Source: Brachyspira aalborgi (lineage in GTDB: Bacteria > Spirochaetota > Brachyspiria > Brachyspirales > Brachyspiraceae). Taken from it: a DNA stretch of 64,000 bases. Both the position numbers and the translations under genes were made by a program. The notes under the pieces are model-generated. The model did not search any database, was not told the DNA's origin, and saw only the letters and a program-made list of their open reading frames with translations. The stretch is from the NCBI RefSeq assembly GCF_008016455.1, contig NZ_SAXU01000001.1, positions 868,001-932,000 of the forward strand, in the 5' to 3' direction. The stretch's first letter is position 1. Every line of letters begins with the position of its first letter. Below are positions 1 to 64,000 of this stretch, piece after piece.

Positions 1-1296
1 AAAATAGTTAAAAATTTAGAAGATAATCTTAAAAAATCGACTGCGGAAAATTTGGGAAGTTCAAAATTGAATAAAAGCGAATTATCTAAACTTCAAAAGA
101 AAATAGAACAATTAGAAAGCAAAAACGCAAAATTGGAAGCGGAGAAAATAAAAGCGGAAGCGAAAATTTCAAAAACGGCAAGAGTAGAGAGAGTTGCAAA
201 AGATTCTTCAAAAGAAACATTAAAAGAGATAAAGGAATTAAGAAAAAAATTAAAAGAGTCGGAAGAAGAAAGAAAAGAATTAACTTCAAAATTAAAAGAA
301 GCGTTAGCCGAATTAAAGAAAAGTAAAAAAAATAAATTAGCGATTTCTAAAGAAGATAAAAATCAATTTAAAGAAAATATTAAAATTTTAAAAAAGATAA
401 AAAGAGAAAATGAAATATTAGATAAAAAAAGAGAATTATTGAAAAAAGAAGCTCAAAAAGTAAAAGCGATTAGAAGCAATATTAAAGATTCCGCAAGAGA
501 TATAGCATCGACTATAAGAAACAGTCAAGTTAATTATTACGGAAGCAGCGATAAAGCGGACAGCAATTTAAATCCCGAATATCCTACGGACTCTTTAAAT
601 ATAACGGATAACGAAGAAGAATTAAAAAAACTTGCCACTATTCTATGCGCCGCAATGGACGATTATAGAGAGCAAAAAGAAATCGAAGAGAAAGAAAAAA
701 ACTCCGAATTATCGGAAGGCGAAGAGCGATTAAATAGAGCCGCAGAGCAATTAGAAGCTATGGCGGGAAATGAAGACAATTTAAAAAGAAAATTTACTAT
801 AATTGATAAAATAGAAAATAGCAGAGTAGAAATTAACGAAGGATATTCCACAACGGCTGGCGGACAAAATATAGTTGCAAAACCTCAAGATGAAAATGCT
901 CCTCAAAATCAAATGCCCGTTCCGAATATAACGGTAAAAGTTGAAGCGCCTAAAGAATCTTCAAAATTAGCGAAACCCGAAACTCAATTAAAACCTGCAA
1001 GCGAAACTCCAACAATGAGAATGAAACTTTTGGACGATACTGACGATTACGAAAAAAAACTTGTTATAACTTATGGATTTGACAATATGCCCGAAAATAC
1101 TTATTATTCAAAATATAAAAAAATATTGAGAAATGCGGCGAGAATAAGTTTGCTTGGAAATTTGCAAGAAGGATTAGAAATGTTTAAACTTATAAGAGAG
1201 CAGAAAATTCCCGAAGAATATAAGCAAATGATAGATAAAAATATTCAAGATATAACTTATTATTTAAGAGGTTTGCATAGAGTTAGGATTGAATAA
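1..1296 (+). CDS. Coiled-coil protein of unknown function, 5' end outside window
   Basis: The reading frame is open from the first base of the window, so the gene very probably begins upstream; the TTG at position 52 is only the first possible in-window start and has no ribosome site. The visible 431 residues start with about 150 residues of Lys/Glu-rich heptad-like sequence, a long coiled coil. A low-complexity acidic/Pro-rich linker follows, and then a compact C-terminal part of about 80 residues (YEKKLVITYGF onward, ending YYLRGLHRVRIE) that looks like a small helical, TPR-like domain. No signal peptide can be judged without the true start. I do not recognise a family. A cytoskeletal or scaffold role is possible, but only the coiled coil is visible. 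Confidence 0.75.
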   Translation, partial: KIVKNLEDNLKKSTAENLGSSKLNKSELSKLQKKIEQLESKNAKLEAEKIKAEAKISKTARVERVAKDSSKETLKEIKELRKKLKESEEERKELTSKLKEALAELKKSKKNKLAISKEDKNQFKENIKILKKIKRENEILDKKRELLKKEAQKVKAIRSNIKDSARDIASTIRNSQVNYYGSSDKADSNLNPEYPTDSLNITDNEEELKKLATILCAAMDDYREQKEIEEKEKNSELSEGEERLNRAAEQLEAMAGNEDNLKRKFTIIDKIENSRVEINEGYSTTAGGQNIVAKPQDENAPQNQMPVPNITVKVEAPKESSKLAKPETQLKPASETPTMRMKLLDDTDDYEKKLVITYGFDNMPENTYYSKYKKILRNAARISLLGNLQEGLEMFKLIREQKIPEEYKQMIDKNIQDITYYLRGLHRVRIE

Positions 1297-1337
1297 ATTA
1301 TTTTTTATTTTTTGATAACAAAAAACCGAACTATACT

Positions 1338-1509
1338 AAAGTCCTCCATTGGAGGACGAAGTAACCCACATTTAAAAAATTAATTTTATAAATGTAGTTT
1401 CATTAAAGGTTGATTACTTCTTTTCCTTTCAATCGCTCTCAATGATGGGGAGCGAGATTGCTTCAGTAGTAGCTTATCAATGACGATATTTTTATGAAAT
1501 AAAAAATAT
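1338..1509. repeat. Degenerate dispersed palindromic (REP-like) intergenic repeat, copy 1
   Basis: The gene-free stretch holds the GC-richer core 'gcgagattgcttcagtag...caatgacgatattttta', which resembles the 'gattgc...caatgacga' elements found at 11612-11698, 24538-24632 and 27865-28012. The tail (caatgacgatatttttatg then aaataaaaaa) is almost identical to the end of the 27.9-kb copy. A short palindrome, tcctccattggagga, lies near its left edge. Such dispersed elements are non-coding; the copies here are too diverged to define exact ends. Confidence 0.5.
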
Positions 1510-1531
1510 AAATAAAGTTAATATATTCTAG

Positions 1532-3124
1532 TTATTTTTCCAAATACGAATAAGAAAATTTATATTGCGCAAATGGAATATAAAAAACATCTTTCAAATT
1601 CGGACTTTTCAATACAGGCGGTTCAAAATAATAAATTGGAATAATAACCGCTTCGTCTTCTATAAGAATTTTTTCCGCTCTATGTAAGGCGGGCATTCTT
1701 ATATTTTGGTCTATAGTTTTTGAAGCCGTAAGAATTTCATCGTCAAAATCTTTATTCGTAAATAAAGAATGATTTTTATAAGAATAACTTACGAACATTC
1801 CTAAAAAAGTCGTAGGGTCGTTATAGCTTCCTGTCCAGCTCGCTCCAGCCATAGTATAATTTCTTTCCGTTCTAAAAGCGTTAATAAAAGGCGCAAATTC
1901 CATTCGAATAAGTTTAATATCTATTCCTAAATTAACTTTCCACATATTTTGAATAGCTTCAAACATTGGAATATCATTATTAAAAGTAAGATAAAATTCT
2001 AATACGGGAAAATTCTCTCCGTTTGGATATCCAGCTTCAGCCATTAATCTTTTAGCTTCTTCTACATTATTTGTATAATCTTTAGGCTCTACGCTTATAT
2101 ATTCGCCCGCATTTTCTCTAAAATCTCCTTCAACATCCGTCACTCCTCTAGGCACTAAAGCTCCCGCGGGTTTTCCCGATTTAACTATATTTTCAATTAT
2201 ATAATTTCTATCTATAGCCAAAGATAAAGCTTTTCTAACTCTTTTATCTTTTAAAGTTTTATTTGTAGTATTTAAAGCGTAATATACCGTTCCAATTCTT
2301 GTGGCAATATCTATTAAACCTTCTTCTTTCAAACTGTCAATATCCTGCCAAGGAAAAGTGTCGGAAAAATGCAAAATTCCCTCTTTTACTCCCGCAACTG
2401 CAGAATTAGGATTATCCATTAAAACAAATTTTATTTTTTCGGCTACTATAGTATCTTTATTCCAATAATTAGTATTTTTTACAACTGTTATGCTTTCGTC
2501 TGGTTTTCTTTCCAACAATTTAAAAGCGCCGTTTCCTATACAAGTTTCTGGATTTATAGTCCAATCGTCTGGATTTTTTTCCACAATATCTTCTCTAACG
2601 GGAGAGAAAACGGGAAGATTAACCAATTCCAAAAAATACGCCGTTGGATATTCCAATTTAACTTCCAAAGTAAAATCGTCCAAAGCCTTAATTCCAAATT
2701 CTTCGACATCAATCTCTCCAGAATTTACTTTAGAAAAATTAAGAATAGGCTCAAATAAATAACTCGGTTCGCTTGCCGTATCGGGATTTACGACTCTTTT
2801 CCAAGAATATTCAAAATCTTTTGCAGTTAAAGTTTTTCCATCCGACCATTTTCCGTTGGTTCTTAAATGAAATATATAAGTTAAGCCGTCTTCGGAAATA
2901 TCCCAACTTTCTGCAGCGCCTGGCTGAATTGCAATGTCTTTATATTTTGTAGTTAAACATTCAAATAAATGCGTAACATAAGTCGAGCCTTGCAAAGTTA
3001 TATTCAAAGCTGGGTCTATAGTTTTAGGTTCAGCTCCCAAATTAACATAAACGGCATCCATATTTTTACTTTTTGAACATGAAACAAAAATAATAAAAGA
3101 TACAATAAAAAATAATTTTTTCAT
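1532..3124 (-). CDS. oppA: Oligopeptide ABC transporter substrate-binding lipoprotein (SBP family 5, OppA-like)
   Basis: This is a 530-residue extracytoplasmic solute-binding protein of family 5, which captures oligopeptides for an Opp/Dpp-type ABC importer. A lipoprotein signal is visible (MKKLFFIVSFIIFVSC, lipidated Cys16). Family landmarks include GAEPKTIDPAL near the N-terminus, SYVTHLFE-like sequence, the YIFHLR and 'DGKTLTAKDFEYSWKR' segments, and RVRKALSLAIDR in the C-terminal lobe. Length matches OppA. No permease or ATPase gene is adjacent, so it is an orphan binding protein that probably serves a transporter encoded elsewhere. The start is the ATG before the signal peptide, preceded by an AAGAGG-type ribosome site. 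Confidence 0.92.
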   Translation of the reverse strand: MKKLFFIVSFIIFVSCSKSKNMDAVYVNLGAEPKTIDPALNITLQGSTYVTHLFECLTTKYKDIAIQPGAAESWDISEDGLTYIFHLRTNGKWSDGKTLTAKDFEYSWKRVVNPDTASEPSYLFEPILNFSKVNSGEIDVEEFGIKALDDFTLEVKLEYPTAYFLELVNLPVFSPVREDIVEKNPDDWTINPETCIGNGAFKLLERKPDESITVVKNTNYWNKDTIVAEKIKFVLMDNPNSAVAGVKEGILHFSDTFPWQDIDSLKEEGLIDIATRIGTVYYALNTTNKTLKDKRVRKALSLAIDRNYIIENIVKSGKPAGALVPRGVTDVEGDFRENAGEYISVEPKDYTNNVEEAKRLMAEAGYPNGENFPVLEFYLTFNNDIPMFEAIQNMWKVNLGIDIKLIRMEFAPFINAFRTERNYTMAGASWTGSYNDPTTFLGMFVSYSYKNHSLFTNKDFDDEILTASKTIDQNIRMPALHRAEKILIEDEAVIIPIYYFEPPVLKSPNLKDVFYIPFAQYKFSYSYLEK

Positions 3125-3203
3125 CTTTTTTAAACCTCTTTAAATTATATTAGAATTATTTTTAAGAAATTATAATTTAAATTAAATTAATGTCAATAAA
3201 AAA

Positions 3204-3485
3204 TTAAATTTCTTTATACAAAATAACATCCATATCGCCTTCTTTAGATTTAGATAATTTTGGAACTATAGATTTAAAATGTTCCGAATTGTTATGCATT
3301 TCTATAGATTTTTCATCTTTCCATTCTTCTATAAATGTTAAATATTTTCCGTCTAAACTTTCGTTAAGAGTGTAGGATATGCATCCTTCTTCCGCCCTGC
3401 TTTTTTCTATAAGCTCTTTTGCCGTATTTATAAAATCCGCTTTATTTTCTTTTTTAACCGTATTTTTAGCGACTATTTTAATCAT
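3204..3485 (-). CDS. Antibiotic biosynthesis monooxygenase (ABM) domain protein
   Basis: The product is a 93-residue single-domain protein of the ferredoxin-like ABM/YgiN fold. Recognisable features are the N-terminal strand MIKIVAKNTVKKE, the helix with EEGCISYTLNES, the strand YLTFIEEWKDEKSIEMHNNSEHFK (the W/H-rich edge typical of the family), and a final strand DVILYKEI. Members act as quinol monooxygenases, haem degraders or unassigned small oxidoreductases, and the sequence alone does not choose among them. It stands alone 79 bases upstream of the oppA-like start on the same strand. Confidence 0.85.
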   Translation of the reverse strand: MIKIVAKNTVKKENKADFINTAKELIEKSRAEEGCISYTLNESLDGKYLTFIEEWKDEKSIEMHNNSEHFKSIVPKLSKSKEGDMDVILYKEI

Positions 3486-3631
3486 TTTTAAACCTCTTAA
3501 TTTATAAAATTTTTTATAGAATTGTATTTTAAATTATATTATTTTCAATAGAAATATATAAAATAAATTAATAACTATAGATTTATATTGTTAATTATTT
3601 TTTTAAAATTAAAAATGATATTAATCTATTC

Positions 3632-4783
3632 TTACGAAATTATATCGCTAATCCATTTTGAAAGTTTACTTGGAGTTAACGCTCCAACTTTTGCGCCTAT
3701 TTTTAAAAAATATCTTGCAGCTTCCTTATCGTAAATTGAATTAGCGTTATAATCTAAAGCGGTTAAAACAATCAATTTGCTTCCAGATTCTATTATGTCG
3801 TTTGCATTCTTATACATAAGTTTGTAATCGTTGCTATCAAATAAATCGCTTATAAGTAGGACGATTGTTTTATCGGGAGCGAAAGTTATTTTTTTAGCGT
3901 ATTCCAAAGCCTGCGCTATATTTGTTCCTCCACCTAATTGAACTTTAAATAATATATCTATAGGCTCTTTTATATGTTCGCTTAAATCGACTACCGAAAT
4001 ATCGAATATCACAAGTTTAATAGAAAGATAAGGAATATTTGCAAATATCGAAGCCATAATACTTGAATAAATAACCGAATCAAGCATAGAACCGCTTTCG
4101 TCAATAAGTATGATTATATTATAAGGATTATATTTTTTTATATTTTGATTGAAAAATAATTTATCAGTAAAAATTGTTTTATTTTTAATATCATAATTTT
4201 TTAAATTATATCTTATAGTTTTTTTTATATCGAGATTTTTAAATATTTTATTTGTCGTATTTGAATTTGGAAGTTTCTTTCCGTAGAAAACTTTTTTTAT
4301 TTCGACTTCCATTTTATTTTTAATTTCTTCAAGCGTTTTTTTTACTATATCGTAAGCAAGTTTTTTAACATTTTGACTCATCATATCCTTAAAAGTTAAA
4401 ATATTTTTTAAAAGTTCAATATTAGGCTCAATTTCTTTAAGTATATTTTCATCAGTTAAAATTTCCGTCAATTTATATTTTTCTAAAGCCTGTTTTTGCA
4501 TTATTTCAACGGTTTCTTTTGGGAATAATTTTTTGACTTTTGAAATCCATTTTGGAACGGTTAAAGCGCTTTTTTCTTTTGAACTATTAGAATTATTAAA
4601 ATTATCTAAAGAATATCCGCCGTTTTGAGTATATTCTCTATCGTATAAAAAATTTAATGTTTCGTCTATTTCAGAATATTCGTTATCGATTTCTAAATTT
4701 GAAAAACTTCCGAGTATTAAACGCCATCTATTTAAACTTCGACAATCTAAATTTTCGCCGTATTCGTTTAATTCATTTTTCAT
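3632..4783 (-). CDS. VWA-domain protein (CoxE-like)
   Basis: This 383-residue cytoplasmic protein has a C-terminal von Willebrand factor A domain. The metal-ion-dependent adhesion site motif DxSxS is present as ILIDESGSM near residue 225, followed by a GGGTNIAQAL segment (the MIDAS threonine loop) and VLLISDLFD. The N-terminal half is helical and charged. Stand-alone cytoplasmic VWA proteins of this type usually pair with a MoxR-type AAA ATPase in a chaperone-like complex, but none is adjacent here. It lies 33 bases downstream of dnaN on the same strand and is probably co-transcribed. Confidence 0.8.
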   Translation of the reverse strand: MKNELNEYGENLDCRSLNRWRLILGSFSNLEIDNEYSEIDETLNFLYDREYTQNGGYSLDNFNNSNSSKEKSALTVPKWISKVKKLFPKETVEIMQKQALEKYKLTEILTDENILKEIEPNIELLKNILTFKDMMSQNVKKLAYDIVKKTLEEIKNKMEVEIKKVFYGKKLPNSNTTNKIFKNLDIKKTIRYNLKNYDIKNKTIFTDKLFFNQNIKKYNPYNIIILIDESGSMLDSVIYSSIMASIFANIPYLSIKLVIFDISVVDLSEHIKEPIDILFKVQLGGGTNIAQALEYAKKITFAPDKTIVLLISDLFDSNDYKLMYKNANDIIESGSKLIVLTALDYNANSIYDKEAARYFLKIGAKVGALTPSKLSKWISDIIS

Positions 4784-4816
4784 TTTACAAAAAGAATAAA
4801 AATAGAAACTACTTAA

Positions 4817-5944
4817 TTATTCGTCTCCTAAACTCATAGGCATAATTATAAAATAATAGTCGTCTCTTTCTATCTCTTTTATCATAGTCGGACTTGAATC
4901 TTTATTTACCATAAAAGTGACTATTTCAGAATCAATTTGCTTAATAACATCTTGTATATAACTATAATTATAAGCTACAGAATTATCTTCGCCTGAATAT
5001 TTTATATCTATTTCTTCTACAGATTCTCCCATTTCTTGATTAATCCCTTTAACTTTGAGAGTCTCTTCAGAAACGCTTAATATCATTCTTTTTGAACGAA
5101 CATCGTTAATCATAGGCACAATTCTTCTTATAGCGTCAAGCAAATCATTTTTATTAACTCTAAAACTATAAGCGAATTCTTTCGGTATAACTTGTCTAAA
5201 ATTAGGATATTTTCCTTCAATAAGACTTGAAACAAAATCGTATTTCCCAACTTGAAAATAAACTTGCTGTCCATCAACTCCCATTTTTACCTGCTCAACT
5301 TCGTCATAATTTGCAGTTACAAGTATTTCATTTAAAACTTTTGGCTCTACAATTATTGAAAAAGAACCTTTTTCTATTCCTTCAAATTCTCGCTCTATAA
5401 TAGCCATTCTTCTTCCGTCTGTCGCAACGGCTAAAAATTTAGAATCGGTTTTTTCAAAGCATATTCCTCTTAAAGCTGGTTTAAAAGGCTCTTTCGCTAT
5501 AGAGGTTATGGTTTTATTAATCATATTAACCAATTCTTTTGTAGGAAGCATTATATAATTTATATCGCCTTCGCCTTCGGGATATTGTGGGAATTCATCC
5601 GCTTTCATTCCTATTATTAAGTGTTTTATTCTTCCGTTTTCGGATTCTATATTAATCTTTTCGTTTTCTTCAACATTTATAGTTATCATACCTTCGGGCA
5701 TTTCTTTTAATATAGAACTTATTTTTTTAGCGTATATTGCAACGATGCCTTCGCCTTCGCAATCGTCCAATATTATTCTACTTCTCGCCCAAACCGAACC
5801 GTCCGTAGCGGTTAATGTTAGAATATTGCCCGAAAGGTGAAAAAGCACATTGCTTTCTATATTATAAATTACTTTTCCCTCAACAACATTTTCGGTTACT
5901 CCGATTGATTTTACTATATCTTTTTTTGAACATCTGAATCTCAT
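4817..5944 (-). CDS. dnaN: DNA polymerase III beta sliding clamp
   Basis: The product is the processivity clamp that encircles DNA and tethers replicative polymerase. The protein (375 residues from the chosen start) carries the three repeated clamp domains, with recognisable segments LFHLSGNILTLTATDGSVWA, PALRGICFEKTDSKFLAVATDGRRMAI and VNKNDLLDAIRRIVPM, and the conserved C-terminal IMPMSL. I place the start at the ATG encoding MRFRCSKKDI because GAGGAAG sits five bases before it and the length then fits the family. A longer reading to 5998 would add 18 residues and has no ribosome site. dnaA and recF are not nearby, so dnaN is detached from its usual origin cluster. Confidence 0.95.
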   Translation of the reverse strand: MRFRCSKKDIVKSIGVTENVVEGKVIYNIESNVLFHLSGNILTLTATDGSVWARSRIILDDCEGEGIVAIYAKKISSILKEMPEGMITINVEENEKINIESENGRIKHLIIGMKADEFPQYPEGEGDINYIMLPTKELVNMINKTITSIAKEPFKPALRGICFEKTDSKFLAVATDGRRMAIIEREFEGIEKGSFSIIVEPKVLNEILVTANYDEVEQVKMGVDGQQVYFQVGKYDFVSSLIEGKYPNFRQVIPKEFAYSFRVNKNDLLDAIRRIVPMINDVRSKRMILSVSEETLKVKGINQEMGESVEEIDIKYSGEDNSVAYNYSYIQDVIKQIDSEIVTFMVNKDSSPTMIKEIERDDYYFIIMPMSLGDE

Positions 5945-6200
5945 AGCTTCCTCATAATTTTTAATATTTATTTTTTTATTTAATAAATATTCTATCATTA
6001 AAAAGCATTTTTTACAATATGATAATTTGCTTTTTTTTAAATAATTTAAATAAAAATAAATTTAAATTTTTGAAATATATAAATATAAAGAAATAAAAAA
6101 TTTCGGTTTTTTTGTAAAAGAAAGCAAAAAATTCTTATTCTTTTTATGCTATAAAATAATAACAAACCTTTTAAATCATAAACATATAAAAATTATAATA

Positions 6201-6228
6201 TTGTTTTTAAAATATAAAAATATATAAT
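6201..6228 (+). promoter_or_regulatory. Sigma-70 promoter of marR gene, likely leaderless transcript
   Basis: TTGTTT (6201-6206), a 16-base spacer, then TATAAT (6223-6228). The ATG of the MarR gene at 6235 lies exactly where transcription should begin, and no Shine-Dalgarno sequence is present, so the mRNA may be leaderless. Confidence 0.5.
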
Positions 6229-6234
6229 AATTAT

Positions 6235-6660
6235 ATGGAAAATTTCATTATAGGGAAATTAATTAAACAGCTTCATATAGCGTTAGAAAATAATTTTAAT
6301 AAATTTTCTAAAAAATATAAATTAACTTCTTCTCAAATGGATATATTAATATTTCTTCTTCATAACGAAGATAAAATAGTCAATCAAAGAGATATAGAAA
6401 ATTTTTTAAGTTTAAGCAATCCGACTATAGCGGGAACTTTATTAAGGCTTGAAAAAAATGGATTTATAATAAGAAAAATAAGCTCTAAAGATAAAAGATA
6501 CAAGGAAATTTATTTAACCGATAAAAGCAGAGAATTAGAAGATATAATTTTTAAATATATAAGAGACAACGATAATAAAATGTTTTCAAATATGTCGGAA
6601 GAAGAAAAAGAAAATTTAAAAAATATAATAACAAAAATATTAAATAATATACAAAAATAA
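6235..6660 (+). CDS. MarR-family transcriptional regulator
   Basis: This 141-residue winged-helix regulator has the MarR layout: an N-terminal dimerisation helix (GKLIKQLHIALENNFNKF), the recognition region LTSSQMDILIFLL...QRDIENFLSLSNPTIAGTLLRLEKNGFI, a wing (RKISSKDKRYKEIYLTDK) and C-terminal dimerisation helices. It stands alone, divergent from dnaN and convergent with galT, so its targets cannot be read from neighbours. The wing motif SxKDKRxKxIxLT is well conserved. Confidence 0.92.
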   Translation: MENFIIGKLIKQLHIALENNFNKFSKKYKLTSSQMDILIFLLHNEDKIVNQRDIENFLSLSNPTIAGTLLRLEKNGFIIRKISSKDKRYKEIYLTDKSRELEDIIFKYIRDNDNKMFSNMSEEEKENLKNIITKILNNIQK

Positions 6661-6704
6661 AAATTATATTTTGCAATATATTTGTAAATTATTATAAATA
6701 GATT

Positions 6705-7715
6705 TTAAATTGAAGAAACATCTCTCAAATCTTTTGCAGCATCTTCGGGATTTATAGAATTAATATAAACTCCGCTTCCAAGTTCGTATCCAGCCAATTT
6801 GCTCATTTTAGGAATTATATCCAAAAACCAATGATTTGAAGAAGAATATTTTTCTTTTTGTTTTAATGTCGGCGATAAAGTATGCAAAACATAATTAAAA
6901 CTAACCTCTCCAAGCAATTTATTTATTCTATTAAAAACATCTTTAACTATATCGGCAAAGTCAAAATTATAATCGGAAGAGTCGATTATGCTATCAAAAT
7001 GTTTTTTTGGAAGAATATATATTTGATAAGGAAATCTTGAAGCAAAAGGCGAAATTGCAATAAACTCTTTATTTTCGCAAATTACTCTTTCATTAAGTTT
7101 TTTTTCTTCGGCTATTATATCGCAATAAACGCATTTATTTTTTTCATTATAATATTCCAAAGCTCCGTTTATTTCGTCAAACATTTGAACGGGGATAAAA
7201 GGAGTCGTTATCATCTGCGAATGCGAATGATATAAACTCGCTCCCGCTTCTCTTCCGAAATTTTTGAAATACAAACTATATTGCATATCGTTTTCTTTAT
7301 ATAATTCTTTTAATCTTAAAATAACCGCGTCAAAAATTTTCAATAAATCTTCGCTTTTCCCGTTATAAAAATTAAAATTATGATTAGGATTTTCTATAAT
7401 AACATCATGAAAACCTTTAGAGCTTGAAGCGTTAAATAAATTCGTAGTATTTGGAAGTTCGCCCGCTTTAGTTTCGGCAATTATAGGATATTTATTTGGC
7501 ACGATTCTAACAGCCCAATTTGAATTATCGTCAAAAATACTAATTGAAGCGTTTGGAGTTATATTTTCATGTCCTTTACAAAAAGGGCAATTCAATTCGG
7601 TATTTGAAATTCTTTTATCGTCTTTAACCGTAATATAATCGCTAGGTCTTCCTGTCCTGTCGGAAGCTATTATTACCGATTGTTTCGTTACTGGGTCTTT
7701 TCGTATATGAGGCAT
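6705..7715 (-). CDS. galT: Galactose-1-phosphate uridylyltransferase
   Basis: GalT exchanges galactose-1-phosphate with UDP-glucose in the Leloir pathway. The 336-residue protein shows the HIT-superfamily GalT architecture: N-terminal RKDPVTKQSVIIASDR, a first zinc pair CPFCKGHE, the active-site strand ending YHSHSQMITTPFIP (variant of the HPHxQ motif, with the catalytic His in HSHSQ), a second Cys pair CVYCDI, and a C-terminal NHWFLDIIPKMSKLAGYELGSG segment. It follows the receiver gene at 7724 with only eight bases between them, so the two are an operon, an odd pairing. No galK or galE is present. Confidence 0.93.
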   Translation of the reverse strand: MPHIRKDPVTKQSVIIASDRTGRPSDYITVKDDKRISNTELNCPFCKGHENITPNASISIFDDNSNWAVRIVPNKYPIIAETKAGELPNTTNLFNASSSKGFHDVIIENPNHNFNFYNGKSEDLLKIFDAVILRLKELYKENDMQYSLYFKNFGREAGASLYHSHSQMITTPFIPVQMFDEINGALEYYNEKNKCVYCDIIAEEKKLNERVICENKEFIAISPFASRFPYQIYILPKKHFDSIIDSSDYNFDFADIVKDVFNRINKLLGEVSFNYVLHTLSPTLKQKEKYSSSNHWFLDIIPKMSKLAGYELGSGVYINSINPEDAAKDLRDVSSI

Positions 7716-7723
7716 AAAAAATC

Positions 7724-8086
7724 TTAACCTATGAGTCTCTTTATTTTATCTTTAATTTCGGTTAAATTGCCCGATTTTAATATATATCCGTCCGCATTCC
7801 ATACAGAAAATTCATGTCTATAATTATTATAGGCGGTGCATATTATTATGGGCAAATCTCTATGATGTTCTCTGACTTTAGCCAAAAAATCGAGTCCGTC
7901 CATTTTAGGCATTTTAATATCTAATGTTATTAAATCGATTCTAGGATTTCCATTTTGAATCATTCTCAAAGCTTCCTCGCCATCGTCAGTAGAAACTACA
8001 TTATAACCTTCGTCTTTAAATTCTTCTTCAAATAAAGTTCTAATACTTTTTTCATCGTCCAACACTAATATCGTTTTCTTAGGCAT
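7724..8086 (-). CDS. CheY-like single-domain response regulator
   Basis: The product is a 120-residue stand-alone receiver domain. The acidic pocket (LVLDDEKS), the phosphoacceptor Asp in LITLDIKMPKMDG near residue 57, the switch Thr in IICTAYN and the conserved Lys in GYILKSGN are all visible. There is no output domain. Its kinase is not encoded nearby. It lies just upstream of galT in the same transcription unit. The GYILKSG segment near the C-terminus resembles receivers of spirochaete CheY-like proteins that act by protein contact. Confidence 0.93.
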   Translation of the reverse strand: MPKKTILVLDDEKSIRTLFEEEFKDEGYNVVSTDDGEEALRMIQNGNPRIDLITLDIKMPKMDGLDFLAKVREHHRDLPIIICTAYNNYRHEFSVWNADGYILKSGNLTEIKDKIKRLIG

Positions 8087-8176
8087 ATAAATGCTCCTTA
8101 AAATATAAACATATATTTATTTGTATATTATATAAATTTGAATAAAAAAGTCAAATATAATTTTATTAAATTCATT

Positions 8177-8962
8177 TTATTTTTCTTCGCTTTCTATAGA
8201 TTTATTATAACTTGATAGTATTGTTTCAATAAGTCCGCTTCTTAAGGCTTTTTCTTCCAATTTTTCAACGCCTTTTATCGTTATTCCAGCGGGCGTGCAT
8301 ACGGCATCTTTAAGCTCTGCAGGATGTTTTTTAGATTCCAAAACCATAGCTCCAACGCTTTTGAATAATTGAGCCGCCGTTTCTATTGATGATTTTCTAT
8401 CTATTCCCATTATAACTCCAGCATCGCTCATAGCTTCTATTAATATATATAAAAATGCAGGCGAACATCCAGAAATAGCCGTATAAGAATGAATAAGATT
8501 TTCGGGAATAATTTTAACCATTGCAATTTTACTTAATAAATCAATTATTTTTTTTTCTATAGAATCGCTTTCTACTACCGCTATAAATCCATTGCAAGTT
8601 TTAACGGGAGTATTTGGCATTATTCTAATTATTTTTTTTGTTTCAAATAATTTTATTAATTCTTTATTCTTTATCGAAGCCGCTACGCTTATTATTATAG
8701 TTTCTTTTTTTATATTAGATTTTATCTCTTTTGAAATATTTTCAAACATATAAGGTTTTACGGCAATAAATAATATATCCGATTCTCTCGCTACTTTTTT
8801 ATTATCGTTATAAACTTTTATTCCAATATTTTTTTCAAGCGTTTCTTTTTTTTCTTTTGTTTTAACGCTTGCTATTATATTTTTTTTATCTATGCCAGAT
8901 TTAATAAAACCTTCTATTAAAGCTCCGCCCATAGAACCAGCTCCTATAAATCCAATTTTCAT
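8177..8962 (-). CDS. proC: Pyrroline-5-carboxylate reductase
   Basis: ProC carries out the last step of proline synthesis, reducing pyrroline-5-carboxylate with NAD(P)H. The 261-residue protein has the Rossmann motif GFIGAGSMGGALI at the N-terminus, LFIAVKPYMFENI, the conserved IIRIMPNTPVKTCNG, the SGCSPAFLYILIEAMSDAGV substrate region, and the C-terminal HPAELKDAVCTPAGITIKGV signature. Length is normal. It is followed after 37 bases by no other biosynthetic gene; proA and proB are absent here. Confidence 0.95.
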   Translation of the reverse strand: MKIGFIGAGSMGGALIEGFIKSGIDKKNIIASVKTKEKKETLEKNIGIKVYNDNKKVARESDILFIAVKPYMFENISKEIKSNIKKETIIISVAASIKNKELIKLFETKKIIRIMPNTPVKTCNGFIAVVESDSIEKKIIDLLSKIAMVKIIPENLIHSYTAISGCSPAFLYILIEAMSDAGVIMGIDRKSSIETAAQLFKSVGAMVLESKKHPAELKDAVCTPAGITIKGVEKLEEKALRSGLIETILSSYNKSIESEEK

Positions 8963-8999
8963 TATAATATCTCCTTAAATTTATTTTTTATTTTAATAT

Positions 9000-9416
9000 T
9001 TATTTTTTATCTTCAACTACAAACATAGTAGCCATCATTTTTGCAAGCATATTGTCTTTTTCGTCTTTTAAAGTCGCTTCAACTACGATTAATTTTTTTC
9101 CTTGACTTATAACTTCTCCAATTCCAAATACTTTTTTTGAAATAACAGGACGCATATAATTAATTTTTAACTCGGATGTTACCAAATGACAATTTGAAGG
9201 AATTACAGTGAAAGCTGCAAATCCTCCCGCCGTGTCTAAAATTGCGGCAACCATTCCGCCATGCATATAACCCAAACCTTGCGATAATTCTTTTTTATTT
9301 TCGCATGATATTATAGATTTTTTATCTTCTAATTTCTCCAATTTCATTCCCGTAAAAATCTGAAATTCCTGATTCTTAAAAATATTTTTAGCTCTTTCTA
9401 AAATCTCTTTATTCAT
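9000..9416 (-). CDS. PaaI-family hotdog-fold thioesterase
   Basis: This 138-residue hotdog-fold protein of the PaaI/YbgC-like class hydrolyses acyl-CoA thioesters. The hallmark GYMHGGMVAAILDTAGGFAAF contains the HGG loop and the catalytic acidic residue on the central helix. The following strands (INYMRPVISKKVFGIGEVI, KLIVVEATLKDEKDNMLAKMMATMFV) match the family. The natural acyl substrate cannot be inferred. The gene lies between proC and the nagA fusion on the same strand, with 37-base gaps on both sides. Confidence 0.88.
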   Translation of the reverse strand: MNKEILERAKNIFKNQEFQIFTGMKLEKLEDKKSIISCENKKELSQGLGYMHGGMVAAILDTAGGFAAFTVIPSNCHLVTSELKINYMRPVISKKVFGIGEVISQGKKLIVVEATLKDEKDNMLAKMMATMFVVEDKK

Positions 9417-9452
9417 TTAATTTTCCTTTTTAATTAAAATATATTTTATGAT

Positions 9453-11414
9453 TTATGTATGAGTTTCCCACTCGTAATCATAATTGCATTCTTTATAATT
9501 TCCTTTAAATACGACTCCTTTAACGATTAATTTTTCGTCCAATATAACCAAATCTGCAATATAGCCTTCTTTTATTCTTCCGTATTTATTGTCTATCTTC
9601 ATAACTTGAGCGGGATAAAGCGAAGCCATTTTTAAAGCCTCTTCCAAAGTAGCGCCAACTTGATTAACTGCATTTCTAACCGATTGACTCATCGTAATCG
9701 CCGAACCTCCCAAAGTTCCGTTATCGTCTATTAATCTGTTTCCTTCTCTATGCAATTTTTTTCCAGCCCAAATATATTCTTTTATATCGGAAGCGGCGGG
9801 AGAGATTGCATCCGTTACTATGCATATATGTCCTTGTTTTAATTTATAAGCCAATTCTATAGAAGCAAAATCGCAATGAATTCCATCGCATATTAAACCA
9901 GCGTAAATATTTTTAGTTTCCAAAACCGCGCCAACCGCTCCAGGCTCTCTCGAACCCCAAGGACGCATAGCGTTAAATAAATGCGTTGCAAAAGTTATTC
10001 CGTAAGGTATTTTTTCTTTTATTTCGTTATAAGTGGCGTTAGTATGTCCAGCAGAAACAACTTTTCCCGCGTTTGCAAAAGCCTCTATAACTTTTCCGTC
10101 AACCGTTTCGGGCGCTACCGTAATCATGACGCATTTTGAATCGTTTATTTTATCTATCATTTCTTTAGTGGGATGTCTTATAAATTTATCTTCATGAATT
10201 CCTCTTTTTTCATGCGATATATAAGGTCCTTCAAAATGTATTCCCAAAACTCCCAATACAGACAAATCCTCTATATTGTTAAATAAATCTATTACTTTAA
10301 GCATATGATTATCGTCTGTAGTTATTATTGTAGGCAAATATGAAGTGCATCCGTATTTTTGACAAACTTCGCTCATATTTTGCAAAGTTTCTAAAGAAGG
10401 ATAAGCGTTTATATCGTATCCGCCAATTCCGTTAACTTGCAAATCTATATAACCAGGAGCTACAATTTTACCGCCCAAATCAATTCTCGTAATAACCGCG
10501 TCAACATCAATTTCTTTTTCAACGCTTTTTATAATATTATTTTCTATAACAATACAATAACCTTTTATAAATTTTTCTCCGTCAAATATTTTAATATTCG
10601 TTAAAGCGTAATATGATTTATATAATCCTTTAATCAATTCTTTAGGATGCAAACTTTTGCTTTCCAAACTTTTAGCGTATTTATAAGTTTTTACTTTTAA
10701 GTTTTCGCTCGCTTCTTCGTCCGCTACTATTATTAATTTTTTATGTTTTTGCAATATAGATGTAGGATAGAATTGACTAATCTCTCCTTCCACGCAATGA
10801 GGCAGAGCTTCCGATACTTCATAACCTTTTGCAATAATCATTATATATTTTGAATCGAAAGCTTCTTCAAAACCTAAAGTAAATCCTTCTTTTGGAAAAG
10901 ATTCCGATGCAATTCCTATTTTTTTCGATTCGTAACTTCTTATTATTTCGCTTACTCTTTTATCTCTAACGCTTCCCTCTAAAGACGAACTTGGAGTATT
11001 GAGTAAAAAACTTCCATCTTCTGCTAAAGAATCTATTAATAAAGTTATTCCGCCCAAATTTTTTATTAAATCTTTCATTCTTTTAGCTTCTTTTTTTCTA
11101 TCTAAAACGAAACTGTCGAAAAGATGAATATTTTCTTTAGGCAAATCTATAAATTGTAAAAAATTATCTTCTATATATTTTTGAGATATATTAGAATCTA
11201 TATATTCTCCAGCTGAAACTATATGAACATTTTTAAACGAAACTATATTATCGTTATAGAAAGACAATAATTTTTGATAATATGATTTATCGATATATCT
11301 AATTGGAAACGATAATACAAAAGGTTTATCTTTGTTTGAATAATCTAGTATGCATTTTGTAGTATAATAAGCCGCCCATTCGTAAACGCTTTCATTAGTA
11401 ATAATTATTCTCAT
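9453..11414 (-). CDS. nagA: N-acetylglucosamine-6-phosphate deacetylase with degenerate NagB-like N-terminal domain
   Basis: A two-domain protein of 653 residues. Residues about 1-260 follow the glucosamine-6-phosphate isomerase/deaminase (NagB) fold: ENIHLFD, EDGSFLLNTPSSSLEG, ALPHCVEGEISQFYPTSILQ and KVKTYKYAKSLE align to NagB landmarks. The NagB catalytic residues appear lost: the DEY motif reads GEY, DGH reads DGS, and NEP reads NTP. Residues about 262-650 are a full NagA amidohydrolase: YIDLQVNG, GIHFEGPY (metal Glu), VSAGHTNA, THLFNAMRP, DGIHCD and the catalytic Asp in IVTDAIS. The start is placed at the ATG with GGAGG (11421-11425) six bases upstream, not at the TTG at 11429. The N-terminal part may be regulatory or scaffold only. 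Confidence 0.9.
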   Translation of the reverse strand: MRIIITNESVYEWAAYYTTKCILDYSNKDKPFVLSFPIRYIDKSYYQKLLSFYNDNIVSFKNVHIVSAGEYIDSNISQKYIEDNFLQFIDLPKENIHLFDSFVLDRKKEAKRMKDLIKNLGGITLLIDSLAEDGSFLLNTPSSSLEGSVRDKRVSEIIRSYESKKIGIASESFPKEGFTLGFEEAFDSKYIMIIAKGYEVSEALPHCVEGEISQFYPTSILQKHKKLIIVADEEASENLKVKTYKYAKSLESKSLHPKELIKGLYKSYYALTNIKIFDGEKFIKGYCIVIENNIIKSVEKEIDVDAVITRIDLGGKIVAPGYIDLQVNGIGGYDINAYPSLETLQNMSEVCQKYGCTSYLPTIITTDDNHMLKVIDLFNNIEDLSVLGVLGIHFEGPYISHEKRGIHEDKFIRHPTKEMIDKINDSKCVMITVAPETVDGKVIEAFANAGKVVSAGHTNATYNEIKEKIPYGITFATHLFNAMRPWGSREPGAVGAVLETKNIYAGLICDGIHCDFASIELAYKLKQGHICIVTDAISPAASDIKEYIWAGKKLHREGNRLIDDNGTLGGSAITMSQSVRNAVNQVGATLEEALKMASLYPAQVMKIDNKYGRIKEGYIADLVILDEKLIVKGVVFKGNYKECNYDYEWETHT

Positions 11415-11611
11415 TTTATGCCTCCGCAATTTTCCGCTTCTTTACTTTATTTAATAAAATTATTATATTCTTAATTAATTGACAATTATTATAACATTTT
11501 ATATATTTTCTGTATATATTCAATTTATAAATTAAAATAATTAATAAAGTGAAACTTGATAAAATCTACATTTAATAAAGTCAATTTTAAAAATTTAATT
11601 TCATTAATAGT

Positions 11612-11698
11612 GGATTGCTTGGCTTCTGTCCGACTTCGCCAACGGCGGACTTTAGTATATCGTGAGATTGTAGTGACTAAAGCCTCGCAATGACGATA
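11612..11698. repeat. Degenerate dispersed palindromic (REP-like) repeat, copy 2
   Basis: Reads 'gattgcttggcttctgtccg...cggactttag...gcctcgcaatgacgata'. The ends are partly complementary (gattgc against gcaatgac) and an inner tccg/cgga pair is present. The phrase 'attgcttggcttct' recurs in the 27.9-kb copy. It is non-coding, within the 312-base gap between the methyltransferase and the nagA fusion; nothing else is evident in that gap. Confidence 0.55.
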
Positions 11699-11726
11699 AT
11701 ATATTAGTATATAATAAAAATAATAA

Positions 11727-12515
11727 TCAATTCTTAATACTCTTTATTACAACCGCTACTTGATAAAGAGATATTCCTATATATTCGTATTCAACGCTAT
11801 ACTTTTTACAAAATTCTTGAAACGCTTTGAATTCATGATTTCGCCAACCTGGATAATTATAATATTCGTCAAATTGTATAACAGTATTTGGAACAATTCT
11901 ATCGTAAATATTATCGAAGACGGTTTTTGTAGAAGAATATAAATCGCAATCGATATGTATAAAAGAGGCTTTCTCTTTATGTTCTTCTAAAAATTTTGGC
12001 AATGTTTCATTGAAATAGCCTTTTATTAAACTAACATTTTTGTTGACTTTAGGTAATTTACCTTTAACATCGAATTCGCCTTTAAAACATTCGGCGTGCC
12101 ATGTTTCTGGCAAACCTTCAAAAGAATCGAATCCGTAAAATTTTGCTTCAGGAATTAAAGAAGAACAGAAATTTATTGAATATCCTTCAAATACTCCAAA
12201 TTCTAAAAATAATTTATCTTTATAATCGTTAGTTTTTACATGTTCTTCGAATACAAATTTAAACATTTCTATTCTATCTGTAAACATGATGGCATTAGAA
12301 CCGTTCTCGCGAATATATTTTATTGATTCTTTTGTATCTTCTTCATGAAGTAGTTCGAATATTTTTAAACTACAAGTGTCCAAATCATATTTATAATTTT
12401 TATCTGGTAAATTATTGAGCAATCTTATTTGTTCTGACAAATATTCTCTAATTGCATCTCTTAATTTTCTAAAAGGTATATACCAAACTATATTATCGAT
12501 TACTTTTTTGTCCAT
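11727..12515 (-). CDS. TylF/MycF-type SAM-dependent O-methyltransferase with N-terminal VWxIP motif
   Basis: The 262-residue protein has a class I SAM-dependent methyltransferase domain of the macrocin O-methyltransferase (TylF) family: LFLEFGVFEGYSINF (SAM-binding motif I), FYGFDSFEGLPETW, FIHIDCDLYSSTKTV (metal/acid region) and NTVIQFDEYYNYPGWRNHE. This family methylates sugars or glycan-linked substrates. Its first 25 residues carry IDNIVWYIPFRKLRDAIRE, a motif shared with the genes at 32883 and 34094 although the enzymes are unrelated. The ATG follows GGAG by about nine bases. Upstream lie a perfect sigma-70 promoter and a heptamer tandem repeat. It is a lone gene, which fits a phase-variable surface-glycan modifier. 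Confidence 0.88.
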   Translation of the reverse strand: MDKKVIDNIVWYIPFRKLRDAIREYLSEQIRLLNNLPDKNYKYDLDTCSLKIFELLHEEDTKESIKYIRENGSNAIMFTDRIEMFKFVFEEHVKTNDYKDKLFLEFGVFEGYSINFCSSLIPEAKFYGFDSFEGLPETWHAECFKGEFDVKGKLPKVNKNVSLIKGYFNETLPKFLEEHKEKASFIHIDCDLYSSTKTVFDNIYDRIVPNTVIQFDEYYNYPGWRNHEFKAFQEFCKKYSVEYEYIGISLYQVAVVIKSIKN

Positions 12516-12655
12516 TTTTATACTCCAAATATATAAAATTTAATTTTTTGCAATAGAAATGCGAGGCAAATCGTATAAGTGAATTTGCTATTAAATAATA
12601 TTTCTTAAAAATATTTATTATGAATAGTTTACATAATTTTAAACTAAATGTATTA

Positions 12656-12710
12656 GTTGACTGTTGACTGTTGACTGTTGACTGTTGACTGTTGACTGTT
12701 GACTGTTGAC
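12656..12710. repeat. Heptanucleotide tandem repeat (ctgttga), about 7.7 copies
   Basis: Seven perfect copies of ctgttga (12661-12709) with partial copies at both ends. On the gene's strand it lies about 48 bases downstream of the promoter's -10 box and 141 bases before the methyltransferase start, so it is in the transcribed leader. Simple-sequence tracts like this change copy number by slipped-strand mispairing. Confidence 0.95.
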
Positions 12711-12757
12711 GAATTTACTCACAATCTCATTCCTAAATTAAAATTAATATATAAAAT

Positions 12758-12785
12758 ATTATAACATATATTATATTTTTGTCAA
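12758..12785 (-). promoter_or_regulatory. Consensus sigma-70 promoter for the methyltransferase gene
   Basis: On the minus strand: TTGACA (12785-12780), a 16-base spacer, TATAAT (12763-12758). Both hexamers are perfect consensus. Transcription would start near 12751 and give a leader of about 235 bases containing the heptamer repeat. Confidence 0.7.
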
Positions 12786-12808
12786 GTATTTATTTAAATA
12801 AAATTACT

Positions 12809-13360
12809 TTATTTTTTACCAATTATTAAAGGCAGATAATCAAAAAATGAATAAATCGTTATTATCGTCACTATAAGCAAGCTATAATAAGTTATTGTAT
12901 CAAAAGGCAGAAAATCAATAGAAGTAAATTTTAAAACTTTTATCAAAAATATTATTATAACGGCGGCGGCTCTCGAAGCGGTTTTTAATTTTCCGCTAAA
13001 CTTTGCGGCGACCGCGAAACCTCTCAAACCTCCAAGAATTCTTATAAACATTGAAAACATATCTCTATAAAGCGAAATTATAAACATCCATATCGGCATA
13101 GAACCTTCGTATAAAAAAATTGTAAACATAGTAATATGAAAAACTGTGTCAGCAAAAGGGTCGAGAACTTTTCCCAAATCGCTAACTAAATTAAGTTTTC
13201 TAGCAATCATTCCGTCCAAAGCGTCAGTAATTTCAAGGATAATTAAAAATATTAATCCTAAAATTGCCGTTATAATAGAATTGTAAAAATAAAGAAATAT
13301 AACAAGCGGAGATAAAATAATTCTGCTAACGCTTAATATATTAGGTATTTGATTTTTCAT
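12809..13360 (-). CDS. pgsA: CDP-diacylglycerol-glycerol-3-phosphate 3-phosphatidyltransferase
   Basis: PgsA is an integral membrane enzyme that makes phosphatidylglycerol phosphate, the first step to phosphatidylglycerol and cardiolipin. The 183-residue protein carries the CDP-alcohol phosphotransferase signature D-G-x2-A-R-x8-G-x3-D-x3-D, visible as TDALDGMIARKLNLVSDLGK followed by VLDPFADT near residues 43-70. About five to six hydrophobic helices are evident, with NILSVSRIILSPLVIFLYF first. Length is normal for the family. A general CDP-alcohol transferase with a different acceptor cannot be fully excluded, but the N-terminus (IPNILSVSRI) is typical of PgsA. Confidence 0.92.
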   Translation of the reverse strand: MKNQIPNILSVSRIILSPLVIFLYFYNSIITAILGLIFLIILEITDALDGMIARKLNLVSDLGKVLDPFADTVFHITMFTIFLYEGSMPIWMFIISLYRDMFSMFIRILGGLRGFAVAAKFSGKLKTASRAAAVIIIFLIKVLKFTSIDFLPFDTITYYSLLIVTIITIYSFFDYLPLIIGKK

Positions 13361-13553
13361 AATTATTTGCCTAATTTTATATTTATTTAATGTTTAATAT
13401 TTATAAATCTATTTTAATTAATATTAATAATATTATAACAAAATATTTTTATTTGTCAAAATATAAAATAATAATTTAAATATATAAATTAAAAATTAAT
13501 TATTAAATAAGGTAAAATTTGACTTTCATATTATTAAAATTAATAAAAAATCC

Positions 13554-13582
13554 TTGACTTTATGCCTTTTTATAGTTAAAAT
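13554..13582 (+). promoter_or_regulatory. Sigma-70 promoter of the RNase J operon
   Basis: TTGACT (13554-13559), 17-base spacer, TAAAAT (13577-13582), 35 bases before the ATG of the RNase J gene. Confidence 0.6.
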
Positions 13583-13617
13583 ATAGAAAATGTAAAAATA
13601 TAAAATAATAAAAATCA

Positions 13618-15348
13618 ATGAACGATAATAACGATAAAATAAGAATCATACCTCTTGGCGGAGTTCAAGAAATAGGTATGAATATGACTGTCATCGAATA
13701 TGGAAACGAATTAATTATAATAGACTGCGGTTTTATGTTTCCACGATATCATATGCTTGGTATAGATTATGTTATACCCGACACTTCTTATTTGAAAGAT
13801 AAAAATATAATAGGATTAATATTAACGCATGGACATGAAGACCATATCGGAGCGATTCCGCATTTTTTAAGAAATTTTCCAAATATAAAAATTTACGGAA
13901 CGAGATTAACAGCCGCATTTTTAAAAGCAAAATTATCGGATTATAAAAACGAATATAAAGACATTGAAATATACGAATTAGAACCGAGAAATAAAATAAA
14001 ATTAGGAATAAATTTTGAAATAGAATTTATTAGAGTAAATCATAGTATTCCTGACGGAGTTGGAGTCGCCATAAAAACTCCTTTGGGAATAATAATACAT
14101 ACGGGAGATTTCAAAATAGACTTAAATCCTACAACCGATAGATTTATCGACCTTTATAAATTTGCCGAATATGGAGAGAAAGGAGTTTTATTACTTTTAG
14201 CCGATTCTACAAATTGCCAAAGAGAAGGTTTTTCAATAAGCGAAAGCGTTGTTCAAAGCACGATAATTCCTCTATTTGCATATAAAGACGGAATGATAAT
14301 AGCGGCGGTTTTTGCAAGCAGTATTGAGAGAATACAAGATTTGGTGACAGCGGCGAAAGTCAATAATAAATATATAACTTTTTCGGGAAGAAGTTTGATT
14401 AAATATACAAAAATAGCGGAAGAAATGGGATATTTAAATCTATACGATATAGTTATTCCGATTGATAAAATAAACAGATATCCAAGAGAAAAAATAGTTT
14501 GTCTTACTACAGGAACGCAAGGAGAACCTTATTCTTCATTATCTTTAATAGCCGCTGGTTCGCATAGACATATTAAAATTGAAGACGGAGATATGGTAAT
14601 TTTTTCTTCAAGCATTATTCCTGGAAACGAAATGGTTGTTACAAGAATGATAAATAATCTTTTTGATTTGGGAGCAAAAATGGTTGGAGAAGATAAAAAG
14701 CTACTTCATGTATCTGGACATGCTTCAAGCGAAGATTTAAAATTAATGTATAGATTGGTTAAACCTAAATATTTTATTCCAATTCATGGAGAGAAAAGAC
14801 ATTTAATAAGCCATATAAATCTTGTAGAAAATTTAAACGGACTTAACACAAAAGGTTTTTTACTTTATAATGGCAATGTATTGGAAATCGATAAAAATTT
14901 AGACGCAAAATTATCAGAACCGATAGAAATTAGAAATATATATGTTGACGGAAAAGGAGTTGGCGATTTGGAAGAAAGCATATTTCATGATAGAGAGCAA
15001 TTATCATTAAACGGAGTAGTCGCTGCAAATGTAATAATTAAAAAAAATATAAATGGAAATTACGATATAAAAATCGATACGGAAAGCAAAGGTTTTATTT
15101 ATAAATCGGGAGATAATGAAAGTTTATTATTAAAAACCGAAGAATTAAAAAAAGAAGGAATAAACTCGGCTATGGAATCGGTTAAAAAATTGCTTTCAAA
15201 AAATAAAAAAACTCCTTCTACAATAAAATACGAAGTGAGAGAAGCTTTAAGAAGAAAATATATGCAAATAATCGGCAGAGAGCCTGTTATATTTGTTTCG
15301 CTTTATATAGACGATATTATTGAAGAAAATAAAGAACAATTAAAATAA
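13618..15348 (+). CDS. rnj: Ribonuclease J
   Basis: RNase J is a metallo-beta-lactamase/beta-CASP ribonuclease with endo- and 5'-exonuclease activity in mRNA decay and rRNA maturation. The 576-residue protein begins with IRIIPLGGVQEIGMNMTV and has the zinc motif LTHGHEDHIGA, VNHSIPDG, HTGDFKID, the beta-CASP region ADSTNCQREGFS...FASSIERIQ, CLTTGTQGEP, HVSGHASSEDL and PKYFIPIHGEKRHL. The C-terminal domain follows, ending near the YMQIIGREPVIFVSLYID segment. Length is normal. It heads a four-gene operon with sppA, a membrane protein and lptF. No Shine-Dalgarno sequence is obvious before the ATG. Confidence 0.95.
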   Translation: MNDNNDKIRIIPLGGVQEIGMNMTVIEYGNELIIIDCGFMFPRYHMLGIDYVIPDTSYLKDKNIIGLILTHGHEDHIGAIPHFLRNFPNIKIYGTRLTAAFLKAKLSDYKNEYKDIEIYELEPRNKIKLGINFEIEFIRVNHSIPDGVGVAIKTPLGIIIHTGDFKIDLNPTTDRFIDLYKFAEYGEKGVLLLLADSTNCQREGFSISESVVQSTIIPLFAYKDGMIIAAVFASSIERIQDLVTAAKVNNKYITFSGRSLIKYTKIAEEMGYLNLYDIVIPIDKINRYPREKIVCLTTGTQGEPYSSLSLIAAGSHRHIKIEDGDMVIFSSSIIPGNEMVVTRMINNLFDLGAKMVGEDKKLLHVSGHASSEDLKLMYRLVKPKYFIPIHGEKRHLISHINLVENLNGLNTKGFLLYNGNVLEIDKNLDAKLSEPIEIRNIYVDGKGVGDLEESIFHDREQLSLNGVVAANVIIKKNINGNYDIKIDTESKGFIYKSGDNESLLLKTEELKKEGINSAMESVKKLLSKNKKTPSTIKYEVREALRRKYMQIIGREPVIFVSLYIDDIIEENKEQLK

Positions 15349-15364
15349 TCGGAGGAAAATTTAA

Positions 15365-16441
15365 ATGTCATTTGAATTTGAAAGAGAAGAAGAAAATAAT
15401 AAAAAAGAGAATATTAAAAAAGATAGAAAATTTATAATATTTTCGGCTTTTATATTAATATCGATAATTATTGGAATAATTACGATATTTTCAAGAGAAA
15501 AAAATAATAATATTTCAGCAATGAAAATAGTAAAGAGAAATAATATATCAAAATCAATACCGCAAGTATCGAGCAGAGAAGGAATCGCGGTAATAGATTT
15601 AACGGGAGTTATTTCGCATGAAAAAAGAAAATCGAATTTCGGCATGGAAATAAAATCCGTAACCGAAGCCTTAATGGACGATTTTGAATATTATATGAAA
15701 GACGATAATGTCAAAGCTATTGTTTTACAAGTCGATAGTCCTGGCGGAGCTTTAACTTCATGCGAAGAAACATTAAAATATTTGAAAGAATTAAAAGAAA
15801 AATATCCAAAACCTATTATAGCGTCTTTTAGAAGTATGGCGGCAAGCGGAGGTTATTATATTTCAATGATAGCGGATAAAATATACGCCAACGAATCGAC
15901 TCTAACGGGAAGCATAGGCGTCATATCTCAATTTATTAATCTTTCAGGCTTAATGGATAAATACGGAGTAAAAATGTATACGATAAAAAGCGGAAGAAAT
16001 AAAGATTCCCTCTCGCCTTTCAGAGAACCAAGAGAAGACGAACTTGAATATTGGCAAAATATGACAAAAGAATTTGTCGAGCAGTTTATTAATGTTGTCG
16101 AAGAAACAAGAGGCGATAAAATAAAAGGAAATAAAGACGAAATATTTGACGGCAGAGTTTTCAGCGGTAAAAACGCTTTAGAAATAGGATTAATAGATTC
16201 TATAGGAACTTTGCAAGACGCTATAAAAGACGCTGCAAAAATGGCTGGCATAGAAGACGAAGAGCCTTATATAATTAAAAAGCCCGAAGAAAAAGAAAAA
16301 CTAATAAATCTATTATTGTCGAGCGTATCGGACGGAATTAAACCAAAATCTATTATGCCTTATTATGAAGAGATAATGAGCGCAAAATATATTGGAATTC
16401 CTATGTATATTTATATTCCAAATTATATAGGAGAAAATTAA
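15365..16441 (+). CDS. sppA: Signal peptide peptidase SppA (short, 36-kDa type)
   Basis: SppA is a membrane-bound serine protease of the S49 family that degrades cleaved signal peptides. The 358-residue protein has one N-terminal membrane segment (residues about 24-44), then the protease domain: GIAVIDLTGVI, VKAIVLQVDSPGGALTSCEE, FRSMAASGGYYISM with the nucleophile Ser, ANESTLTGSIGVI, and the general-base Lys in SGRNKDSLSPF. It is the short single-repeat form. A strong GGAGGA ribosome site precedes the ATG. It starts 16 bases after the RNase J stop, and its stop codon overlaps the next start (TAATG). Confidence 0.95.
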   Translation: MSFEFEREEENNKKENIKKDRKFIIFSAFILISIIIGIITIFSREKNNNISAMKIVKRNNISKSIPQVSSREGIAVIDLTGVISHEKRKSNFGMEIKSVTEALMDDFEYYMKDDNVKAIVLQVDSPGGALTSCEETLKYLKELKEKYPKPIIASFRSMAASGGYYISMIADKIYANESTLTGSIGVISQFINLSGLMDKYGVKMYTIKSGRNKDSLSPFREPREDELEYWQNMTKEFVEQFINVVEETRGDKIKGNKDEIFDGRVFSGKNALEIGLIDSIGTLQDAIKDAAKMAGIEDEEPYIIKKPEEKEKLINLLLSSVSDGIKPKSIMPYYEEIMSAKYIGIPMYIYIPNYIGEN

Positions 16442-17007
16442 TGAAAATCTGCGAATCTTTATATTATTATTTATTATCTCCGAAAGAAGCGATTAAAAAA
16501 AATATTAATTTTGAATATTCTTTAATCGTATATTTAATAACCGCTTTAACTGTTTCAATTTCGGTTTTATATTCTATTGGAAGCAAAAGTAATATTTTAA
16601 ATCTTTTTATAATTACTTTTGGAATAGCTTCTTATATAGCCGTTTCAAATATTATAAAAATAGCGATTATTAATTTTACGGTTTTTATATTTTCTAAAGA
16701 TAACGATAAAAATAATTTGAGAATATTTGCAAGCAACTGTTTTGGAATATACGGAATATTTATATTTATTCTTCCCATAACTTTAATATTTTCAAAATCT
16801 GCAGGGATTTTATTTATTCAAGCGATAGTATTTACGATACTGCAAATATATTATTTAATTTTATTATATAGAAATATTAAATTTTCTTTTAATATAAATA
16901 ATTCTTTTAAGGCTTTTATTATTTTACTTTCGCCTATGATATTTGATTATTTAAGTTATATATCTTTAGGCATATTAATTTTTGGAGTATTTATTAATAT
17001 TTTATAA
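16441..17007 (+). CDS. Multi-pass membrane protein, Yip1-like
   Basis: A 188-residue hydrophobic protein with about five membrane helices. The N-terminal segment SLYYYLLSPKEAIKKN resembles the start of bacterial Yip1-domain proteins, in which a short amphipathic region precedes a five-helix bundle, and the helix layout agrees. The function of this family in bacteria is not established. It overlaps the sppA stop by one base and the lptF start by one base, so translation is probably coupled and a shared envelope role is likely. Confidence 0.65.
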   Translation: MKICESLYYYLLSPKEAIKKNINFEYSLIVYLITALTVSISVLYSIGSKSNILNLFIITFGIASYIAVSNIIKIAIINFTVFIFSKDNDKNNLRIFASNCFGIYGIFIFILPITLIFSKSAGILFIQAIVFTILQIYYLILLYRNIKFSFNINNSFKAFIILLSPMIFDYLSYISLGILIFGVFINIL

Positions 17008-18266
17008 TGAAAAAAATAGCAAAATATATAATTATAGAAGCTATAGGTCCTTTTGTAGCGGGAGTTTTATTTTTTACTTTTATATTCGTAATACAGCTTT
17101 TGCCCGAATTATTTAAACTAATAATCAATAACGGAGCGCCGATAAAAATATCTCTCGAAGTTTTTGTTTATATGCTTCCTTTCAATATAGCGATAACTAT
17201 ACCAATGTCAATATTAATGGCAAGCATAATGGGATATTTAAGATTATCTTCAGACAATGAAATCATAGTTATGCGAGCGCTTGGTTTTTCGCATATGAGA
17301 ATATATATACCGATAATAATACTAGGATTTATAACTTTTTTATTTTCTCTATTCTTTAATAATGTTGTAATGAGCGAATCAAATTATAGATACAGAGCTT
17401 TAATATCTTATATGATTAATATGCGTCCTTCTATTGCGGTTGGAAAATCGGATTTTACTTATATATCGGATATGGGACTTTCTATTGGAGCGGAATATTC
17501 GGATAATATGGGAATGTCTAATGTTGTAATATTTGACGGAACTTCAGAATCTAAAAGAGTTATAACTGCAAAATCGGGAGTATGGCATAATAACGAAGCA
17601 AATTCAAGAATCATAACTTTAACTTTATCGGATGGAATAGTTCAAGAAATGCCATATTTTGGAATAGTTAGTAACGATTTTAGCGTATTCGATTCTATGG
17701 ATATAAATATAGTTAGAAGAGTAAGCACTTTATCATCGCATGAAAGAGGTTTAAGAGAAATGCCCGCTTGGAAAATATACGAAAAAATAGAAGATACTAA
17801 AAGTCAGGCAAGCAATTCCGCCGAAGCTCAAATAAGCGGAATGATAATAGACTCTTATTCAAATATTCAGGATAATTCCGTAAAGAGTTTAGAATCTTTT
17901 TCAAACGAATATATAAGCACAAACTCTCAAGAGATTACAACAATAAGAAATGAAGCGATAAAAATGTCCGTTCCTTATTTTTATTATGTTGAATTCCATA
18001 AATTTATTTCTATTCCAGCCGCTTGTTTATTTATGGTTTTTATAGGCGCTCCTTTAGGAATAGTCGGAAAGAGAAGCGGAAAAGGTTTCGGTTTTGGAAT
18101 ATCGGTTATTGTAGTTGTAATATATTATTTACTTATAACCGCCGCCGAAATAATAGCGGGAAATAGAACCGTCCCAGCTTTTTTTGCAATGTGGTTTCCA
18201 AATATAGTCCTGGCTGTAATAGGCGCATTTTTTATGATTACTTCGTTTTCAAGCAAGGGAAGATAA
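17007..18266 (+). CDS. lptF: LptF/LptG-family permease (YjgP/YjgQ)
   Basis: The 419-residue inner-membrane protein belongs to the YjgP/YjgQ family, which with LptB extracts lipopolysaccharide-type lipids from the inner membrane. Three N-terminal helices (IEAIGPFVAGVLFFTFIFVIQLLPELF...LPFNIAITIPMSILMASIMGYLRLSSDNEIIVMRALG) carry the family's conserved coupling region. A periplasmic beta-jellyroll-like stretch follows (residues about 130-240), then an unusually Ser/Glu-rich insertion, and three C-terminal helices (FISIPAACLFMVFIGAPLGI...). It ends the RNase J operon. Only one of the usual LptF/LptG pair is present here, so F versus G cannot be decided. Confidence 0.88.
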   Translation: MKKIAKYIIIEAIGPFVAGVLFFTFIFVIQLLPELFKLIINNGAPIKISLEVFVYMLPFNIAITIPMSILMASIMGYLRLSSDNEIIVMRALGFSHMRIYIPIIILGFITFLFSLFFNNVVMSESNYRYRALISYMINMRPSIAVGKSDFTYISDMGLSIGAEYSDNMGMSNVVIFDGTSESKRVITAKSGVWHNNEANSRIITLTLSDGIVQEMPYFGIVSNDFSVFDSMDINIVRRVSTLSSHERGLREMPAWKIYEKIEDTKSQASNSAEAQISGMIIDSYSNIQDNSVKSLESFSNEYISTNSQEITTIRNEAIKMSVPYFYYVEFHKFISIPAACLFMVFIGAPLGIVGKRSGKGFGFGISVIVVVIYYLLITAAEIIAGNRTVPAFFAMWFPNIVLAVIGAFFMITSFSSKGR

Positions 18267-18406
18267 AATACTAATATCATAATAGAATAATTTAATTTCT
18301 TAAAGTTATTATTAATGAAAATTTTAAAAATAATTACTATAATTTTAATTAATAATATATTAGTTTGTCATAAAAATATTTTTTTAATTTTAAAATTAAA
18401 TAACAA

Positions 18407-18462
18407 GGGGGTTGTCCTAAAATCAAAACCCGTATTTGATAAGGACAAAAACGCATACCCCC
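18407..18462. other. Two-stem inverted-repeat element in convergent intergenic region
   Basis: gggggt (18407-18412) pairs with accccc (18457-18462), and tgtcct (18413-18418) pairs with aggaca (18442-18447), giving a nested bulged hairpin. The GC content is far above that of the surroundings. There is no T-run, so it is not a normal terminator. It could be a structured RNA or the relic end of a mobile element. It sits in the 551-base gap between lptF and the convergent hydrolase gene. Confidence 0.5.
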
Positions 18463-18586
18463 TCGCTTTATGCCCTGAGGGATGAGCATTTAGAAATTTA
18501 GAAAATTGCATAAAAAATTTTAAAATAATTAAAGATAATATTTTGTTTCGTATAACTAATAATAGTTCTATTAAACGACTGAAATA

Positions 18587-18683
18587 AACTTTGCAAGATT
18601 TTGTTTTGCAATGAAATAAGCCTTGTAATAATTCTGTTCTGCGACCGAAGGAAGCCCTGTAAGGGTTCTGTTCTGTTGACGAA
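18587..18683. repeat. Three imperfect direct repeats of about 31-34 bases
   Basis: Units begin near 18587, 18618 and 18652. Units two and three are clearest: 'aagccttgtaataattctgt' and 'aagccctgtaagggttctgt', each followed by 'tctg'. Unit one is more diverged. The minus strand reads through them as a short ORF that I do not accept as a gene. The phrase gttgacgaatttcac at the right edge recurs at about 12704 (gttgacgaatttactcac). Confidence 0.55.
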
Positions 18684-18817
18684 TTTCACTTGAAAATATA
18701 TTACTATACATTAAAAAATCCTTTGCCGAATAGTTGACAATCAATATAAATAAAGTTTAACATGTTTTTTAAATATGTCAATAGTTTAATTAATGAAAAA
18801 TTGTAATAAAAATTAAA

Positions 18818-19702
18818 TTAAATTTTTATATAAGAGCCTTCTTTGGCAAAAGCTAATTGCAAATCTATATTTTCTTTTTGCAAAAATGCTAATAATTTGC
18901 TGTATATTAATTTGATTTGAGAATCCGTTCTATCTTGATTATGATGATGAATAACGACATAAGGAACTTCAGCATCGAGTCCGACTTGAATAGCGTCATT
19001 TAAAGTGGAATGTCCCCAACCGACATGTCCGTTATAATATTCGCTTTTCGTATATTCTCCTTCTATTATTAAAACATCCGCTCCTCTAACATAATCTATT
19101 AATCTTGCATGAAGTAAATCGGCGTTATGATTATAATGTTCTAAAGAAGGATGTTGTTCATGCATTCTTTTTTTATAAGGTTCATGGTCTGTTAAATAAA
19201 CTATGGTTTTATTTCCCGATGTTATTTTATAAGATAAAGTATGGCAAGGATGATTAACCCATATCGCTTCTATAAGCATATTTCCAAAAGTTATTTTTTT
19301 TCCTTCAAAAAATGCGTCAAATTTTAAATTTTGTGAAAACTGTTCTAAACTAACGGGAAAATAATCTTTTGCAAGTATATTATTTATCGTATCATACATT
19401 TCGCCCGAAGTGTCTTTTGGTCCGTAAATTGTAAAACTATATTTATTTGAAAAGAAAGGAGCGAAGAATGGTATTCCCATTATATGGTCCCAATGAAAAT
19501 GCGTTAATAATAATATGCTTTCGGTTTTTTCCGATTTAAAAACATAATAAGCAAGATTCTTTATTCCGCTTCCAGCGTCAAGTATGATATAATTTCCATC
19601 ATCGTCTATAACTTGAATGCAAGAAGTGTTACCTCCGTATTCGCTAAAACTATTACCAGGGGTCGGTATTGAGCCTCTACTTCCCAAAAATCTAACTTTC
19701 AA
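18818..19702 (-). CDS. Metallo-beta-lactamase-fold hydrolase (RNase Z/PhnP-like)
   Basis: The 294-residue protein starts MKVRFLGSRGSIPTPGNSFSEYGGNTSCIQV, typical of the stand-alone MBL group that includes phosphodiesterases and CheY-like-signalling-associated hydrolases. The zinc ligands are visible in LLTHFHWDHIMGIPFF (HxHxDH), the His in IWVNHPCHTLSYKI, the Asp in VYLTDHEPYK and the terminal His in VIHHHNQD. A GHVGWGHSTLNDAIQ segment is conserved in this subgroup. The substrate, a phosphodiester or a cyclic nucleotide, cannot be told from sequence. Confidence 0.85.
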   Translation of the reverse strand: MKVRFLGSRGSIPTPGNSFSEYGGNTSCIQVIDDDGNYIILDAGSGIKNLAYYVFKSEKTESILLLTHFHWDHIMGIPFFAPFFSNKYSFTIYGPKDTSGEMYDTINNILAKDYFPVSLEQFSQNLKFDAFFEGKKITFGNMLIEAIWVNHPCHTLSYKITSGNKTIVYLTDHEPYKKRMHEQHPSLEHYNHNADLLHARLIDYVRGADVLIIEGEYTKSEYYNGHVGWGHSTLNDAIQVGLDAEVPYVVIHHHNQDRTDSQIKLIYSKLLAFLQKENIDLQLAFAKEGSYIKI

Positions 19703-19847
19703 TTTTTAATCCGTTAAATTAAGTCTTATATATATAAATATACAAAAAAACAGAAAAAAATCAATAATATATAATTATAGCTATTTCATTTTTATAAAAA
19801 ATATTGTAATATATAAATATAAATAATCTTTTAACAAGGATTTTACT

Positions 19848-21383
19848 ATGCCTAATATAAACGAAGATTATGTAGTCGAAATGCTCGGCATTACAAAAAG
19901 ATTTAAGGGAATAATCGCAAACGATAATATTACCGTTCAATTAAAAAGAGGCGAAATTCATGCATTGCTCGGAGAAAACGGAGCGGGAAAATCAACTTTA
20001 ATGAGCGTTCTATTCGGGCTTTATAAACAGGAAGAAGGAATCATAAAAGTTAATGGAAAAGAAGTTAATATTGATAACCCTAACACGGCAAACGCTTTGG
20101 GAATAGGAATGGTTCATCAGCATTTTAAACTCGTTCATAATTTTACCGCTTTAGAAAATATTATACTCGGAGTTGAAACCGTAAAAAACGGAATTTTAAA
20201 AATGGACGATGCAAGAAAAAAAGTTTTAGAATTAAGCAAAACTTACGGACTTGAAATTTATCCCGATTCTTTAATTAGCGATTTAACGGTTGGAATGCAA
20301 CAGAGAGTTGAAATATTAAAAATGCTTTATAGAGATAACGATATACTTATATTTGACGAACCTACTGCAGTTTTAACGCCAAACGAAATAGAAGAATTAA
20401 TGAAAATAATGAAATCGTTAACGAAAGAAGGAAAATCAATTTTATTTATAACTCATAAATTAAACGAAATAAAAGAGGTTGCCGATAGATGTTCCGTTTT
20501 ACGAAAAGGAAAATATATAGGAACTATAGATGTAAAAGAAGCCACAAAAGAAGAAATGTCAGAAATGATGGTTGGAAGAAAAATATCTTTGGTAGTTGAA
20601 AAAAGCGAAGCTAAACCTAAAGATATAATTTTATCGGCTCATGATTTGAATATAAAATCTCATAAAAGCGCAAAGAATATCATTAAAAATGTTTCTTTTG
20701 AAGTAAGAGCGGGCGAGATAGTTTGCATAGCTGGAATAGACGGAAACGGACAGAGCGAATTAATATACGCATTAACGGGATTGATAGAATTAAATTCTGG
20801 AAACATAAACTTAAAAGGACATGATATTACCGATTTAAGCATTAGGAAAAAGACTTTAAGCGGAATAGGACATATTCCCGAAGACAGACATAAATACGGT
20901 TTAGTTTTGGATTATACTTTGGGAGAGAATTTAATTCTTCAAACTTATTTTACCGAAAGATTTCAAAATAAAGGATTTTTAAATTTTAAAGAAATGGAAA
21001 ATTATTCAAATTCTTTAATAGAAAAATTCGATATAAGAAGCGCCGAAGGTTTTAAGACGATAGCAAGAAGTATGTCGGGCGGAAATCAGCAGAAAGCTAT
21101 TATAGCAAGAGAAATTGACAGAGAACCCGATTTACTTATAGCCGTTCAACCTACTCGCGGACTCGATGTTGGAGCGATTGAATATATACATAAAGAGCTT
21201 ATTAATCAGAGAGATAAAGGAAAGGCGGTTTTACTTGTTTCTTTAGAGCTTGACGAAGTAATGAATTTAAGCGATAGAATATTAGTTATGTTTGAAGGCG
21301 AAATAGTTGCAAATCTCTATCCTAACAATTTAACTGTAAACGAACTTGGATTATATATGTCTGGCTCAAAGAGAAGCGCATAA
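19848..21383 (+). CDS. Nucleoside/simple-sugar ABC transporter ATP-binding protein (BMP-type, YufO/NupO-like)
   Basis: The 511-residue ATPase has two fused nucleotide-binding domains. The first has Walker A GENGAGKSTL (near residue 43), the signature region LTVGMQQRVEIL and Walker B LIFDEPTAVLTP. The second has the degenerate Walker A GIDGNGQSELI, signature MSGGNQQKAIIARE and a Walker B-like AVQPTRGLDVG in which the usual DEPTRG is VQPTRG, as in BMP-family transporters. Together with the two permeases that follow it forms a purine nucleoside or simple-sugar importer. AAGGAT precedes the ATG. The substrate-binding lipoprotein gene is not in this operon. Confidence 0.92.
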   Translation: MPNINEDYVVEMLGITKRFKGIIANDNITVQLKRGEIHALLGENGAGKSTLMSVLFGLYKQEEGIIKVNGKEVNIDNPNTANALGIGMVHQHFKLVHNFTALENIILGVETVKNGILKMDDARKKVLELSKTYGLEIYPDSLISDLTVGMQQRVEILKMLYRDNDILIFDEPTAVLTPNEIEELMKIMKSLTKEGKSILFITHKLNEIKEVADRCSVLRKGKYIGTIDVKEATKEEMSEMMVGRKISLVVEKSEAKPKDIILSAHDLNIKSHKSAKNIIKNVSFEVRAGEIVCIAGIDGNGQSELIYALTGLIELNSGNINLKGHDITDLSIRKKTLSGIGHIPEDRHKYGLVLDYTLGENLILQTYFTERFQNKGFLNFKEMENYSNSLIEKFDIRSAEGFKTIARSMSGGNQQKAIIAREIDREPDLLIAVQPTRGLDVGAIEYIHKELINQRDKGKAVLLVSLELDEVMNLSDRILVMFEGEIVANLYPNNLTVNELGLYMSGSKRSA

Positions 21384-21397
21384 AAGGAGCAAATAAA

Positions 21398-22489
21398 ATG
21401 AAAAATCAAATAATTAATATACTCGAAAAAGACGGATTTATTAAAATATTTTCTTCTTTTCTTGCAATAATAATAGGACTTTTACTCGGACTAATAATAC
21501 TTCTTATAAGCAATCCTAAAGACGCTTTGCCCGCTTTTATTACAATACTTTTGGGCGGATTTTCAGGCGGAAGCAGAGGAATGGGACAAGTTATATATAC
21601 GGCTACTCCTTTAATATTAACGGGACTTTCGGTAGGTTTCGCTTTCAAAAACGGACTCTTTAATATAGGCGCTCCTGGACAATTTATAGTCGGAGCTTAT
21701 GCGGCGGTTTTGGTTGCGGTAAAATGCGTTTGCCTTCCATCTTGGCTTCATTGGATTTTGGCTTTATTCGTTTCTTTTATCGCTGGCGGTTTATGGGCTT
21801 ATTTGCCAGGAATTTTGAAAGCTAAATTTAATGTTAATGAAGTTATATCGAGCATTATGATGAATTATATAGGAATGTATTTGGTTAATTATCTTGTCAC
21901 TCTAACGGTTTATGATATGTTAAAAAATCAATCTCAAAATATTCCGCCATCTGGAACAATTCCAAATATGGGATTAAACGCAATATTTAAAGGCTCAAGC
22001 GCAAACGGAGGATTTTTTATAGCGATTCTAACAGTTATAATAATTTATATAATTCTTTCAAAAACGACTTTCGGATTTGAGCTTAAAGCCTGCGGATTGA
22101 ATAAAGAAGCTAGCAGATATGCGGGAATAAACGAAAAAAGAAATATAATTTTATCGATGGTTATAGCGGGAGCTTTAGCGGGACTCGGAGGAGGTTTATT
22201 ATATTTATCTGGCGTTGGAAAACATATTGAAGTCGTAGACATTTTAGCTGAAGAAGGTTTTATGGGAATTCCTATAGCTTTATTAGGTTTATCGCATCCT
22301 TTTGGAATATTAATAGCGGGAATATTTATCGCTTATATAACGGTTGGAGGATTTTATATGCAAATGCATGATTTTACTCCCGAAGTTATAGAAATGATAA
22401 TATCGTCTATAATTTATTTTAGCGCTTTCGCTTTAATGTTTAGAAGCATTGCAGGATTTATTTCTAAAAAACTTAAAAAAGAAAATTAA
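21398..22489 (+). CDS. Nucleoside/simple-sugar ABC transporter permease 1 (YufP/NupP-like)
   Basis: The 363-residue permease of the BPD_transp_2 family has roughly nine to ten membrane helices. Recognisable segments include TATPLILTGLSVGFAFKNGLFNIGAPGQFIVGA, NVNEVISSIMMNYIGMYLVNYLV, KACGLNKEASRYAGIN (the cytoplasmic coupling loop) and LSMVIAGALAGLGGGLLYLSG. This arrangement is typical of the larger permease of BMP-type nucleoside importers. It begins 14 bases after the ATPase gene with an AAGGAG site. Confidence 0.93.
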   Translation: MKNQIINILEKDGFIKIFSSFLAIIIGLLLGLIILLISNPKDALPAFITILLGGFSGGSRGMGQVIYTATPLILTGLSVGFAFKNGLFNIGAPGQFIVGAYAAVLVAVKCVCLPSWLHWILALFVSFIAGGLWAYLPGILKAKFNVNEVISSIMMNYIGMYLVNYLVTLTVYDMLKNQSQNIPPSGTIPNMGLNAIFKGSSANGGFFIAILTVIIIYIILSKTTFGFELKACGLNKEASRYAGINEKRNIILSMVIAGALAGLGGGLLYLSGVGKHIEVVDILAEEGFMGIPIALLGLSHPFGILIAGIFIAYITVGGFYMQMHDFTPEVIEMIISSIIYFSAFALMFRSIAGFISKKLKKEN

Positions 22490-22514
22490 TTAAAAAAATT
22501 AAGAAGGACAATTT

Positions 22515-23468
22515 ATGGAAACAATTTATTTTTTAGTTCAACAAACAATGTTATTTTCAATTCCTCTTTTGCTTGTCGCTTTGGGCGGCATGTTTTCAGA
22601 AAGAAGCGGAGTGGTTAATATAGCTTTAGAAGGAATAATGATTATCGGAGCTTTTACGGGAATATTTTTTATAAGCAGATTCGGAAATTTATTTTCGCCA
22701 ACAATTACTTTATTTATAGCTATAATAATTTCGGCTTTGTCTGGTTTAATATTTTCTTTGCTTCATGCTTACGCTTCTATTAATATGAGCGCCGACCAAG
22801 TTATAAGCGGAACGGCTTTAAATATATTCGCCCCCGCTTTTGCAATATATGTTACGAGAGCGATTCAAGTAGTTCAGCAAATATCTTTTGTAAATAATTT
22901 TAGAATAGAATCCGTTCCAATTTTAGGAAATATTCCGATTATAGGAAATTTATTATTTAAAAACGCTTATATAACGACTTATTTGGGATTTATAATTTTA
23001 GCTTTATCATGGTTTGCGCTTTATAAAACTAGATTTGGTTTAAGATTAAGAAGTTGCGGAGAGCATCCTCAAGCCGCCGATTCTGTCGGAATTAATGTTT
23101 ATAAAATGCGTTATTTTGGAGTTGCAATTTCTGGAGCTTTGGCTGGAATTGGAGGTTTGGTATTCGTTATTCCAACTTCGACAAATTTTAATGCTACGGT
23201 TGCAGGATACGGATTTTTAGCTTTGGCGGTTTTAATATTCGGGCAGTGGAAACCAATAAGAATACTTTATGCAGCTTTCTTTTTCGGATTAATGAAAACT
23301 TTAGCGTCAGCATATTCGGGAATTCCTATACTTTCAAATTTGCCGATATCAAATAGCGTTTATAAAATGATTCCTTATATAACGACTATAATAGTTTTGG
23401 CTTTTACTTCAAAAAACTCTCAAGCTCCGAAAGCTTCGGGTTTGCCTTATGATAAAAGCGTAAGATAG
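22515..23468 (+). CDS. Nucleoside/simple-sugar ABC transporter permease 2 (YufQ/NupQ-like)
   Basis: The 317-residue BPD_transp_2-family permease is the smaller partner of the preceding one. Landmarks are LVALGGMFSERSGVVNIALEGIMIIGAFTGIF, SADQVISGTALNIFAPAFAIY, the coupling loop LRSCGEHPQAADSVGINVYKMRY, and ISGALAGIGGLVFVI. It lies 25 bases downstream with an AAGGA site and ends the transport operon; no binding-protein gene follows. Confidence 0.93.
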   Translation: METIYFLVQQTMLFSIPLLLVALGGMFSERSGVVNIALEGIMIIGAFTGIFFISRFGNLFSPTITLFIAIIISALSGLIFSLLHAYASINMSADQVISGTALNIFAPAFAIYVTRAIQVVQQISFVNNFRIESVPILGNIPIIGNLLFKNAYITTYLGFIILALSWFALYKTRFGLRLRSCGEHPQAADSVGINVYKMRYFGVAISGALAGIGGLVFVIPTSTNFNATVAGYGFLALAVLIFGQWKPIRILYAAFFFGLMKTLASAYSGIPILSNLPISNSVYKMIPYITTIIVLAFTSKNSQAPKASGLPYDKSVR

Positions 23469-23569
23469 TAATTTTGAAGAAAAATTAAATTTATTAAACC
23501 GTTATCTAATATTTATTATATAATTTCCGATAATATAAAAAATATTAATTATACTTTATGGAGTAAAAA

Positions 23570-24439
23570 ATGTTGAAAAAAGCTTTATTAATGTTTTTAT
23601 CTTTAATACTATTATCTTTTATTGCCTCTTGTAAAGATAATAAAAATGTTCAGGATGATTATATAAATCAAATAGAACGAGAATATCAACAGTCTACTAA
23701 TCAGGATGTTATTTTAGAATCGAATAATTTTAATTCAGGTCCTTTTTATGACGATTTTAGCGTTAATGATTATAATCAAAATAACGCCCCCAAAAAGCCG
23801 ACTCCTACGGTTAGAACTTCAACGCCTATAAGGAGAGGACAAAGAAAAGCGACTATATACAATTTTTATAGTCCTTGGGCAAGCACGCATAAAACCGACC
23901 CTTTGATTATTAAAGAGATAAGAGTAATGATTGCAAATAAAGAATATACGAGAGCAAGAAATTATATAAATAATTTAGATTTGAATAATTTGCCTGTTGG
24001 AGTTGATTTGGGACAGATTTATCAATTTAAAGGAATAGTTCATTATTTTCTTTCAAAAAGCAATAGAGCAAATATATCTATAGCTAACGAATCGTTTAAA
24101 AATGTTATGAATAATACGACTATAGAAAAATTTAAACCTCTGTCTTTATTATGGAACGGAATGCTTTATCAAACTTATTCTACCGATATGAACGAATTAC
24201 AAAGCGCGGTAGATTTATTTGATAGAGTTATTAACGAATATCCAAGCACAAGATTTGCAAACGATGCGACTTTCTATAAAGCGGTTACATTAAAGAAAAT
24301 GGGAATGGCGGAAAGCGAATATAACGATTTATTCTTGTCGGTAAAACGAGGGGGCTTTGCGGATACTTTAATTTTCTCTCAAGTAGTTAATGATTATGTA
24401 CCTGCAAATACTTTGGTAGATAGAGAATTATTAAGATAA
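23570..24439 (+). CDS. TPR-like lipoprotein of unknown function
   Basis: This 289-residue lipoprotein has the signal MLKKALLMFLSLILLSFIASC with the lipidated Cys at 21. A low-complexity N/Q/P-rich spacer (residues about 40-85) precedes a helical C-terminal region with TPR-like segments, the clearest being AVDLFDRVINEYPSTRFANDATFYKAVTLKK-like (residues about 225-255). This recalls BamD/YbgF-type tetratricopeptide modules, but overall identity to BamD is not evident. GGAG precedes the ATG. A hairpin with a T-run follows the gene. Confidence 0.75.
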   Translation: MLKKALLMFLSLILLSFIASCKDNKNVQDDYINQIEREYQQSTNQDVILESNNFNSGPFYDDFSVNDYNQNNAPKKPTPTVRTSTPIRRGQRKATIYNFYSPWASTHKTDPLIIKEIRVMIANKEYTRARNYINNLDLNNLPVGVDLGQIYQFKGIVHYFLSKSNRANISIANESFKNVMNNTTIEKFKPLSLLWNGMLYQTYSTDMNELQSAVDLFDRVINEYPSTRFANDATFYKAVTLKKMGMAESEYNDLFLSVKRGGFADTLIFSQVVNDYVPANTLVDRELLR

Positions 24440-24467
24440 ATTAGATAAGGTTTTCATTTTTAATATA

Positions 24468-24500
24468 GGCAGGGTTTAAAAGCTCTGCCATTTTTTATTT
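24468..24500 (+). terminator. Probable intrinsic terminator after the TPR lipoprotein gene
   Basis: ggcag (24468-24472) pairs with ctgcc (24485-24489), followed by attttttatttt. The stem is short but placed about 30 bases after the stop codon. Confidence 0.5.
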
Positions 24501-24537
24501 TAAACTTTTCTTTATTTAAAATTAACTTTCTTAAATC

Positions 24538-24632
24538 GGATTGCCACGCTATCGATCGCGATGACAAGAAAGCGATTGCTACACTTATGCTCGCCCACTC
24601 TGTGCGACTTACAGCGATGACAAAAAATAAAG
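24538..24632. repeat. Degenerate dispersed palindromic (REP-like) repeat, copy 3
   Basis: GC-rich for the region, with 'cggattgccacgc', 'gcgatgacaaga', 'gcgattgctac' and 'cagcgatgacaaaaa' alternating, that is, two gattgc/gatgacaa pairs. It matches the class of elements at 1.4, 11.6 and 27.9 kb. The rest of the 577-base gap up to fliY holds nothing I can assign apart from a possible gene relic near 24690-24770 and the terminator at 24952-24990. Confidence 0.5.
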
Positions 24633-24951
24633 GACAATTTAAAATTAAAATTTTTAAGAATATTACAAGAAACTATAATATTGTAGATAATTATTTATTA
24701 CGGCTAAAGGTTTTGCGCCTGTAAATGGAGCTATAACTGAAAGTAGTTATGGTAGTAGCGAAATGCCAATATAAATACTGGAGGATAATTGAGAAGCGGT
24801 TATATAGCAAGCATACCTAAATACTTACTATGCAGAATAACCTTATCATAGTTATGTTATAACAGAATATTTTATTTGTTAAAATAATTTTAATAATTTT
24901 TTATATTATTAGTTTGTGCGGACTGATGACGCTTATTTTATACTTTTTATA

Positions 24952-24990
24952 AATTAAATAAAAAAGCGAGACTATAAAATAGTCCCGCTT
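24952..24990 (-). terminator. Intrinsic terminator of the fliL-fliM-fliY operon
   Basis: On the minus strand, the stem AAGCGGGACTAT / ATAGTCTCGCTT (24990-24964, one mismatch, three-base loop) is followed by TTTTTTATTTA. It lies about 27 bases after the fliY stop and is a strong intrinsic terminator. Confidence 0.85.
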
Positions 24991-25016
24991 AAATTCTTAA
25001 TTTATTATAAAACAAA

Positions 25017-26048
25017 TTATTTTGCTTTATTTCTTAATCTATCCATAGGATTGATAATATCGGTAACTCTAACGCCAAAGTTTTCATCTATAACCACAAC
25101 TTCGCCTTTAGCTATTAGTTTTCCATTAACTAATAAGTCAACGGGTTCTCCAGCCAATTTTTGAAGTTCTATAATCGAACCTTCGCCAAGTCCTAATATA
25201 TCTCGAATAGTCATAGTCGCTCTTCCAAGTTCAACCGTCATATTCATGGTTACATCCATAAGCAATCCGATATTTCCCGTTCCTTGAATATCCGCCGCAG
25301 GCATTAGAGAATTAAACTCTGCATGCTGAACTCCTAATTGATTAGAAGGTTCAAATTCATTATTATTAGAATCTCCGCTATTAGAATTGCTTGCAGAATT
25401 TCCGCTCGAAGATTTGCTATTTCCTATAAGAGCTTGCAAAAGAGGAAGTTCCATAGCTAATACATAAGGAGCGTTTTCAAATTCTCCCTCTATTGTAGCC
25501 GTTCCATTAACTATAGCCAAACTGCCCGATATATTAATCTTAGACGCATCTTCCAATATAGAAGTTTCTACAGGCGAATTTGTAAAATTGCCTCCGAATC
25601 TTGAAGTTAAAGCGCTATCTGAAGAGCCTATCATTTGAGAAAATGCTTCTTTCAATGCCTGCGCAACCATATCGTTTAAGATTTCTTCTTTTTGTCCCAT
25701 CATAAAAGAAGATATAGCCAAAGATTCTTTTTCGCCCATGAAATAATAAGCGTTTCCGCTAATCGAACCTGTATAAGACACTTTAGCCTCTACCATTTTA
25801 CCCGATAGCATTTGCTGTAAATTTGTAGTATTTCCTATAGTGGTTGCAATATTTGTTATAGTCACGGTTTTCGTGGAAATAGAAGATAATGAAAAAGCCT
25901 GATTATCCGCTATAATTTTAGCCGCCTCGTTAAAAAGTTGTTTATCCACATTTCCATCGGATGCTGTTTCAGTTCCGCCAAACGCTTCATCAGAGCCTTT
26001 AAGCAAAGCTTCTATTTCATCTTGAGATAATGCGCCGTCACTTATCAT
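25017..26048 (-). CDS. fliY: Flagellar motor switch protein FliY (long FliN form)
   Basis: FliY is a C-ring component that controls flagellar rotation direction. The 343-residue protein has an N-terminal conserved peptide (GALSQDEIEALLKGSDE, the type that contacts CheY-P), a central CheC-like domain (residues about 50-210, e.g. SLAISSFMMGQKEE), a Ser/Asn-rich linker (SSSGNSASNSNSGDSNNNE) and a C-terminal SpoA/FliN domain (LLMDVTMNMTVELGRATMT ... ILGLGEGSIIELQKLAGEPVDLLVNGKLIAKGEVV). It starts four bases after fliM ends. A strong terminator follows, so no export genes are in this operon. Confidence 0.95.
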   Translation of the reverse strand: MISDGALSQDEIEALLKGSDEAFGGTETASDGNVDKQLFNEAAKIIADNQAFSLSSISTKTVTITNIATTIGNTTNLQQMLSGKMVEAKVSYTGSISGNAYYFMGEKESLAISSFMMGQKEEILNDMVAQALKEAFSQMIGSSDSALTSRFGGNFTNSPVETSILEDASKINISGSLAIVNGTATIEGEFENAPYVLAMELPLLQALIGNSKSSSGNSASNSNSGDSNNNEFEPSNQLGVQHAEFNSLMPAADIQGTGNIGLLMDVTMNMTVELGRATMTIRDILGLGEGSIIELQKLAGEPVDLLVNGKLIAKGEVVVIDENFGVRVTDIINPMDRLRNKAK

Positions 26049-26051
26049 AAA

Positions 26052-27083
26052 TTATTCCTCCTCTTTTAATAAATCTTCTTCGGTTATGTCAGCCTCGTTA
26101 TCCATGACTCCCGTAAGTTGAACAGCCATTCTACTGCCCGAAATACCAGGGCGACATAAAAATTTCTTTCTCGTTCCAACCTTAAATATAACAGGGTCGG
26201 TGATTTTAGTGTCCGTAAATTTAACCACATCTCCCTTTTGAAGATTGAGAATATCCGAAAGTGGCAATTGCATAGAGCCAAGTTCCGCCGAAGTTTCAAC
26301 AAATATATTTTGTAATTTCTCTTTAATAATTTTCAAGTTTTCAATCGTGCTTCCTCTTTTAACCGAAGCATACCAATATTGAGCCGATAATTTTGAAAGT
26401 ATAGGTTCTATCGTAATGTAAGGAATACAAAAATTCATCATACCTTCAACATCGGCAACTTTAGTCTCTAAAGTAATTAAAACAACCATGTCGTTAGGGC
26501 TTACCATTTGAGCGAATTGAGGATTCGTTTCAATAGAGCCTAAACGCGGTCTTAAATCTATAACTTGAGACCAGGCTTCTCTTAAATTTCCTAATATTCT
26601 AACTATGATTCCTTCCATAACGGAAAGCTCGATATCGGTTAACTCTCTGTTTAGATTTTTAGGACTTTCTCCAGGTCCTCCAAATAATCTGTCTATAATA
26701 GTAAAAGTTATCGAAGGGTCAATTTCTAAAATAGAACTTCCTTTAAGAGGGTCCATACTAACCATAGCCAAAGTAGAAGGATTGCTTACGCTTCTTATAA
26801 ACTCTTCGTAGGTAAGCTGGTCAACGCTTGCGACATGGATTCCTACTAAAGTTCTTAATTGCGCCGATAAAGAAGTAGTGGTAACGCGGGCGAAATTCTC
26901 ATGCATCATTTGAAGCGTTCTAATTTGGTCTTTTGAAAATTTATCAGGACGCTTAAAATCGTAAATTTTTATTTTTCTATGCTCTACTTCAACGCGTTTG
27001 GTATCGATATTATCCAAACTTTTGCCTGACGATATGGCGCTTAATAAAGCATCTATTTCGCTCTGAGACAATACTTCCGTCAT
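26052..27083 (-). CDS. fliM: Flagellar motor switch protein FliM
   Basis: FliM is the middle C-ring protein linking the MS-ring protein FliG to FliN/FliY and binding CheY-P. The 343-residue protein begins MTEVLSQSEIDALLSAISSG, the CheY-P-binding peptide, followed by KIYDFKRPDKFSKDQIRTLQMMHENFARVTTTSLSAQLR-type sequence, the GGPGES motif of the middle domain, and a C-terminal SpoA domain (LPLSDILNLQKGDVVKF...). All parts match family length and order. Confidence 0.97.
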   Translation of the reverse strand: MTEVLSQSEIDALLSAISSGKSLDNIDTKRVEVEHRKIKIYDFKRPDKFSKDQIRTLQMMHENFARVTTTSLSAQLRTLVGIHVASVDQLTYEEFIRSVSNPSTLAMVSMDPLKGSSILEIDPSITFTIIDRLFGGPGESPKNLNRELTDIELSVMEGIIVRILGNLREAWSQVIDLRPRLGSIETNPQFAQMVSPNDMVVLITLETKVADVEGMMNFCIPYITIEPILSKLSAQYWYASVKRGSTIENLKIIKEKLQNIFVETSAELGSMQLPLSDILNLQKGDVVKFTDTKITDPVIFKVGTRKKFLCRPGISGSRMAVQLTGVMDNEADITEEDLLKEEE

Positions 27084-27110
27084 AAAATATTCCTTAAACC
27101 TATTTTCAAA

Positions 27111-27656
27111 TTAACTTAATATAAGGTCTACAAACAATACATCGTCTATTTGACCGTTTCTAAGCATACTGTTTATTTCTCTTTTAATATCCGCTTTTAA
27201 CTGCTCCCTTCCTTCGTTAGTTCTTAATTGGTCGTAAGTATAAGAACTAATGAGCGCGTATATTCTGTCTTTTATCATATAAACTCTTTCAGGAAGCTCA
27301 ACAGCTAATTGTTTAGCGTTAGCCGTATAAGTTAAAACTATGCTCACTTTAAAATATCTTGTAACATCCATATCCGCCGTATTAGCGTTGAAATCTGGAG
27401 TTATAGGGAAATAAGTTGGAGGCGGTTGTTTTATCATATCGTCCGAAATTCCGCCTTGAACTCCAGAGGCTTTTCCCACGCCTTTTGATACAAAGTAAGC
27501 TATAAGTCCAGAAATTAAAATAACAACTAATAAAGCAGCAATAATCATAAGTATTTTAATAATCATAGGACTTATGCTAAATTTTTTCTTAGGTTTGGCT
27601 TCGGCTTGTTCCTCTTCTTCGCCTTCTTCTAAATCTAAATTTTCTTCGTCTGCCAT
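27111..27656 (-). CDS. fliL: Flagellar basal-body-associated protein FliL
   Basis: FliL is a single-pass membrane protein that surrounds the stator and supports torque. The 181-residue protein has an acidic N-terminal cytoplasmic part (LDLEEGEEEEQAEAKPKKK), one membrane segment (residues about 31-53, IIKILMIIAALLVVILISGLIAYF), and a periplasmic SPFH-like domain ending NSMLRNGQIDDVLFVDLILS, the typical FliL C-terminus. It is the first gene of the operon, 27 bases before fliM. Confidence 0.93.
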   Translation of the reverse strand: MADEENLDLEEGEEEEQAEAKPKKKFSISPMIIKILMIIAALLVVILISGLIAYFVSKGVGKASGVQGGISDDMIKQPPPTYFPITPDFNANTADMDVTRYFKVSIVLTYTANAKQLAVELPERVYMIKDRIYALISSYTYDQLRTNEGREQLKADIKREINSMLRNGQIDDVLFVDLILS

Positions 27657-27688
27657 ATTATTTCCTCTCTTAAATATAATATTCTAAT

Positions 27689-27716
27689 ATTATATAGCAG
27701 AAAATAAATATATCAA
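27689..27716 (-). promoter_or_regulatory. Sigma-70-like promoter of the fliL-fliM-fliY operon
   Basis: On the minus strand: TTGATA (27716-27711), 16-base spacer, TATAAT (27694-27689), about 33 bases before the fliL ATG. No sigma-28 motif is evident. Confidence 0.55.
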
Positions 27717-27864
27717 TTCTTATGTTAACTTTATAAATATTTACTGCTTTTAATATAATATCGGTATAGTAAAAAAATACTTAACATATTTTTTATGCAA
27801 TTGTAAAAAGAGTTTTATTATAATTATTTAGTTCCATTAAATAAATAAATTTTATAAAAAGTGG

Positions 27865-28012
27865 ACTGCTCGTCAACGGCAGACTTTAGTCTCAGCAGAC
27901 GCTTGCAATGATAGTGGGAGATATTGCTTGGCTTCTAACCGACTTGTTGTGTCAGTAACTTCGCATAACGGTAAAAAATAGTCATTGCAATGACAATATT
28001 TTTATGAAATAA
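27865..28012. repeat. Degenerate dispersed palindromic (REP-like) repeat, copy 4
   Basis: Contains 'ggcagactttagtc', 'attgcttggcttctaaccga' and 'tcattgcaatgacaat', plus the tail 'atttttatgaaataaaaaa' shared with the copy at 1.4 kb. It occupies the middle of the 694-base gap between fliL and the dehydratase operon. The remaining part of that gap (28105-28340) shows only a weak 26-codon ORF and nothing I can support. Confidence 0.5.
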
Positions 28013-28073
28013 AAAAATTGAATTAAATTTAATTATATAATTAAAAATATAATTATTAATATATAAATACTTG

Positions 28074-28101
28074 TTGAAAAATAATTAAAATGTTATATAA
28101 T
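28074..28101 (+). promoter_or_regulatory. Candidate promoter for the dehydratase/desulfurase operon
   Basis: TTGAAA (28074-28079), 16-base spacer, TATAAT (28096-28101). It would produce a leader of about 240 bases before the first ATG at 28351. Confidence 0.45.
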
Positions 28102-28350
28102 ATTTAATATAGCGATAAAATATTGATATTTAAGATTTGGAAATTTTGGAGATATTAATCTTTATGATAGAATATTTTTCAATATCAAAAATAATAGTAG
28201 CCATATCGTATTTGGCAAAGAAACATACAAAGCATATATTCTAATCTAAAAAGTCCATAGTTTATAGACTCTAAAAATAAATTTTTGTAAACACTACTAT
28301 AAAATATAAAACAATAAAATTAAAAAATTTAAATTAATAGGAGAAATTAT

Positions 28351-29496
28351 ATGTCTAACAAATTGCCAGATGTTTTTGAATCTTTTAACGACGCGCGTAA
28401 AAAAGGTTTTCTTACTATGAAAGAAGAAAAAGATAAAGGAAGAAAAGTCGTAGGAACTTTTTGCACATACACTCCGAGAGAGTTAATATATGCGGCGGAT
28501 GCCATGTCGGTGTCTCTATGTTCTACAAGCGATGAAACCGTTCCAGATGCAGAAAAAGTATTGCCAAAAAATTTATGTCCTTTGGTAAAATCAAGCTACG
28601 GTTTTGCAATAACCGATAAATGCCCTTACATGTATTTTTCGGATATTATAATCGGCGAGACTACATGTGACGCTAAAAAGAAAATGTATGAACTCTTGGG
28701 AGAGATAAAAGACACTTATGTTATGCAGCTTCCTCATTCTAAAAATAATTTTTCTATGGCACTTTGGAAAAACGAACTTGTCGAGCTAATAAAAAAATTA
28801 GAAGAAAAGTTTGGTGTTAAGATAACGGAAGATAAAATAAAAGAAGCGATTAAATTATGCAATAAAGAGAGAAAAGCGATGAAAGAATTCTTTAATTTGG
28901 CTAAACTTAATCCTTCGCCAATAAAGGGAACGGATATGCATGAAGCTTTGTATTCTTCCAACTTCAAGTTTGACAGAGAGCTTTATATAAACGAAATAAA
29001 ATCTTTGACTAATTCGCTTAAAGAAAAATACGATAGCGGAGAGACTCCGTTTAAAAAAGGAACGCCAAGAATACTTATAACGGGATGTCCTACAGGAGGG
29101 CTTGTCGATAAAATTGTAAAACAGCTTGAAGAGGCGGGAAGTTCTGTAGTTTGTTTTGAAAATTGCGTTGGAACTAAAAATTTTGAAATGCTTGTGGACG
29201 AAAATAAAGAGCCTATAGACGCTATAGCCGAAAGATATTTAAATATTCCATGTTCTATAATGACGCCAAATGACGGTAGAATGGATAGAATAAAAGAATA
29301 TATAAAAGATTATAGCGTAGACGGAGTAGTCGATGTCACTCTTACCGCTTGCCATACTTATGCTATAGAAACCAAAAAAGTTAGAAGAGCGGTTGAAGGA
29401 TGTGGAAAATCTTATTTGGCTATAGAAACTAATTATTCAAATAGCGATTCGGGACAACTTAAAACGAGACTTGAAGCCTTTGTAGAGATGCTATGA
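28351..29496 (+). CDS. 2-hydroxyacyl-CoA dehydratase / double-cubane cluster protein family
   Basis: The 381-residue iron-sulfur protein belongs to the HgdB/BcrC/FldC family that includes the double-cubane [8Fe-9S] cluster proteins (E. coli YjiM-like). Family features are GTFCTYTPRELIYAADAM, NLCPLVKSSYGFA, the second Cys in DKCPYMYFSD, GETTCDAKKKM, ITGCPTGG and VTLTACHTYAIE. Such proteins use an ATP-driven activase to inject a low-potential electron; dehydratases have two such subunits, whereas only one is present here, which favours the single-subunit double-cubane type. AGGAG precedes the ATG. Its stop overlaps the next gene by four bases. The substrate is unknown. Confidence 0.85.
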   Translation: MSNKLPDVFESFNDARKKGFLTMKEEKDKGRKVVGTFCTYTPRELIYAADAMSVSLCSTSDETVPDAEKVLPKNLCPLVKSSYGFAITDKCPYMYFSDIIIGETTCDAKKKMYELLGEIKDTYVMQLPHSKNNFSMALWKNELVELIKKLEEKFGVKITEDKIKEAIKLCNKERKAMKEFFNLAKLNPSPIKGTDMHEALYSSNFKFDRELYINEIKSLTNSLKEKYDSGETPFKKGTPRILITGCPTGGLVDKIVKQLEEAGSSVVCFENCVGTKNFEMLVDENKEPIDAIAERYLNIPCSIMTPNDGRMDRIKEYIKDYSVDGVVDVTLTACHTYAIETKKVRRAVEGCGKSYLAIETNYSNSDSGQLKTRLEAFVEML

Positions 29497-30638
29497 TTTA
29501 TTTTGATAACGCCGCTACGACTTTAAAAAAGCCTAAAGAAGTAGCCGTAGCGGTATATGAAGCTATTAATAATTTTTCAAATGCATCGAGAGGCTCTTAT
29601 GAATTGTCTCTAAATTCCGAAAGAATTATTTTATCGGCAAGAGAGAGATTAAAAAAGCTATTCAATGCGGATTCTCCAAATTGTATAGCTTTCACAAATA
29701 ATTCTACAGAAGCTCTTAATATTGCCATAAAAGGTTTGATTAATAAAAACGACCATATTATAACTACTTCTTTTGAACATAATAGCGTATTAAGACCCAT
29801 TTACGAAATGGAAAATATAGGAACTGAAGTTACAATTATTAAAGCCGATAAAAGAGGAATCATAAATTATAATGAAATAGAAAATAATATTAAAGAAAAT
29901 ACAAAAGCGATTATTTGCGCGCATGCCTCGAATGTTATCGGAAATATTTTGGATATTTCTTTAATAGGAAAAATCGCTAAAAAATATAAATTGATTTTTA
30001 TATTGGACGCTTCTCAAACCGCGGGATGCGTTCCGATAGACATTAAAAATAATTTTATAGATGTTTTATGTTTTACGGGACATAAAGGATTAATGGGACC
30101 TCAAGGAACTGGAGGATTATGCGTTAGAAAAGATTTGTATATAAAGCCTTTGAAAACGGGAGGAACGGGAATTAAAAGCTATTCAAAAACTCATCCTAAA
30201 GATATGCCTACGAGGCTTGAAGCTGGGACATTAAATGGACATGGAATAGCTGGATTAAACGCCGCTTTAGAGTTTATAGAAAATGAAACCATAGAAAAAA
30301 TAATGAAGCATGACAGAGAATTGAGCCGTTATTTTTATGACTCTATTAAAAATATTGAGAATATAAAATTTTACGGAGATTATAAAACAGACAATAGGGT
30401 GTCGATAGTCGCTTTAAATATAGGCGAAATAGATTCTTCAAAAATATCCGATATTCTATCAAACGATTATAATATTGCCACGAGACCAGGGGCTCATTGC
30501 GCTCCTTTAATGCATGAAGCTTTAGGGACGGTAAATCAAGGAATAGCGAGATTTAGTTTTTCTTATTTTAATACTTTTGAGGAAATCGACAAAGGAATAG
30601 AGGCTATAAAAGAAATAAGCTCTAAATTTAAAAAATAG
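29493..30638 (+). CDS. Cysteine desulfurase-like class V aminotransferase
   Basis: The 381-residue PLP enzyme of the class V aminotransferase fold is of the CsdA/SufS type, releasing sulfur from cysteine as a persulfide. It begins IYFDNAATTLKKP. The PLP pocket is visible in TNNSTEALNIAI, the Asp/Gln pair in LDASQTAG, the Schiff-base Lys in TGHKGLMGPQGTGGL, and the catalytic Cys in TRPGAHCAPLMHEALGT. The ATG overlaps the upstream dehydratase-family stop (ATGA-type), so the two are translationally coupled. With the DUF3343 gene in the same operon it probably supplies sulfur or selenium to this system rather than to general Fe-S assembly. Confidence 0.9.
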   Translation: MIYFDNAATTLKKPKEVAVAVYEAINNFSNASRGSYELSLNSERIILSARERLKKLFNADSPNCIAFTNNSTEALNIAIKGLINKNDHIITTSFEHNSVLRPIYEMENIGTEVTIIKADKRGIINYNEIENNIKENTKAIICAHASNVIGNILDISLIGKIAKKYKLIFILDASQTAGCVPIDIKNNFIDVLCFTGHKGLMGPQGTGGLCVRKDLYIKPLKTGGTGIKSYSKTHPKDMPTRLEAGTLNGHGIAGLNAALEFIENETIEKIMKHDRELSRYFYDSIKNIENIKFYGDYKTDNRVSIVALNIGEIDSSKISDILSNDYNIATRPGAHCAPLMHEALGTVNQGIARFSFSYFNTFEEIDKGIEAIKEISSKFKK

Positions 30639-30647
30639 GTATAAAAA

Positions 30648-31424
30648 ATGTATTATGTCGGAATAGATATAGGCTCTACCGCTTCAAAAGTAGCCGTTTA
30701 TGACGAAAATAAAAAAGAATTTATAGATTTATTTATGCTTCCTACGGGATGGTCTGGAATAGAAACCGCTTCAAAAATATTTAAAACCTTAAAAGAAAAA
30801 AATATTAATAAAGATAATTCATATTTTGTAGGCACTGGATACGGAAGAGTGGCTATAGAATATGCAAACGATACGATAACCGAAATAACATGTCATGCGA
30901 AAGGAACTAATTTTTTATTCAATAATTTAAGCGGCACTTTAATAGATATCGGCGGACAGGATACTAAAATCATAAAAATAAAAGACGGCAAAGTGGATAA
31001 TTTTATTATGAACGATAAATGCTCGGCGGGAACGGGAAGATTTATAGAATTGATGGCTAACTCTCTCGGCTGCTCGATAAACGATTTGATTAAAGAGGCT
31101 GAAAAATGCGAATCAACCGATATAAGCATAAGTTCTACTTGCACGGTATTCGCGGAGACGGAAGTTATAAGCCTTAAATCTTCAGGAAAGAAAAAAGAAG
31201 AAATCGCTTTCGCCATAGTGTCGTCTGTTGCAAATAAAGTCGCTTCGTTATGCGGAAAGTTTAAAGACGATAATTATTTTCTTACGGGAGGTTTATGCGT
31301 ATTTCCGTATTTGGTGAAATCTTTAGAAAAATCGCTTTGCGGTAAAGTGATAACTGACGATAGAGGGCAATACGCCGGAGCTATTGGAGCGGCTATTATA
31401 GGATTTGATAAAAATAATAAATAA
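30648..31424 (+). CDS. Acyl-CoA dehydratase activase (HgdC/YjiL-type ATPase)
   Basis: The 258-residue ASKHA-fold ATPase reduces its partner dehydratase-family protein in an ATP-dependent manner. It shows YVGIDIGSTASKVAVYD (phosphate 1), TGYGR, LIDIGGQDTKIIKI (phosphate 2), and the two cysteines that bridge one [4Fe-4S] cluster at the dimer interface, in NDKCSAGTGRF and SSTCTVFAETEV. The final ATP motif is FLTGGLCVFPYL. Length fits the short activase class. It follows the desulfurase by nine bases and overlaps the DUF3343 gene. Confidence 0.93.
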   Translation: MYYVGIDIGSTASKVAVYDENKKEFIDLFMLPTGWSGIETASKIFKTLKEKNINKDNSYFVGTGYGRVAIEYANDTITEITCHAKGTNFLFNNLSGTLIDIGGQDTKIIKIKDGKVDNFIMNDKCSAGTGRFIELMANSLGCSINDLIKEAEKCESTDISISSTCTVFAETEVISLKSSGKKKEEIAFAIVSSVANKVASLCGKFKDDNYFLTGGLCVFPYLVKSLEKSLCGKVITDDRGQYAGAIGAAIIGFDKNNK

Positions 31425-31683
31425 AGGACTTAAAAGATTTTATATGATAGAAAAAAATGAAAAAAGACTTATAATAACTTTTAATACTACAACTGATGTT
31501 TTGAGAGCCGAAAAAGTATTTAAAGAAAATAATATTTTAGGAAAAATAATTTCTATTCCAAGCGAAATATCGGCGGGATGCGGTTTGACTTGGGAATCTA
31601 AAATTGAATTAAGAGAAGTATTGATAAAAATATTAAAAGAAAATAATATTGAATACGATAATATTTACGAAATTAATAAATAA
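31405..31683 (+). CDS. DUF3343 protein, putative Se/S carrier-like
   Basis: A 92-residue protein of the DUF3343 family, annotated in Pfam as a putative Se/S carrier-like domain. The visible core is RLIITFNTTTDVLRAEKVFKENN, then ISIPSEISAGCGLTWE with the single conserved Cys in the AGCGL motif, which could carry a persulfide or selenide. A better start may be the ATG at 31444 (MIEKNEKRLIITF), because the first 13 residues overlap the activase gene. It closes the operon and forms a logical acceptor for the desulfurase. Confidence 0.8.
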   Translation: MIKIINKGLKRFYMIEKNEKRLIITFNTTTDVLRAEKVFKENNILGKIISIPSEISAGCGLTWESKIELREVLIKILKENNIEYDNIYEINK

Positions 31684-31739
31684 TTTTTATATTTTATAAA
31701 ATAAAGTAAATTTTTAAAATTAAAATTAAGGAAGTAAAA

Positions 31740-32864
31740 ATGCAAGACCCAAGAATAAATAAATTAGCGGAAAGTTTGGTTAACTATTCCTGTAAAGTTA
31801 ATAAAAATGAAAATGTTTTAATAAAAGTTTATGGAGAGAGCGAAGAGCATAATTTGGTTAAAGCTTTGATAAAAGAAGTTTATAAAGTCGGAGGAAATCC
31901 TTTCGTATGGAATCATAACCCGCAAATAATGATAGAATTACTTAAAGAATGCAATGAAGAGCAGATAAAATTATGGGCGGAATCCGATTTGGCGCTTATG
32001 CGAAAAATGGACGCTTATATCGGAATATGGGGCGGTTCAAATAACGCGGAAAATTCTTCGGTTAGAAGAGAGAATAATCAAATATACGAAAAATTTTATT
32101 CTAATCCCGTTCATATGCATGAGAGAGTGAAAAATACAAAATGGGTTATACTTAATTATCCGACTCCTTCTATGGCTCAGCAGGCTTCAATGAGCAGCGA
32201 TGAATTTGAAGATTTTTATTTTAAAGTATGCAATTTGGATTATTCTAAAATGTCAAAAGCTATGGATAATTTAGTAGAGCTTATGGATAAAACAGATAAA
32301 GTAAAAATAATCGGCGAAGGAACGGATTTAACTTTTTCAATAAAAAATATTAAAGCTATTAAATGCGCGGGCGAAATGAATATTCCTGATGGAGAAGTTT
32401 TTACCGCTCCCGTTAGAGAATCGGTTAATGGAATTTTATCTTATAACGCTCCTTCTTTATATAACGATGGATTTACTTACGAGAATATAAAATTTGAATT
32501 TAAAAACGGAAAAATTATAAAAGCTACGGCAAACGATACTAAAAGAATAAACGAAATTTTAGATACGGACGAAGGCGCAAGATATATAGGCGAGTTTTCT
32601 TTGGGAGTTAATCCTTATATAACAAAACCTATGAAAGATATTTTATTTGACGAAAAAATAATGGGAAGCTTTCATTTTACGCCAGGCTCTTGTTACGATG
32701 AAGCGCCTAACGGAAATAAATCTATTATTCATTGGGATTTAGTTTGCATTCAGACGGAAGATTACGGCGGAGGCGAAATTTATTTTGACGATATATTGAT
32801 AAGGAAAAACGGAATTTTTGTAGTCGATAGTTTGAAATGTCTCAATCCTGAAAACTTATATTAA
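31740..32864 (+). CDS. M29-family aminopeptidase (AmpS/AmpT-like)
   Basis: The 374-residue metallo-aminopeptidase of family M29 removes N-terminal residues from peptides in the cytoplasm. It begins RINKLAESLVNYSCKVNKNENVLIKVYG. Metal-binding residues of the family are visible in AGEMNIPDGEVFTAPV (Glu), FSLGVNPYI, MGSFHFTPGSCYDEAPNGNKSIIHWDLV (His/Asp) and a final GGEIYFDDILIRKNG. An AAGGAAG site precedes the ATG. It may belong to the preceding operon (57-base gap) but its role is general. Confidence 0.9.
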   Translation: MQDPRINKLAESLVNYSCKVNKNENVLIKVYGESEEHNLVKALIKEVYKVGGNPFVWNHNPQIMIELLKECNEEQIKLWAESDLALMRKMDAYIGIWGGSNNAENSSVRRENNQIYEKFYSNPVHMHERVKNTKWVILNYPTPSMAQQASMSSDEFEDFYFKVCNLDYSKMSKAMDNLVELMDKTDKVKIIGEGTDLTFSIKNIKAIKCAGEMNIPDGEVFTAPVRESVNGILSYNAPSLYNDGFTYENIKFEFKNGKIIKATANDTKRINEILDTDEGARYIGEFSLGVNPYITKPMKDILFDEKIMGSFHFTPGSCYDEAPNGNKSIIHWDLVCIQTEDYGGGEIYFDDILIRKNGIFVVDSLKCLNPENLY

Positions 32865-32882
32865 TTTATTTTTTATAAAGAA

Positions 32883-33812
32883 TTATTCAATATATTCCTC
32901 AATGCCTTTTGTTGAAGTTTTCCAAGTTATACCATATTTCCAATTTTTCACATCGCAATATTTACAGAAAGGTATCGGTTTCGCTAAAAATTGTAGAATT
33001 TCTTGATAATTTCTTGCTTTATGTATATCAATATAATCATTAACGCTTATCGGAATATTTTTATTAAAAAATTTATTAAAATGTCTTATATTTGAAGGTA
33101 AAGAACATGTATATAATTTTCCATTATCTAAAAATATGCAACTATTTGCTAAATTACAATTTCTAAAATTATACTCTGGATTTTCTTTTCCATCCAAATT
33201 TAGCATATGTTTATAGCTAGTCTTAATAATATTTTCATCATTAAAAAATTGTAATTTTATATTCATGTCTTTACAAATTTCTTTTATTTTATCCCAATCT
33301 ATTTTTATCGGGTATTTTGTCGGCGCTAAAGTAATATTATTATCTTTCATTGATTGCCAAAAGCTATTATCTTGTTTCAATAATAAAATTCCATTTGTAA
33401 TTAATTTTATTTCGGTTTTATCAAAATATTTCCTTGCAATTTCAAAAAATCTTTTTATATTAGGATTTAATAAAGGCTCGCCTCCAATTAAATGAATTGT
33501 ATTTACTTCTCCGTTAGATAATTCGGATAGTCTTTTAATATCTTTTTCAAACACTTCAATATTTGTAAATTCCGGTTCTGCTAATTGGGAGAAATGGTCA
33601 CAACATTGACAATTAAGATTGCAATGTTCCACCAAATGTATATCTATAAAATCTATATTCGCTTTAGGAGTTATTTTATTAAATTGGAAATTAATTAAAT
33701 CATGCTTTGCTCTAATACTTTCAAAAAAATCTCTAACTTTGTCTCTTAATTTTCTATTTGGTATCCACCAAACTATATTATCTATCGTTTTTTTAATATC
33801 TTTGTCATTCAT
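32883..33812 (-). CDS. Radical SAM protein with C-terminal auxiliary Cys cluster and N-terminal VWxIP motif
   Basis: The 309-residue radical SAM enzyme has the cluster motif CxxxCxxC in EHCNLNCQCCDHFSQLA (residues about 63-70), the glycine-rich HLIGGEPLLNPN and later strand motifs (IKLITNGILLL). C-terminal cysteines in NCNLANSCIFLDNGKLYTCSLP and PFCKYCDVKNWKYG form a SPASM/Twitch-like auxiliary cluster site. Its first 25 residues read IDNIVWWIPNRKLRDKVRD, the same tag as in the genes at 11727 and 34094. Genes of this class in glycan loci act on sugars or lipid-linked groups, but the substrate is unknown. GGAG lies seven bases before the ATG, and the upstream region is a candidate invertible promoter. 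Confidence 0.88.
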   Translation of the reverse strand: MNDKDIKKTIDNIVWWIPNRKLRDKVRDFFESIRAKHDLINFQFNKITPKANIDFIDIHLVEHCNLNCQCCDHFSQLAEPEFTNIEVFEKDIKRLSELSNGEVNTIHLIGGEPLLNPNIKRFFEIARKYFDKTEIKLITNGILLLKQDNSFWQSMKDNNITLAPTKYPIKIDWDKIKEICKDMNIKLQFFNDENIIKTSYKHMLNLDGKENPEYNFRNCNLANSCIFLDNGKLYTCSLPSNIRHFNKFFNKNIPISVNDYIDIHKARNYQEILQFLAKPIPFCKYCDVKNWKYGITWKTSTKGIEEYIE

Positions 33813-33828
33813 TTATTTCTCCAGAATT

Positions 33829-34046
33829 AGTTAACATATTGCTTATTATAGGAACATAAATTATTAAATTATGATTAAATTATACTTAATTTTTTGATAA
33901 ATGATTATTTTTTATAAATTAATACTCAGAAAATGATACAAATAAATTTATATTCAACTGTTGATATTTTATTTTTTGTATGTTATAATGAATTTTATTA
34001 TAAATTATTGAGGTTGCATATTCCGATAATAAGCAATATGTTAACT
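33829..34046. repeat. 26-bp inverted repeat enclosing a 166-bp segment with a promoter (candidate invertible switch)
   Basis: The left arm 33829-33854 (agttaacatattgcttatta...) and the right arm 34021-34046 are reverse complements at 25 of 26 positions. They flank 166 AT-rich bases. The left arm lies directly upstream of the ribosome site of the radical SAM gene. The enclosed sigma-70 promoter points rightward at present. This is the geometry of a site-specific DNA inversion switch, though a simple hairpin or small mobile relic remains possible. Confidence 0.75.
33961..33989 (+). promoter_or_regulatory. Sigma-70 promoter inside the inverted repeat, oriented away from the radical SAM gene
   Basis: TTGATA (33961-33966), 17-base spacer, TATAAT (33984-33989). 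In the present orientation it would transcribe rightward, antisense to the GT11-like gene. Inversion between the flanking arms would place it at about 33914-33886 on the minus strand, driving the radical SAM gene with a leader of about 67 bases. Confidence 0.65.
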
Positions 34047-34093
34047 ATGTTATGTAAATATTTTTATAAATCTGAAATTATATTTTAAACTAC

Positions 34094-35089
34094 TTATAAA
34101 GAATTTATATTATCGGGGCTTATTACTATGATATTTTTATTTTTATTAAACATATAAGCGGCTTTTGAAAACGCGCCAATAGTAAATATCATATGTTTTG
34201 ATGAAGACATTAAATACATATCAAAATATACCGTATCTTTATTATCGTTATTAGAGTAAGTATATTCTACTTCTTTCTTCAAATTTATTAATATATTATT
34301 TTTTACCCAATTCATATCGTTTGAAAAGAAAAAGAATTTAGGCTTTATCGGTTTTAATTTTTCTATCATTAAATAAATAGATTTAAAAATATATTCTTTA
34401 TATATAGAATCGTTATTTTTAAATACCGCAAATCCGCCATGCGCTTTAATATCTCCTCTTCTAATATGAACGGCTACCGATGCAGGATGATTAATTATTT
34501 CGTTATGAATAACCAAATTATCGCCTTCAAGTCTATGAAGCAAATGTTTATCAAGGTCAAGTTTTTCTTTTATTTTTTCAAAATCATGATTTAATGGAAG
34601 CGGATAACCGTCAAGATATATATTCTTCATTTTTTTGATATAATTATCTATAGGATACCAAGTTTCGTCTTTAACATAGAATAATCTTTTATACATTTCA
34701 ATCTCATCTTTTGTAGCTATTTCTATATCTAAATCGGGAAAACAATTAGTTAAATCAAAAATTCTTTTTTCTTTTCCCAAAGCATCTTTACCCCAATTTA
34801 AATGCCAAGTAATATCGTATTTTATCCTTACATTATCATAATTTTGTTTAATAGATTCTCCAATAAAATATTTACCCAACTGTCCCGTAAATCCATCACT
34901 TTGCCATATTATAATAGTTCTTTCGTCTTTATCGCTTTCTGCCGAATTATTTTTATTCATTAAATATTCTACTTTATAAGCGGTATTTACAATATCGTTA
35001 AGAATATTTCTCATATTATCTCTTTTGCTCTTTTTGGGTATAATCCAAACTAATTTATTTACTAGGTCTGTATAATTTTTATAAAGCAT
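34094..35089 (-). CDS. Glycosyltransferase family 11-like (alpha-1,2-fucosyltransferase-type) with N-terminal VWxIP motif
   Basis: The 331-residue protein carries the GT11 hallmarks: DGFTGQLGKYF (residues about 65-75, equivalent to the G-x-G-N-Q-x-F-Q-Y loop), the GDP-sugar-binding motif AVHIRRGDI (207-214), FFFFSNDMNWVK and MYLMSSSKHMIFTIGAFSKAAYMFN, equivalent to the terminal motif of the family. These enzymes transfer fucose, or a related sugar, to surface glycans. Residues 8-30 (TDLVNKLVWIIPKKSKRDNMR) show the tag found in the genes at 11727 and 32883. An AGAGG site precedes the ATG. The promoter and leader repeat mirror those of the methyltransferase gene. Confidence 0.8.
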   Translation of the reverse strand: MLYKNYTDLVNKLVWIIPKKSKRDNMRNILNDIVNTAYKVEYLMNKNNSAESDKDERTIIIWQSDGFTGQLGKYFIGESIKQNYDNVRIKYDITWHLNWGKDALGKEKRIFDLTNCFPDLDIEIATKDEIEMYKRLFYVKDETWYPIDNYIKKMKNIYLDGYPLPLNHDFEKIKEKLDLDKHLLHRLEGDNLVIHNEIINHPASVAVHIRRGDIKAHGGFAVFKNNDSIYKEYIFKSIYLMIEKLKPIKPKFFFFSNDMNWVKNNILINLKKEVEYTYSNNDNKDTVYFDMYLMSSSKHMIFTIGAFSKAAYMFNKNKNIIVISPDNINSL

Positions 35090-35236
35090 AATTTATACCT
35101 CTAAATAAAAATAGATAACTCAATAAATATTTGAATTTATAAAAATAATGACAATATATATAATTTAATGTATATGCATATATAAATAAGTTTTTATTTT
35201 TTGAAAAGTATTTTAAAAAATTTAAAATTATATTAA

Positions 35237-35275
35237 TTGGCGATTGGCGATTGGCGATTGGCGATTGGCGATTGG
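35237..35275. repeat. Heptanucleotide tandem repeat (ttggcga), about 5.5 copies
   Basis: Five perfect copies of ttggcga (35237-35271) plus a partial copy. It lies about 43 bases downstream of the promoter's -10 box on the minus strand and 148 bases before the GT11-like start codon, in the transcribed leader. The unit sequence differs from that at 12.7 kb, but unit length and placement are the same. Confidence 0.95.
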
Positions 35276-35317
35276 GTAATCGTAAATATAATTAATTAAT
35301 TTAATAATCATAGCTAT

Positions 35318-35346
35318 ATTATAGTATATAATAAATGATTTGTCAA
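35318..35346 (-). promoter_or_regulatory. Consensus sigma-70 promoter for the GT11-like gene
   Basis: On the minus strand: TTGACA (35346-35341), 17-base spacer, TATAAT (35323-35318), both perfect. Just beyond it lies a 10-base inverted repeat, acgcttaaaa (35356-35365) / ttttaagcgt (35412-35421), of unknown role. Confidence 0.7.
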
Positions 35347-35463
35347 GAGTTTAATACGCTTAAAACAAAAGAGCGCAACTTGAACTAAATAAAAAACTAT
35401 TAATACTTTATTTTTAAGCGTTATACATAATTAAAATATATTTATAAAATTTATTAAATAAAC

Positions 35464-35491
35464 TTGAAAAAATATTTTTTATATATAAAAT
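35464..35491 (+). promoter_or_regulatory. Candidate promoter of the C26 amidohydrolase gene
   Basis: TTGAAA (35464-35469), 16-base spacer, TAAAAT (35486-35491), 37 bases before the ATG. Confidence 0.45.
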
Positions 35492-35528
35492 TATTTCTAA
35501 AAATTAAAAATAAATTTGGAATTAATAA

Positions 35529-36233
35529 ATGAATATTATAGGAATATCGGGAAATATTTTAGAAGAAAATTCTATAGCAAAGGTTTTTGTAAATCGAACT
35601 TATATAGATTCTGTAGTTAGAGCTAACGGAATTCCTTTTATAATTCCTATATGCGAAGACGAAAATATAATAAAAAAAATGATTGAAAAAGTTGACGGAA
35701 TTATAATGACGGGAGGAGTCGATATTCATCCTTTTAGATTCAACGAAGAACCTAATCCAAAAATTGGAGCAATATCAAAAGAAAGAGACGATTTCGATTT
35801 TTTAATTATGAAACATGCTTTTGAAATGAAAAAACCAATATTTGGAATTTGTAGAGGAATACAACTTATAAATGTTTTTTTTGGCGGAACTTTAATACAA
35901 GATATTAACTCTCAAAAAAATACGAATGTTTTACATTCTCAAACTGCGGCAATAGATGTGGCGACTCATAAAATTAAAATAAAAAAAGATTCTATAATCT
36001 ACAATATTTTTGGAAAAACTGCCGAAGTAAATAGCTTTCATCATCAGGCTATTGATAAACTTTCTAAAGATTTTAAAATCACATCTACGGCTAATGACGG
36101 AATAATAGAATCTATAGAATATAAGAAAAAAGACGCTTTTATATTTGGCGTTCAATGGCATCCCGAATGTATGACTGCTAAAGATATAAAAATGCAAAAT
36201 ATATTTTCTATGTTTGTAGATATTTGTAAATAA
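35529..36233 (+). CDS. Gamma-glutamyl-GABA hydrolase-like class I amidotransferase (peptidase C26)
   Basis: The 234-residue protein is a stand-alone class I glutamine amidotransferase-fold hydrolase of the PuuD type, which splits gamma-glutamyl amides. The nucleophile Cys is in FGICRGIQLINVFFGGTLIQD, and the His/Glu of the triad are in FGVQWHPECM. Further family marks are DGIIMTGGVDIHPF, the ERDDFDFLIMKHAFE helix and NSFHHQAID. No putrescine pathway genes are nearby, so the exact substrate is uncertain. Confidence 0.9.
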   Translation: MNIIGISGNILEENSIAKVFVNRTYIDSVVRANGIPFIIPICEDENIIKKMIEKVDGIIMTGGVDIHPFRFNEEPNPKIGAISKERDDFDFLIMKHAFEMKKPIFGICRGIQLINVFFGGTLIQDINSQKNTNVLHSQTAAIDVATHKIKIKKDSIIYNIFGKTAEVNSFHHQAIDKLSKDFKITSTANDGIIESIEYKKKDAFIFGVQWHPECMTAKDIKMQNIFSMFVDICK

Positions 36234-36260
36234 TATAAATATTAAAAGTTTATTAATCAA

Positions 36261-37811
36261 TTATTTTTTATTAATTTTTACTCTTAAAATAAGCCCGATA
36301 AACATAATAATAAAAGTTAAAAATATTGCAAAATATAAATTGCATAAAATTTGATATTTCAAAAATTTTATTTCGGAAAAATTTTTAGACAATTTTATTA
36401 ATAGATTTGTAAAAAATTCCACAGTAGAAGCGGGATAAATCGACAAAGGAGAATATATTTGAAAAATAATTATAGTTATTATCGAAGAAGATAGAATTAT
36501 AAAAGCCAAAGGAACGGCGAAAATATTTGCAAATATCGAAGTTAAATTTAAAATCGAAAAATGATAAACGCTAAAAGGCAATATTGAAATTAACGCTATT
36601 AAATTTATAAAAAGAAATCCAACTAATTTTATGATTAAATTTTTTAGAAAAATATTATCTACATTTTTTATTTTACTTAAAATATAAAAATCAAAAATCG
36701 GATAATAAAGAATTATTCCTAAAGTCGCTAAAAAAGAAAATTGAAAACTTATCTCTCTTATAGAATTAGGCTCTATTGTCAATATTATTAAAGCGGCTAA
36801 AAATAACGAATTGACGGAATTTCTATTTTTATCGAAAATAAAAGATATTAATAAACAAAAAGCCATTATGCTCGCTCGAATTATAGAAACCGAAAATAAA
36901 GTAATAGCGGGATAAATTATAATTGTTATAATTGTAGATATTAATATTCTTTTATAAAAATTTATCGGCAGAAAAGATAAAGCGATAAATAAAATATAAA
37001 GAACCATAGAAATATGAAGTCCAGATATTGAAAGTATATGAGATATTCCCGCGTCTATAAAATATTGATTTATATTTTTTGGAATAATGCTTTTATCTCC
37101 GATTGTTATGCCTTGAGCTACAGAATAATTTATTGGACTTAAAAATTTTCCGAGAGATTTTTTTGCAATATTTCTAAAATATAAACCGTATTTATTTATA
37201 TAATTGATAATTGAAAAACCGCTTTTTTGAACGGTAAAATTAATATAAGTATAAATTGAAGAAACGCCATATAACATTTTATTATCAAGATTTTTTATAA
37301 TATTTTTTTCGTTTTCATTTGTAAAAATATTTTTATACAAATTAATTTTTGCATAAACCGTAATTTCATCGTTTATATAAATCGGTTTTGAAGAATTATG
37401 ATATATTCTAATATTTCCCGAATAATAAAGCCAATTTTTTCCGTCAAATATCATATCGACATAAGCAATATATCTATCTCTAAAATTTATTACTCCTTCA
37501 TATTCTTTTATTTTCGCTCTATAGCCCTTTATATTGCCTTCAAAATCGCTCAAAGGATTAATAAATATTTTATAATATCTCGCTATAGTAAAACTATAAC
37601 CGATAAAAAAACATGATATTATAGCTAAATAAATTTTAGTTTTATTAAAAAATGCAAAAATTAAAGATAAGATTATTAATATAAAAGCGACTATTAAAAA
37701 TATATACGATAAAAAAATATTTTTTAAAGATAAAGCTAAAGATATTCCAAAAGAAAAACTTAAAGCAATGTATAAAATATAAGTAATCGGATAGCTATAA
37801 AATTTTTTCAT
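36261..37811 (-). CDS. ComEC/Rec2-family membrane protein without C-terminal lactamase domain
   Basis: The 516-residue polytopic protein shows the N-terminal DUF4131-type region and the competence domain (GDKSIIPKNINQYFIDAGISH then ILSISGLHISMVLYILFIAL). ComEC forms the inner-membrane channel for DNA uptake. The metallo-beta-lactamase-like domain that ends full-length ComEC is absent, leaving a protein of about two-thirds the usual length. Whether it supports transformation cannot be told. It lies 22 bases after the TetR gene, on the same strand. Confidence 0.87.
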   Translation of the reverse strand: MKKFYSYPITYILYIALSFSFGISLALSLKNIFLSYIFLIVAFILIILSLIFAFFNKTKIYLAIISCFFIGYSFTIARYYKIFINPLSDFEGNIKGYRAKIKEYEGVINFRDRYIAYVDMIFDGKNWLYYSGNIRIYHNSSKPIYINDEITVYAKINLYKNIFTNENEKNIIKNLDNKMLYGVSSIYTYINFTVQKSGFSIINYINKYGLYFRNIAKKSLGKFLSPINYSVAQGITIGDKSIIPKNINQYFIDAGISHILSISGLHISMVLYILFIALSFLPINFYKRILISTIITIIIYPAITLFSVSIIRASIMAFCLLISFIFDKNRNSVNSLFLAALIILTIEPNSIREISFQFSFLATLGIILYYPIFDFYILSKIKNVDNIFLKNLIIKLVGFLFINLIALISILPFSVYHFSILNLTSIFANIFAVPLAFIILSSSIITIIIFQIYSPLSIYPASTVEFFTNLLIKLSKNFSEIKFLKYQILCNLYFAIFLTFIIMFIGLILRVKINKK

Positions 37812-37833
37812 TATTATTTAAAAGTAAAAATAT

Positions 37834-38400
37834 TTATCTCTTTACTATTCCGTAAAAAATTATATTTATAATAGTGTCTAAATCTTTTTCTGCGCTTTCA
37901 AAATTTTCGTTTTTTGCCCATTCTAATTCAAAGCCTTTTATTATTGCAAGTATCGACTCTGTTGCAAGTTTTATATCTATATTAAATAATCCTTTTTTTA
38001 CTCCGCTTCTTAATATCATTTTTATAGTATTAAATTCGTCTTTATGATATTGCGCTCTCATATGTTCTATAAGCGTAAAATCTTCAAATATTCCGCTATG
38101 CAAGGCTTCGTAAAGATTGGCAAGTTTTATATAACCTTTTTGTCTCGTTAGTATATACGCTCTTATTTTCGCTTCCGCCGTTTCTTCTTTTTTTATCGCT
38201 TCGTATAATTCCGATTTTAAGTCTAAAGCTTCTTTTTCCGCGATTGCAAAAAATATTTCTTCTTTGCTCTTAAAATAATAATAAATACTGCTTTTAGATT
38301 TATGAACCATTAATGCAATATCGCTCATAGAAGCCTTTTTAAAACCATATTGTTTAAATAATTTTCTTGCAGCTTTTATAATTTGTTCTCTCGGATTCAT
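37834..38400 (-). CDS. TetR-family transcriptional regulator
   Basis: The 188-residue regulator has the classic N-terminal TetR helix-turn-helix: REQIIKAARKLFKQYGFKKASMSDIALMVHKSKSSIYYYFKSKEEIFFAIAEKE-type sequence in residues 3-55, followed by a divergent all-helical ligand domain. The target is unknown; the next gene downstream is the ComEC homologue and the next upstream on the same strand is the FecR-domain protein. Confidence 0.93.
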   Translation of the reverse strand: MNPREQIIKAARKLFKQYGFKKASMSDIALMVHKSKSSIYYYFKSKEEIFFAIAEKEALDLKSELYEAIKKEETAEAKIRAYILTRQKGYIKLANLYEALHSGIFEDFTLIEHMRAQYHKDEFNTIKMILRSGVKKGLFNIDIKLATESILAIIKGFELEWAKNENFESAEKDLDTIINIIFYGIVKR

Positions 38401-38483
38401 TTTTATCCTTATTTAATTAATTTAATTATATTATAACAGAATATTGATATTTGTCAAAAAATAGGATTTATTGTTTTAAGATT

Positions 38484-39224
38484 TTATTTTGATTCGCTAA
38501 AAAAATCGTTTCCTATAGGCGCTACTACCTGTTTTACATTAAACGCAGACGAATCGCTTAATTTTGCAATATTTTTGTAAACATTAGCTTGAGCCACTCT
38601 CTCTATATATTGCATTCTTAATATTTCGTTTATTCTATTTCTTAAATAAGCCGACATAACTATATCTTTTGTAGTTCCGTCTTTTAGATTAACTTCTCTA
38701 AACTGTCCTACAACCGTATTATTTAATTTTCCATATCCATGCAAGAATTGAACTTTTGTTATTCCTCCATTATGAGAAACTATAGCGGCTCCAGATATAT
38801 TTATAGTGCTGTTGTCGGGCGTATAAATTGTAATGTATTCGGGTTTATAACTCATAGGCGCTACGATTAAAATCTCGCCTTTATGCAAACTAAATACAAT
38901 ATTTCCGTTTTTATCAAAAGTATTGTCTAAATATATTGAGGAGTTTTCTTCGACTTTCAATAAAATTCTGTCTTGCAAATATGCAGTTAAAGAAGACGCT
39001 TCCGTGATTATAGTGTCTCTCGTAAATAATAAATCTCCCAATCTCGCGGGTTTTTGAATAATTTTTTTTGCCGCTTGAGTTTCGTCAGATTTTTTCGCTT
39101 CCACTTCAAGTTTTACATTTCCTTGAACATCGACAACTTTTATATATTTAGTCGAATTATAATAAGCTTCTATATTTAATGAAATTGCAAATATTAATAT
39201 TGTGGCTATAATTCTTTTTTTCAT
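38484..39224 (-). CDS. Secreted FecR-domain protein
   Basis: The product has 246 residues from the chosen ATG, with a cleavable signal (MKKRIIATILIFAISLNIEA). The body matches the FecR beta-rich domain: VVDVQGNVKLEV, LGDLLFTRDTIITEASSLTAYLQDRILLKVEENSSIYLD, FSLHKGEILIVAP, and a following IYTPDNSTINISGAAIVS. Periplasmic FecR domains without a sigma partner are common in spirochaetes and of unknown role. The TTG at 39242 is part of the ribosome site (TTGGAG) rather than a start, so I begin at 39224. Confidence 0.8.
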   Translation of the reverse strand: MKKRIIATILIFAISLNIEAYYNSTKYIKVVDVQGNVKLEVEAKKSDETQAAKKIIQKPARLGDLLFTRDTIITEASSLTAYLQDRILLKVEENSSIYLDNTFDKNGNIVFSLHKGEILIVAPMSYKPEYITIYTPDNSTINISGAAIVSHNGGITKVQFLHGYGKLNNTVVGQFREVNLKDGTTKDIVMSAYLRNRINEILRMQYIERVAQANVYKNIAKLSDSSAFNVKQVVAPIGNDFFSESK

Positions 39225-39306
39225 TTTTAAAATAAACTCCAATTTACATTTATACTTAAAAATTATCGGAATAAAATTTAATTTTATGATAAGCTTTATT
39301 AAAATT

Positions 39307-41796
39307 TCATTGTATAAAAATATTGATATTCGGACTTTTTATATCGTTTCCATTTGAATTAATCGCTTTAATATAAAAAGTATAATCTCCTTTTTTAAGA
39401 TTCCAAATCACAGAACCGTTTTTTAATTCTTCAATATTTGCAATAATCTCTTCATTGCAATATAAATTAGCTTCGATAATATTTTTAGGAATGTAAGAAG
39501 AAATAAAAATATTTTGATATTCCAAAGGCAAAGTAGAATCTATTTTATAAATCGAATTATCGGTTGGCGAAGTTATTGAAATTCTTTCATTTATTTTATT
39601 TTGATTATTTATACTATTAAAATTATTAATTTGATTTAAATTATTATAAGCGTAAGTATTTTCTGCCTTTATCCATTCTGAATTTGGTTTTTCTATCTGT
39701 CTTTCTTTAATCCAATCGTTATATTCGCTCGGCAAATTAAGAAAAACTTTTTTATCAAAGCTTCCGTCCGAATTTCTTTTTATATATAAATTATGAACAT
39801 CGCATTCGTCTTTAACTACATTTGAAATCGAAAATTCTTCGAGTCGAGTCTCTTTACAAAATTCTCCTCTCAATTTTCCGCTGATTAAACAAATTTCTCT
39901 CTCTATAATATCTTTAGGCTTATCCCATCTTGTTTCTTTTTGACTTTTATTAAGCATAGAAAATAAATCGTAAAGTATCGGGACCGCTCCGTTTCCTCCC
40001 GTTATATTTATCATTTCGCTTCCCTTAAAATCTCCAAGCCATAAACCGACTATATAATCTTTTGTATAGCCAATAGCCCAAGCGTCTCTTGAGCCTTTTG
40101 AAGTTCCCGTTTTAATCGCTATAGAAAAAGGATAAACTAATCCTCTATAACTTCTGAAAGAACCCATTCTTGCATTTTTGTCGGATAATATTTTATTTAT
40201 TAAATATGCGCTTTCTTCCGAAATTACTCTTTTATGAGTGTAGGATTTTTTAGGAAAATAAAATATCTCTCCGTTTTCTTTTTTTAATGAAACTGCAGAA
40301 TAATGATTTATAAATATTCCCGAATTTGGAAATATAGTATAAGCCGAAGCCAAATCTATAAGCCTAACTTCAGCGCTTCCAAGAACTAAAGAATAACCGT
40401 AATAATCGGGATTTTTATCAATACTTCTTAAACCCGATTTTAATAAAATATTTTGAAAATCTTTAAGACTATATTTTGAAAGCCATCTAACAGCGGGTAT
40501 ATTAAGAGAGTTTGCAAGAGCGTCTCTTATTGTAACAGGACCTCTATACTTTCTATCAAAATTTTCGGGTATATAATCTCCTCCTGGCGAGTTTATATAA
40601 GTTTTAATATCTCCTATTACCGAAGCGGGCGATTCTCCTTTATCAAATAAATAAGCGTATAAAAAAGGTTTCAAAGCGCTTCCAGGTTGTCTTAAAGCTA
40701 TAGCGCCATTTACAGAGCCGTCCGTCTCCTTGTCAAAATAATCCATAGAGCCTATCATTGAAAGAACTTCTCCCGTTTTAGCGTTTAATATAACGCAGGA
40801 AATATTTCTGACATTGAAACTATGAAGAGATTGACTCGCATTGCTTATAACTAACGAAGCTTCTTTTTGCATTTTATAATCTAAAGTAGTTTTTACTTCC
40901 GTTATATTTGAATATTTTAATTTATAAAGCGAATCTTTTATATACATTACAAAATGCGGAGCTTTAAAAGTATATTTTTCTTTATTTTTATAAATCGTTG
41001 TATTTTCGTTTATATAATTATTATATTCTTCTTCTTTAATATAATTATTATTTTTCATTTGACCAAGAACATATATTTTTCTTAAATGCAATCTTTCCTT
41101 ATATTTATAAGGATTAAATTTTGTTCCCGATTTTATTATAGATGCAAGAATAACGGATTCGTTTATATTTAAATCTTTAACTTCTTTTTTAAAATATAAT
41201 TCCGCAGCCGCTCCTATTCCGTAGCAATTATTACCAAAAAAAATTCTGTTAAGATATTCTGTTAATATTTCTTCTTTAGTAAGATTCTTTTCTAATCGAA
41301 TGGAATCTAAAGCTTCATAAAATTTATTTATATAATTTCTTTCTCTATGAATAATGCTTTTTGAAAGTTGTTGAGTTATTGTGCTTCCGCCCGAAACAAT
41401 TTTTCTGTTTAAAAGATTTGAAATAAAGGCTCTTAAAATCGCTTTATAATCTATTCCTTTATGCTTAAAAAAATTTTTATCTTCGGCGCTTATAACGGCT
41501 TCAATTAAATTTTGAGGCAAATCGGAATATTTAACTTCTTTATAAAATCCGCCGTATTCTGGAAAAAGATTTGCAAGCAAAATATTATTTCTATCGTAAA
41601 TTTTTAATACTCTGCTTTCGTTTTTTTGTAATTTTTCTTTTGAAAAAGGTTTATTAATATATTCTTTTGAGAATTTATATAATTTATAAACTTTAGGAAT
41701 AAATATTAAACCTAATATAAATGAAGTTAATAATAAAATATATATTATAGTTAATGCGATTTTTTTAATTATATTTTTCATTTTTTGCTTATACAT
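39307..41796 (-). CDS. pbpC: Penicillin-binding protein 1C
   Basis: A bifunctional peptidoglycan synthase of 829 residues, anchored by one N-terminal membrane segment (residues about 12-36). The transglycosylase domain (GT51) has the catalytic Glu in ISAEDKNFFKHKGID and the GGSTITQQLSKS motif. The transpeptidase domain has the SxxK motif in RQPGSALKPFLYAY, NSLNIPA (SxN) and AIKTGTSKGSRDAWAIGYT (KTG). The C-terminal BiPBP_C-type beta domain (from about residue 735) defines the 1C class. No alpha-2-macroglobulin partner gene is adjacent. No clear ribosome site chooses between the ATG at 41796 and that at 41781. Confidence 0.93.
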   Translation of the reverse strand: MYKQKMKNIIKKIALTIIYILLLTSFILGLIFIPKVYKLYKFSKEYINKPFSKEKLQKNESRVLKIYDRNNILLANLFPEYGGFYKEVKYSDLPQNLIEAVISAEDKNFFKHKGIDYKAILRAFISNLLNRKIVSGGSTITQQLSKSIIHRERNYINKFYEALDSIRLEKNLTKEEILTEYLNRIFFGNNCYGIGAAAELYFKKEVKDLNINESVILASIIKSGTKFNPYKYKERLHLRKIYVLGQMKNNNYIKEEEYNNYINENTTIYKNKEKYTFKAPHFVMYIKDSLYKLKYSNITEVKTTLDYKMQKEASLVISNASQSLHSFNVRNISCVILNAKTGEVLSMIGSMDYFDKETDGSVNGAIALRQPGSALKPFLYAYLFDKGESPASVIGDIKTYINSPGGDYIPENFDRKYRGPVTIRDALANSLNIPAVRWLSKYSLKDFQNILLKSGLRSIDKNPDYYGYSLVLGSAEVRLIDLASAYTIFPNSGIFINHYSAVSLKKENGEIFYFPKKSYTHKRVISEESAYLINKILSDKNARMGSFRSYRGLVYPFSIAIKTGTSKGSRDAWAIGYTKDYIVGLWLGDFKGSEMINITGGNGAVPILYDLFSMLNKSQKETRWDKPKDIIEREICLISGKLRGEFCKETRLEEFSISNVVKDECDVHNLYIKRNSDGSFDKKVFLNLPSEYNDWIKERQIEKPNSEWIKAENTYAYNNLNQINNFNSINNQNKINERISITSPTDNSIYKIDSTLPLEYQNIFISSYIPKNIIEANLYCNEEIIANIEELKNGSVIWNLKKGDYTFYIKAINSNGNDIKSPNINIFIQ

Positions 41797-42037
41797 TTAA
41801 TTAATTAAAATATAAAATAATATTATATCAAAAATTATTTGTTGTCAAAAATATTTTATCTAAAAAATATATTATTACATTTTTAATAACTACTCTACCT
41901 TACTCTATTATATTATATTCTTAATTGCATTTTTTATAATTTCGTAAAATCGTCTTAAAATTAATTACATATTCAATATTATTTTATTTTAATATATAAT
42001 CAATTGAACATTAAAAAATTATAATAAAGGAAATTCC

Positions 42038-42559
42038 ATGAAATTAATCAAAATTGTATTATTAACTTTATCCATTTTTATTTTAATATCATGCTTTAAT
42101 GATAAAAGTAATTTAGATTATGTTCCCGTAGATTCTCCGAAATCTTTTAAGGTTTTGGGATTTTGCACTCCCGCTCCTGAAAACGCTTTAAACTCTAAAT
42201 ATGCTATTATAAATAAAACTATTGCGGAAGTTAATTTTGATTATGCAAATAATAATTATTATTATAGAGCTTCAAAAAAATTAAACGATTTATTTAAATT
42301 AAATAATATAAATATTAGTAATAAAGAAAATATTTCTAATAATATTAACGCTATTATAGAAGAGTTAGATTTTATAATCGAAGATATTGAAAGCATAAAT
42401 ATTATAATAAAAAATAATTCTGATAATAAAAAAGTTATATTATGGAATATAGAAAATATAAATTATTCGCTTTTATCTACTTCCGCTAAAGATAATAATT
42501 TTGATATTGAAAAACTTGCATTAACGCTTATGAAAAATAAATTGAATACAAATAATTAA
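42038..42559 (+). CDS. Small lipoprotein of unknown function
   Basis: The 173-residue lipoprotein has the signal MKLIKIVLLTLSIFILISC, lipidated at Cys19. The mature part is Asn/Ile/Lys-rich and helical, without cysteine pairs beyond one (GFCTPAPEN). I do not recognise a family. AAGGAAA precedes the ATG. Its last four bases overlap the end of polA on the opposite strand. Confidence 0.7.
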   Translation: MKLIKIVLLTLSIFILISCFNDKSNLDYVPVDSPKSFKVLGFCTPAPENALNSKYAIINKTIAEVNFDYANNNYYYRASKKLNDLFKLNNINISNKENISNNINAIIEELDFIIEDIESINIIIKNNSDNKKVILWNIENINYSLLSTSAKDNNFDIEKLALTLMKNKLNTNN

Positions 42560-45369
42560 TGAATTTCTCCCCAACTTTTGCCTTTATGAATATCCACTAC
42601 TATAGGAACATTTGCTTTAACCGAATGCTCCATTATATCTTTCATAACTTTCATAGCTCTGTCGGATTCTTCTTCTGAAACTTCAACTACTAATTCGTCA
42701 TGAACTTGCATAACTATTTTTGCAGTTTTGAAATGATTTTTAAACTCTCTATGAATTCCTATCATAGCGACTTTAATCATATCGGCGGCGCTTCCTTGAA
42801 TTAAAGTATTCAAAGCCATTCTTTCCGCTTCGTTTCTAACTACAGAGTTTGAAGAGTTTATAGTTTTTGATAAATCCCTTATTCTTCCCATCATAGTTCT
42901 AACATAGCCTTTATTTTTAATATCTTTAATTGCCTCTTCGCAGAAAGGTTTAACTTGAGAATAAGTTTCAAAATAACTTTTTATAAACTCGTCCGCTTCC
43001 TTCCTTTTTATATCCAATTCTTTTGAAAGCCCGAATGCAGTTTTTCCATAAATTATTGAAAAGTTAATAATTTTTGCCGTATTTCTCATTGAAGGAGTAA
43101 TATGCTCTTTACTAACGGAATATATTTTCATTGCAGTTTTTTTATGAATATCGTCATTATTTTTAAAAGCTTCTACTAATGTCGGGTCTTTACTAAAATG
43201 AGCTAGTAATCTTAATTCTATTTGCGAATAATCGGCTGATATAAGTAAATTTCCTTTTTCGGCTATAAAAGTATTTCTTATATCTTTACCTTCTTCTCCT
43301 TTCACGGGTATATTTTGTAAATTAGGCTCTGAAGAAGATAATCTTCCCGTTGCGGTTACGGTTTGATTAAAATATGCATGAATTCTATTTGTCGATTTAT
43401 TAACTAAAGTCGGAAAAACATCCAAATATGTATTTTTTAATTTTGAATATTTTCTATAAGTTATCATATTTTCCGCTATTTTATATTTTTTGGCAAGCTC
43501 GCTCAAAACTTCTTCATCCGTAGAAAATCCCGTTTTCGTTTTTTTTGCAGTCGGAAGTTTTAATTTTGTAAATAATATATATTCAAGTTGTTTCGGAGAT
43601 TGCAAATTAAATTCCTCTTTAGCTTCTTTATAAATGTCTTTTTGAATTTTATCTAAAAGCAAACCATACTCTTCCGATTGTTTTTCCATTTTTTTAGAAC
43701 TAATATAAACTCCGTCAAATTCCATATCGGCAAGAACTTCTATCAAAGGCATTTCTATATTAAAAAATAATTTGTCAAGCTCAAATTTCTTTATTATCGG
43801 AGCAAAGCATTCGTAAAGCCTAAAAGTTATATCTGCATCCTCGCATGCATATTCCACTACATCTTTTAAATTTACATTTAATAAAGTTTTTTCGGCGTTG
43901 TCGGTTATATCTCTATATTTTATAGTATTATAAGACAAATAACTTAAAGCCAAATCGTCCATATTATATCGGCTTCTTGCAGGATTTATAAGATAAGCGG
44001 CAACCATAGTGTCGAAATACATATTTCCAAATCTCTTATTTATCGCTCGCATCATTTTATATTCGTATTTTAAATTATGTCCTATTACTTTTATATCTTC
44101 TTTAGCCAAAGTATCGAATACTAATTTTAAGCAAGAATCAATATTTATTTTAGTTCTTCCGCTAATATCAAAATAAAAAGCTTCTTTTGATTTCATAGCA
44201 AACGAAATGCCGATAATTTTATCTTCAAAAACATTTAAACCCGTAGTTTCAAAATCAACGCATACCAATTTTTTATTATTTATATCTTTAATAAGATTAT
44301 TTAATTCTGTTTCGTTTTCTATTAAATAATAATTTGCATTACCGTCTTTTGCGCTCGATAATATCGTTATTTCTTTTTCTTCTTTTATTAATTCGCTTTG
44401 TAATTTATTTTCTCTTTTATTTTTTTTATCTGTTTTTTTTGATTCGTCCGATATTTTTACTTTATCTTCTTTTTTCGATTTTATAGTTCCGTTTTCGGAT
44501 ATATAAGAATTAATTTTATTTCTAATTTGTTTTAATTCCAAATCGTCAAGAATTTTATTAACTTTTTCAATATCGATTTTATTATTTTCAATATCTTTAT
44601 AATCTAAATTTAATTCTTTTATATCTCTTTTTATTGTAGCAAGTTCATAACTCATATAAGCGTTTTCTTTATCGTTAATCAATCTTTCTTGCAATTTTCC
44701 TTGAATAGAATCTATATTTTGATAAACGCCGTTTAAGGTTTTATATTCTTGCAAAAGTTTAACTGCCGTTTTTTCTCCGACTCCTTTTACTCCAGGAATA
44801 TTATCCGAAGAATCGCCCATTAAAGCGAGTAAATCTATAATTTGATTAGGATAAACTCCTCTCTTTTCTTTAACTGTTTCCGCATCGTATTCTATTAATT
44901 CATTATCTTTATTGCTTGCCACAACATTAACATCTTTGTCGACAAGTTGCAGTATATCTTTATCGGGAGAGTAAATTATAGTTTTTATATTTTCTTTTTT
45001 ATTTCTTTCTGCGATATATCCTATAATATCGTCCGCTTCGTAATTATCCAAAACTATTCTAGATATTCCTAAAGCGTCTATAAGTTCGTATAAAATCGGA
45101 ATTTGACTTCTCAAATCGTCAGGCATACTCTCTCTATTTTCTTTATACTCTTTATAAATTTCGCTTCTGAAAGTTTTTCTTGAACTATCTAAAGCTATAG
45201 CGACATAATCGGAAGGATAAGCGTCTAATAAAGAAAAATAAGTTCTCAAAAATCCGTTTATTGAAGAAACATTTTCTCCTTTTGAGTTTAAAAGCGGTCT
45301 TTTCAAAAAAATAAAATGATATCTATAAAGGATACCGAAAGCGTCAATAATAAGAAATCTTTTTTTCAT
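42556..45369 (-). CDS. polA: DNA polymerase I
   Basis: The 937-residue repair and Okazaki-fragment polymerase has three domains. The 5'-nuclease (residues about 1-290) shows FLIIDAFGILYRYHF, SPDKDILQLVD and LLALMGDSSDNIPGVKGVGEKTA. The 3'-exonuclease (about 345-530) has CVDFETTG (motif I) and YACEDADIT (motif III), but motif II reads GHNLKYEYKMM with Glu where E. coli has the metal-binding Asp. The polymerase domain has SADYSQIELRLLAH (motif A), KIINFSIIYGKTAFGLS (motif B) and VMQVHDELVVEV (motif C). Proofreading may therefore be altered. The order and length are otherwise standard. Confidence 0.97.
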   Translation of the reverse strand: MKKRFLIIDAFGILYRYHFIFLKRPLLNSKGENVSSINGFLRTYFSLLDAYPSDYVAIALDSSRKTFRSEIYKEYKENRESMPDDLRSQIPILYELIDALGISRIVLDNYEADDIIGYIAERNKKENIKTIIYSPDKDILQLVDKDVNVVASNKDNELIEYDAETVKEKRGVYPNQIIDLLALMGDSSDNIPGVKGVGEKTAVKLLQEYKTLNGVYQNIDSIQGKLQERLINDKENAYMSYELATIKRDIKELNLDYKDIENNKIDIEKVNKILDDLELKQIRNKINSYISENGTIKSKKEDKVKISDESKKTDKKNKRENKLQSELIKEEKEITILSSAKDGNANYYLIENETELNNLIKDINNKKLVCVDFETTGLNVFEDKIIGISFAMKSKEAFYFDISGRTKINIDSCLKLVFDTLAKEDIKVIGHNLKYEYKMMRAINKRFGNMYFDTMVAAYLINPARSRYNMDDLALSYLSYNTIKYRDITDNAEKTLLNVNLKDVVEYACEDADITFRLYECFAPIIKKFELDKLFFNIEMPLIEVLADMEFDGVYISSKKMEKQSEEYGLLLDKIQKDIYKEAKEEFNLQSPKQLEYILFTKLKLPTAKKTKTGFSTDEEVLSELAKKYKIAENMITYRKYSKLKNTYLDVFPTLVNKSTNRIHAYFNQTVTATGRLSSSEPNLQNIPVKGEEGKDIRNTFIAEKGNLLISADYSQIELRLLAHFSKDPTLVEAFKNNDDIHKKTAMKIYSVSKEHITPSMRNTAKIINFSIIYGKTAFGLSKELDIKRKEADEFIKSYFETYSQVKPFCEEAIKDIKNKGYVRTMMGRIRDLSKTINSSNSVVRNEAERMALNTLIQGSAADMIKVAMIGIHREFKNHFKTAKIVMQVHDELVVEVSEEESDRAMKVMKDIMEHSVKANVPIVVDIHKGKSWGEIH

Positions 45370-45498
45370 AATTCTATTATACTATAATATTTTTATTAAG
45401 TAAATAACGACTTTACGATTATATTTTTTATAAAAAATTCAAGCGAAATTCAATATAAATTATGTTTACATAATATATAAATTTTTTTTAAAAAAGAC

Positions 45499-45526
45499 TT
45501 GACTTTTTAAATTAATTAATTATATT
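45499..45526 (+). promoter_or_regulatory. Promoter of the 45.6-kb lipoprotein gene
   Basis: TTGACT (45499-45504), 16-base spacer, TATATT (45521-45526), about 53 bases before the ATG, which has the strong ribosome site CAGGAGG. Confidence 0.55.
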
Positions 45527-45578
45527 AAGTATAGAAAGATTAATTAAAGCCAGAGTAAAACTCGGCAGGAGGCGTTTT

Positions 45579-46106
45579 ATGACGAACAAAAAAATCTTTA
45601 AACTTTCAGCATTAGTTTTTATTGTAGCTATTCTTATAGTCTTTTCAATAAGCTGTAAGAATAAGGTAACTAGGGCAAATAACCTTACCTTATCAGGAGA
45701 AGCTACAACCGAAGAAGTAGTTAAAGTTGACGATAATAAAGATATCAGTCAATTTGAAAATAAAACATATAAATCAAATATAGAAAAGATAGGACATGTT
45801 TCTGTAGTTTTAGTGGCAAAAATTGTAGTCCCTGAAGTTAATGAGTCGTATCTTGAAGTAAGATATATAGACCCTAAAGACGAAAATAGAGAAATTTGGG
45901 AAACTGAACAGTATTATTATCCTATAAATGAAAAAGGCTCTGTATATAATTTACAATACAAAAAAGCAAATTATGTAGAAGGAAACGGATATGTAACTTA
46001 TACAAGAGAAGCTACGGCTACTTTTGGAACAGACGGTTCTCTTACTCTTAAATGGAAAGGCGATTTAGCTGAAAGAGGAGATATAAAATTAGCTTTACAA
46101 AAATAA
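45579..46106 (+). CDS. Small lipoprotein of unknown function
   Basis: The 175-residue lipoprotein has the signal MTNKKIFKLSALVFIVAILIVFSISC, lipidated at Cys26. The mature part is beta-rich with an internal charged segment (EVNESYLEVRYIDPKDENREIWETEQYY) and ends in WKGDLAERGDIKLALQK, reminiscent of Brachyspira-type small surface lipoproteins; that likeness is an impression, not a family assignment. A very strong ribosome site and a clean terminator suggest high expression as a single gene. Confidence 0.75.
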   Translation: MTNKKIFKLSALVFIVAILIVFSISCKNKVTRANNLTLSGEATTEEVVKVDDNKDISQFENKTYKSNIEKIGHVSVVLVAKIVVPEVNESYLEVRYIDPKDENREIWETEQYYYPINEKGSVYNLQYKKANYVEGNGYVTYTREATATFGTDGSLTLKWKGDLAERGDIKLALQK

Positions 46107-46144
46107 AAAAAATTAAATAATAAACTAATGCTTTGAAAGTCAGA

Positions 46145-46183
46145 AGTCATTAGGGAGATTTTTCTTCCTAATGGCTTTTTTAT
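46145..46183 (+). terminator. Intrinsic terminator after the 45.6-kb lipoprotein gene
   Basis: A 12-bp stem, agtcattaggga (46145-46156) with ttcctaatggct (46165-46176), including GU pairs, is followed by ttttttatt. Confidence 0.85.
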
Positions 46184-46235
46184 TAGACTATAATTATAAT
46201 AATTTATAAAATTCAATTAATATTTAATATCAATA

Positions 46236-46293
46236 AAAATAAATAAAAAATTAGCTTTAGATTTCAAGCTATAAACTCAAAACCTAAAGCTAA
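46236..46293 (-). terminator. Intrinsic terminator of glnN
   Basis: On the minus strand, TTAGCTTTAG (46293-46284) pairs with CTAAAGCTAA (46260-46251), followed by TTTTTTATTTATTTTT. It lies about 22 bases beyond the glnN stop. Confidence 0.8.
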
Positions 46294-46314
46294 ATTTAAA
46301 AATCTTTATAATAA

Positions 46315-48426
46315 TTATAATAAACTATAAAGCATCTCGCCGTAAGTCGGCAATTTCCAATATTCTTTTGCAACCGTTTTTTCAAGCTCGTCAATTATCT
46401 GACGCATATCTACATCTATGCATTGTAAAATTTTATCTCTGTAGAATTTAGATAATTTATTTATATCGCCAATTTTTTTAGCTTCCGTAAGATAACTTTC
46501 AAGCTTTTTCAATTTGTCGTATAGAGATTTGGTTAAATCGCTTATTTTATTAATCAAATCTTTCTCAACTTCAAATTTTATTTTTAAGTTTTTCTTTTTC
46601 TCTACAATATCCAAAAGCGCTCTCGTATATTCCATAGAGTTTGGAATAATATGCTTATTAATCATATCTATTAAAGTTAAAGCTTCGATATTCAAAACTT
46701 TAATATATTCTTCCAAAACTATTTCGTATCTTGAATGAATTTCGCTTTCTGCAAAAACTTTATGTTTAGTCAAAAGCTCGACATTCTTTTTTGAAATAAA
46801 TTGAGGCAAAACTTCGGGCGTGGATTTTAAATTATATAATCCTCTTTTTTCGGCTTCCTTTACCCATTCGTCCGAATAGTTATTTCCATTGTATATTATT
46901 CTTTTATGTTTTTTGAAAGTTTCTTTAATAAGCTCTTCTAAATCTTTTTCAAAATTAGAACTTTTTTCCAAAATATCGGCAAATTGCGATAAAGATTCGG
47001 CTACTATCGTATTTAATATTATATTAGGTCCTGAAATTGACAAACTTGAGCCAACCATTCTAAATTCGAATTTATTTCCCGTGAAAGCCAAAGGAGAAGT
47101 TCTGTTTCTGTCGGTTATATCTTTTGTTAGTTTCGCCAAATAATGAACTCCGACTTCCATCTCTTCTTTGCCTTTAGCGTTATATTTTTGAGAGTTGACA
47201 AAAGATTCCAACATATCCGTTAATTCTTCGCCCAAAAATATTGATATTATCGCAGGAGGCGCTTCGCTCGCTCCAAGTCTATGGTCATTGCTTGCGCTTG
47301 CCGTTGTCACTCTTAATAAATCCTGATATTCGTCAACCGCTTTTATAAACGCCGTTAAGAATAATAGGAATTGTTTATTTTTCCAAGGAGTATTTCCAGG
47401 CTCAAGCAAATTTATTCCCGTATCCGTGCCTATAGACCAATTATTATGTTTTCCGCTTCCGTTTACTCCCGCAAAAGGTTTTTCATGCAGTATGCAAGAT
47501 AAATTATGCTTTTCGGCAATAACTTTCATTAATTCCATCATAAGCTGATTTTGGTCTGAAGCGATATTTGTAATTGAAAATTCGGGCGCTAATTCGTATT
47601 GTCCAGGCGCAACTTCGTTATGTTCCGTTTTTGCCAATATTCCTAATTTCCAAAGCTCGTTATCAAGCTCTTTCATAAACTCCTGCACTCTTGGTTTTAT
47701 CGCTCCAAAATAATGGTCTTCAAGTTCCTGCCCTTTAGGCGGGCATGCTCCGAATAAAGTTCTTTTACAATATCTTAAATCTTGTCTTTGCAAATATAAT
47801 TCTCTATCTATTAAAAAATATTCCTGCTCCGCTCCGACAGTAGTATAAACTCTTCCGACATCGTTATGTCCGAATAATTTAAGTATTCTTTTAGCTTCTT
47901 TTTCTAAAACTTCCATAGAACGAAGAAGAGGAGTTTTTTTATCCAAAGCCTCGCCTCCATAAGAACAGAAAATAGTCGGAATGCATAAAGTATTATCTTT
48001 TATAAAAGCGTAGGAAGTCGGGTCCCAAGCGGTATAACCTCTCGCCTCGAAAGTAGTTCTTAATCCGCCAGAAGGAAAACTTGAAGCGTCAGGTTCGCCT
48101 TGCGCCAATTCTTTACCCGTAAATTCCATACGAATAGAACCGCCTTCTACCTCGCCAGACGCCGGCTTTTGTCTCGTTATAAAACTTGTATGCTTTTCCG
48201 CAGTTATTCCCGTCATAGGCTGAAACCAATGAGTAAAATGCGTAGCGCCTTTTTCTATAGCCCACTCTTTCATGGCATGCGCCACTACATTAGCAAGCTC
48301 CAAATCCAATGTTTCTCCATTTTTTATGGTTTTTACCAATTTTTTATAAACATCTTTAGGCAATTTTTCCCGCATGACATTATCGTTAAAAACCATACTA
48401 CCAAAAATTTCAGGCACATTTTTCAT
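46315..48426 (-). CDS. glnN: Glutamine synthetase, type III
   Basis: Makes glutamine from glutamate and ammonia with ATP. The 703-residue length and the sequence are those of the large GSIII class: [34 protein letters not shown], the [31 protein letters not shown] region, [56 protein letters not shown], and [17 protein letters not shown]. It stands alone with its own promoter and terminator. GGAGG lies about ten bases before the ATG. No PII or ammonium transporter gene is adjacent. Confidence 0.97.
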
Positions 48427-48492
48427 TTATTGTATCCTCCAATAAAATTTTTAAATTTTTATTAATAAAAATTTTTATTTTTATTGGCAATA

Positions 48493-48520
48493 ATTATAAA
48501 ATTTCTTAAAATTAAATCAA
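48493..48520 (-). promoter_or_regulatory. Candidate promoter of glnN
   Basis: On the minus strand: TTGATT (48520-48515), 16-base spacer, TATAAT (48498-48493), about 67 bases before the glnN ATG. Confidence 0.45.
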
Positions 48521-48656
48521 TATTACTATATATAGTTATTTCAAAAATTTTGTGAAGTTTTAAATTTTTTGAAAAGATAATAATAGAAATAATACATTTT
48601 ATACAAAATTTTATTATGTTAAATATTTTTTATATTCTAATTTTAGTTTTTTAATT

Positions 48657-50204
48657 TTAATTTTTTGTAAGTTCTTCAAATTTTTCAATCATATTTTTTT
48701 GATATTCTTCGTATTTTTTGGATAATTTATAATCGGGTTCTATAATTGTTTTATCTCTCAAAGTTTCTCTAATTTCATCTAAATCAATATTTTCATTTAA
48801 TAATAAAATAGCGGAAATTGCAGCTCCCAAAGAAGCTCCTCCCGAAGGAAGAATTTTTATAGGACATTGCCAAATATTCGCTATAATTTTTAATATTTCA
48901 ATATCTTTTGTTGGACCGCCTGTAACCGACAAATCGGCTTTTTTTGAAGAATTAAATTTTTTAGAATATTCGGCGATTAAAGATAAAGAACTTAAAACAA
49001 TTCCTTTATAATCGCAATCAAAATTAGCTTTTTCGTAATATCTTTTTATTTCAAATGATTTACTTATAGGCACGGATTCGTTTTCTTTCTGCCATAACAT
49101 TAAAGGCAAATTATTTATATTTTCTTTAAGCGAAATTGTTATATCTTTATAATTTTTATTATAATTATTCATTATAGCATCCCAAAGCATAGCGCCGTTT
49201 GTTCTGCAAAATATCATAAATGGATTTCCTATTCCGTCATACATAGCGTTTGAAACTCCGTTATAATCTCTATCATTTTCGTCTATATTAAGCATATAAA
49301 CAAAACTTGTCCCAAGAGATAAAATATCGCCTTTATATAAAACTTTTGTTTCAGGATTATCTCCGCTTCCAATTCCTACAATACAATTTTTATTAAATCC
49401 AAATTTTTCAATAAAATAAGTTGAAATATATCCCGCTTCGCTTGAAGGACTTTTTATATTTCCTAATTTATTTTTTAAATCTTTTGAAACTGCATTTAAA
49501 AGATTTTCGTTCCATTCTTTTTTTGAATAATCCATTAAACTCATTCCCGCGCCGTTTCCAAAATCTACGGAGATACCGTCTTTTGCCGTTAATATTGAAG
49601 AGATAAAAGTATTGAGCAAAAATATTTTATAAGTATTTTCTAAAAGACTTTTATTATTATCAAAATAATATTTTATAACCGCTCCCGTAAATCTTAAAGG
49701 CGAATCAGAACCAGTTATTTGAATCATTTTTTCTTTACCGCCCGCAGCCTTTCTTAATTCTTTAGCTTGTTTTTCAGCGCAGGAAGTTCTCCAAATTGGA
49801 GCGCCATTATAAGAATAAGAATTTTTTAATATCTCGACTAAACTTTTATTTGCCGATTCTTTTAATTTTAAATATTCTAAATTCTTTTTATAATTATCAG
49901 ACAAATAAACATGTCCATGCTGTTGAGCGGATATTTGAATAGAATCTATAAGCGAAATATTGCATTTATCTTTTAATTTTGAAAAAGCTTTATCTAAAGC
50001 TATTAAAAAAATATTTGTATCTTGTTCCGCTTTGCCTTCTATATTTGAATCGATTAATAAAGTATTTTTATTCATTGAAGAATTATTTATTTCTTCCAAA
50101 GAATTAAAAGCTACCGATATATTTAATTCGTTTTTAAAATTTTTGTAATTCAAAACGCTTAAAGTTAAACTTTGCGTGCTTAAATCTATTCCTAAACTAT
50201 ACAT
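48657..50204 (-). CDS. xylB: Xylulokinase-like FGGY carbohydrate kinase
   Basis: The 515-residue kinase of the FGGY family phosphorylates D-xylulose. Evidence includes the N-terminal phosphate loop YSLGIDLSTQSLTLSVLNY, the substrate-side SIQISAQQHGHVYLSD, GAPIWRTSCAEKQAKELRK, GIGSGDNPETKVLYKGDILSLGTS (the conserved catalytic Asp region) and the late LSVTGGPTKDIEILKIIANIWQCPI ... GGASLGAAISAILL. It is transcribed away from the ROK regulator and dehydrogenase operon at 50.7-56.6 kb, with which it forms a pentitol catabolic locus. Confidence 0.9.
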   Translation of the reverse strand: MYSLGIDLSTQSLTLSVLNYKNFKNELNISVAFNSLEEINNSSMNKNTLLIDSNIEGKAEQDTNIFLIALDKAFSKLKDKCNISLIDSIQISAQQHGHVYLSDNYKKNLEYLKLKESANKSLVEILKNSYSYNGAPIWRTSCAEKQAKELRKAAGGKEKMIQITGSDSPLRFTGAVIKYYFDNNKSLLENTYKIFLLNTFISSILTAKDGISVDFGNGAGMSLMDYSKKEWNENLLNAVSKDLKNKLGNIKSPSSEAGYISTYFIEKFGFNKNCIVGIGSGDNPETKVLYKGDILSLGTSFVYMLNIDENDRDYNGVSNAMYDGIGNPFMIFCRTNGAMLWDAIMNNYNKNYKDITISLKENINNLPLMLWQKENESVPISKSFEIKRYYEKANFDCDYKGIVLSSLSLIAEYSKKFNSSKKADLSVTGGPTKDIEILKIIANIWQCPIKILPSGGASLGAAISAILLLNENIDLDEIRETLRDKTIIEPDYKLSKKYEEYQKNMIEKFEELTKN

Positions 50205-50336
50205 TTTTTAGCCTCGCTTTTTTATTATTCGTTATGAGTATATAGAAAAATATTTTATAAATCAAGTTTTATCTTAATTTAATATTTAGAAATTATTTGT
50301 TATAAATATTTTTTATAAAGAAAATACAAATTCCAT

Positions 50337-50549
50337 TTAAATTCCAATCTGTTTATAAAATTCATTAGCTTTTATTCCGTTATCGCCTTTAAGTCACTCT
50401 TCTCTTCCTTGCAAAGCGTCTTTTATATCTTCAAAATCTTCCAAAAAATTTAAAATTGCTTCTTCGACAAGATAATCTACGGTTTTATTATGTTTTTTAG
50501 CGATACTTGAAAGAGCGTCTTCGGTTTCTTTAGTTATATTTATGTTCAT
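50337..50549 (-). pseudogene. Ribbon-helix-helix antitoxin-like gene with an in-frame TGA
   Basis: From the ATG at 50549, with GAGGA six bases upstream, a 51-residue protein is encoded: MNINITKETEDALSSIAKKH onward, with the short N-terminal strand and two helices of a ribbon-helix-helix (CopG/RelB-type) protein. It stops at TGA (50394-50396). The frame remains open for 18 more codons (LKGDNGIKANEF to a terminal GI) and then TAA at 50337, and this tail looks like the normal C-terminus of such antitoxins. A single TGG-to-TGA change would explain it. No toxin gene is adjacent, so the unit is an orphan or decaying. The 51-residue product may still be made. Confidence 0.6.
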
Positions 50550-50696
50550 TTTTTCCTCGTTAAATTGTCATTTATAGATTTATTATATTTTACAATTTTT
50601 TTAATTATTAACAATATATATTAATTATTTATTTAATAATATTCCAAATTTATTACTTTAATATATACTATTCTTAATTATATTTTATGGTTAATT

Positions 50697-51812
50697 ATGT
50701 TATACAAAAAAAGCAATAATATTGAAATTAAAAAGATTAATAAAAACACTATTTACAAATATATTCTTGAAAAAGAAAAAATTTCTAAACATGATATAGC
50801 TATAGGTTTAGATATGAGTATGCCTACGGTTTTGCAAAATATTAAAGAGTTTCTTAACCAAAATCTTATAAAAGAAGTCGGAGAATTTCAATCTAGCGGA
50901 GGCAGAAAGGCTAAAGCTATTTCAATAATATCTGACGCGAGATTATCAATCGGAATAGATATAACTAAAAATCATGTTAGTTTAGTTTTGGTTGACCTTG
51001 CGGGAAAAGTTATAAAACATATAAGATTAAAAAATACTTTTTCTTACGATGAAAATTATTTTTTATGGTTTAATAAATCTATTAACGATTTTACGGAAGG
51101 AATCGATAAAAACAAAATTCTCGGAGCTGGCGTATCGATACCCGGAATAATTGATAAATCTGCAACCGATATAGCAAACTCTTATGTTTTGGGATTTGGA
51201 AAAGTTCCATTTACTGATTTTACAAAATATATACCGTTTGAATGCATATTTATTAACGATGCAAACGCAGCTGGATTTGCGGAAGCAAGATATCTTGAAA
51301 ATAATTCTCTTTATTTATCTTTAAGCAATAGCGTTGGCGGCGCTATAATATTTGCAAAACAATTATATAACGGAGACAATATAAGAAGCGGAGAGTTTGG
51401 ACATATGCGTATAGTTCCAAACGGCATTAAATGTTATTGCGGAAAAATCGGATGTTTAGATTCTTATTGCAAAGCTAATTTGCTTTCGGATTTGACAAAC
51501 GGAAAACTTGGAGATTTTTTCAAAGAACTTGAAGAAGGAAATGAAGACTTCTTAAAAATATGGGAAAATTATTTATATTATTTGGCAATAGCGGTTAATA
51601 ATTTGAGAATGGCTTTCGATTGCGATGTTATAATTGGCGGTTATGTAGGCGGATATTTTGAAAATTATATTGACGATTTTAGAAAAAGAGTCGCAGAATT
51701 AAATACTTTTGAAACAAACGGAAATTATGTAAAAGTTTGTAAGCATCATTTTGAAGCAGCAGCATTAGGCGCAGCTTTACAGCATATTTACGCTTTCATT
51801 GATAAAATATAA
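50697..51812 (+). CDS. ROK-family transcriptional regulator (XylR/NagC-like)
   Basis: The 371-residue repressor has an N-terminal winged helix-turn-helix (residues about 15-70: NTIYKYILEKEKISKHDIAIGLDMSMPTVLQNIKEF-type) joined to a ROK sugar-kinase-like domain: IGIDITKNHVSLVLVDLAG, GAGVSIPGIID, FINDANAAGFAEA, the ROK zinc motif GHMRIVPNGIKCYCGKIGCLDSYC and an HHFEAAALGAAL end. It stands between xylB and the dehydrogenase/transport operon and probably controls both. No ribosome site is visible before the ATG. Confidence 0.92.
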   Translation: MLYKKSNNIEIKKINKNTIYKYILEKEKISKHDIAIGLDMSMPTVLQNIKEFLNQNLIKEVGEFQSSGGRKAKAISIISDARLSIGIDITKNHVSLVLVDLAGKVIKHIRLKNTFSYDENYFLWFNKSINDFTEGIDKNKILGAGVSIPGIIDKSATDIANSYVLGFGKVPFTDFTKYIPFECIFINDANAAGFAEARYLENNSLYLSLSNSVGGAIIFAKQLYNGDNIRSGEFGHMRIVPNGIKCYCGKIGCLDSYCKANLLSDLTNGKLGDFFKELEEGNEDFLKIWENYLYYLAIAVNNLRMAFDCDVIIGGYVGGYFENYIDDFRKRVAELNTFETNGNYVKVCKHHFEAAALGAALQHIYAFIDKI

Positions 51813-51947
51813 AGATTAATTAATCAAATTCTAAAGATTTGCAAATTTTATTTTTTAAAAAAGCTAAAAATATGTATTAAATGTATTATAATAGCTCAAT
51901 AAATTTCTTATAAACCTAAAAATTTAAACAAATTTTGAATTTTTCAC

Positions 51948-51976
51948 TTGACAAATAATTTTTTATGTATTATATT
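51948..51976 (+). promoter_or_regulatory. Promoter of the pentitol dehydrogenase/transport operon
   Basis: TTGACA (51948-51953), 17-base spacer, TATATT (51971-51976), about 68 bases before the dehydrogenase ATG. Confidence 0.65.
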
Positions 51977-51986
51977 ATTAATATAA

Positions 51987-52017
51987 ATACTTTAATAAAA
52001 CTATTTTAAAAAAGTAT
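51987..52017. promoter_or_regulatory. Candidate operator for the ROK regulator
   Basis: Inverted repeat atacttt (51987-51993) / aaagtat (52011-52017), with an AT-only centre, immediately downstream of the predicted transcription start, where a repressor would block the promoter. The composition is so AT-rich that chance is a real alternative. Confidence 0.35.
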
Positions 52018-52044
52018 CTATATTAATTTGGAGATAAATTTTTT

Positions 52045-53088
52045 ATGAAAGGAATGATGAAAACCGCCGTTATGACGGCTCTTAATAAAATTGAATTTAC
52101 CGAAAGAGAAATACCGAAACCTAAAGATAATGAAGTATTGGTAAAACTCGAATATATCGGAGTTTGCGGTTCGGATTTGCATTATTACGAACATGGAGCT
52201 ATAGGAAATTTTATAGTTAAAACTCCTTTTGTCCTAGGGCATGAATGCGCAGGAACTGTAGTCGAAATCGGAAGCAAGGTAAAAGAATTAAAGGTTGGAG
52301 ACAGAGTGGCTTTAGAGCCAGGAAAAACATGCGGAGAATGTGAGTTTTGCAGAAAGGGAAAATATAATTTATGCAAAGATGTAATATTTTTCGCAACGCC
52401 TCCAGTAGATGGAGTATTTCAAGAATATGTCGCTCATCCTGAAAATTTATCATTTAAACTTCCTGATAAATTATCGACTATGGAAGGCGCTTTAATAGAG
52501 CCTTTATCCGTAGGAATGCATGCGGCTATGCAAGGAAAAGCCAAAATAGGAGAAATTGCATTTGTAACGGGAGCGGGATGCATAGGTTTATGTTCGATGC
52601 TTTCTTTAAAAGCTTGCGGAATATCAAAAGTTTATGTTATAGATGTAATGAAAAAGAGATTGGATAAGGCTTTGGAATTAGGAGCTGCTGGAGTTATAGA
52701 CGCCTCTAAAGAGGATGTGGTAAAAAAAGCTTATGAGTTTACTAACGGAAAAGGAAGCGATTTAACAATAGAAACTGCAGGGGTTGAAAGTATTACAAAT
52801 CAGGCTATAGAATTCGCTAAAAAAGGTTCTACTATAGTTTTGGTTGGATATAGTAAAACGGGAATGATTAATATGAATGTCGGAATGGCTTTGGATAAAG
52901 AATTAACTTTCAAAACCGTATTTAGATATAGACATATATTCCCTTTATCTATAGACGCAGTAGAAAGCGGCGCTATAAATATTAAAAATATCGTTACAAA
53001 TACTTATGATTTTAAAGATTTACAAAAGGCGATGGACGATAGCGTGAAAGATAAAGCCAATATAGTAAAGACTGTTATTAAAATGTAA
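52045..53088 (+). CDS. Zinc-dependent xylitol/sorbitol dehydrogenase (MDR family)
   Basis: The 347-residue medium-chain dehydrogenase oxidises a polyol to the ketose, most likely xylitol to D-xylulose given the xylulokinase gene nearby. Catalytic zinc ligands are in GVCGSDLHYYEHG and VLGHECAGTVVEIG; the structural zinc cysteines are in GKTCGECEFCRKGKYNLC; the NAD(H) fold has AFVTGAGCIGLCSML; and ALIEPLSVGMHA is typical of sorbitol dehydrogenases. A GGAG site precedes the ATG. It starts the operon continued by a sugar ABC transporter; sorbitol and arabitol remain possible substrates. Confidence 0.9.
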   Translation: MKGMMKTAVMTALNKIEFTEREIPKPKDNEVLVKLEYIGVCGSDLHYYEHGAIGNFIVKTPFVLGHECAGTVVEIGSKVKELKVGDRVALEPGKTCGECEFCRKGKYNLCKDVIFFATPPVDGVFQEYVAHPENLSFKLPDKLSTMEGALIEPLSVGMHAAMQGKAKIGEIAFVTGAGCIGLCSMLSLKACGISKVYVIDVMKKRLDKALELGAAGVIDASKEDVVKKAYEFTNGKGSDLTIETAGVESITNQAIEFAKKGSTIVLVGYSKTGMINMNVGMALDKELTFKTVFRYRHIFPLSIDAVESGAINIKNIVTNTYDFKDLQKAMDDSVKDKANIVKTVIKM

Positions 53089-53115
53089 ATAAAATTATTT
53101 TTAAGGAGAAGCATT

Positions 53116-54072
53116 ATGCGAAAAATATTAATAACATTATTTATCACTTGCCTAACCGTGATTTCTATATCATGCTCTGGCAGTAAAAACAAATCTAACG
53201 CCAAAAAAATATCTATGGCATTTACAGTGCAGGATTTAACTAATCCTGTTTGGGGAGCTACGGCAGAAAACTTAAAGGTTATTTGCGCTAATAATAATGT
53301 CGATTTGACTGTGGTAGACTGTCAGGGTAATTCGGCAAATCAAATTACTCAAATGGAAAATTTTATCCAAAAAGGCTTGAATGTTATTGCAATCCATCCT
53401 GCAGAAATTAATTCGTTAGCTCCAATAATGCAAAAAGCTAGAGACAACGGAATAAAAGTATTTTGCTGGGATGAGGATACCGACAACGCCGATGTGTCTT
53501 GGCTTATAGACAATTTTGAATTTGGAAAAGCTATAGGAACGGAAGCTGGAAAATGGATAAATGAAAAATTAGGCGGACAAACGGATGTCGCTATCGTTGA
53601 ATATTCAGTTTATCCAAATTTAATTAAAAGAGCTGACGGAATAGTTGCGGGCATTAAAGAATTGTCTCCAAATGCAAGAATAGTAGTCAGAGATAGCGCT
53701 ATAAACGCGGCTGAAGGCATGCCTCTTGCAGAATCTTTTTTGCAGTCCAATCCTAATATAAAAGTCATAGCGAGCATAGGAGACGGAGCGGCAATAGGAG
53801 CAAACGAAGCCGTTAAAGCCGCTGGCAAAGCTACTCCAGATTTTGGAATATTTGCCGCGGACGCTACCGACGAAGCTTGCGATAAAATCTCTAAATCAAA
53901 TGAGCCTTTTAGAGCTTCCGTTTCACTAGGAACTCCAAAACAACTTGCCGAATCAGTTTTTGATATATGCATGAAACTTGTTAACAACGAAGATATAGAT
54001 AGTAAAATTTATAGACAATTTAAAGTAATAAACGAAGAAAATGTGCAAGATTATATGGCAGGAAAAATATAA
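53116..54072 (+). CDS. Sugar ABC transporter substrate-binding lipoprotein (ribose-type)
   Basis: The 318-residue periplasmic-binding protein of the Peripla_BP_4/RbsB type is lipidated at Cys20 (MRKILITLFITCLTVISISC). The binding-fold landmarks are MAFTVQDLTNPVWGATAENL, DCQGNSANQITQMENFIQKGLNVIAIHP, AGKWINEKLGG, and ASIGDGAAIGANEAVKAAGK. It lies 27 bases after the dehydrogenase gene, so its ligand is probably the pentitol that the enzyme oxidises. A terminator-like hairpin follows immediately, which would raise its level over the ATPase and permease. Confidence 0.93.
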   Translation: MRKILITLFITCLTVISISCSGSKNKSNAKKISMAFTVQDLTNPVWGATAENLKVICANNNVDLTVVDCQGNSANQITQMENFIQKGLNVIAIHPAEINSLAPIMQKARDNGIKVFCWDEDTDNADVSWLIDNFEFGKAIGTEAGKWINEKLGGQTDVAIVEYSVYPNLIKRADGIVAGIKELSPNARIVVRDSAINAAEGMPLAESFLQSNPNIKVIASIGDGAAIGANEAVKAAGKATPDFGIFAADATDEACDKISKSNEPFRASVSLGTPKQLAESVFDICMKLVNNEDIDSKIYRQFKVINEENVQDYMAGKI

Positions 54073-54096
54073 TTATAATAATTTATTTTTTGGATA

Positions 54097-54127
54097 ATAG
54101 GGGTAATTATCTTGCCCCTATTTTTTT
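54097..54127 (+). terminator. Intercistronic hairpin with T-run (attenuator)
   Basis: atagggg (54097-54103) pairs with cccctat (54115-54121), followed by seven Ts. It lies between the binding-protein stop (54072) and the ATPase start (54141), in mid-operon, so it is probably a partial terminator giving excess binding protein. Confidence 0.75.
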
Positions 54128-54140
54128 GAAAGGTTGAATT

Positions 54141-55631
54141 ATGGAACAAGATATAATATTAAGTTTAGATAATATTGTTAAAAAATATTCTGGCATTTTG
54201 GCTTTAGATAATGTATCGTTAGATATTAGAAGAGGCGAAATACATGCTTTAATGGGAGAAAACGGAGCTGGAAAATCTACTTTAATTAAAACTATAGCGG
54301 GAGCAATACAGCCTGACGCTGGAACTATTAATATAGACGGCAAACAGTTTAAATATATGACGCCTCAACTTTCGGAAAAAATGGGAATAGCGACTATTTA
54401 TCAAGAATTTAATTTAGTTGATGAATTATCTGCTGCAGAAAATATATTTTTAGGCAAAAAACTTTCAAAAGGTATATTTATAAATAAAAAACTAATGCAT
54501 GAAAAATCTAAAGAAGTTTTTGAACAATTAAATATAGATATAAATCCCGATAAACTTGTTAAAAACCTTACCGTAGGATATCAACAAATGGTAGAGATAG
54601 CAAAAGCCGTAATACAGAACGCTAAAGTTCTTATTATGGACGAACCTTCCGCTCCCTTAACGGTTGTCGAGATTGAATCTATGTTTAAATTAATTGACGA
54701 ACTTAACAAAAGAAAAGTTTCAATAATTTATATTTCTCATAGATTGGATGAAATTTTTAGAATATCAAATAGAGTTACAGTCATGAGAGACGGTAAAAAA
54801 ATATCGACTTTAAACACTAAAGATACAAATGTTGAAGAACTTATATCTTTAATGGTTGGCAGAAAAATGTCAGAAACATTTCCTAAAAGAGAAACTCATA
54901 ATTCTAACGACATATTATTGGAAGTTAAAAATCTATCTGGAAATGGAATAAAAAATATTTCTTTTAAACTTAAAAAAGGAGAAATATTAGGGTTTGCAGG
55001 TTTAATAGGCTCTGGAAGAACGGAATTAATGGAGTTAATTTTTGGAGCAAAAAAGATAAAAGAAGGAGAAATATTCTTTAACGGTAAAAGATTTATTCCT
55101 AAAAATCCAAAATATTGCATAAATAATGGTATAGTTTTAGCGCCTGAAGATAGAAAAAGATTAGGAGCTTTGATAACAAGAAGCGTAAAAGAAAATATAA
55201 GTATATCTTGCATAGAAAAAATATCAAAATTTTTATTTATAAACGATAAAGAAGATAAAAATATATCTAATAGCTTTATAGAGAATTTAAAAATAAAAGC
55301 TTCGGGAATAAATCAAATTGTAAAAAATTTAAGCGGAGGCAATCAGCAAAAAGTCGTTATATCAAAATGTTTATCCGTAAATCCCGATTTGATTATATTG
55401 GATGAACCTACAAGAGGCATTGATGTCGGAGCTAAATATGAGATTTACAAATTAATAAACGAATTAATATTAAACGGTAAAACTATCATTATGATATCTT
55501 CCGAAATGGAAGAGCTAATAGGAATGTCCGATAGAATAATAGTTTTATTTGAAGGCAGTATGGTTGGAGAGATACCTAAAGAAAAATTTTCTCAAAATTT
55601 AATAATGAGCTATGCGGCGGCAATCGATTAA
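54141..55631 (+). CDS. Sugar ABC transporter ATP-binding protein (RbsA-type)
   Basis: The 496-residue ATPase has two fused nucleotide-binding domains. The first has Walker A MGENGAGKSTLIK (residues about 41-53), signature LTVGYQQMVEIAKAV and Walker B LIMDEPSAPLT. The second has GLIGSGRTELMELI, LSGGNQQKVVISKCL and LILDEPTRGIDVG. This is the RbsA/MglA pattern for carbohydrate importers. An AAAGG site precedes the ATG, which overlaps no other gene. It pairs with the permease 16 bases downstream. Confidence 0.95.
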   Translation: MEQDIILSLDNIVKKYSGILALDNVSLDIRRGEIHALMGENGAGKSTLIKTIAGAIQPDAGTINIDGKQFKYMTPQLSEKMGIATIYQEFNLVDELSAAENIFLGKKLSKGIFINKKLMHEKSKEVFEQLNIDINPDKLVKNLTVGYQQMVEIAKAVIQNAKVLIMDEPSAPLTVVEIESMFKLIDELNKRKVSIIYISHRLDEIFRISNRVTVMRDGKKISTLNTKDTNVEELISLMVGRKMSETFPKRETHNSNDILLEVKNLSGNGIKNISFKLKKGEILGFAGLIGSGRTELMELIFGAKKIKEGEIFFNGKRFIPKNPKYCINNGIVLAPEDRKRLGALITRSVKENISISCIEKISKFLFINDKEDKNISNSFIENLKIKASGINQIVKNLSGGNQQKVVISKCLSVNPDLIILDEPTRGIDVGAKYEIYKLINELILNGKTIIMISSEMEELIGMSDRIIVLFEGSMVGEIPKEKFSQNLIMSYAAAID

Positions 55632-55646
55632 ATAAAGGAGTATAAA

Positions 55647-56597
55647 ATGAATAAAAAAATAAACTTAAAAGATAAAATTAACGAATACGCTATTTATGTG
55701 GTATTGATACTGCTATTCTTATTTTTCTCTATAGCGTCCCCGTCTTTTATAAACGCTAATAATCTAATTAATGTAGTTAGACAAATATCAATGCTTGGAA
55801 TAGCTTCAGTCGGTATGACTTTTGCTTTACTTGTCGGAGGCATTGATTTATCAATTGGTTCTCAAATGTCAATGGTAGCCGTAATTTGTTCTATAATGAT
55901 GACGAAAGGAAACATAAATCCATGTATAGCTTCTATATTATGCATAATTTTGACTTCTGCAGTTGGTTTCTTTAATGGAATAATAATTTCTAAAATAAAA
56001 ATGCCACCTTTAATAGTAACTTTATCCACTATGATAATAATCGAAGGCGTAGCTTTTATAATTTCTAAAGGCATACCAATTTTCGGATTTCCTCAAGGTT
56101 TTTCAGTTTTGGGACAAGGATATATAGGTATAATACCGATACCAGTAATAATTATGATAGTAATTCTTATAATTGGAGCTGTAATTTTAAATAAAACTTA
56201 CATTGGAAGATATTTTTATTCAATAGGCGGAAATGAAGAAGCCTCTCGTTTATCGGGAATAGATGTGGATAAAATAAAATGTTTAGCATACACATTATCG
56301 GGATTATTTGCTGGTATAGCTGGCGTAATATTATTAAGCAGAACTAATTCTGGACAGCCTACAATGGGTAAAGGATTTGAATTTGATGTTTTAACCGCCG
56401 TAGTTTTGGGAGGCGTAAGCGTTAATGGAGGAGTAGGAAAAATATCAAATGTTATTTCTGGTATATTGATAATTGGAGTATTAAATAACGGATTAGTTCT
56501 AATGGGTATGAATACTTATGTTCAATCGGTAATTAAAGGAATAGTTTTATTAATAGCCGTAGCGTTCGATTTTATACAAAGAAGCAAGAAAAAATAA
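55647..56597 (+). CDS. Sugar ABC transporter permease (RbsC-type)
   Basis: The 316-residue permease of the BPD_transp_2 family has about eight to ten membrane helices. The typical features are IASVGMTFALLVGGIDLSIGSQMSM, IISKIKMPPLIVTLSTM, the coupling loop YSIGGNEEASRLSGIDVDKIK and TAVVLGGVSVNGGVGKI. It forms the channel of the pentitol transporter and ends the operon. AAAGGAG precedes the ATG. Confidence 0.95.
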   Translation: MNKKINLKDKINEYAIYVVLILLFLFFSIASPSFINANNLINVVRQISMLGIASVGMTFALLVGGIDLSIGSQMSMVAVICSIMMTKGNINPCIASILCIILTSAVGFFNGIIISKIKMPPLIVTLSTMIIIEGVAFIISKGIPIFGFPQGFSVLGQGYIGIIPIPVIIMIVILIIGAVILNKTYIGRYFYSIGGNEEASRLSGIDVDKIKCLAYTLSGLFAGIAGVILLSRTNSGQPTMGKGFEFDVLTAVVLGGVSVNGGVGKISNVISGILIIGVLNNGLVLMGMNTYVQSVIKGIVLLIAVAFDFIQRSKKK

Positions 56598-56743
56598 TAT
56601 TAAAAATTAATTAAATATTAATTTAGTTTAATAAATATTATTAAGTAAATAATATTAACTTATAATATCTTTAAATTATTAATCTTCTTAATTATAATAA
56701 TAAAATAAATATTTTTTATAATAAAATAAGTTAAAATTTTTTG

Positions 56744-56779
56744 CATACTTTTCACCGTAAGCGCATAGTGTAAAGTATG
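56744..56779. other. Hairpin upstream of valS
   Basis: catacttt (56744-56751) pairs with aaagtatg (56772-56779), with an inner cac/gtg pair (56753-56755 / 56768-56770). No T-run follows on either strand. It lies upstream of the predicted valS promoter, so it may be a protein-binding site or the end of the upstream transcript. No T-box motif is present. Confidence 0.5.
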
Positions 56780-56811
56780 GTAAAGTCAAGCGATACAAAT
56801 AAAATAAATAA

Positions 56812-56839
56812 TTGAAAAATATATTATATATTGTAAAAT
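56812..56839 (+). promoter_or_regulatory. Candidate promoter of valS
   Basis: TTGAAA (56812-56817), 16-base spacer, TAAAAT (56834-56839), 31 bases before the ATG, which has a GGGGG-type ribosome site. Confidence 0.5.
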
Positions 56840-56870
56840 GTATAAACAATTATTTTAATCGGGGGAATAA

Positions 56871-59525
56871 ATGAAACATACTTTAGGAGGGAATTATAAT
56901 CCTAAAAATATTGAAGAAAAATTATATTGCTTTTGGAAAGAGAGCGGATTTTTTCATGCCGAAATTGATAAAAATAAAGAGCCTTATTCTATAGTCATAC
57001 CTCCTCCAAATGTCACGGGCGTTTTGCATATGGGACATGGATTAAATAATACTTTGCAAGATATATTAATTAGATTTCATAGAATGCTTGGAAAATGCGT
57101 TTTATGGATGCCAGGAACCGACCATGCGGGAATTGCCACTCAAAATGTAGTGGAAAGAAGATTAAAAAAAGAAGGAAAAAATAAATATGATTTGGGAAGA
57201 GAGGATTTCGTTAAATTAACTTGGGAAGTTGCAAACGAGCATCATTCGATAATAATTAAACAGCTTGAAAAAATAGGTTGCTCATGCGATTGGCAGAGAG
57301 AGAGATTTACTTTAGACGAAGGATTAAGCAATGCGGTTAGAGAGGTTTTTGTAGAGCTTTATAATCAAGGTTTAATTTATAGAGGAAAATATTTAATAAA
57401 TTATTGTCCAAGTTGCGGCACGGCTTTAGCCAATGACGAAGTTGACCATGAAGAAGTTGCGGGCGCTTTGTATCATGTAAAATATAAAATCGAAGGAAAA
57501 GACGAATATATTGAAGTGGCAACGACTCGTCCTGAAACAATACTTGCCGATGTGGCGATTGCAGTTCATCCCGAAGATGAAAGATATTCTCATTTAAATG
57601 AAAATACAATTTTAATACTTCCGATAGTCGGCAGAAAATTAAAACTCATTAAAGACGCTTATGTCGATAAAGATTTTGGAACGGGCGCTTTGAAAATAAC
57701 TCCCGCTCATGACCCAAACGACTTTGCAATAGCGCAGAGGCATAATTTAGAAATAATAAATATTCTTAATCCCGATGGAACATTTAACGAAAATACTCCA
57801 AAAAATTATCAAGGTAAAACGGTTAAAGAAGCGAGAGATTTAATAATAAAAGAATTAGAAAGTTTAGGCGCATTTTTAGGAAAAGAAAATATAAAGCATC
57901 AAGTCGGACATTGTTATAGATGCCATAATACAGTCGAGCCTTATTATAGCGACCAATGGTTTGTAAAAATGAAGCCTTTAGCCGAAGAAGCCTATAAAGT
58001 CGTTAATAACGGACAAATAAAAATTTATCCAGAAAGATGGATTAACACTTATAACCATTGGATGAAAGATATAAGAGATTGGTGCATAAGCAGGCAATTA
58101 TGGTGGGGACATAGAATTCCCGTTTGGTATTGCGAAGATTGCAGCGAGATGATTGTATCGAAAACCGATATTAACGAATGCCCTAAATGTAAAAGTAAAA
58201 ATATTAAGCAAGACGAAGATGTTTTGGATACTTGGTTTTCTTCTTGGCTATGGGCTTTTTCAACTTTCGGTTGGCCAAAAGATAATGAAGAATTAAAATA
58301 TTTTTATCCAACATCCGCTTTAGTGACAGGATACGATATATTATTTTTTTGGGTTGCAAGAATGATAATGGCTGGAACTCATTTTATGAAAGATATTCCG
58401 TTTAAAGATATTTATCTTAACGGTTTGATTAGAGATAAAATAGGAAGGAAAATGTCTAAAAGTTTAGGAAACGGAATCGACCCGATTGAAATAATTGACG
58501 AACATGGAGCGGACGCTTTTAGATTTACTTTATCTTTTATAACTTCTTTAGGCGGGCAAGATATTTGGCTTGATAAAGAACTTTTTAAAATGGGAGGAAA
58601 GTTTGCAAATAAAATATACAATAGCGCAAAATATATATTTGGAAATATCGAAGACGGAGAGAAAATAAAAAATATTGACGAATTTGAACTTGAAAATAAA
58701 GACAAATGGATTTTATCTCGTCTTCAAAAAGCTATAGAATCTACGGAAAGAAAATTAAAAGAATATAGATTTGACGAAGCCTCTCAAACGGTTTATAAAT
58801 TCTATTGGAACGAATTTTGCGATTGGTATATTGAGATAAGCAAATTCGACTTAAAAGATAATTCAAAAAGAGAAAAAACTTTATCTTTGCTTTTGTATAT
58901 TTTAGAAGAATCAATTGCAATGATTCATCCTTTCATGCCTTTTTTAACCGAAGAGATTTATTTTAATTTGCCAAAAAGAAATATAGAATCAAAATCTTTA
59001 ATGATAAGAGAATATCCTAAAGCGAAAAATAAATATATATTTGAAGATATTGAAAAAGAATTTGATTTGATAAAAGATATAGTTTCTGCAATAAGAAATT
59101 CTCGCTCTTTATTCAATTTGCCTCCAAATAAAAAATTAGAAGTTGTATTAAGATACGCAAACGATTATTTTAAAACTGTAAGCGAAAATTATAAAAATAT
59201 AATCTCCTCTCTTTCTTTAACAGAATCTTTAAATATAGTTTCCGCAAAAGAAAACGAAAGGAATAAAGGAAGTTTTGTCAAAGTATTTGAAGGCGGCGAG
59301 ATTAATGTTAACTTGATTGGAATAATAGATTTTGAAGCCGAAAAAAAGCGACTTGAAAAAGAAGCGTTCGCTTATAAAAAAGATTTGGACGCCGTTAATA
59401 AAAAACTTTCAAATGAAAATTTTATTAATAAAGCCAAACAAGAAGCGATTGAAACTGAAAAACGAAAACAAAAAGAATTTGAAGATAAATTAAAAGGCAT
59501 AAACGAAGTTTTGTCTTCTTTTTAA
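56871..59525 (+). CDS. valS: Valyl-tRNA synthetase
   Basis: Charges tRNA-Val. The 884-residue class I synthetase has the HIGH-type motif PPNVTGVLHMGHGL near the N-terminus, WMPGTDHAGIATQ, the editing (CP1) domain with TTRPETILADVAIAVHPED and GALKITPAHDPNDFAI, RQLWWGHRIPVWYC, and the KMSKS loop in GRKMSKSLGNGIDP. It ends with the anticodon-binding domain and the ValS-specific C-terminal coiled coil (residues about 820-884), which separates it from IleRS. Length is normal. Confidence 0.98.
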   Translation: MKHTLGGNYNPKNIEEKLYCFWKESGFFHAEIDKNKEPYSIVIPPPNVTGVLHMGHGLNNTLQDILIRFHRMLGKCVLWMPGTDHAGIATQNVVERRLKKEGKNKYDLGREDFVKLTWEVANEHHSIIIKQLEKIGCSCDWQRERFTLDEGLSNAVREVFVELYNQGLIYRGKYLINYCPSCGTALANDEVDHEEVAGALYHVKYKIEGKDEYIEVATTRPETILADVAIAVHPEDERYSHLNENTILILPIVGRKLKLIKDAYVDKDFGTGALKITPAHDPNDFAIAQRHNLEIINILNPDGTFNENTPKNYQGKTVKEARDLIIKELESLGAFLGKENIKHQVGHCYRCHNTVEPYYSDQWFVKMKPLAEEAYKVVNNGQIKIYPERWINTYNHWMKDIRDWCISRQLWWGHRIPVWYCEDCSEMIVSKTDINECPKCKSKNIKQDEDVLDTWFSSWLWAFSTFGWPKDNEELKYFYPTSALVTGYDILFFWVARMIMAGTHFMKDIPFKDIYLNGLIRDKIGRKMSKSLGNGIDPIEIIDEHGADAFRFTLSFITSLGGQDIWLDKELFKMGGKFANKIYNSAKYIFGNIEDGEKIKNIDEFELENKDKWILSRLQKAIESTERKLKEYRFDEASQTVYKFYWNEFCDWYIEISKFDLKDNSKREKTLSLLLYILEESIAMIHPFMPFLTEEIYFNLPKRNIESKSLMIREYPKAKNKYIFEDIEKEFDLIKDIVSAIRNSRSLFNLPPNKKLEVVLRYANDYFKTVSENYKNIISSLSLTESLNIVSAKENERNKGSFVKVFEGGEINVNLIGIIDFEAEKKRLEKEAFAYKKDLDAVNKKLSNENFINKAKQEAIETEKRKQKEFEDKLKGINEVLSSF

Positions 59526-59550
59526 TTATTAGATATAGGATATAGTAAAA

Positions 59551-60891
59551 TTGACAACGGTAATTAATCAAAAGCTATTAGAAAAAAGCGAAATATTTAA
59601 AATAAAAGATTTTAGTTCTATAGATATAGATTATTCTTGGTCTTTTTCTGATAAAACTATAAAAGATACTGCATATATTACGCATAATTATTATACATAT
59701 CCCGCTAAATTTATACCGCAATTAGTATCAAGATTAATAAATACATATACAAATAAATACGACATTGTTGTAGACCCTTTTATGGGAAGCGGAACTACTA
59801 TAGTAGAGAGCCTTATAAATAATAGATATGCATTCGGAGTCGATATAAATGAAATAGCATATTTAATTTCAAAAGTAAAAACTACTCCGATTGACATTAA
59901 ATTATTAGAGAAAGAATATAATATATTATTAAGTAAATTTATGGATAATAAAAATTTAAATGATTTAATTGAAAAATCTAAAAATATTATTCCTAATAAC
60001 GAAAGAATAGATTATTGGTTTAAACCTAAACAAAAACAAGATTTATCTATTATACTTTATTGCATATCTGAAATATATAATATTGATATAAGAGATTTTT
60101 ATTTAGTAGCTTTCGCTCAAATATTAAAAACGGTTTCTATATGGCTACAGAAAAGCATAAAGCCTACAAGAGACTTTAATAAAAAAGATAAAGATGTTTA
60201 TTCGTTATTTTTAACTCAAGCTAAAAAAATGATAAAAAGACATAATTTATATAATTTGACTATCGATAAAAAAATATTTGAAAATATTAATAAATATAGA
60301 AATATTATCTGCGGAGATTCTCGAACTCTTCCTTTTGAAAATGAACAATCCGATTTTATAGTTACAAGCCCGCCTTATGTGACAAGTTATGAATATGCAG
60401 ACTTGCATCAACTACCTTCATTATGGTTTGGATATTTAAATAATTTAAATGATTTTAGAAAAAAATTTATAGGCAGCGGTTGTAAAAGAGAAACGGAAGA
60501 TATTAACGATAACGATTTAAAAAGCAAGATAGCGATAAATATATTAAAAAATTTTAAATATAAATCTAAAAAATACGCGGAAATAAAAAATTATTATTTA
60601 GATATGCTTGAAAGTTTTATTGAGATGAAAAGAATTTTAAAACCTAAAGGAAAGGCGGCAATAGTTATAGGCAATACTCAATTTAAAAATATAGATATTT
60701 TAAATGCGGAAGTTTTTTGCGAACAAATGAATAATATAGGTTTTAAAACTTATTCTATTATACATAGAGAGATACCTTCAAAAATGCTACCTTCTACAAG
60801 AGATTCTATTACGGGAAGATTTGCCAATGTTTCTTTAGGAGATAAATTAGTTTACCCTACAGAATATATTTTAATTATGGAGAGATTATGA
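59551..60891 (+). CDS. Type II DNA methyltransferase, m4C-type (SPPY)
   Basis: The 446-residue methyltransferase has the N-terminal YTYPAKFIPQLV segment, SAM motif I DPFMGSGTTIVE (residues 75-86) and catalytic motif IV TSPPY (272-276). FxGxG before SPPY gives the beta-class order common to N4-cytosine methyltransferases. It protects DNA from the nuclease encoded next. The start is a TTG at 59551, since no ATG lies before motif I; an AGGAT site is about nine bases upstream. It overlaps the nuclease gene by four bases. N6-adenine specificity is less likely because motif IV is not DPPY. Confidence 0.85.
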   Translation: MTTVINQKLLEKSEIFKIKDFSSIDIDYSWSFSDKTIKDTAYITHNYYTYPAKFIPQLVSRLINTYTNKYDIVVDPFMGSGTTIVESLINNRYAFGVDINEIAYLISKVKTTPIDIKLLEKEYNILLSKFMDNKNLNDLIEKSKNIIPNNERIDYWFKPKQKQDLSIILYCISEIYNIDIRDFYLVAFAQILKTVSIWLQKSIKPTRDFNKKDKDVYSLFLTQAKKMIKRHNLYNLTIDKKIFENINKYRNIICGDSRTLPFENEQSDFIVTSPPYVTSYEYADLHQLPSLWFGYLNNLNDFRKKFIGSGCKRETEDINDNDLKSKIAINILKNFKYKSKKYAEIKNYYLDMLESFIEMKRILKPKGKAAIVIGNTQFKNIDILNAEVFCEQMNNIGFKTYSIIHREIPSKMLPSTRDSITGRFANVSLGDKLVYPTEYILIMERL

Positions 60892-61556
60892 CATATAAAG
60901 ATATAATATCGGTTTACGAAAATAAAAAGAAAATATATAAAAAAGATACTTATAAATATATTTCAAAATTATTAAAAGAGATTAAAGAAATTTACAGACA
61001 AGACGCTTTAAGTAGAGGAATAACTGATACGGAACAATCTTGGCGAGCTTTTAAAGGCAAAAATTTAGAAAAATTAATCGAACATATAATTAAAGACGAA
61101 ATTGAAAAACTTAATTTATCTATAATAAACGGCAATATATTAGAGCATAATAAATATAGCGACAATAACGAATTAGATTTATTAAAAAGAAATTTAGCTA
61201 TAGATTATGGCGAATTTGGAATGCATTTGCCCGATGTGGATATAATAATATACGAACCTAATAAAAGTAAAATAATAGCAGTTTTATCGGTTAAAGTCAC
61301 TTTAAGAGAAAGAATCGCTCAAACGGGATATTGGAAACTTAAACTTATGAATTCTAATATAACTAAAGATATAAAAGTATTTTTTATTACGCTTGATGAA
61401 GACGATATATTTTCTAAAAAGCCCGCTAAAAAAGGACGAGCTATTGTAGAAGTCGATACGGACGGATGCTATATTCTTACAGAAAACGAATTTGAAAAAA
61501 GTAGCAAAGTAAAACTATTTTCTGAATTTATAAACGATTTAAAAAAGTTAACATAA
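60888..61556 (+). CDS. Putative type II restriction endonuclease, CCGG-family (BsaWI-like)
   Basis: The 222-residue protein follows the methyltransferase with a four-base overlap. A PD-(D/E)xK-type active site is visible as PDVD (residues 115-118) and SVK (134-136), directly followed by RER (140-142) and IAQTGYWKLKL. The K-x(3)-R-(D/E)-R arrangement is the hallmark of type II enzymes that read a CCGG core (Bse634I, NgoMIV, BsaWI and relatives). The likeness to BsaWI is from memory and unverified. A CCGG-containing target is inferred from the motif only. Confidence 0.7.
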   Translation: MTYKDIISVYENKKKIYKKDTYKYISKLLKEIKEIYRQDALSRGITDTEQSWRAFKGKNLEKLIEHIIKDEIEKLNLSIINGNILEHNKYSDNNELDLLKRNLAIDYGEFGMHLPDVDIIIYEPNKSKIIAVLSVKVTLRERIAQTGYWKLKLMNSNITKDIKVFFITLDEDDIFSKKPAKKGRAIVEVDTDGCYILTENEFEKSSKVKLFSEFINDLKKLT

Positions 61557-61600
61557 TAATTATAAAAGCATAATTTTTTAAAATATCAACGGAGAATAAA

Positions 61601-61828
61601 ATGGATAGCGATGGAGTTTATAGAAGAGTCAATATAAATAAAGTTATGGAGCAAATATTAAAAAATAATCCTAACTTAACCGAAAGCAAAGCGCAGGAGT
61701 TGGCTTTAATTATGATAAAAGAGCTTAATAAAAAAATTATTTCTATAGTTTTGGATTTTGAAAACGGCGAAGGCGATTTTATGTCTTGCTATTTTGAGGC
61801 GATAGAAAAAATTAATATCGGAAAGTAG
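61601..61828 (+). CDS. Small protein of unknown function
   Basis: A 75-residue, mainly helical protein (MDSDGVYRRVNINKVMEQIL onward, ending EAIEKINIGK). GGAG precedes the ATG by eight bases. The gene lies 44 bases after the restriction gene and seven bases before the next gene. I do not recognise a family. The NPNLTESKAQELALIMIKELNKK segment looks like a helix pair. Confidence 0.6.
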   Translation: MDSDGVYRRVNINKVMEQILKNNPNLTESKAQELALIMIKELNKKIISIVLDFENGEGDFMSCYFEAIEKINIGK

Positions 61829-61835
61829 AGGTTTT

Positions 61836-62405
61836 ATGTTTCACTCTCTTAAAAATAGCGAACTTTTAAAAATAAGAAATAATATTTTTTTAGAATATGC
61901 TTTTTCATCTCTTCAAAAAAACGGATTTATAAAATCGCCTTTTTTAAACGCTAATTTCGGCAAACATAATCCGCAACTTTATATTTATGATATGTGTCGT
62001 TTAACAAATTCAAATCTTGAATGCATAACGACTTATATTACTTCAAGAGATAGATATATTAAAATTTATCTTAATATTTTTGAATTATCTCCAAAGCCTG
62101 AAAATATATTTGAGCTTAAAGATATAGACGGAATAAAATTTTATTTGCCGCCGAATAAGAAAAAAGAAGAAAGACTTGATATTGATATGTTAAAAACTAT
62201 TCCGTTATTTAGTTATAGATTTTGGTTTGAAAATTATAAATTAAAATCTTTCCATACGAAATTTGGATTAAACATGGCGATAAAGAAATTGCAATTTATT
62301 ATAGAAAGAGACATGAAAAATATTAACTATTTTATTGAAAAATGGCATTCATTTCATAAACCTAATATAACCGATTGGGAAGGAAATATAATTAAGCGTT
62401 TATAA
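61836..62405 (+). CDS. Protein of unknown function
   Basis: A 189-residue cytoplasmic protein, basic at the C-terminus (HKPNITDWEGNIIKRL). There is no signal peptide or membrane segment. AGAGG precedes the ATG. It is only seven bases after the preceding small gene and 38 bases before the alpha/beta hydrolase, so the three may be one transcript. No family is recognised. Confidence 0.65.
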   Translation: MFHSLKNSELLKIRNNIFLEYAFSSLQKNGFIKSPFLNANFGKHNPQLYIYDMCRLTNSNLECITTYITSRDRYIKIYLNIFELSPKPENIFELKDIDGIKFYLPPNKKKEERLDIDMLKTIPLFSYRFWFENYKLKSFHTKFGLNMAIKKLQFIIERDMKNINYFIEKWHSFHKPNITDWEGNIIKRL

Positions 62406-62443
62406 ATTATAAAATAAATAATAAAAGAGGTTGAATAAATAAT

Positions 62444-63268
62444 ATGTTTTACTCTTATAAAAATATTAAAATTCATTATCAACTTATTGGAAGCGGAAAA
62501 CCTATTTTTATGATACATGGACTCGACTGCGATTTAAATTTAATGAAAGGTTGCTTTGAGCCGATTTTTAAAAATAAAAATGGTTATAAAAGAATATATA
62601 TAGATTTGCCTGGAATGGGAAAATCCGAAGCTTTATTAGAATACGCGTCTTCTGATAAAATTCTCGATATATTGATTTCTTTTGCTGAAAATATTATTTC
62701 TAAAAATTTTTTATTAATCGGAGAATCTTACGGAGGATATTTGTCAAGAGGCATTTTATCAAAACTCGATTCAAAAATAGACGGCATGGCTTTATTATGT
62801 CCCGTTGTTATTCCAATTCATGCAAAAAGAGATGTTCCTAAAAATATTATAAAATTTGAAGATAAAGATTTTATAAATACTCTTAACGATTTTGAAAGAA
62901 AAACATTCGGTAAGTTTAGCGTCCTTGAAAATAAAAAAGTTTATAAAAGATATAAAAATGAAATTCTTTCTGGGATAAAAAAATGTAATAAGGATTTTAT
63001 AGAATCGCTTTGGAAAAATTATTCTTTTTCTTTTAATGTCGATAAAAAATTGAAAAAAATTAAATTTAACAAACCTGTTTTATTTATGGCTGGAAGGCAA
63101 GATATATGCGTAGGTTATAAAGATTTATATAAATTGCTTGAAGATTATCCGAGAGCGACTTTTAGCGTTATAGATATCGCGGGACATAATTTACAAATAG
63201 AACAACCCGAATTATTTAATTCTTTAGTTAAAAATTTTTTAATAAGAATTAAAATTAATAAAATATAA
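62444..63268 (+). CDS. Alpha/beta-hydrolase
   Basis: The 274-residue hydrolase has the alpha/beta fold landmarks: FMIHGLDCDLN (oxyanion loop), YIDLPGMGKSEA, the nucleophile elbow GESYGGYLSRG with Ser in G-x-S-x-G, the Asp in MAGRQDICVGY, and the catalytic His in DIAGHNLQIEQPELFN. The substrate, an ester or a C-C bond compound, is unknown. It follows the 61.8-kb gene after 38 bases. Confidence 0.9.
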   Translation: MFYSYKNIKIHYQLIGSGKPIFMIHGLDCDLNLMKGCFEPIFKNKNGYKRIYIDLPGMGKSEALLEYASSDKILDILISFAENIISKNFLLIGESYGGYLSRGILSKLDSKIDGMALLCPVVIPIHAKRDVPKNIIKFEDKDFINTLNDFERKTFGKFSVLENKKVYKRYKNEILSGIKKCNKDFIESLWKNYSFSFNVDKKLKKIKFNKPVLFMAGRQDICVGYKDLYKLLEDYPRATFSVIDIAGHNLQIEQPELFNSLVKNFLIRIKINKI

Positions 63269-63340
63269 ATGAAAATTTTTTAATTATTTAAAATAAACGC
63301 TTGAAATATTTTTAAATTAAAAATATTTAAATTAATTATA

Positions 63341-63552
63341 TTGACATTATTTTAAAAAGATTGTATAATAACAATTAATAAATATTTAAATTATTTTGTT
63401 GACAAAAAATTTTTAATGCTATAAAATATTATTAAATTAATTAAAAATAAATAGTTGACAATTTTTTTAAATATTTTATAATGTTATTAAATTAATCAAT
63501 ATTGAAAAAAAATTAAATAAACTATTGACTAATTTTTTAAATGTTGTATAAT
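63341..63552 (+). promoter_or_regulatory. Array of four tandem sigma-70 promoters
   Basis: Four -35/-10 pairs: 63341 TTGACA-17-TATAAT; 63399 TTGACA-15-TATAAA; 63455 TTGACA-16-TATAAT; 63525 TTGACT-16-TATAAT. Units are spaced 58, 56 and 70 bases apart and share flanking text (attaaattaat), so they look like diverged tandem duplications. They lie upstream of the small ORF and lipoprotein gene and all point toward them. Confidence 0.65.
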
Positions 63553-63597
63553 TTAATTGTAAAATGTTTGCCGAGAAATCGGTGAGGAAAGTTTAAT

Positions 63598-63690
63598 ATG
63601 AACATTACAATGAATAAAAATACTGTAATTTTGTTAAGCAAAGCAAAGCAAAGCAAAGCAAAGCAAAGCAAAGCCATAATTATATCTTAA
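63598..63690 (+). CDS. Small leader ORF containing a pentanucleotide repeat
   Basis: Thirty residues, MNITMNKNTVILLSKAKQSK then AKQSKAIIIS, with a strong ribosome site (GAGGAAA, seven bases before the ATG) and a small hairpin, ccga-gaaa-tcgg, just upstream. Its codons 13-25 are made of the aagca repeat, so the protein has a KAKQS period, and each repeat gained or lost would shift the frame. It lies in the leader of the lipoprotein gene. It may be a regulatory leader peptide, or not translated at all. Confidence 0.5.
   Translation: MNITMNKNTVILLSKAKQSKAKQSKAIIIS
63636..63674. repeat. Pentanucleotide tandem repeat (aagca), about 7.8 copies
   Basis: Seven perfect copies of aagca (63636-63670) and a partial eighth, 162 bases before the ATG of the lipoprotein gene and 84 bases after the last -10 box. 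Confidence 0.95.
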
Positions 63691-63836
63691 ATAATTATTT
63701 TAAATTTCTATTTCAAAAATATTTTTTACATTTAGTTAAAACTTTTTTAACTTCAATCAACTTTGATAGCTTATCAAGGAAAATAAAAAGTCCTTGTTTA
63801 ACTATAAAAAAATTTATATCAAAAGGAGTGTGCAAT

Positions 63837-64000
63837 ATGAAACACACAAAAAACATTCTTAAATCTTTATTGATAACGGTAATGGCTTTATCGTTATTGG
63901 CGGTTAGCTGTAAAAAGGACGAAGGCGGCACAAAAACGCCAACTACTCCTACAATTCAAAAAATAACCGATGCTGATTTAACTAGCACACTTAAAGCGCT
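63837..64000 (+). CDS. Lipoprotein, 3' end outside window
   Basis: From the ATG at 63837 the frame is open to the window end (54 codons visible). The signal is MKHTKNILKSLLITVMALSL then LAVSC, with lipidated Cys25, followed by the low-complexity spacer KKDEGGTKTPTTPT. AAAGGAGTG lies nine bases upstream. Only the leader and the first mature residues are visible, so the function is unknown. The elaborate promoter array and repeat upstream suggest an abundantly or variably expressed surface protein. Confidence 0.8.
   Translation, partial: MKHTKNILKSLLITVMALSLLAVSCKKDEGGTKTPTTPTIQKITDADLTSTLKA

Follow-up and report, generated by a model that had tools for sequence, protein, structure and literature searches.

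Promoter inversion is normally accompanied by an invertase of its own, and XerCD recombination at the dif site of E. coli normally needs FtsK. Two described systems bear on the locus considered here. Acinetobacter plasmids carry XerC/D sites in pairs of opposite orientation, and those pairs whose centres are identical undergo reversible inversion (PMC9947245); in Ureaplasma the XerC enzyme that operates a switch is distinct from CodV, the protein that binds dif (PMC3599477). In the literature searched, no promoter inversion has been described in Brachyspira, and no phase-variable switch has been attributed to the dif-resolving chromosomal XerC/XerD acting at dif-like sites. We describe here a promoter-bearing module in a 64-kb stretch of Brachyspira aalborgi DNA (C1:868001-932000, hereafter the window; the genome is 2,504,147 bp in 8 contigs). 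With a probability of roughly three in four, we consider it to be a phase-variable promoter that would be inverted by the housekeeping XerC/XerD recombinases at private copies of dif.

The Inverted Repeat and Its Promoter

The initial annotation of this DNA had pointed to a 26-bp inverted repeat around 166 bases, and the repeat stands up to scrutiny: its arms at 33829-33854 (plus strand) and 34021-34046 (minus strand) match at 25 of 26 positions and can be extended to 30 nt at 93% match. Allowing up to three mismatches, the arm pattern occurs at two places only in the window, against an expectation of 0 from 100 shuffles, and at four places only in the whole genome, which form two pairs, each 218 long. 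No comparable inverted repeat occurs elsewhere in the 64 kb, where the others found are of low complexity or weaker. The 166 bp contain no ORF, and there is no Rfam match.

Between the arms lies one good promoter, TTGATA-N17-TATAAT with an extended -10 (TGTTATAAT; 33961..33989, plus strand; 10.7 bits), which points away from the radical SAM gene, as first claimed, and is conserved in a second copy of the module at C1:696208-696425 that has the ON orientation. Equally in keeping with the original description, according to which the minus strand offers -10-like hexamers and no fitting -35, the best match directed toward the gene reaches 5.8 bits without a real -35 (CGGAAT). Promoter-like matches overall are not in excess (26 here versus 26.8 in shuffles), and the weight of the argument consequently rests on the quality and conservation of TTGATA-N17-TATAAT. 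Were the module inverted, 73 bp would separate the end of the -10 from the radical SAM ATG, close to the 75 bases or so estimated at the outset. These features support the view that the module in the window is in the OFF state, with its promoter facing away from the radical SAM gene; that the module actually inverts, and that the gene is silenced when it is OFF, is what we infer from them.

The candidate controlled gene encodes a radical SAM protein of 309 aa (32883..33812, minus strand; Pfam PF04055). Its ribosome-binding site, GGAG at 33819..33822 on the minus strand (leader AATTCTGGAGAAATAAATG), lies just outside the gene-proximal recombination site, much as the annotation had the left arm ending immediately upstream of the ribosome site. 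The protein begins with an N-terminal tag, IVWWIPxRKLRDKVR, of a type common to about 26 genes of the B. aalborgi genome. In the form IVWWIPxRKxRD, this tag precedes many otherwise unrelated glycan-type enzymes at some 26 places (for example, 33714-33812 and 34991-35089 of the window) and may be a common docking or membrane-association segment. Near C1:581500 (L136:1474-3075), a glycosyltransferase-like domain is joined to a radical SAM domain that shares about 73% identity with the radical SAM protein of the window, an arrangement that suggests a role for the radical SAM enzyme in glycan assembly.

Upstream of the radical SAM gene and on the same strand lies a GT11-like glycosyltransferase gene (34094..35089, minus strand; PF01531), itself preceded by a sequence match to a perfect-consensus promoter, TTGACA-N17-TATAAT (35318..35346, minus strand). 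A terminator was looked for between the GT11-like and radical SAM genes and none was detected. Given this arrangement, read-through into the radical SAM gene could leak, and in the OFF state expression may be lowered without being abolished. In the present orientation the module promoter reads antisense into the 3' end of the GT11-like gene, and it may be speculated that this could make the switch reciprocal. Between the consensus promoter-like sequence and the start of the GT11-like gene, positions 35236-35275 hold a perfect 7-bp tandem repeat (ATTGGCG x5.7), a possible slipped-strand expression switch adjoining the invertible one.

Arm Sites and the Chromosomal dif

As an addition to the earlier description, the recombination site proper comprises 28 bp of each arm, 33829-33856 and 34019-34046. 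The gene-proximal site (33829..33856, minus strand) consists of an XerC half TGTTCCTATAA, the centre TAAGCA, and an XerD half ATATGTTAACT on the radical SAM gene side, and its half-sites match the single-copy Brachyspira dif. The distal site (34019..34046, plus strand), in the opposite orientation, consists of TATTCCGATAA, the centre TAAGCA, and ATATGTTAACT. The proposed invertible segment between them (33857..34018) is 87% identical to the inner segment at C1:696208 and 83% identical to that of a B. catarrhinii module (C110).

A relaxed pattern applied to the whole B. aalborgi genome gives the common form of the arm family as GTTAACATA-N7-TTATNGGAA, and a third pair was thereby found. Read on the other strand, the arms are TGTTCC[GT]ATAA, N6, and [AT]TATGTTAACT, which is the 11+6+11 layout of dif (TGTTCCGATAA-TGTATA-TTATGTTAACT). 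The arms thus combine two 11-bp half-sites in partial dyad, a 6-bp centre, and a match to the dif of the host, as expected of an Xer/dif-type site. At its first position the XerD half has A in the window module and several others, as against T in dif.

A dif-like match is present in 25 of 26 Brachyspira genomes, nearly all of which have one GTTAACATAATA[CT]ACATTATCGGAA with the centre TGTATA or TGTGTA, and this near-universal single site is taken to be the chromosomal dif. The single B. aalborgi copy lies at C1:420717. In one complete genome (G010), the sampled GC skew is mostly positive on one side of dif and mostly negative on the other, which supports a position of dif at the terminus; in G009, the sampled skew gives no clear placement. 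The position of dnaA was dropped as a guide to the terminus, dnaA not lying opposite dif in the assemblies examined. The published B. aalborgi assembly used an incomplete draft as the reference for its ordering, which makes any distance from a module to dif unreliable.

Unpaired sites also occur. Two lone near-matches in B. aalborgi, at C1:754282 and C1:969052, have no partner site. Two other Brachyspira species carry lone related sites, GTTAACATTTGGTT[CT]ATTATCGGAA, apart from dif (G008:C2:94976-95000 and G011:C63:34280-34304), which are perhaps Xer-integrated elements. Likewise, phage-like contigs constitute the only yield from IMG/VR and bear lone dif-like sites, TTCCTATAATAAGNATTATGTTAAC (L142:445-469, L143:9166-9190), that are probably attachment sites for Xer-dependent integration.

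Distribution and Recombinases

Across the genomes and spacings searched, by means that miss pairs with very different spacing or, outside the genus, divergent half-sites, only B. aalborgi and B. catarrhinii proved to have paired sites. No module turned up at one mismatch or fewer in the remaining 24 Brachyspira genomes. A collection of 84,980 genomes, which may omit the genome of the window itself, yielded the paired-site pattern at the same spacing in B. catarrhinii only, and a pattern of paired XerD halves applied to 393 Spirochaetota genomes returned, besides B. aalborgi and B. catarrhinii, just one hit in an unrelated genome; this hit has no XerC half and looks like chance. No such sites accompany radical SAM homologues in other species, the other WWIP-tag genes of B. 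aalborgi have no modules beyond those reported here, and the plasmid collection gave no relevant match and no plasmid copy of the module.

The B. aalborgi genome, which is 99.99% complete, encodes exactly two tyrosine recombinases (PF00589), and no serine recombinase (PF00239) was detected in it; the census consists of these two Pfam models, which an unknown recombinase class would escape. One of the two is XerD (TIGR02225, above the curated cut-off), and the other is XerC-like, with XerC as its best family match (score 277 versus 335 bits, below the curated cut-off). Both appear, on inspection of their translations, to keep the R-K-H-R-H-Y catalytic set. The suggestion that a recombinase would act in trans can therefore now be made specific, XerD and the XerC-like protein being the only candidates found. 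The accompanying advice to search for recombinase genes beside further arm copies is of no use here, as the xer genes lie elsewhere on the chromosome. Given that the arms copy the half-sites of the cell's own dif, housekeeping XerC and XerD are economical candidates.

A dedicated recombinase was considered for B. aalborgi and rejected, no cognate recombinase gene having emerged from the PF00589 and PF00239 searches beyond those of the two Xer proteins. The wider form of this idea, in which the promoter is invertible but is flipped by a dedicated or mobile-element tyrosine recombinase that resides on a plasmid or prophage, is absent from the assembly, or has been lost to leave a frozen switch, is unlikely. 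Most known promoter inversions do use a dedicated enzyme, with PsrA of S. pneumoniae, the vpma recombinase of M. agalactiae, and XerC of Ureaplasma as the Xer-family cases, and one further integrase match, truncated or divergent, is present in B. catarrhinii (C775). However, a private invertase would have no need of arms that match the organism's own dif half-sites, a genome of such completeness has only its two Xer proteins, and many other Brachyspira possess extra integrases yet have no modules.

Related Modules

The initial reading of the locus as an invertible promoter gains support from four more complete modules and one truncated module, which occur in both orientations and, where complete, have equal centres within each pair. 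In B. aalborgi, the OFF module of the window is accompanied by one at C1:696208-696425, which has the same total length (218 bp) and whose promoter faces its gene (ON), and by another at C1:137675-137890, which is OFF and has the promoter TTGACA-17-TAAAAT. B. catarrhinii Z12 (G002) has two complete modules, one ON (C107) and one OFF (C110), each with the centres ATAGCA/ATAGCA. A sixth module, also in B. catarrhinii, stands before a family 2 glycosyltransferase gene, has the centre ACAATA, and is cut by a contig end (C158; L055:3640-3728); the break inside it may stem from repeats or from a mixture of orientations in the assembly.

The centres of the three B. aalborgi pairs are TAAGCA/TAAGCA, TAAGTA/TAAGTA, and TGTAGA/TGTAGA. 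Centres are equal within all five complete pairs and different between most pairs, and among the 945 random pairings of the ten arms only 3 match throughout. The half-sites, unlike the centres, vary within pairs, so that equality is limited to the very bases that Xer strand exchange needs to be alike. A single strong promoter (10.7-13.7 bits) stands at one end of each module; three of these promoters face away from the gene and two face it. In all five, the distance from the -10 to the start codon, in the present or the inverted state, is 33-76 bp, and 4-19 bp lie between the site and the start codon in every module; the AGGAA ribosome site at C1:137864 is part of the recombination site. A promoter inside inverted recombination sites and next to a start codon is the anatomy of an inverton.

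The module at C1:696208 is 89% identical to that of the window, and the gene-side flanks and gene starts of the two are homologous as well (69% over 120 bp versus a shuffled maximum of 60%), both genes beginning MNDK and carrying IVWWIPxRKLRDKVR. The far-side flanks are unrelated. Relative to the homologous gene starts, the module at C1:696208 is inverted with respect to that of the window. Both orientations are seen only at paralogous loci, with one genome per species, and this opposition before homologous gene starts is the nearest available thing to a direct record of inversion.

Another reading takes the modules to be small mobile elements (MITE-like, or of dif type) whose promoters point outward and which inserted either way without flipping in place; the homology of whole modules at three loci in two species (84-89%), together with the unrelated far-side flanks, speaks for it. 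Nevertheless, this explanation seems improbable. The terminal repeats are complete dif-like sites, and inspection of the flanks reveals no target duplication of the kind that marks a MITE. The pair at C1:137675 encloses unrelated inner DNA and has arms that face the other way, yet it preserves the same anatomy. Further, every module keeps its close spacing to a start codon, and the three promoters of five that face away make little sense for a fixed promoter insertion. A chance or structural inverted repeat without recombination, such as an RNA hairpin or a set of regulator binding sites, is very improbable indeed: in a genome of 28% GC weak inverted repeats are common, and GTTAAC is palindromic by itself, but the shuffles, the two genome-wide pairs of equal length, the matching of centres within pairs, the want of an Rfam match, and a 166-base loop unsuited to an attenuator or terminator all argue against it, and the paralogous modules already disfavour it.

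The genes behind the other modules also look like surface-glycan enzymes. The gene at C1:696445 encodes a methyltransferase-like protein (a weak match, below the Pfam cut-off), and that at C1:137895 a DegT-type sugar aminotransferase, followed by a NeuD/PglD-type acetyltransferase. Downstream in B. catarrhinii are a broken WWIP/radical-SAM-like frame, a group 1 glycosyltransferase, and a family 2 glycosyltransferase. Their domain families point to a surface-glycan role for the genes adjacent to the modules. A sugar aminotransferase gene at C1:133072-134157 (L019:73-1158) ends in a long (REEKR)n codon run, a tandem repeat in the DNA that may be a contingency locus.

Proposed Mechanism and Implications

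In promoter inversion by the housekeeping recombinases, XerC and XerD would bind the two half-sites of each 28-bp arm, strands would be exchanged in the identical 6-bp centre TAAGCA, and, with the sites facing each other, the 0.2-kb segment between them would flip. One orientation would drive the radical SAM gene (ON), and the present one would point away from it (OFF). With several modules before glycan-type genes, the consequence would be reversible, combinatorial variation of surface glycans. The centres in B. aalborgi differ from that of dif and among modules, which would prevent cross-recombination. On balance, we lean toward the broader proposition that the B. aalborgi/B. catarrhinii lineage has turned private dif copies into promoter switches worked by housekeeping XerC/XerD, in which the 6-bp centre would serve as an address relative to dif and, mostly, to other switches, and by which glycan switching would be coupled to the Xer machinery, and possibly also to FtsK and cell division.

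Phase variation at several loci would thus appear to draw on dimer-resolution sites and recombinases, with the 6-bp centre as a testable address code. If true, this would provide a mechanism for surface variation in a human colonic spirochaete that is hard to manipulate. More broadly, inverted pairs of dif-like sites with equal centres may offer a simple bioinformatic rule for finding switches in other bacteria.

Comparison With Known Systems

The modules share with the invertons of other bacteria, such as fimS of E. coli, the capsule promoters of Bacteroides, and cwpV of C. difficile, a promoter or regulatory segment between inverted repeats that would turn surface genes ON or OFF. Those systems use dedicated invertases, whereas here housekeeping XerC/XerD are the sole candidates and the arms are copies of dif. 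The Xer switches of mollicutes (vpma of M. agalactiae, and mba of Ureaplasma by XerC) similarly join an Xer-family recombinase, DNA inversion, and surface variation. In contrast to the modules described here, however, they depend on a single dedicated Xer-like enzyme, dif in Ureaplasma being bound by CodV (PMC3599477), and they act on surface-protein genes instead of flipping small promoter modules.

The chromosomal dif/XerCD dimer-resolution site has the same 11-bp XerC half, 6-bp centre, and 11-bp XerD half, and the half-sites of the modules are nearly identical to those of the species' own dif. The sites of the modules differ in being paired, inverted, 0.2 kb apart, several per genome, located before glycan genes, and furnished with other centres. 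The pXerC/D (pdif) modules of Acinetobacter are likewise bounded by oppositely oriented Xer sites with equal centres, as found here, and invert reversibly using host XerC/XerD (PMC9947245, PMC13141974). Unlike the gene-carrying, plasmid-moving modules of Acinetobacter, those of Brachyspira are chromosomal, contain a promoter only and no gene, and are proposed to act as a switch of transcription.
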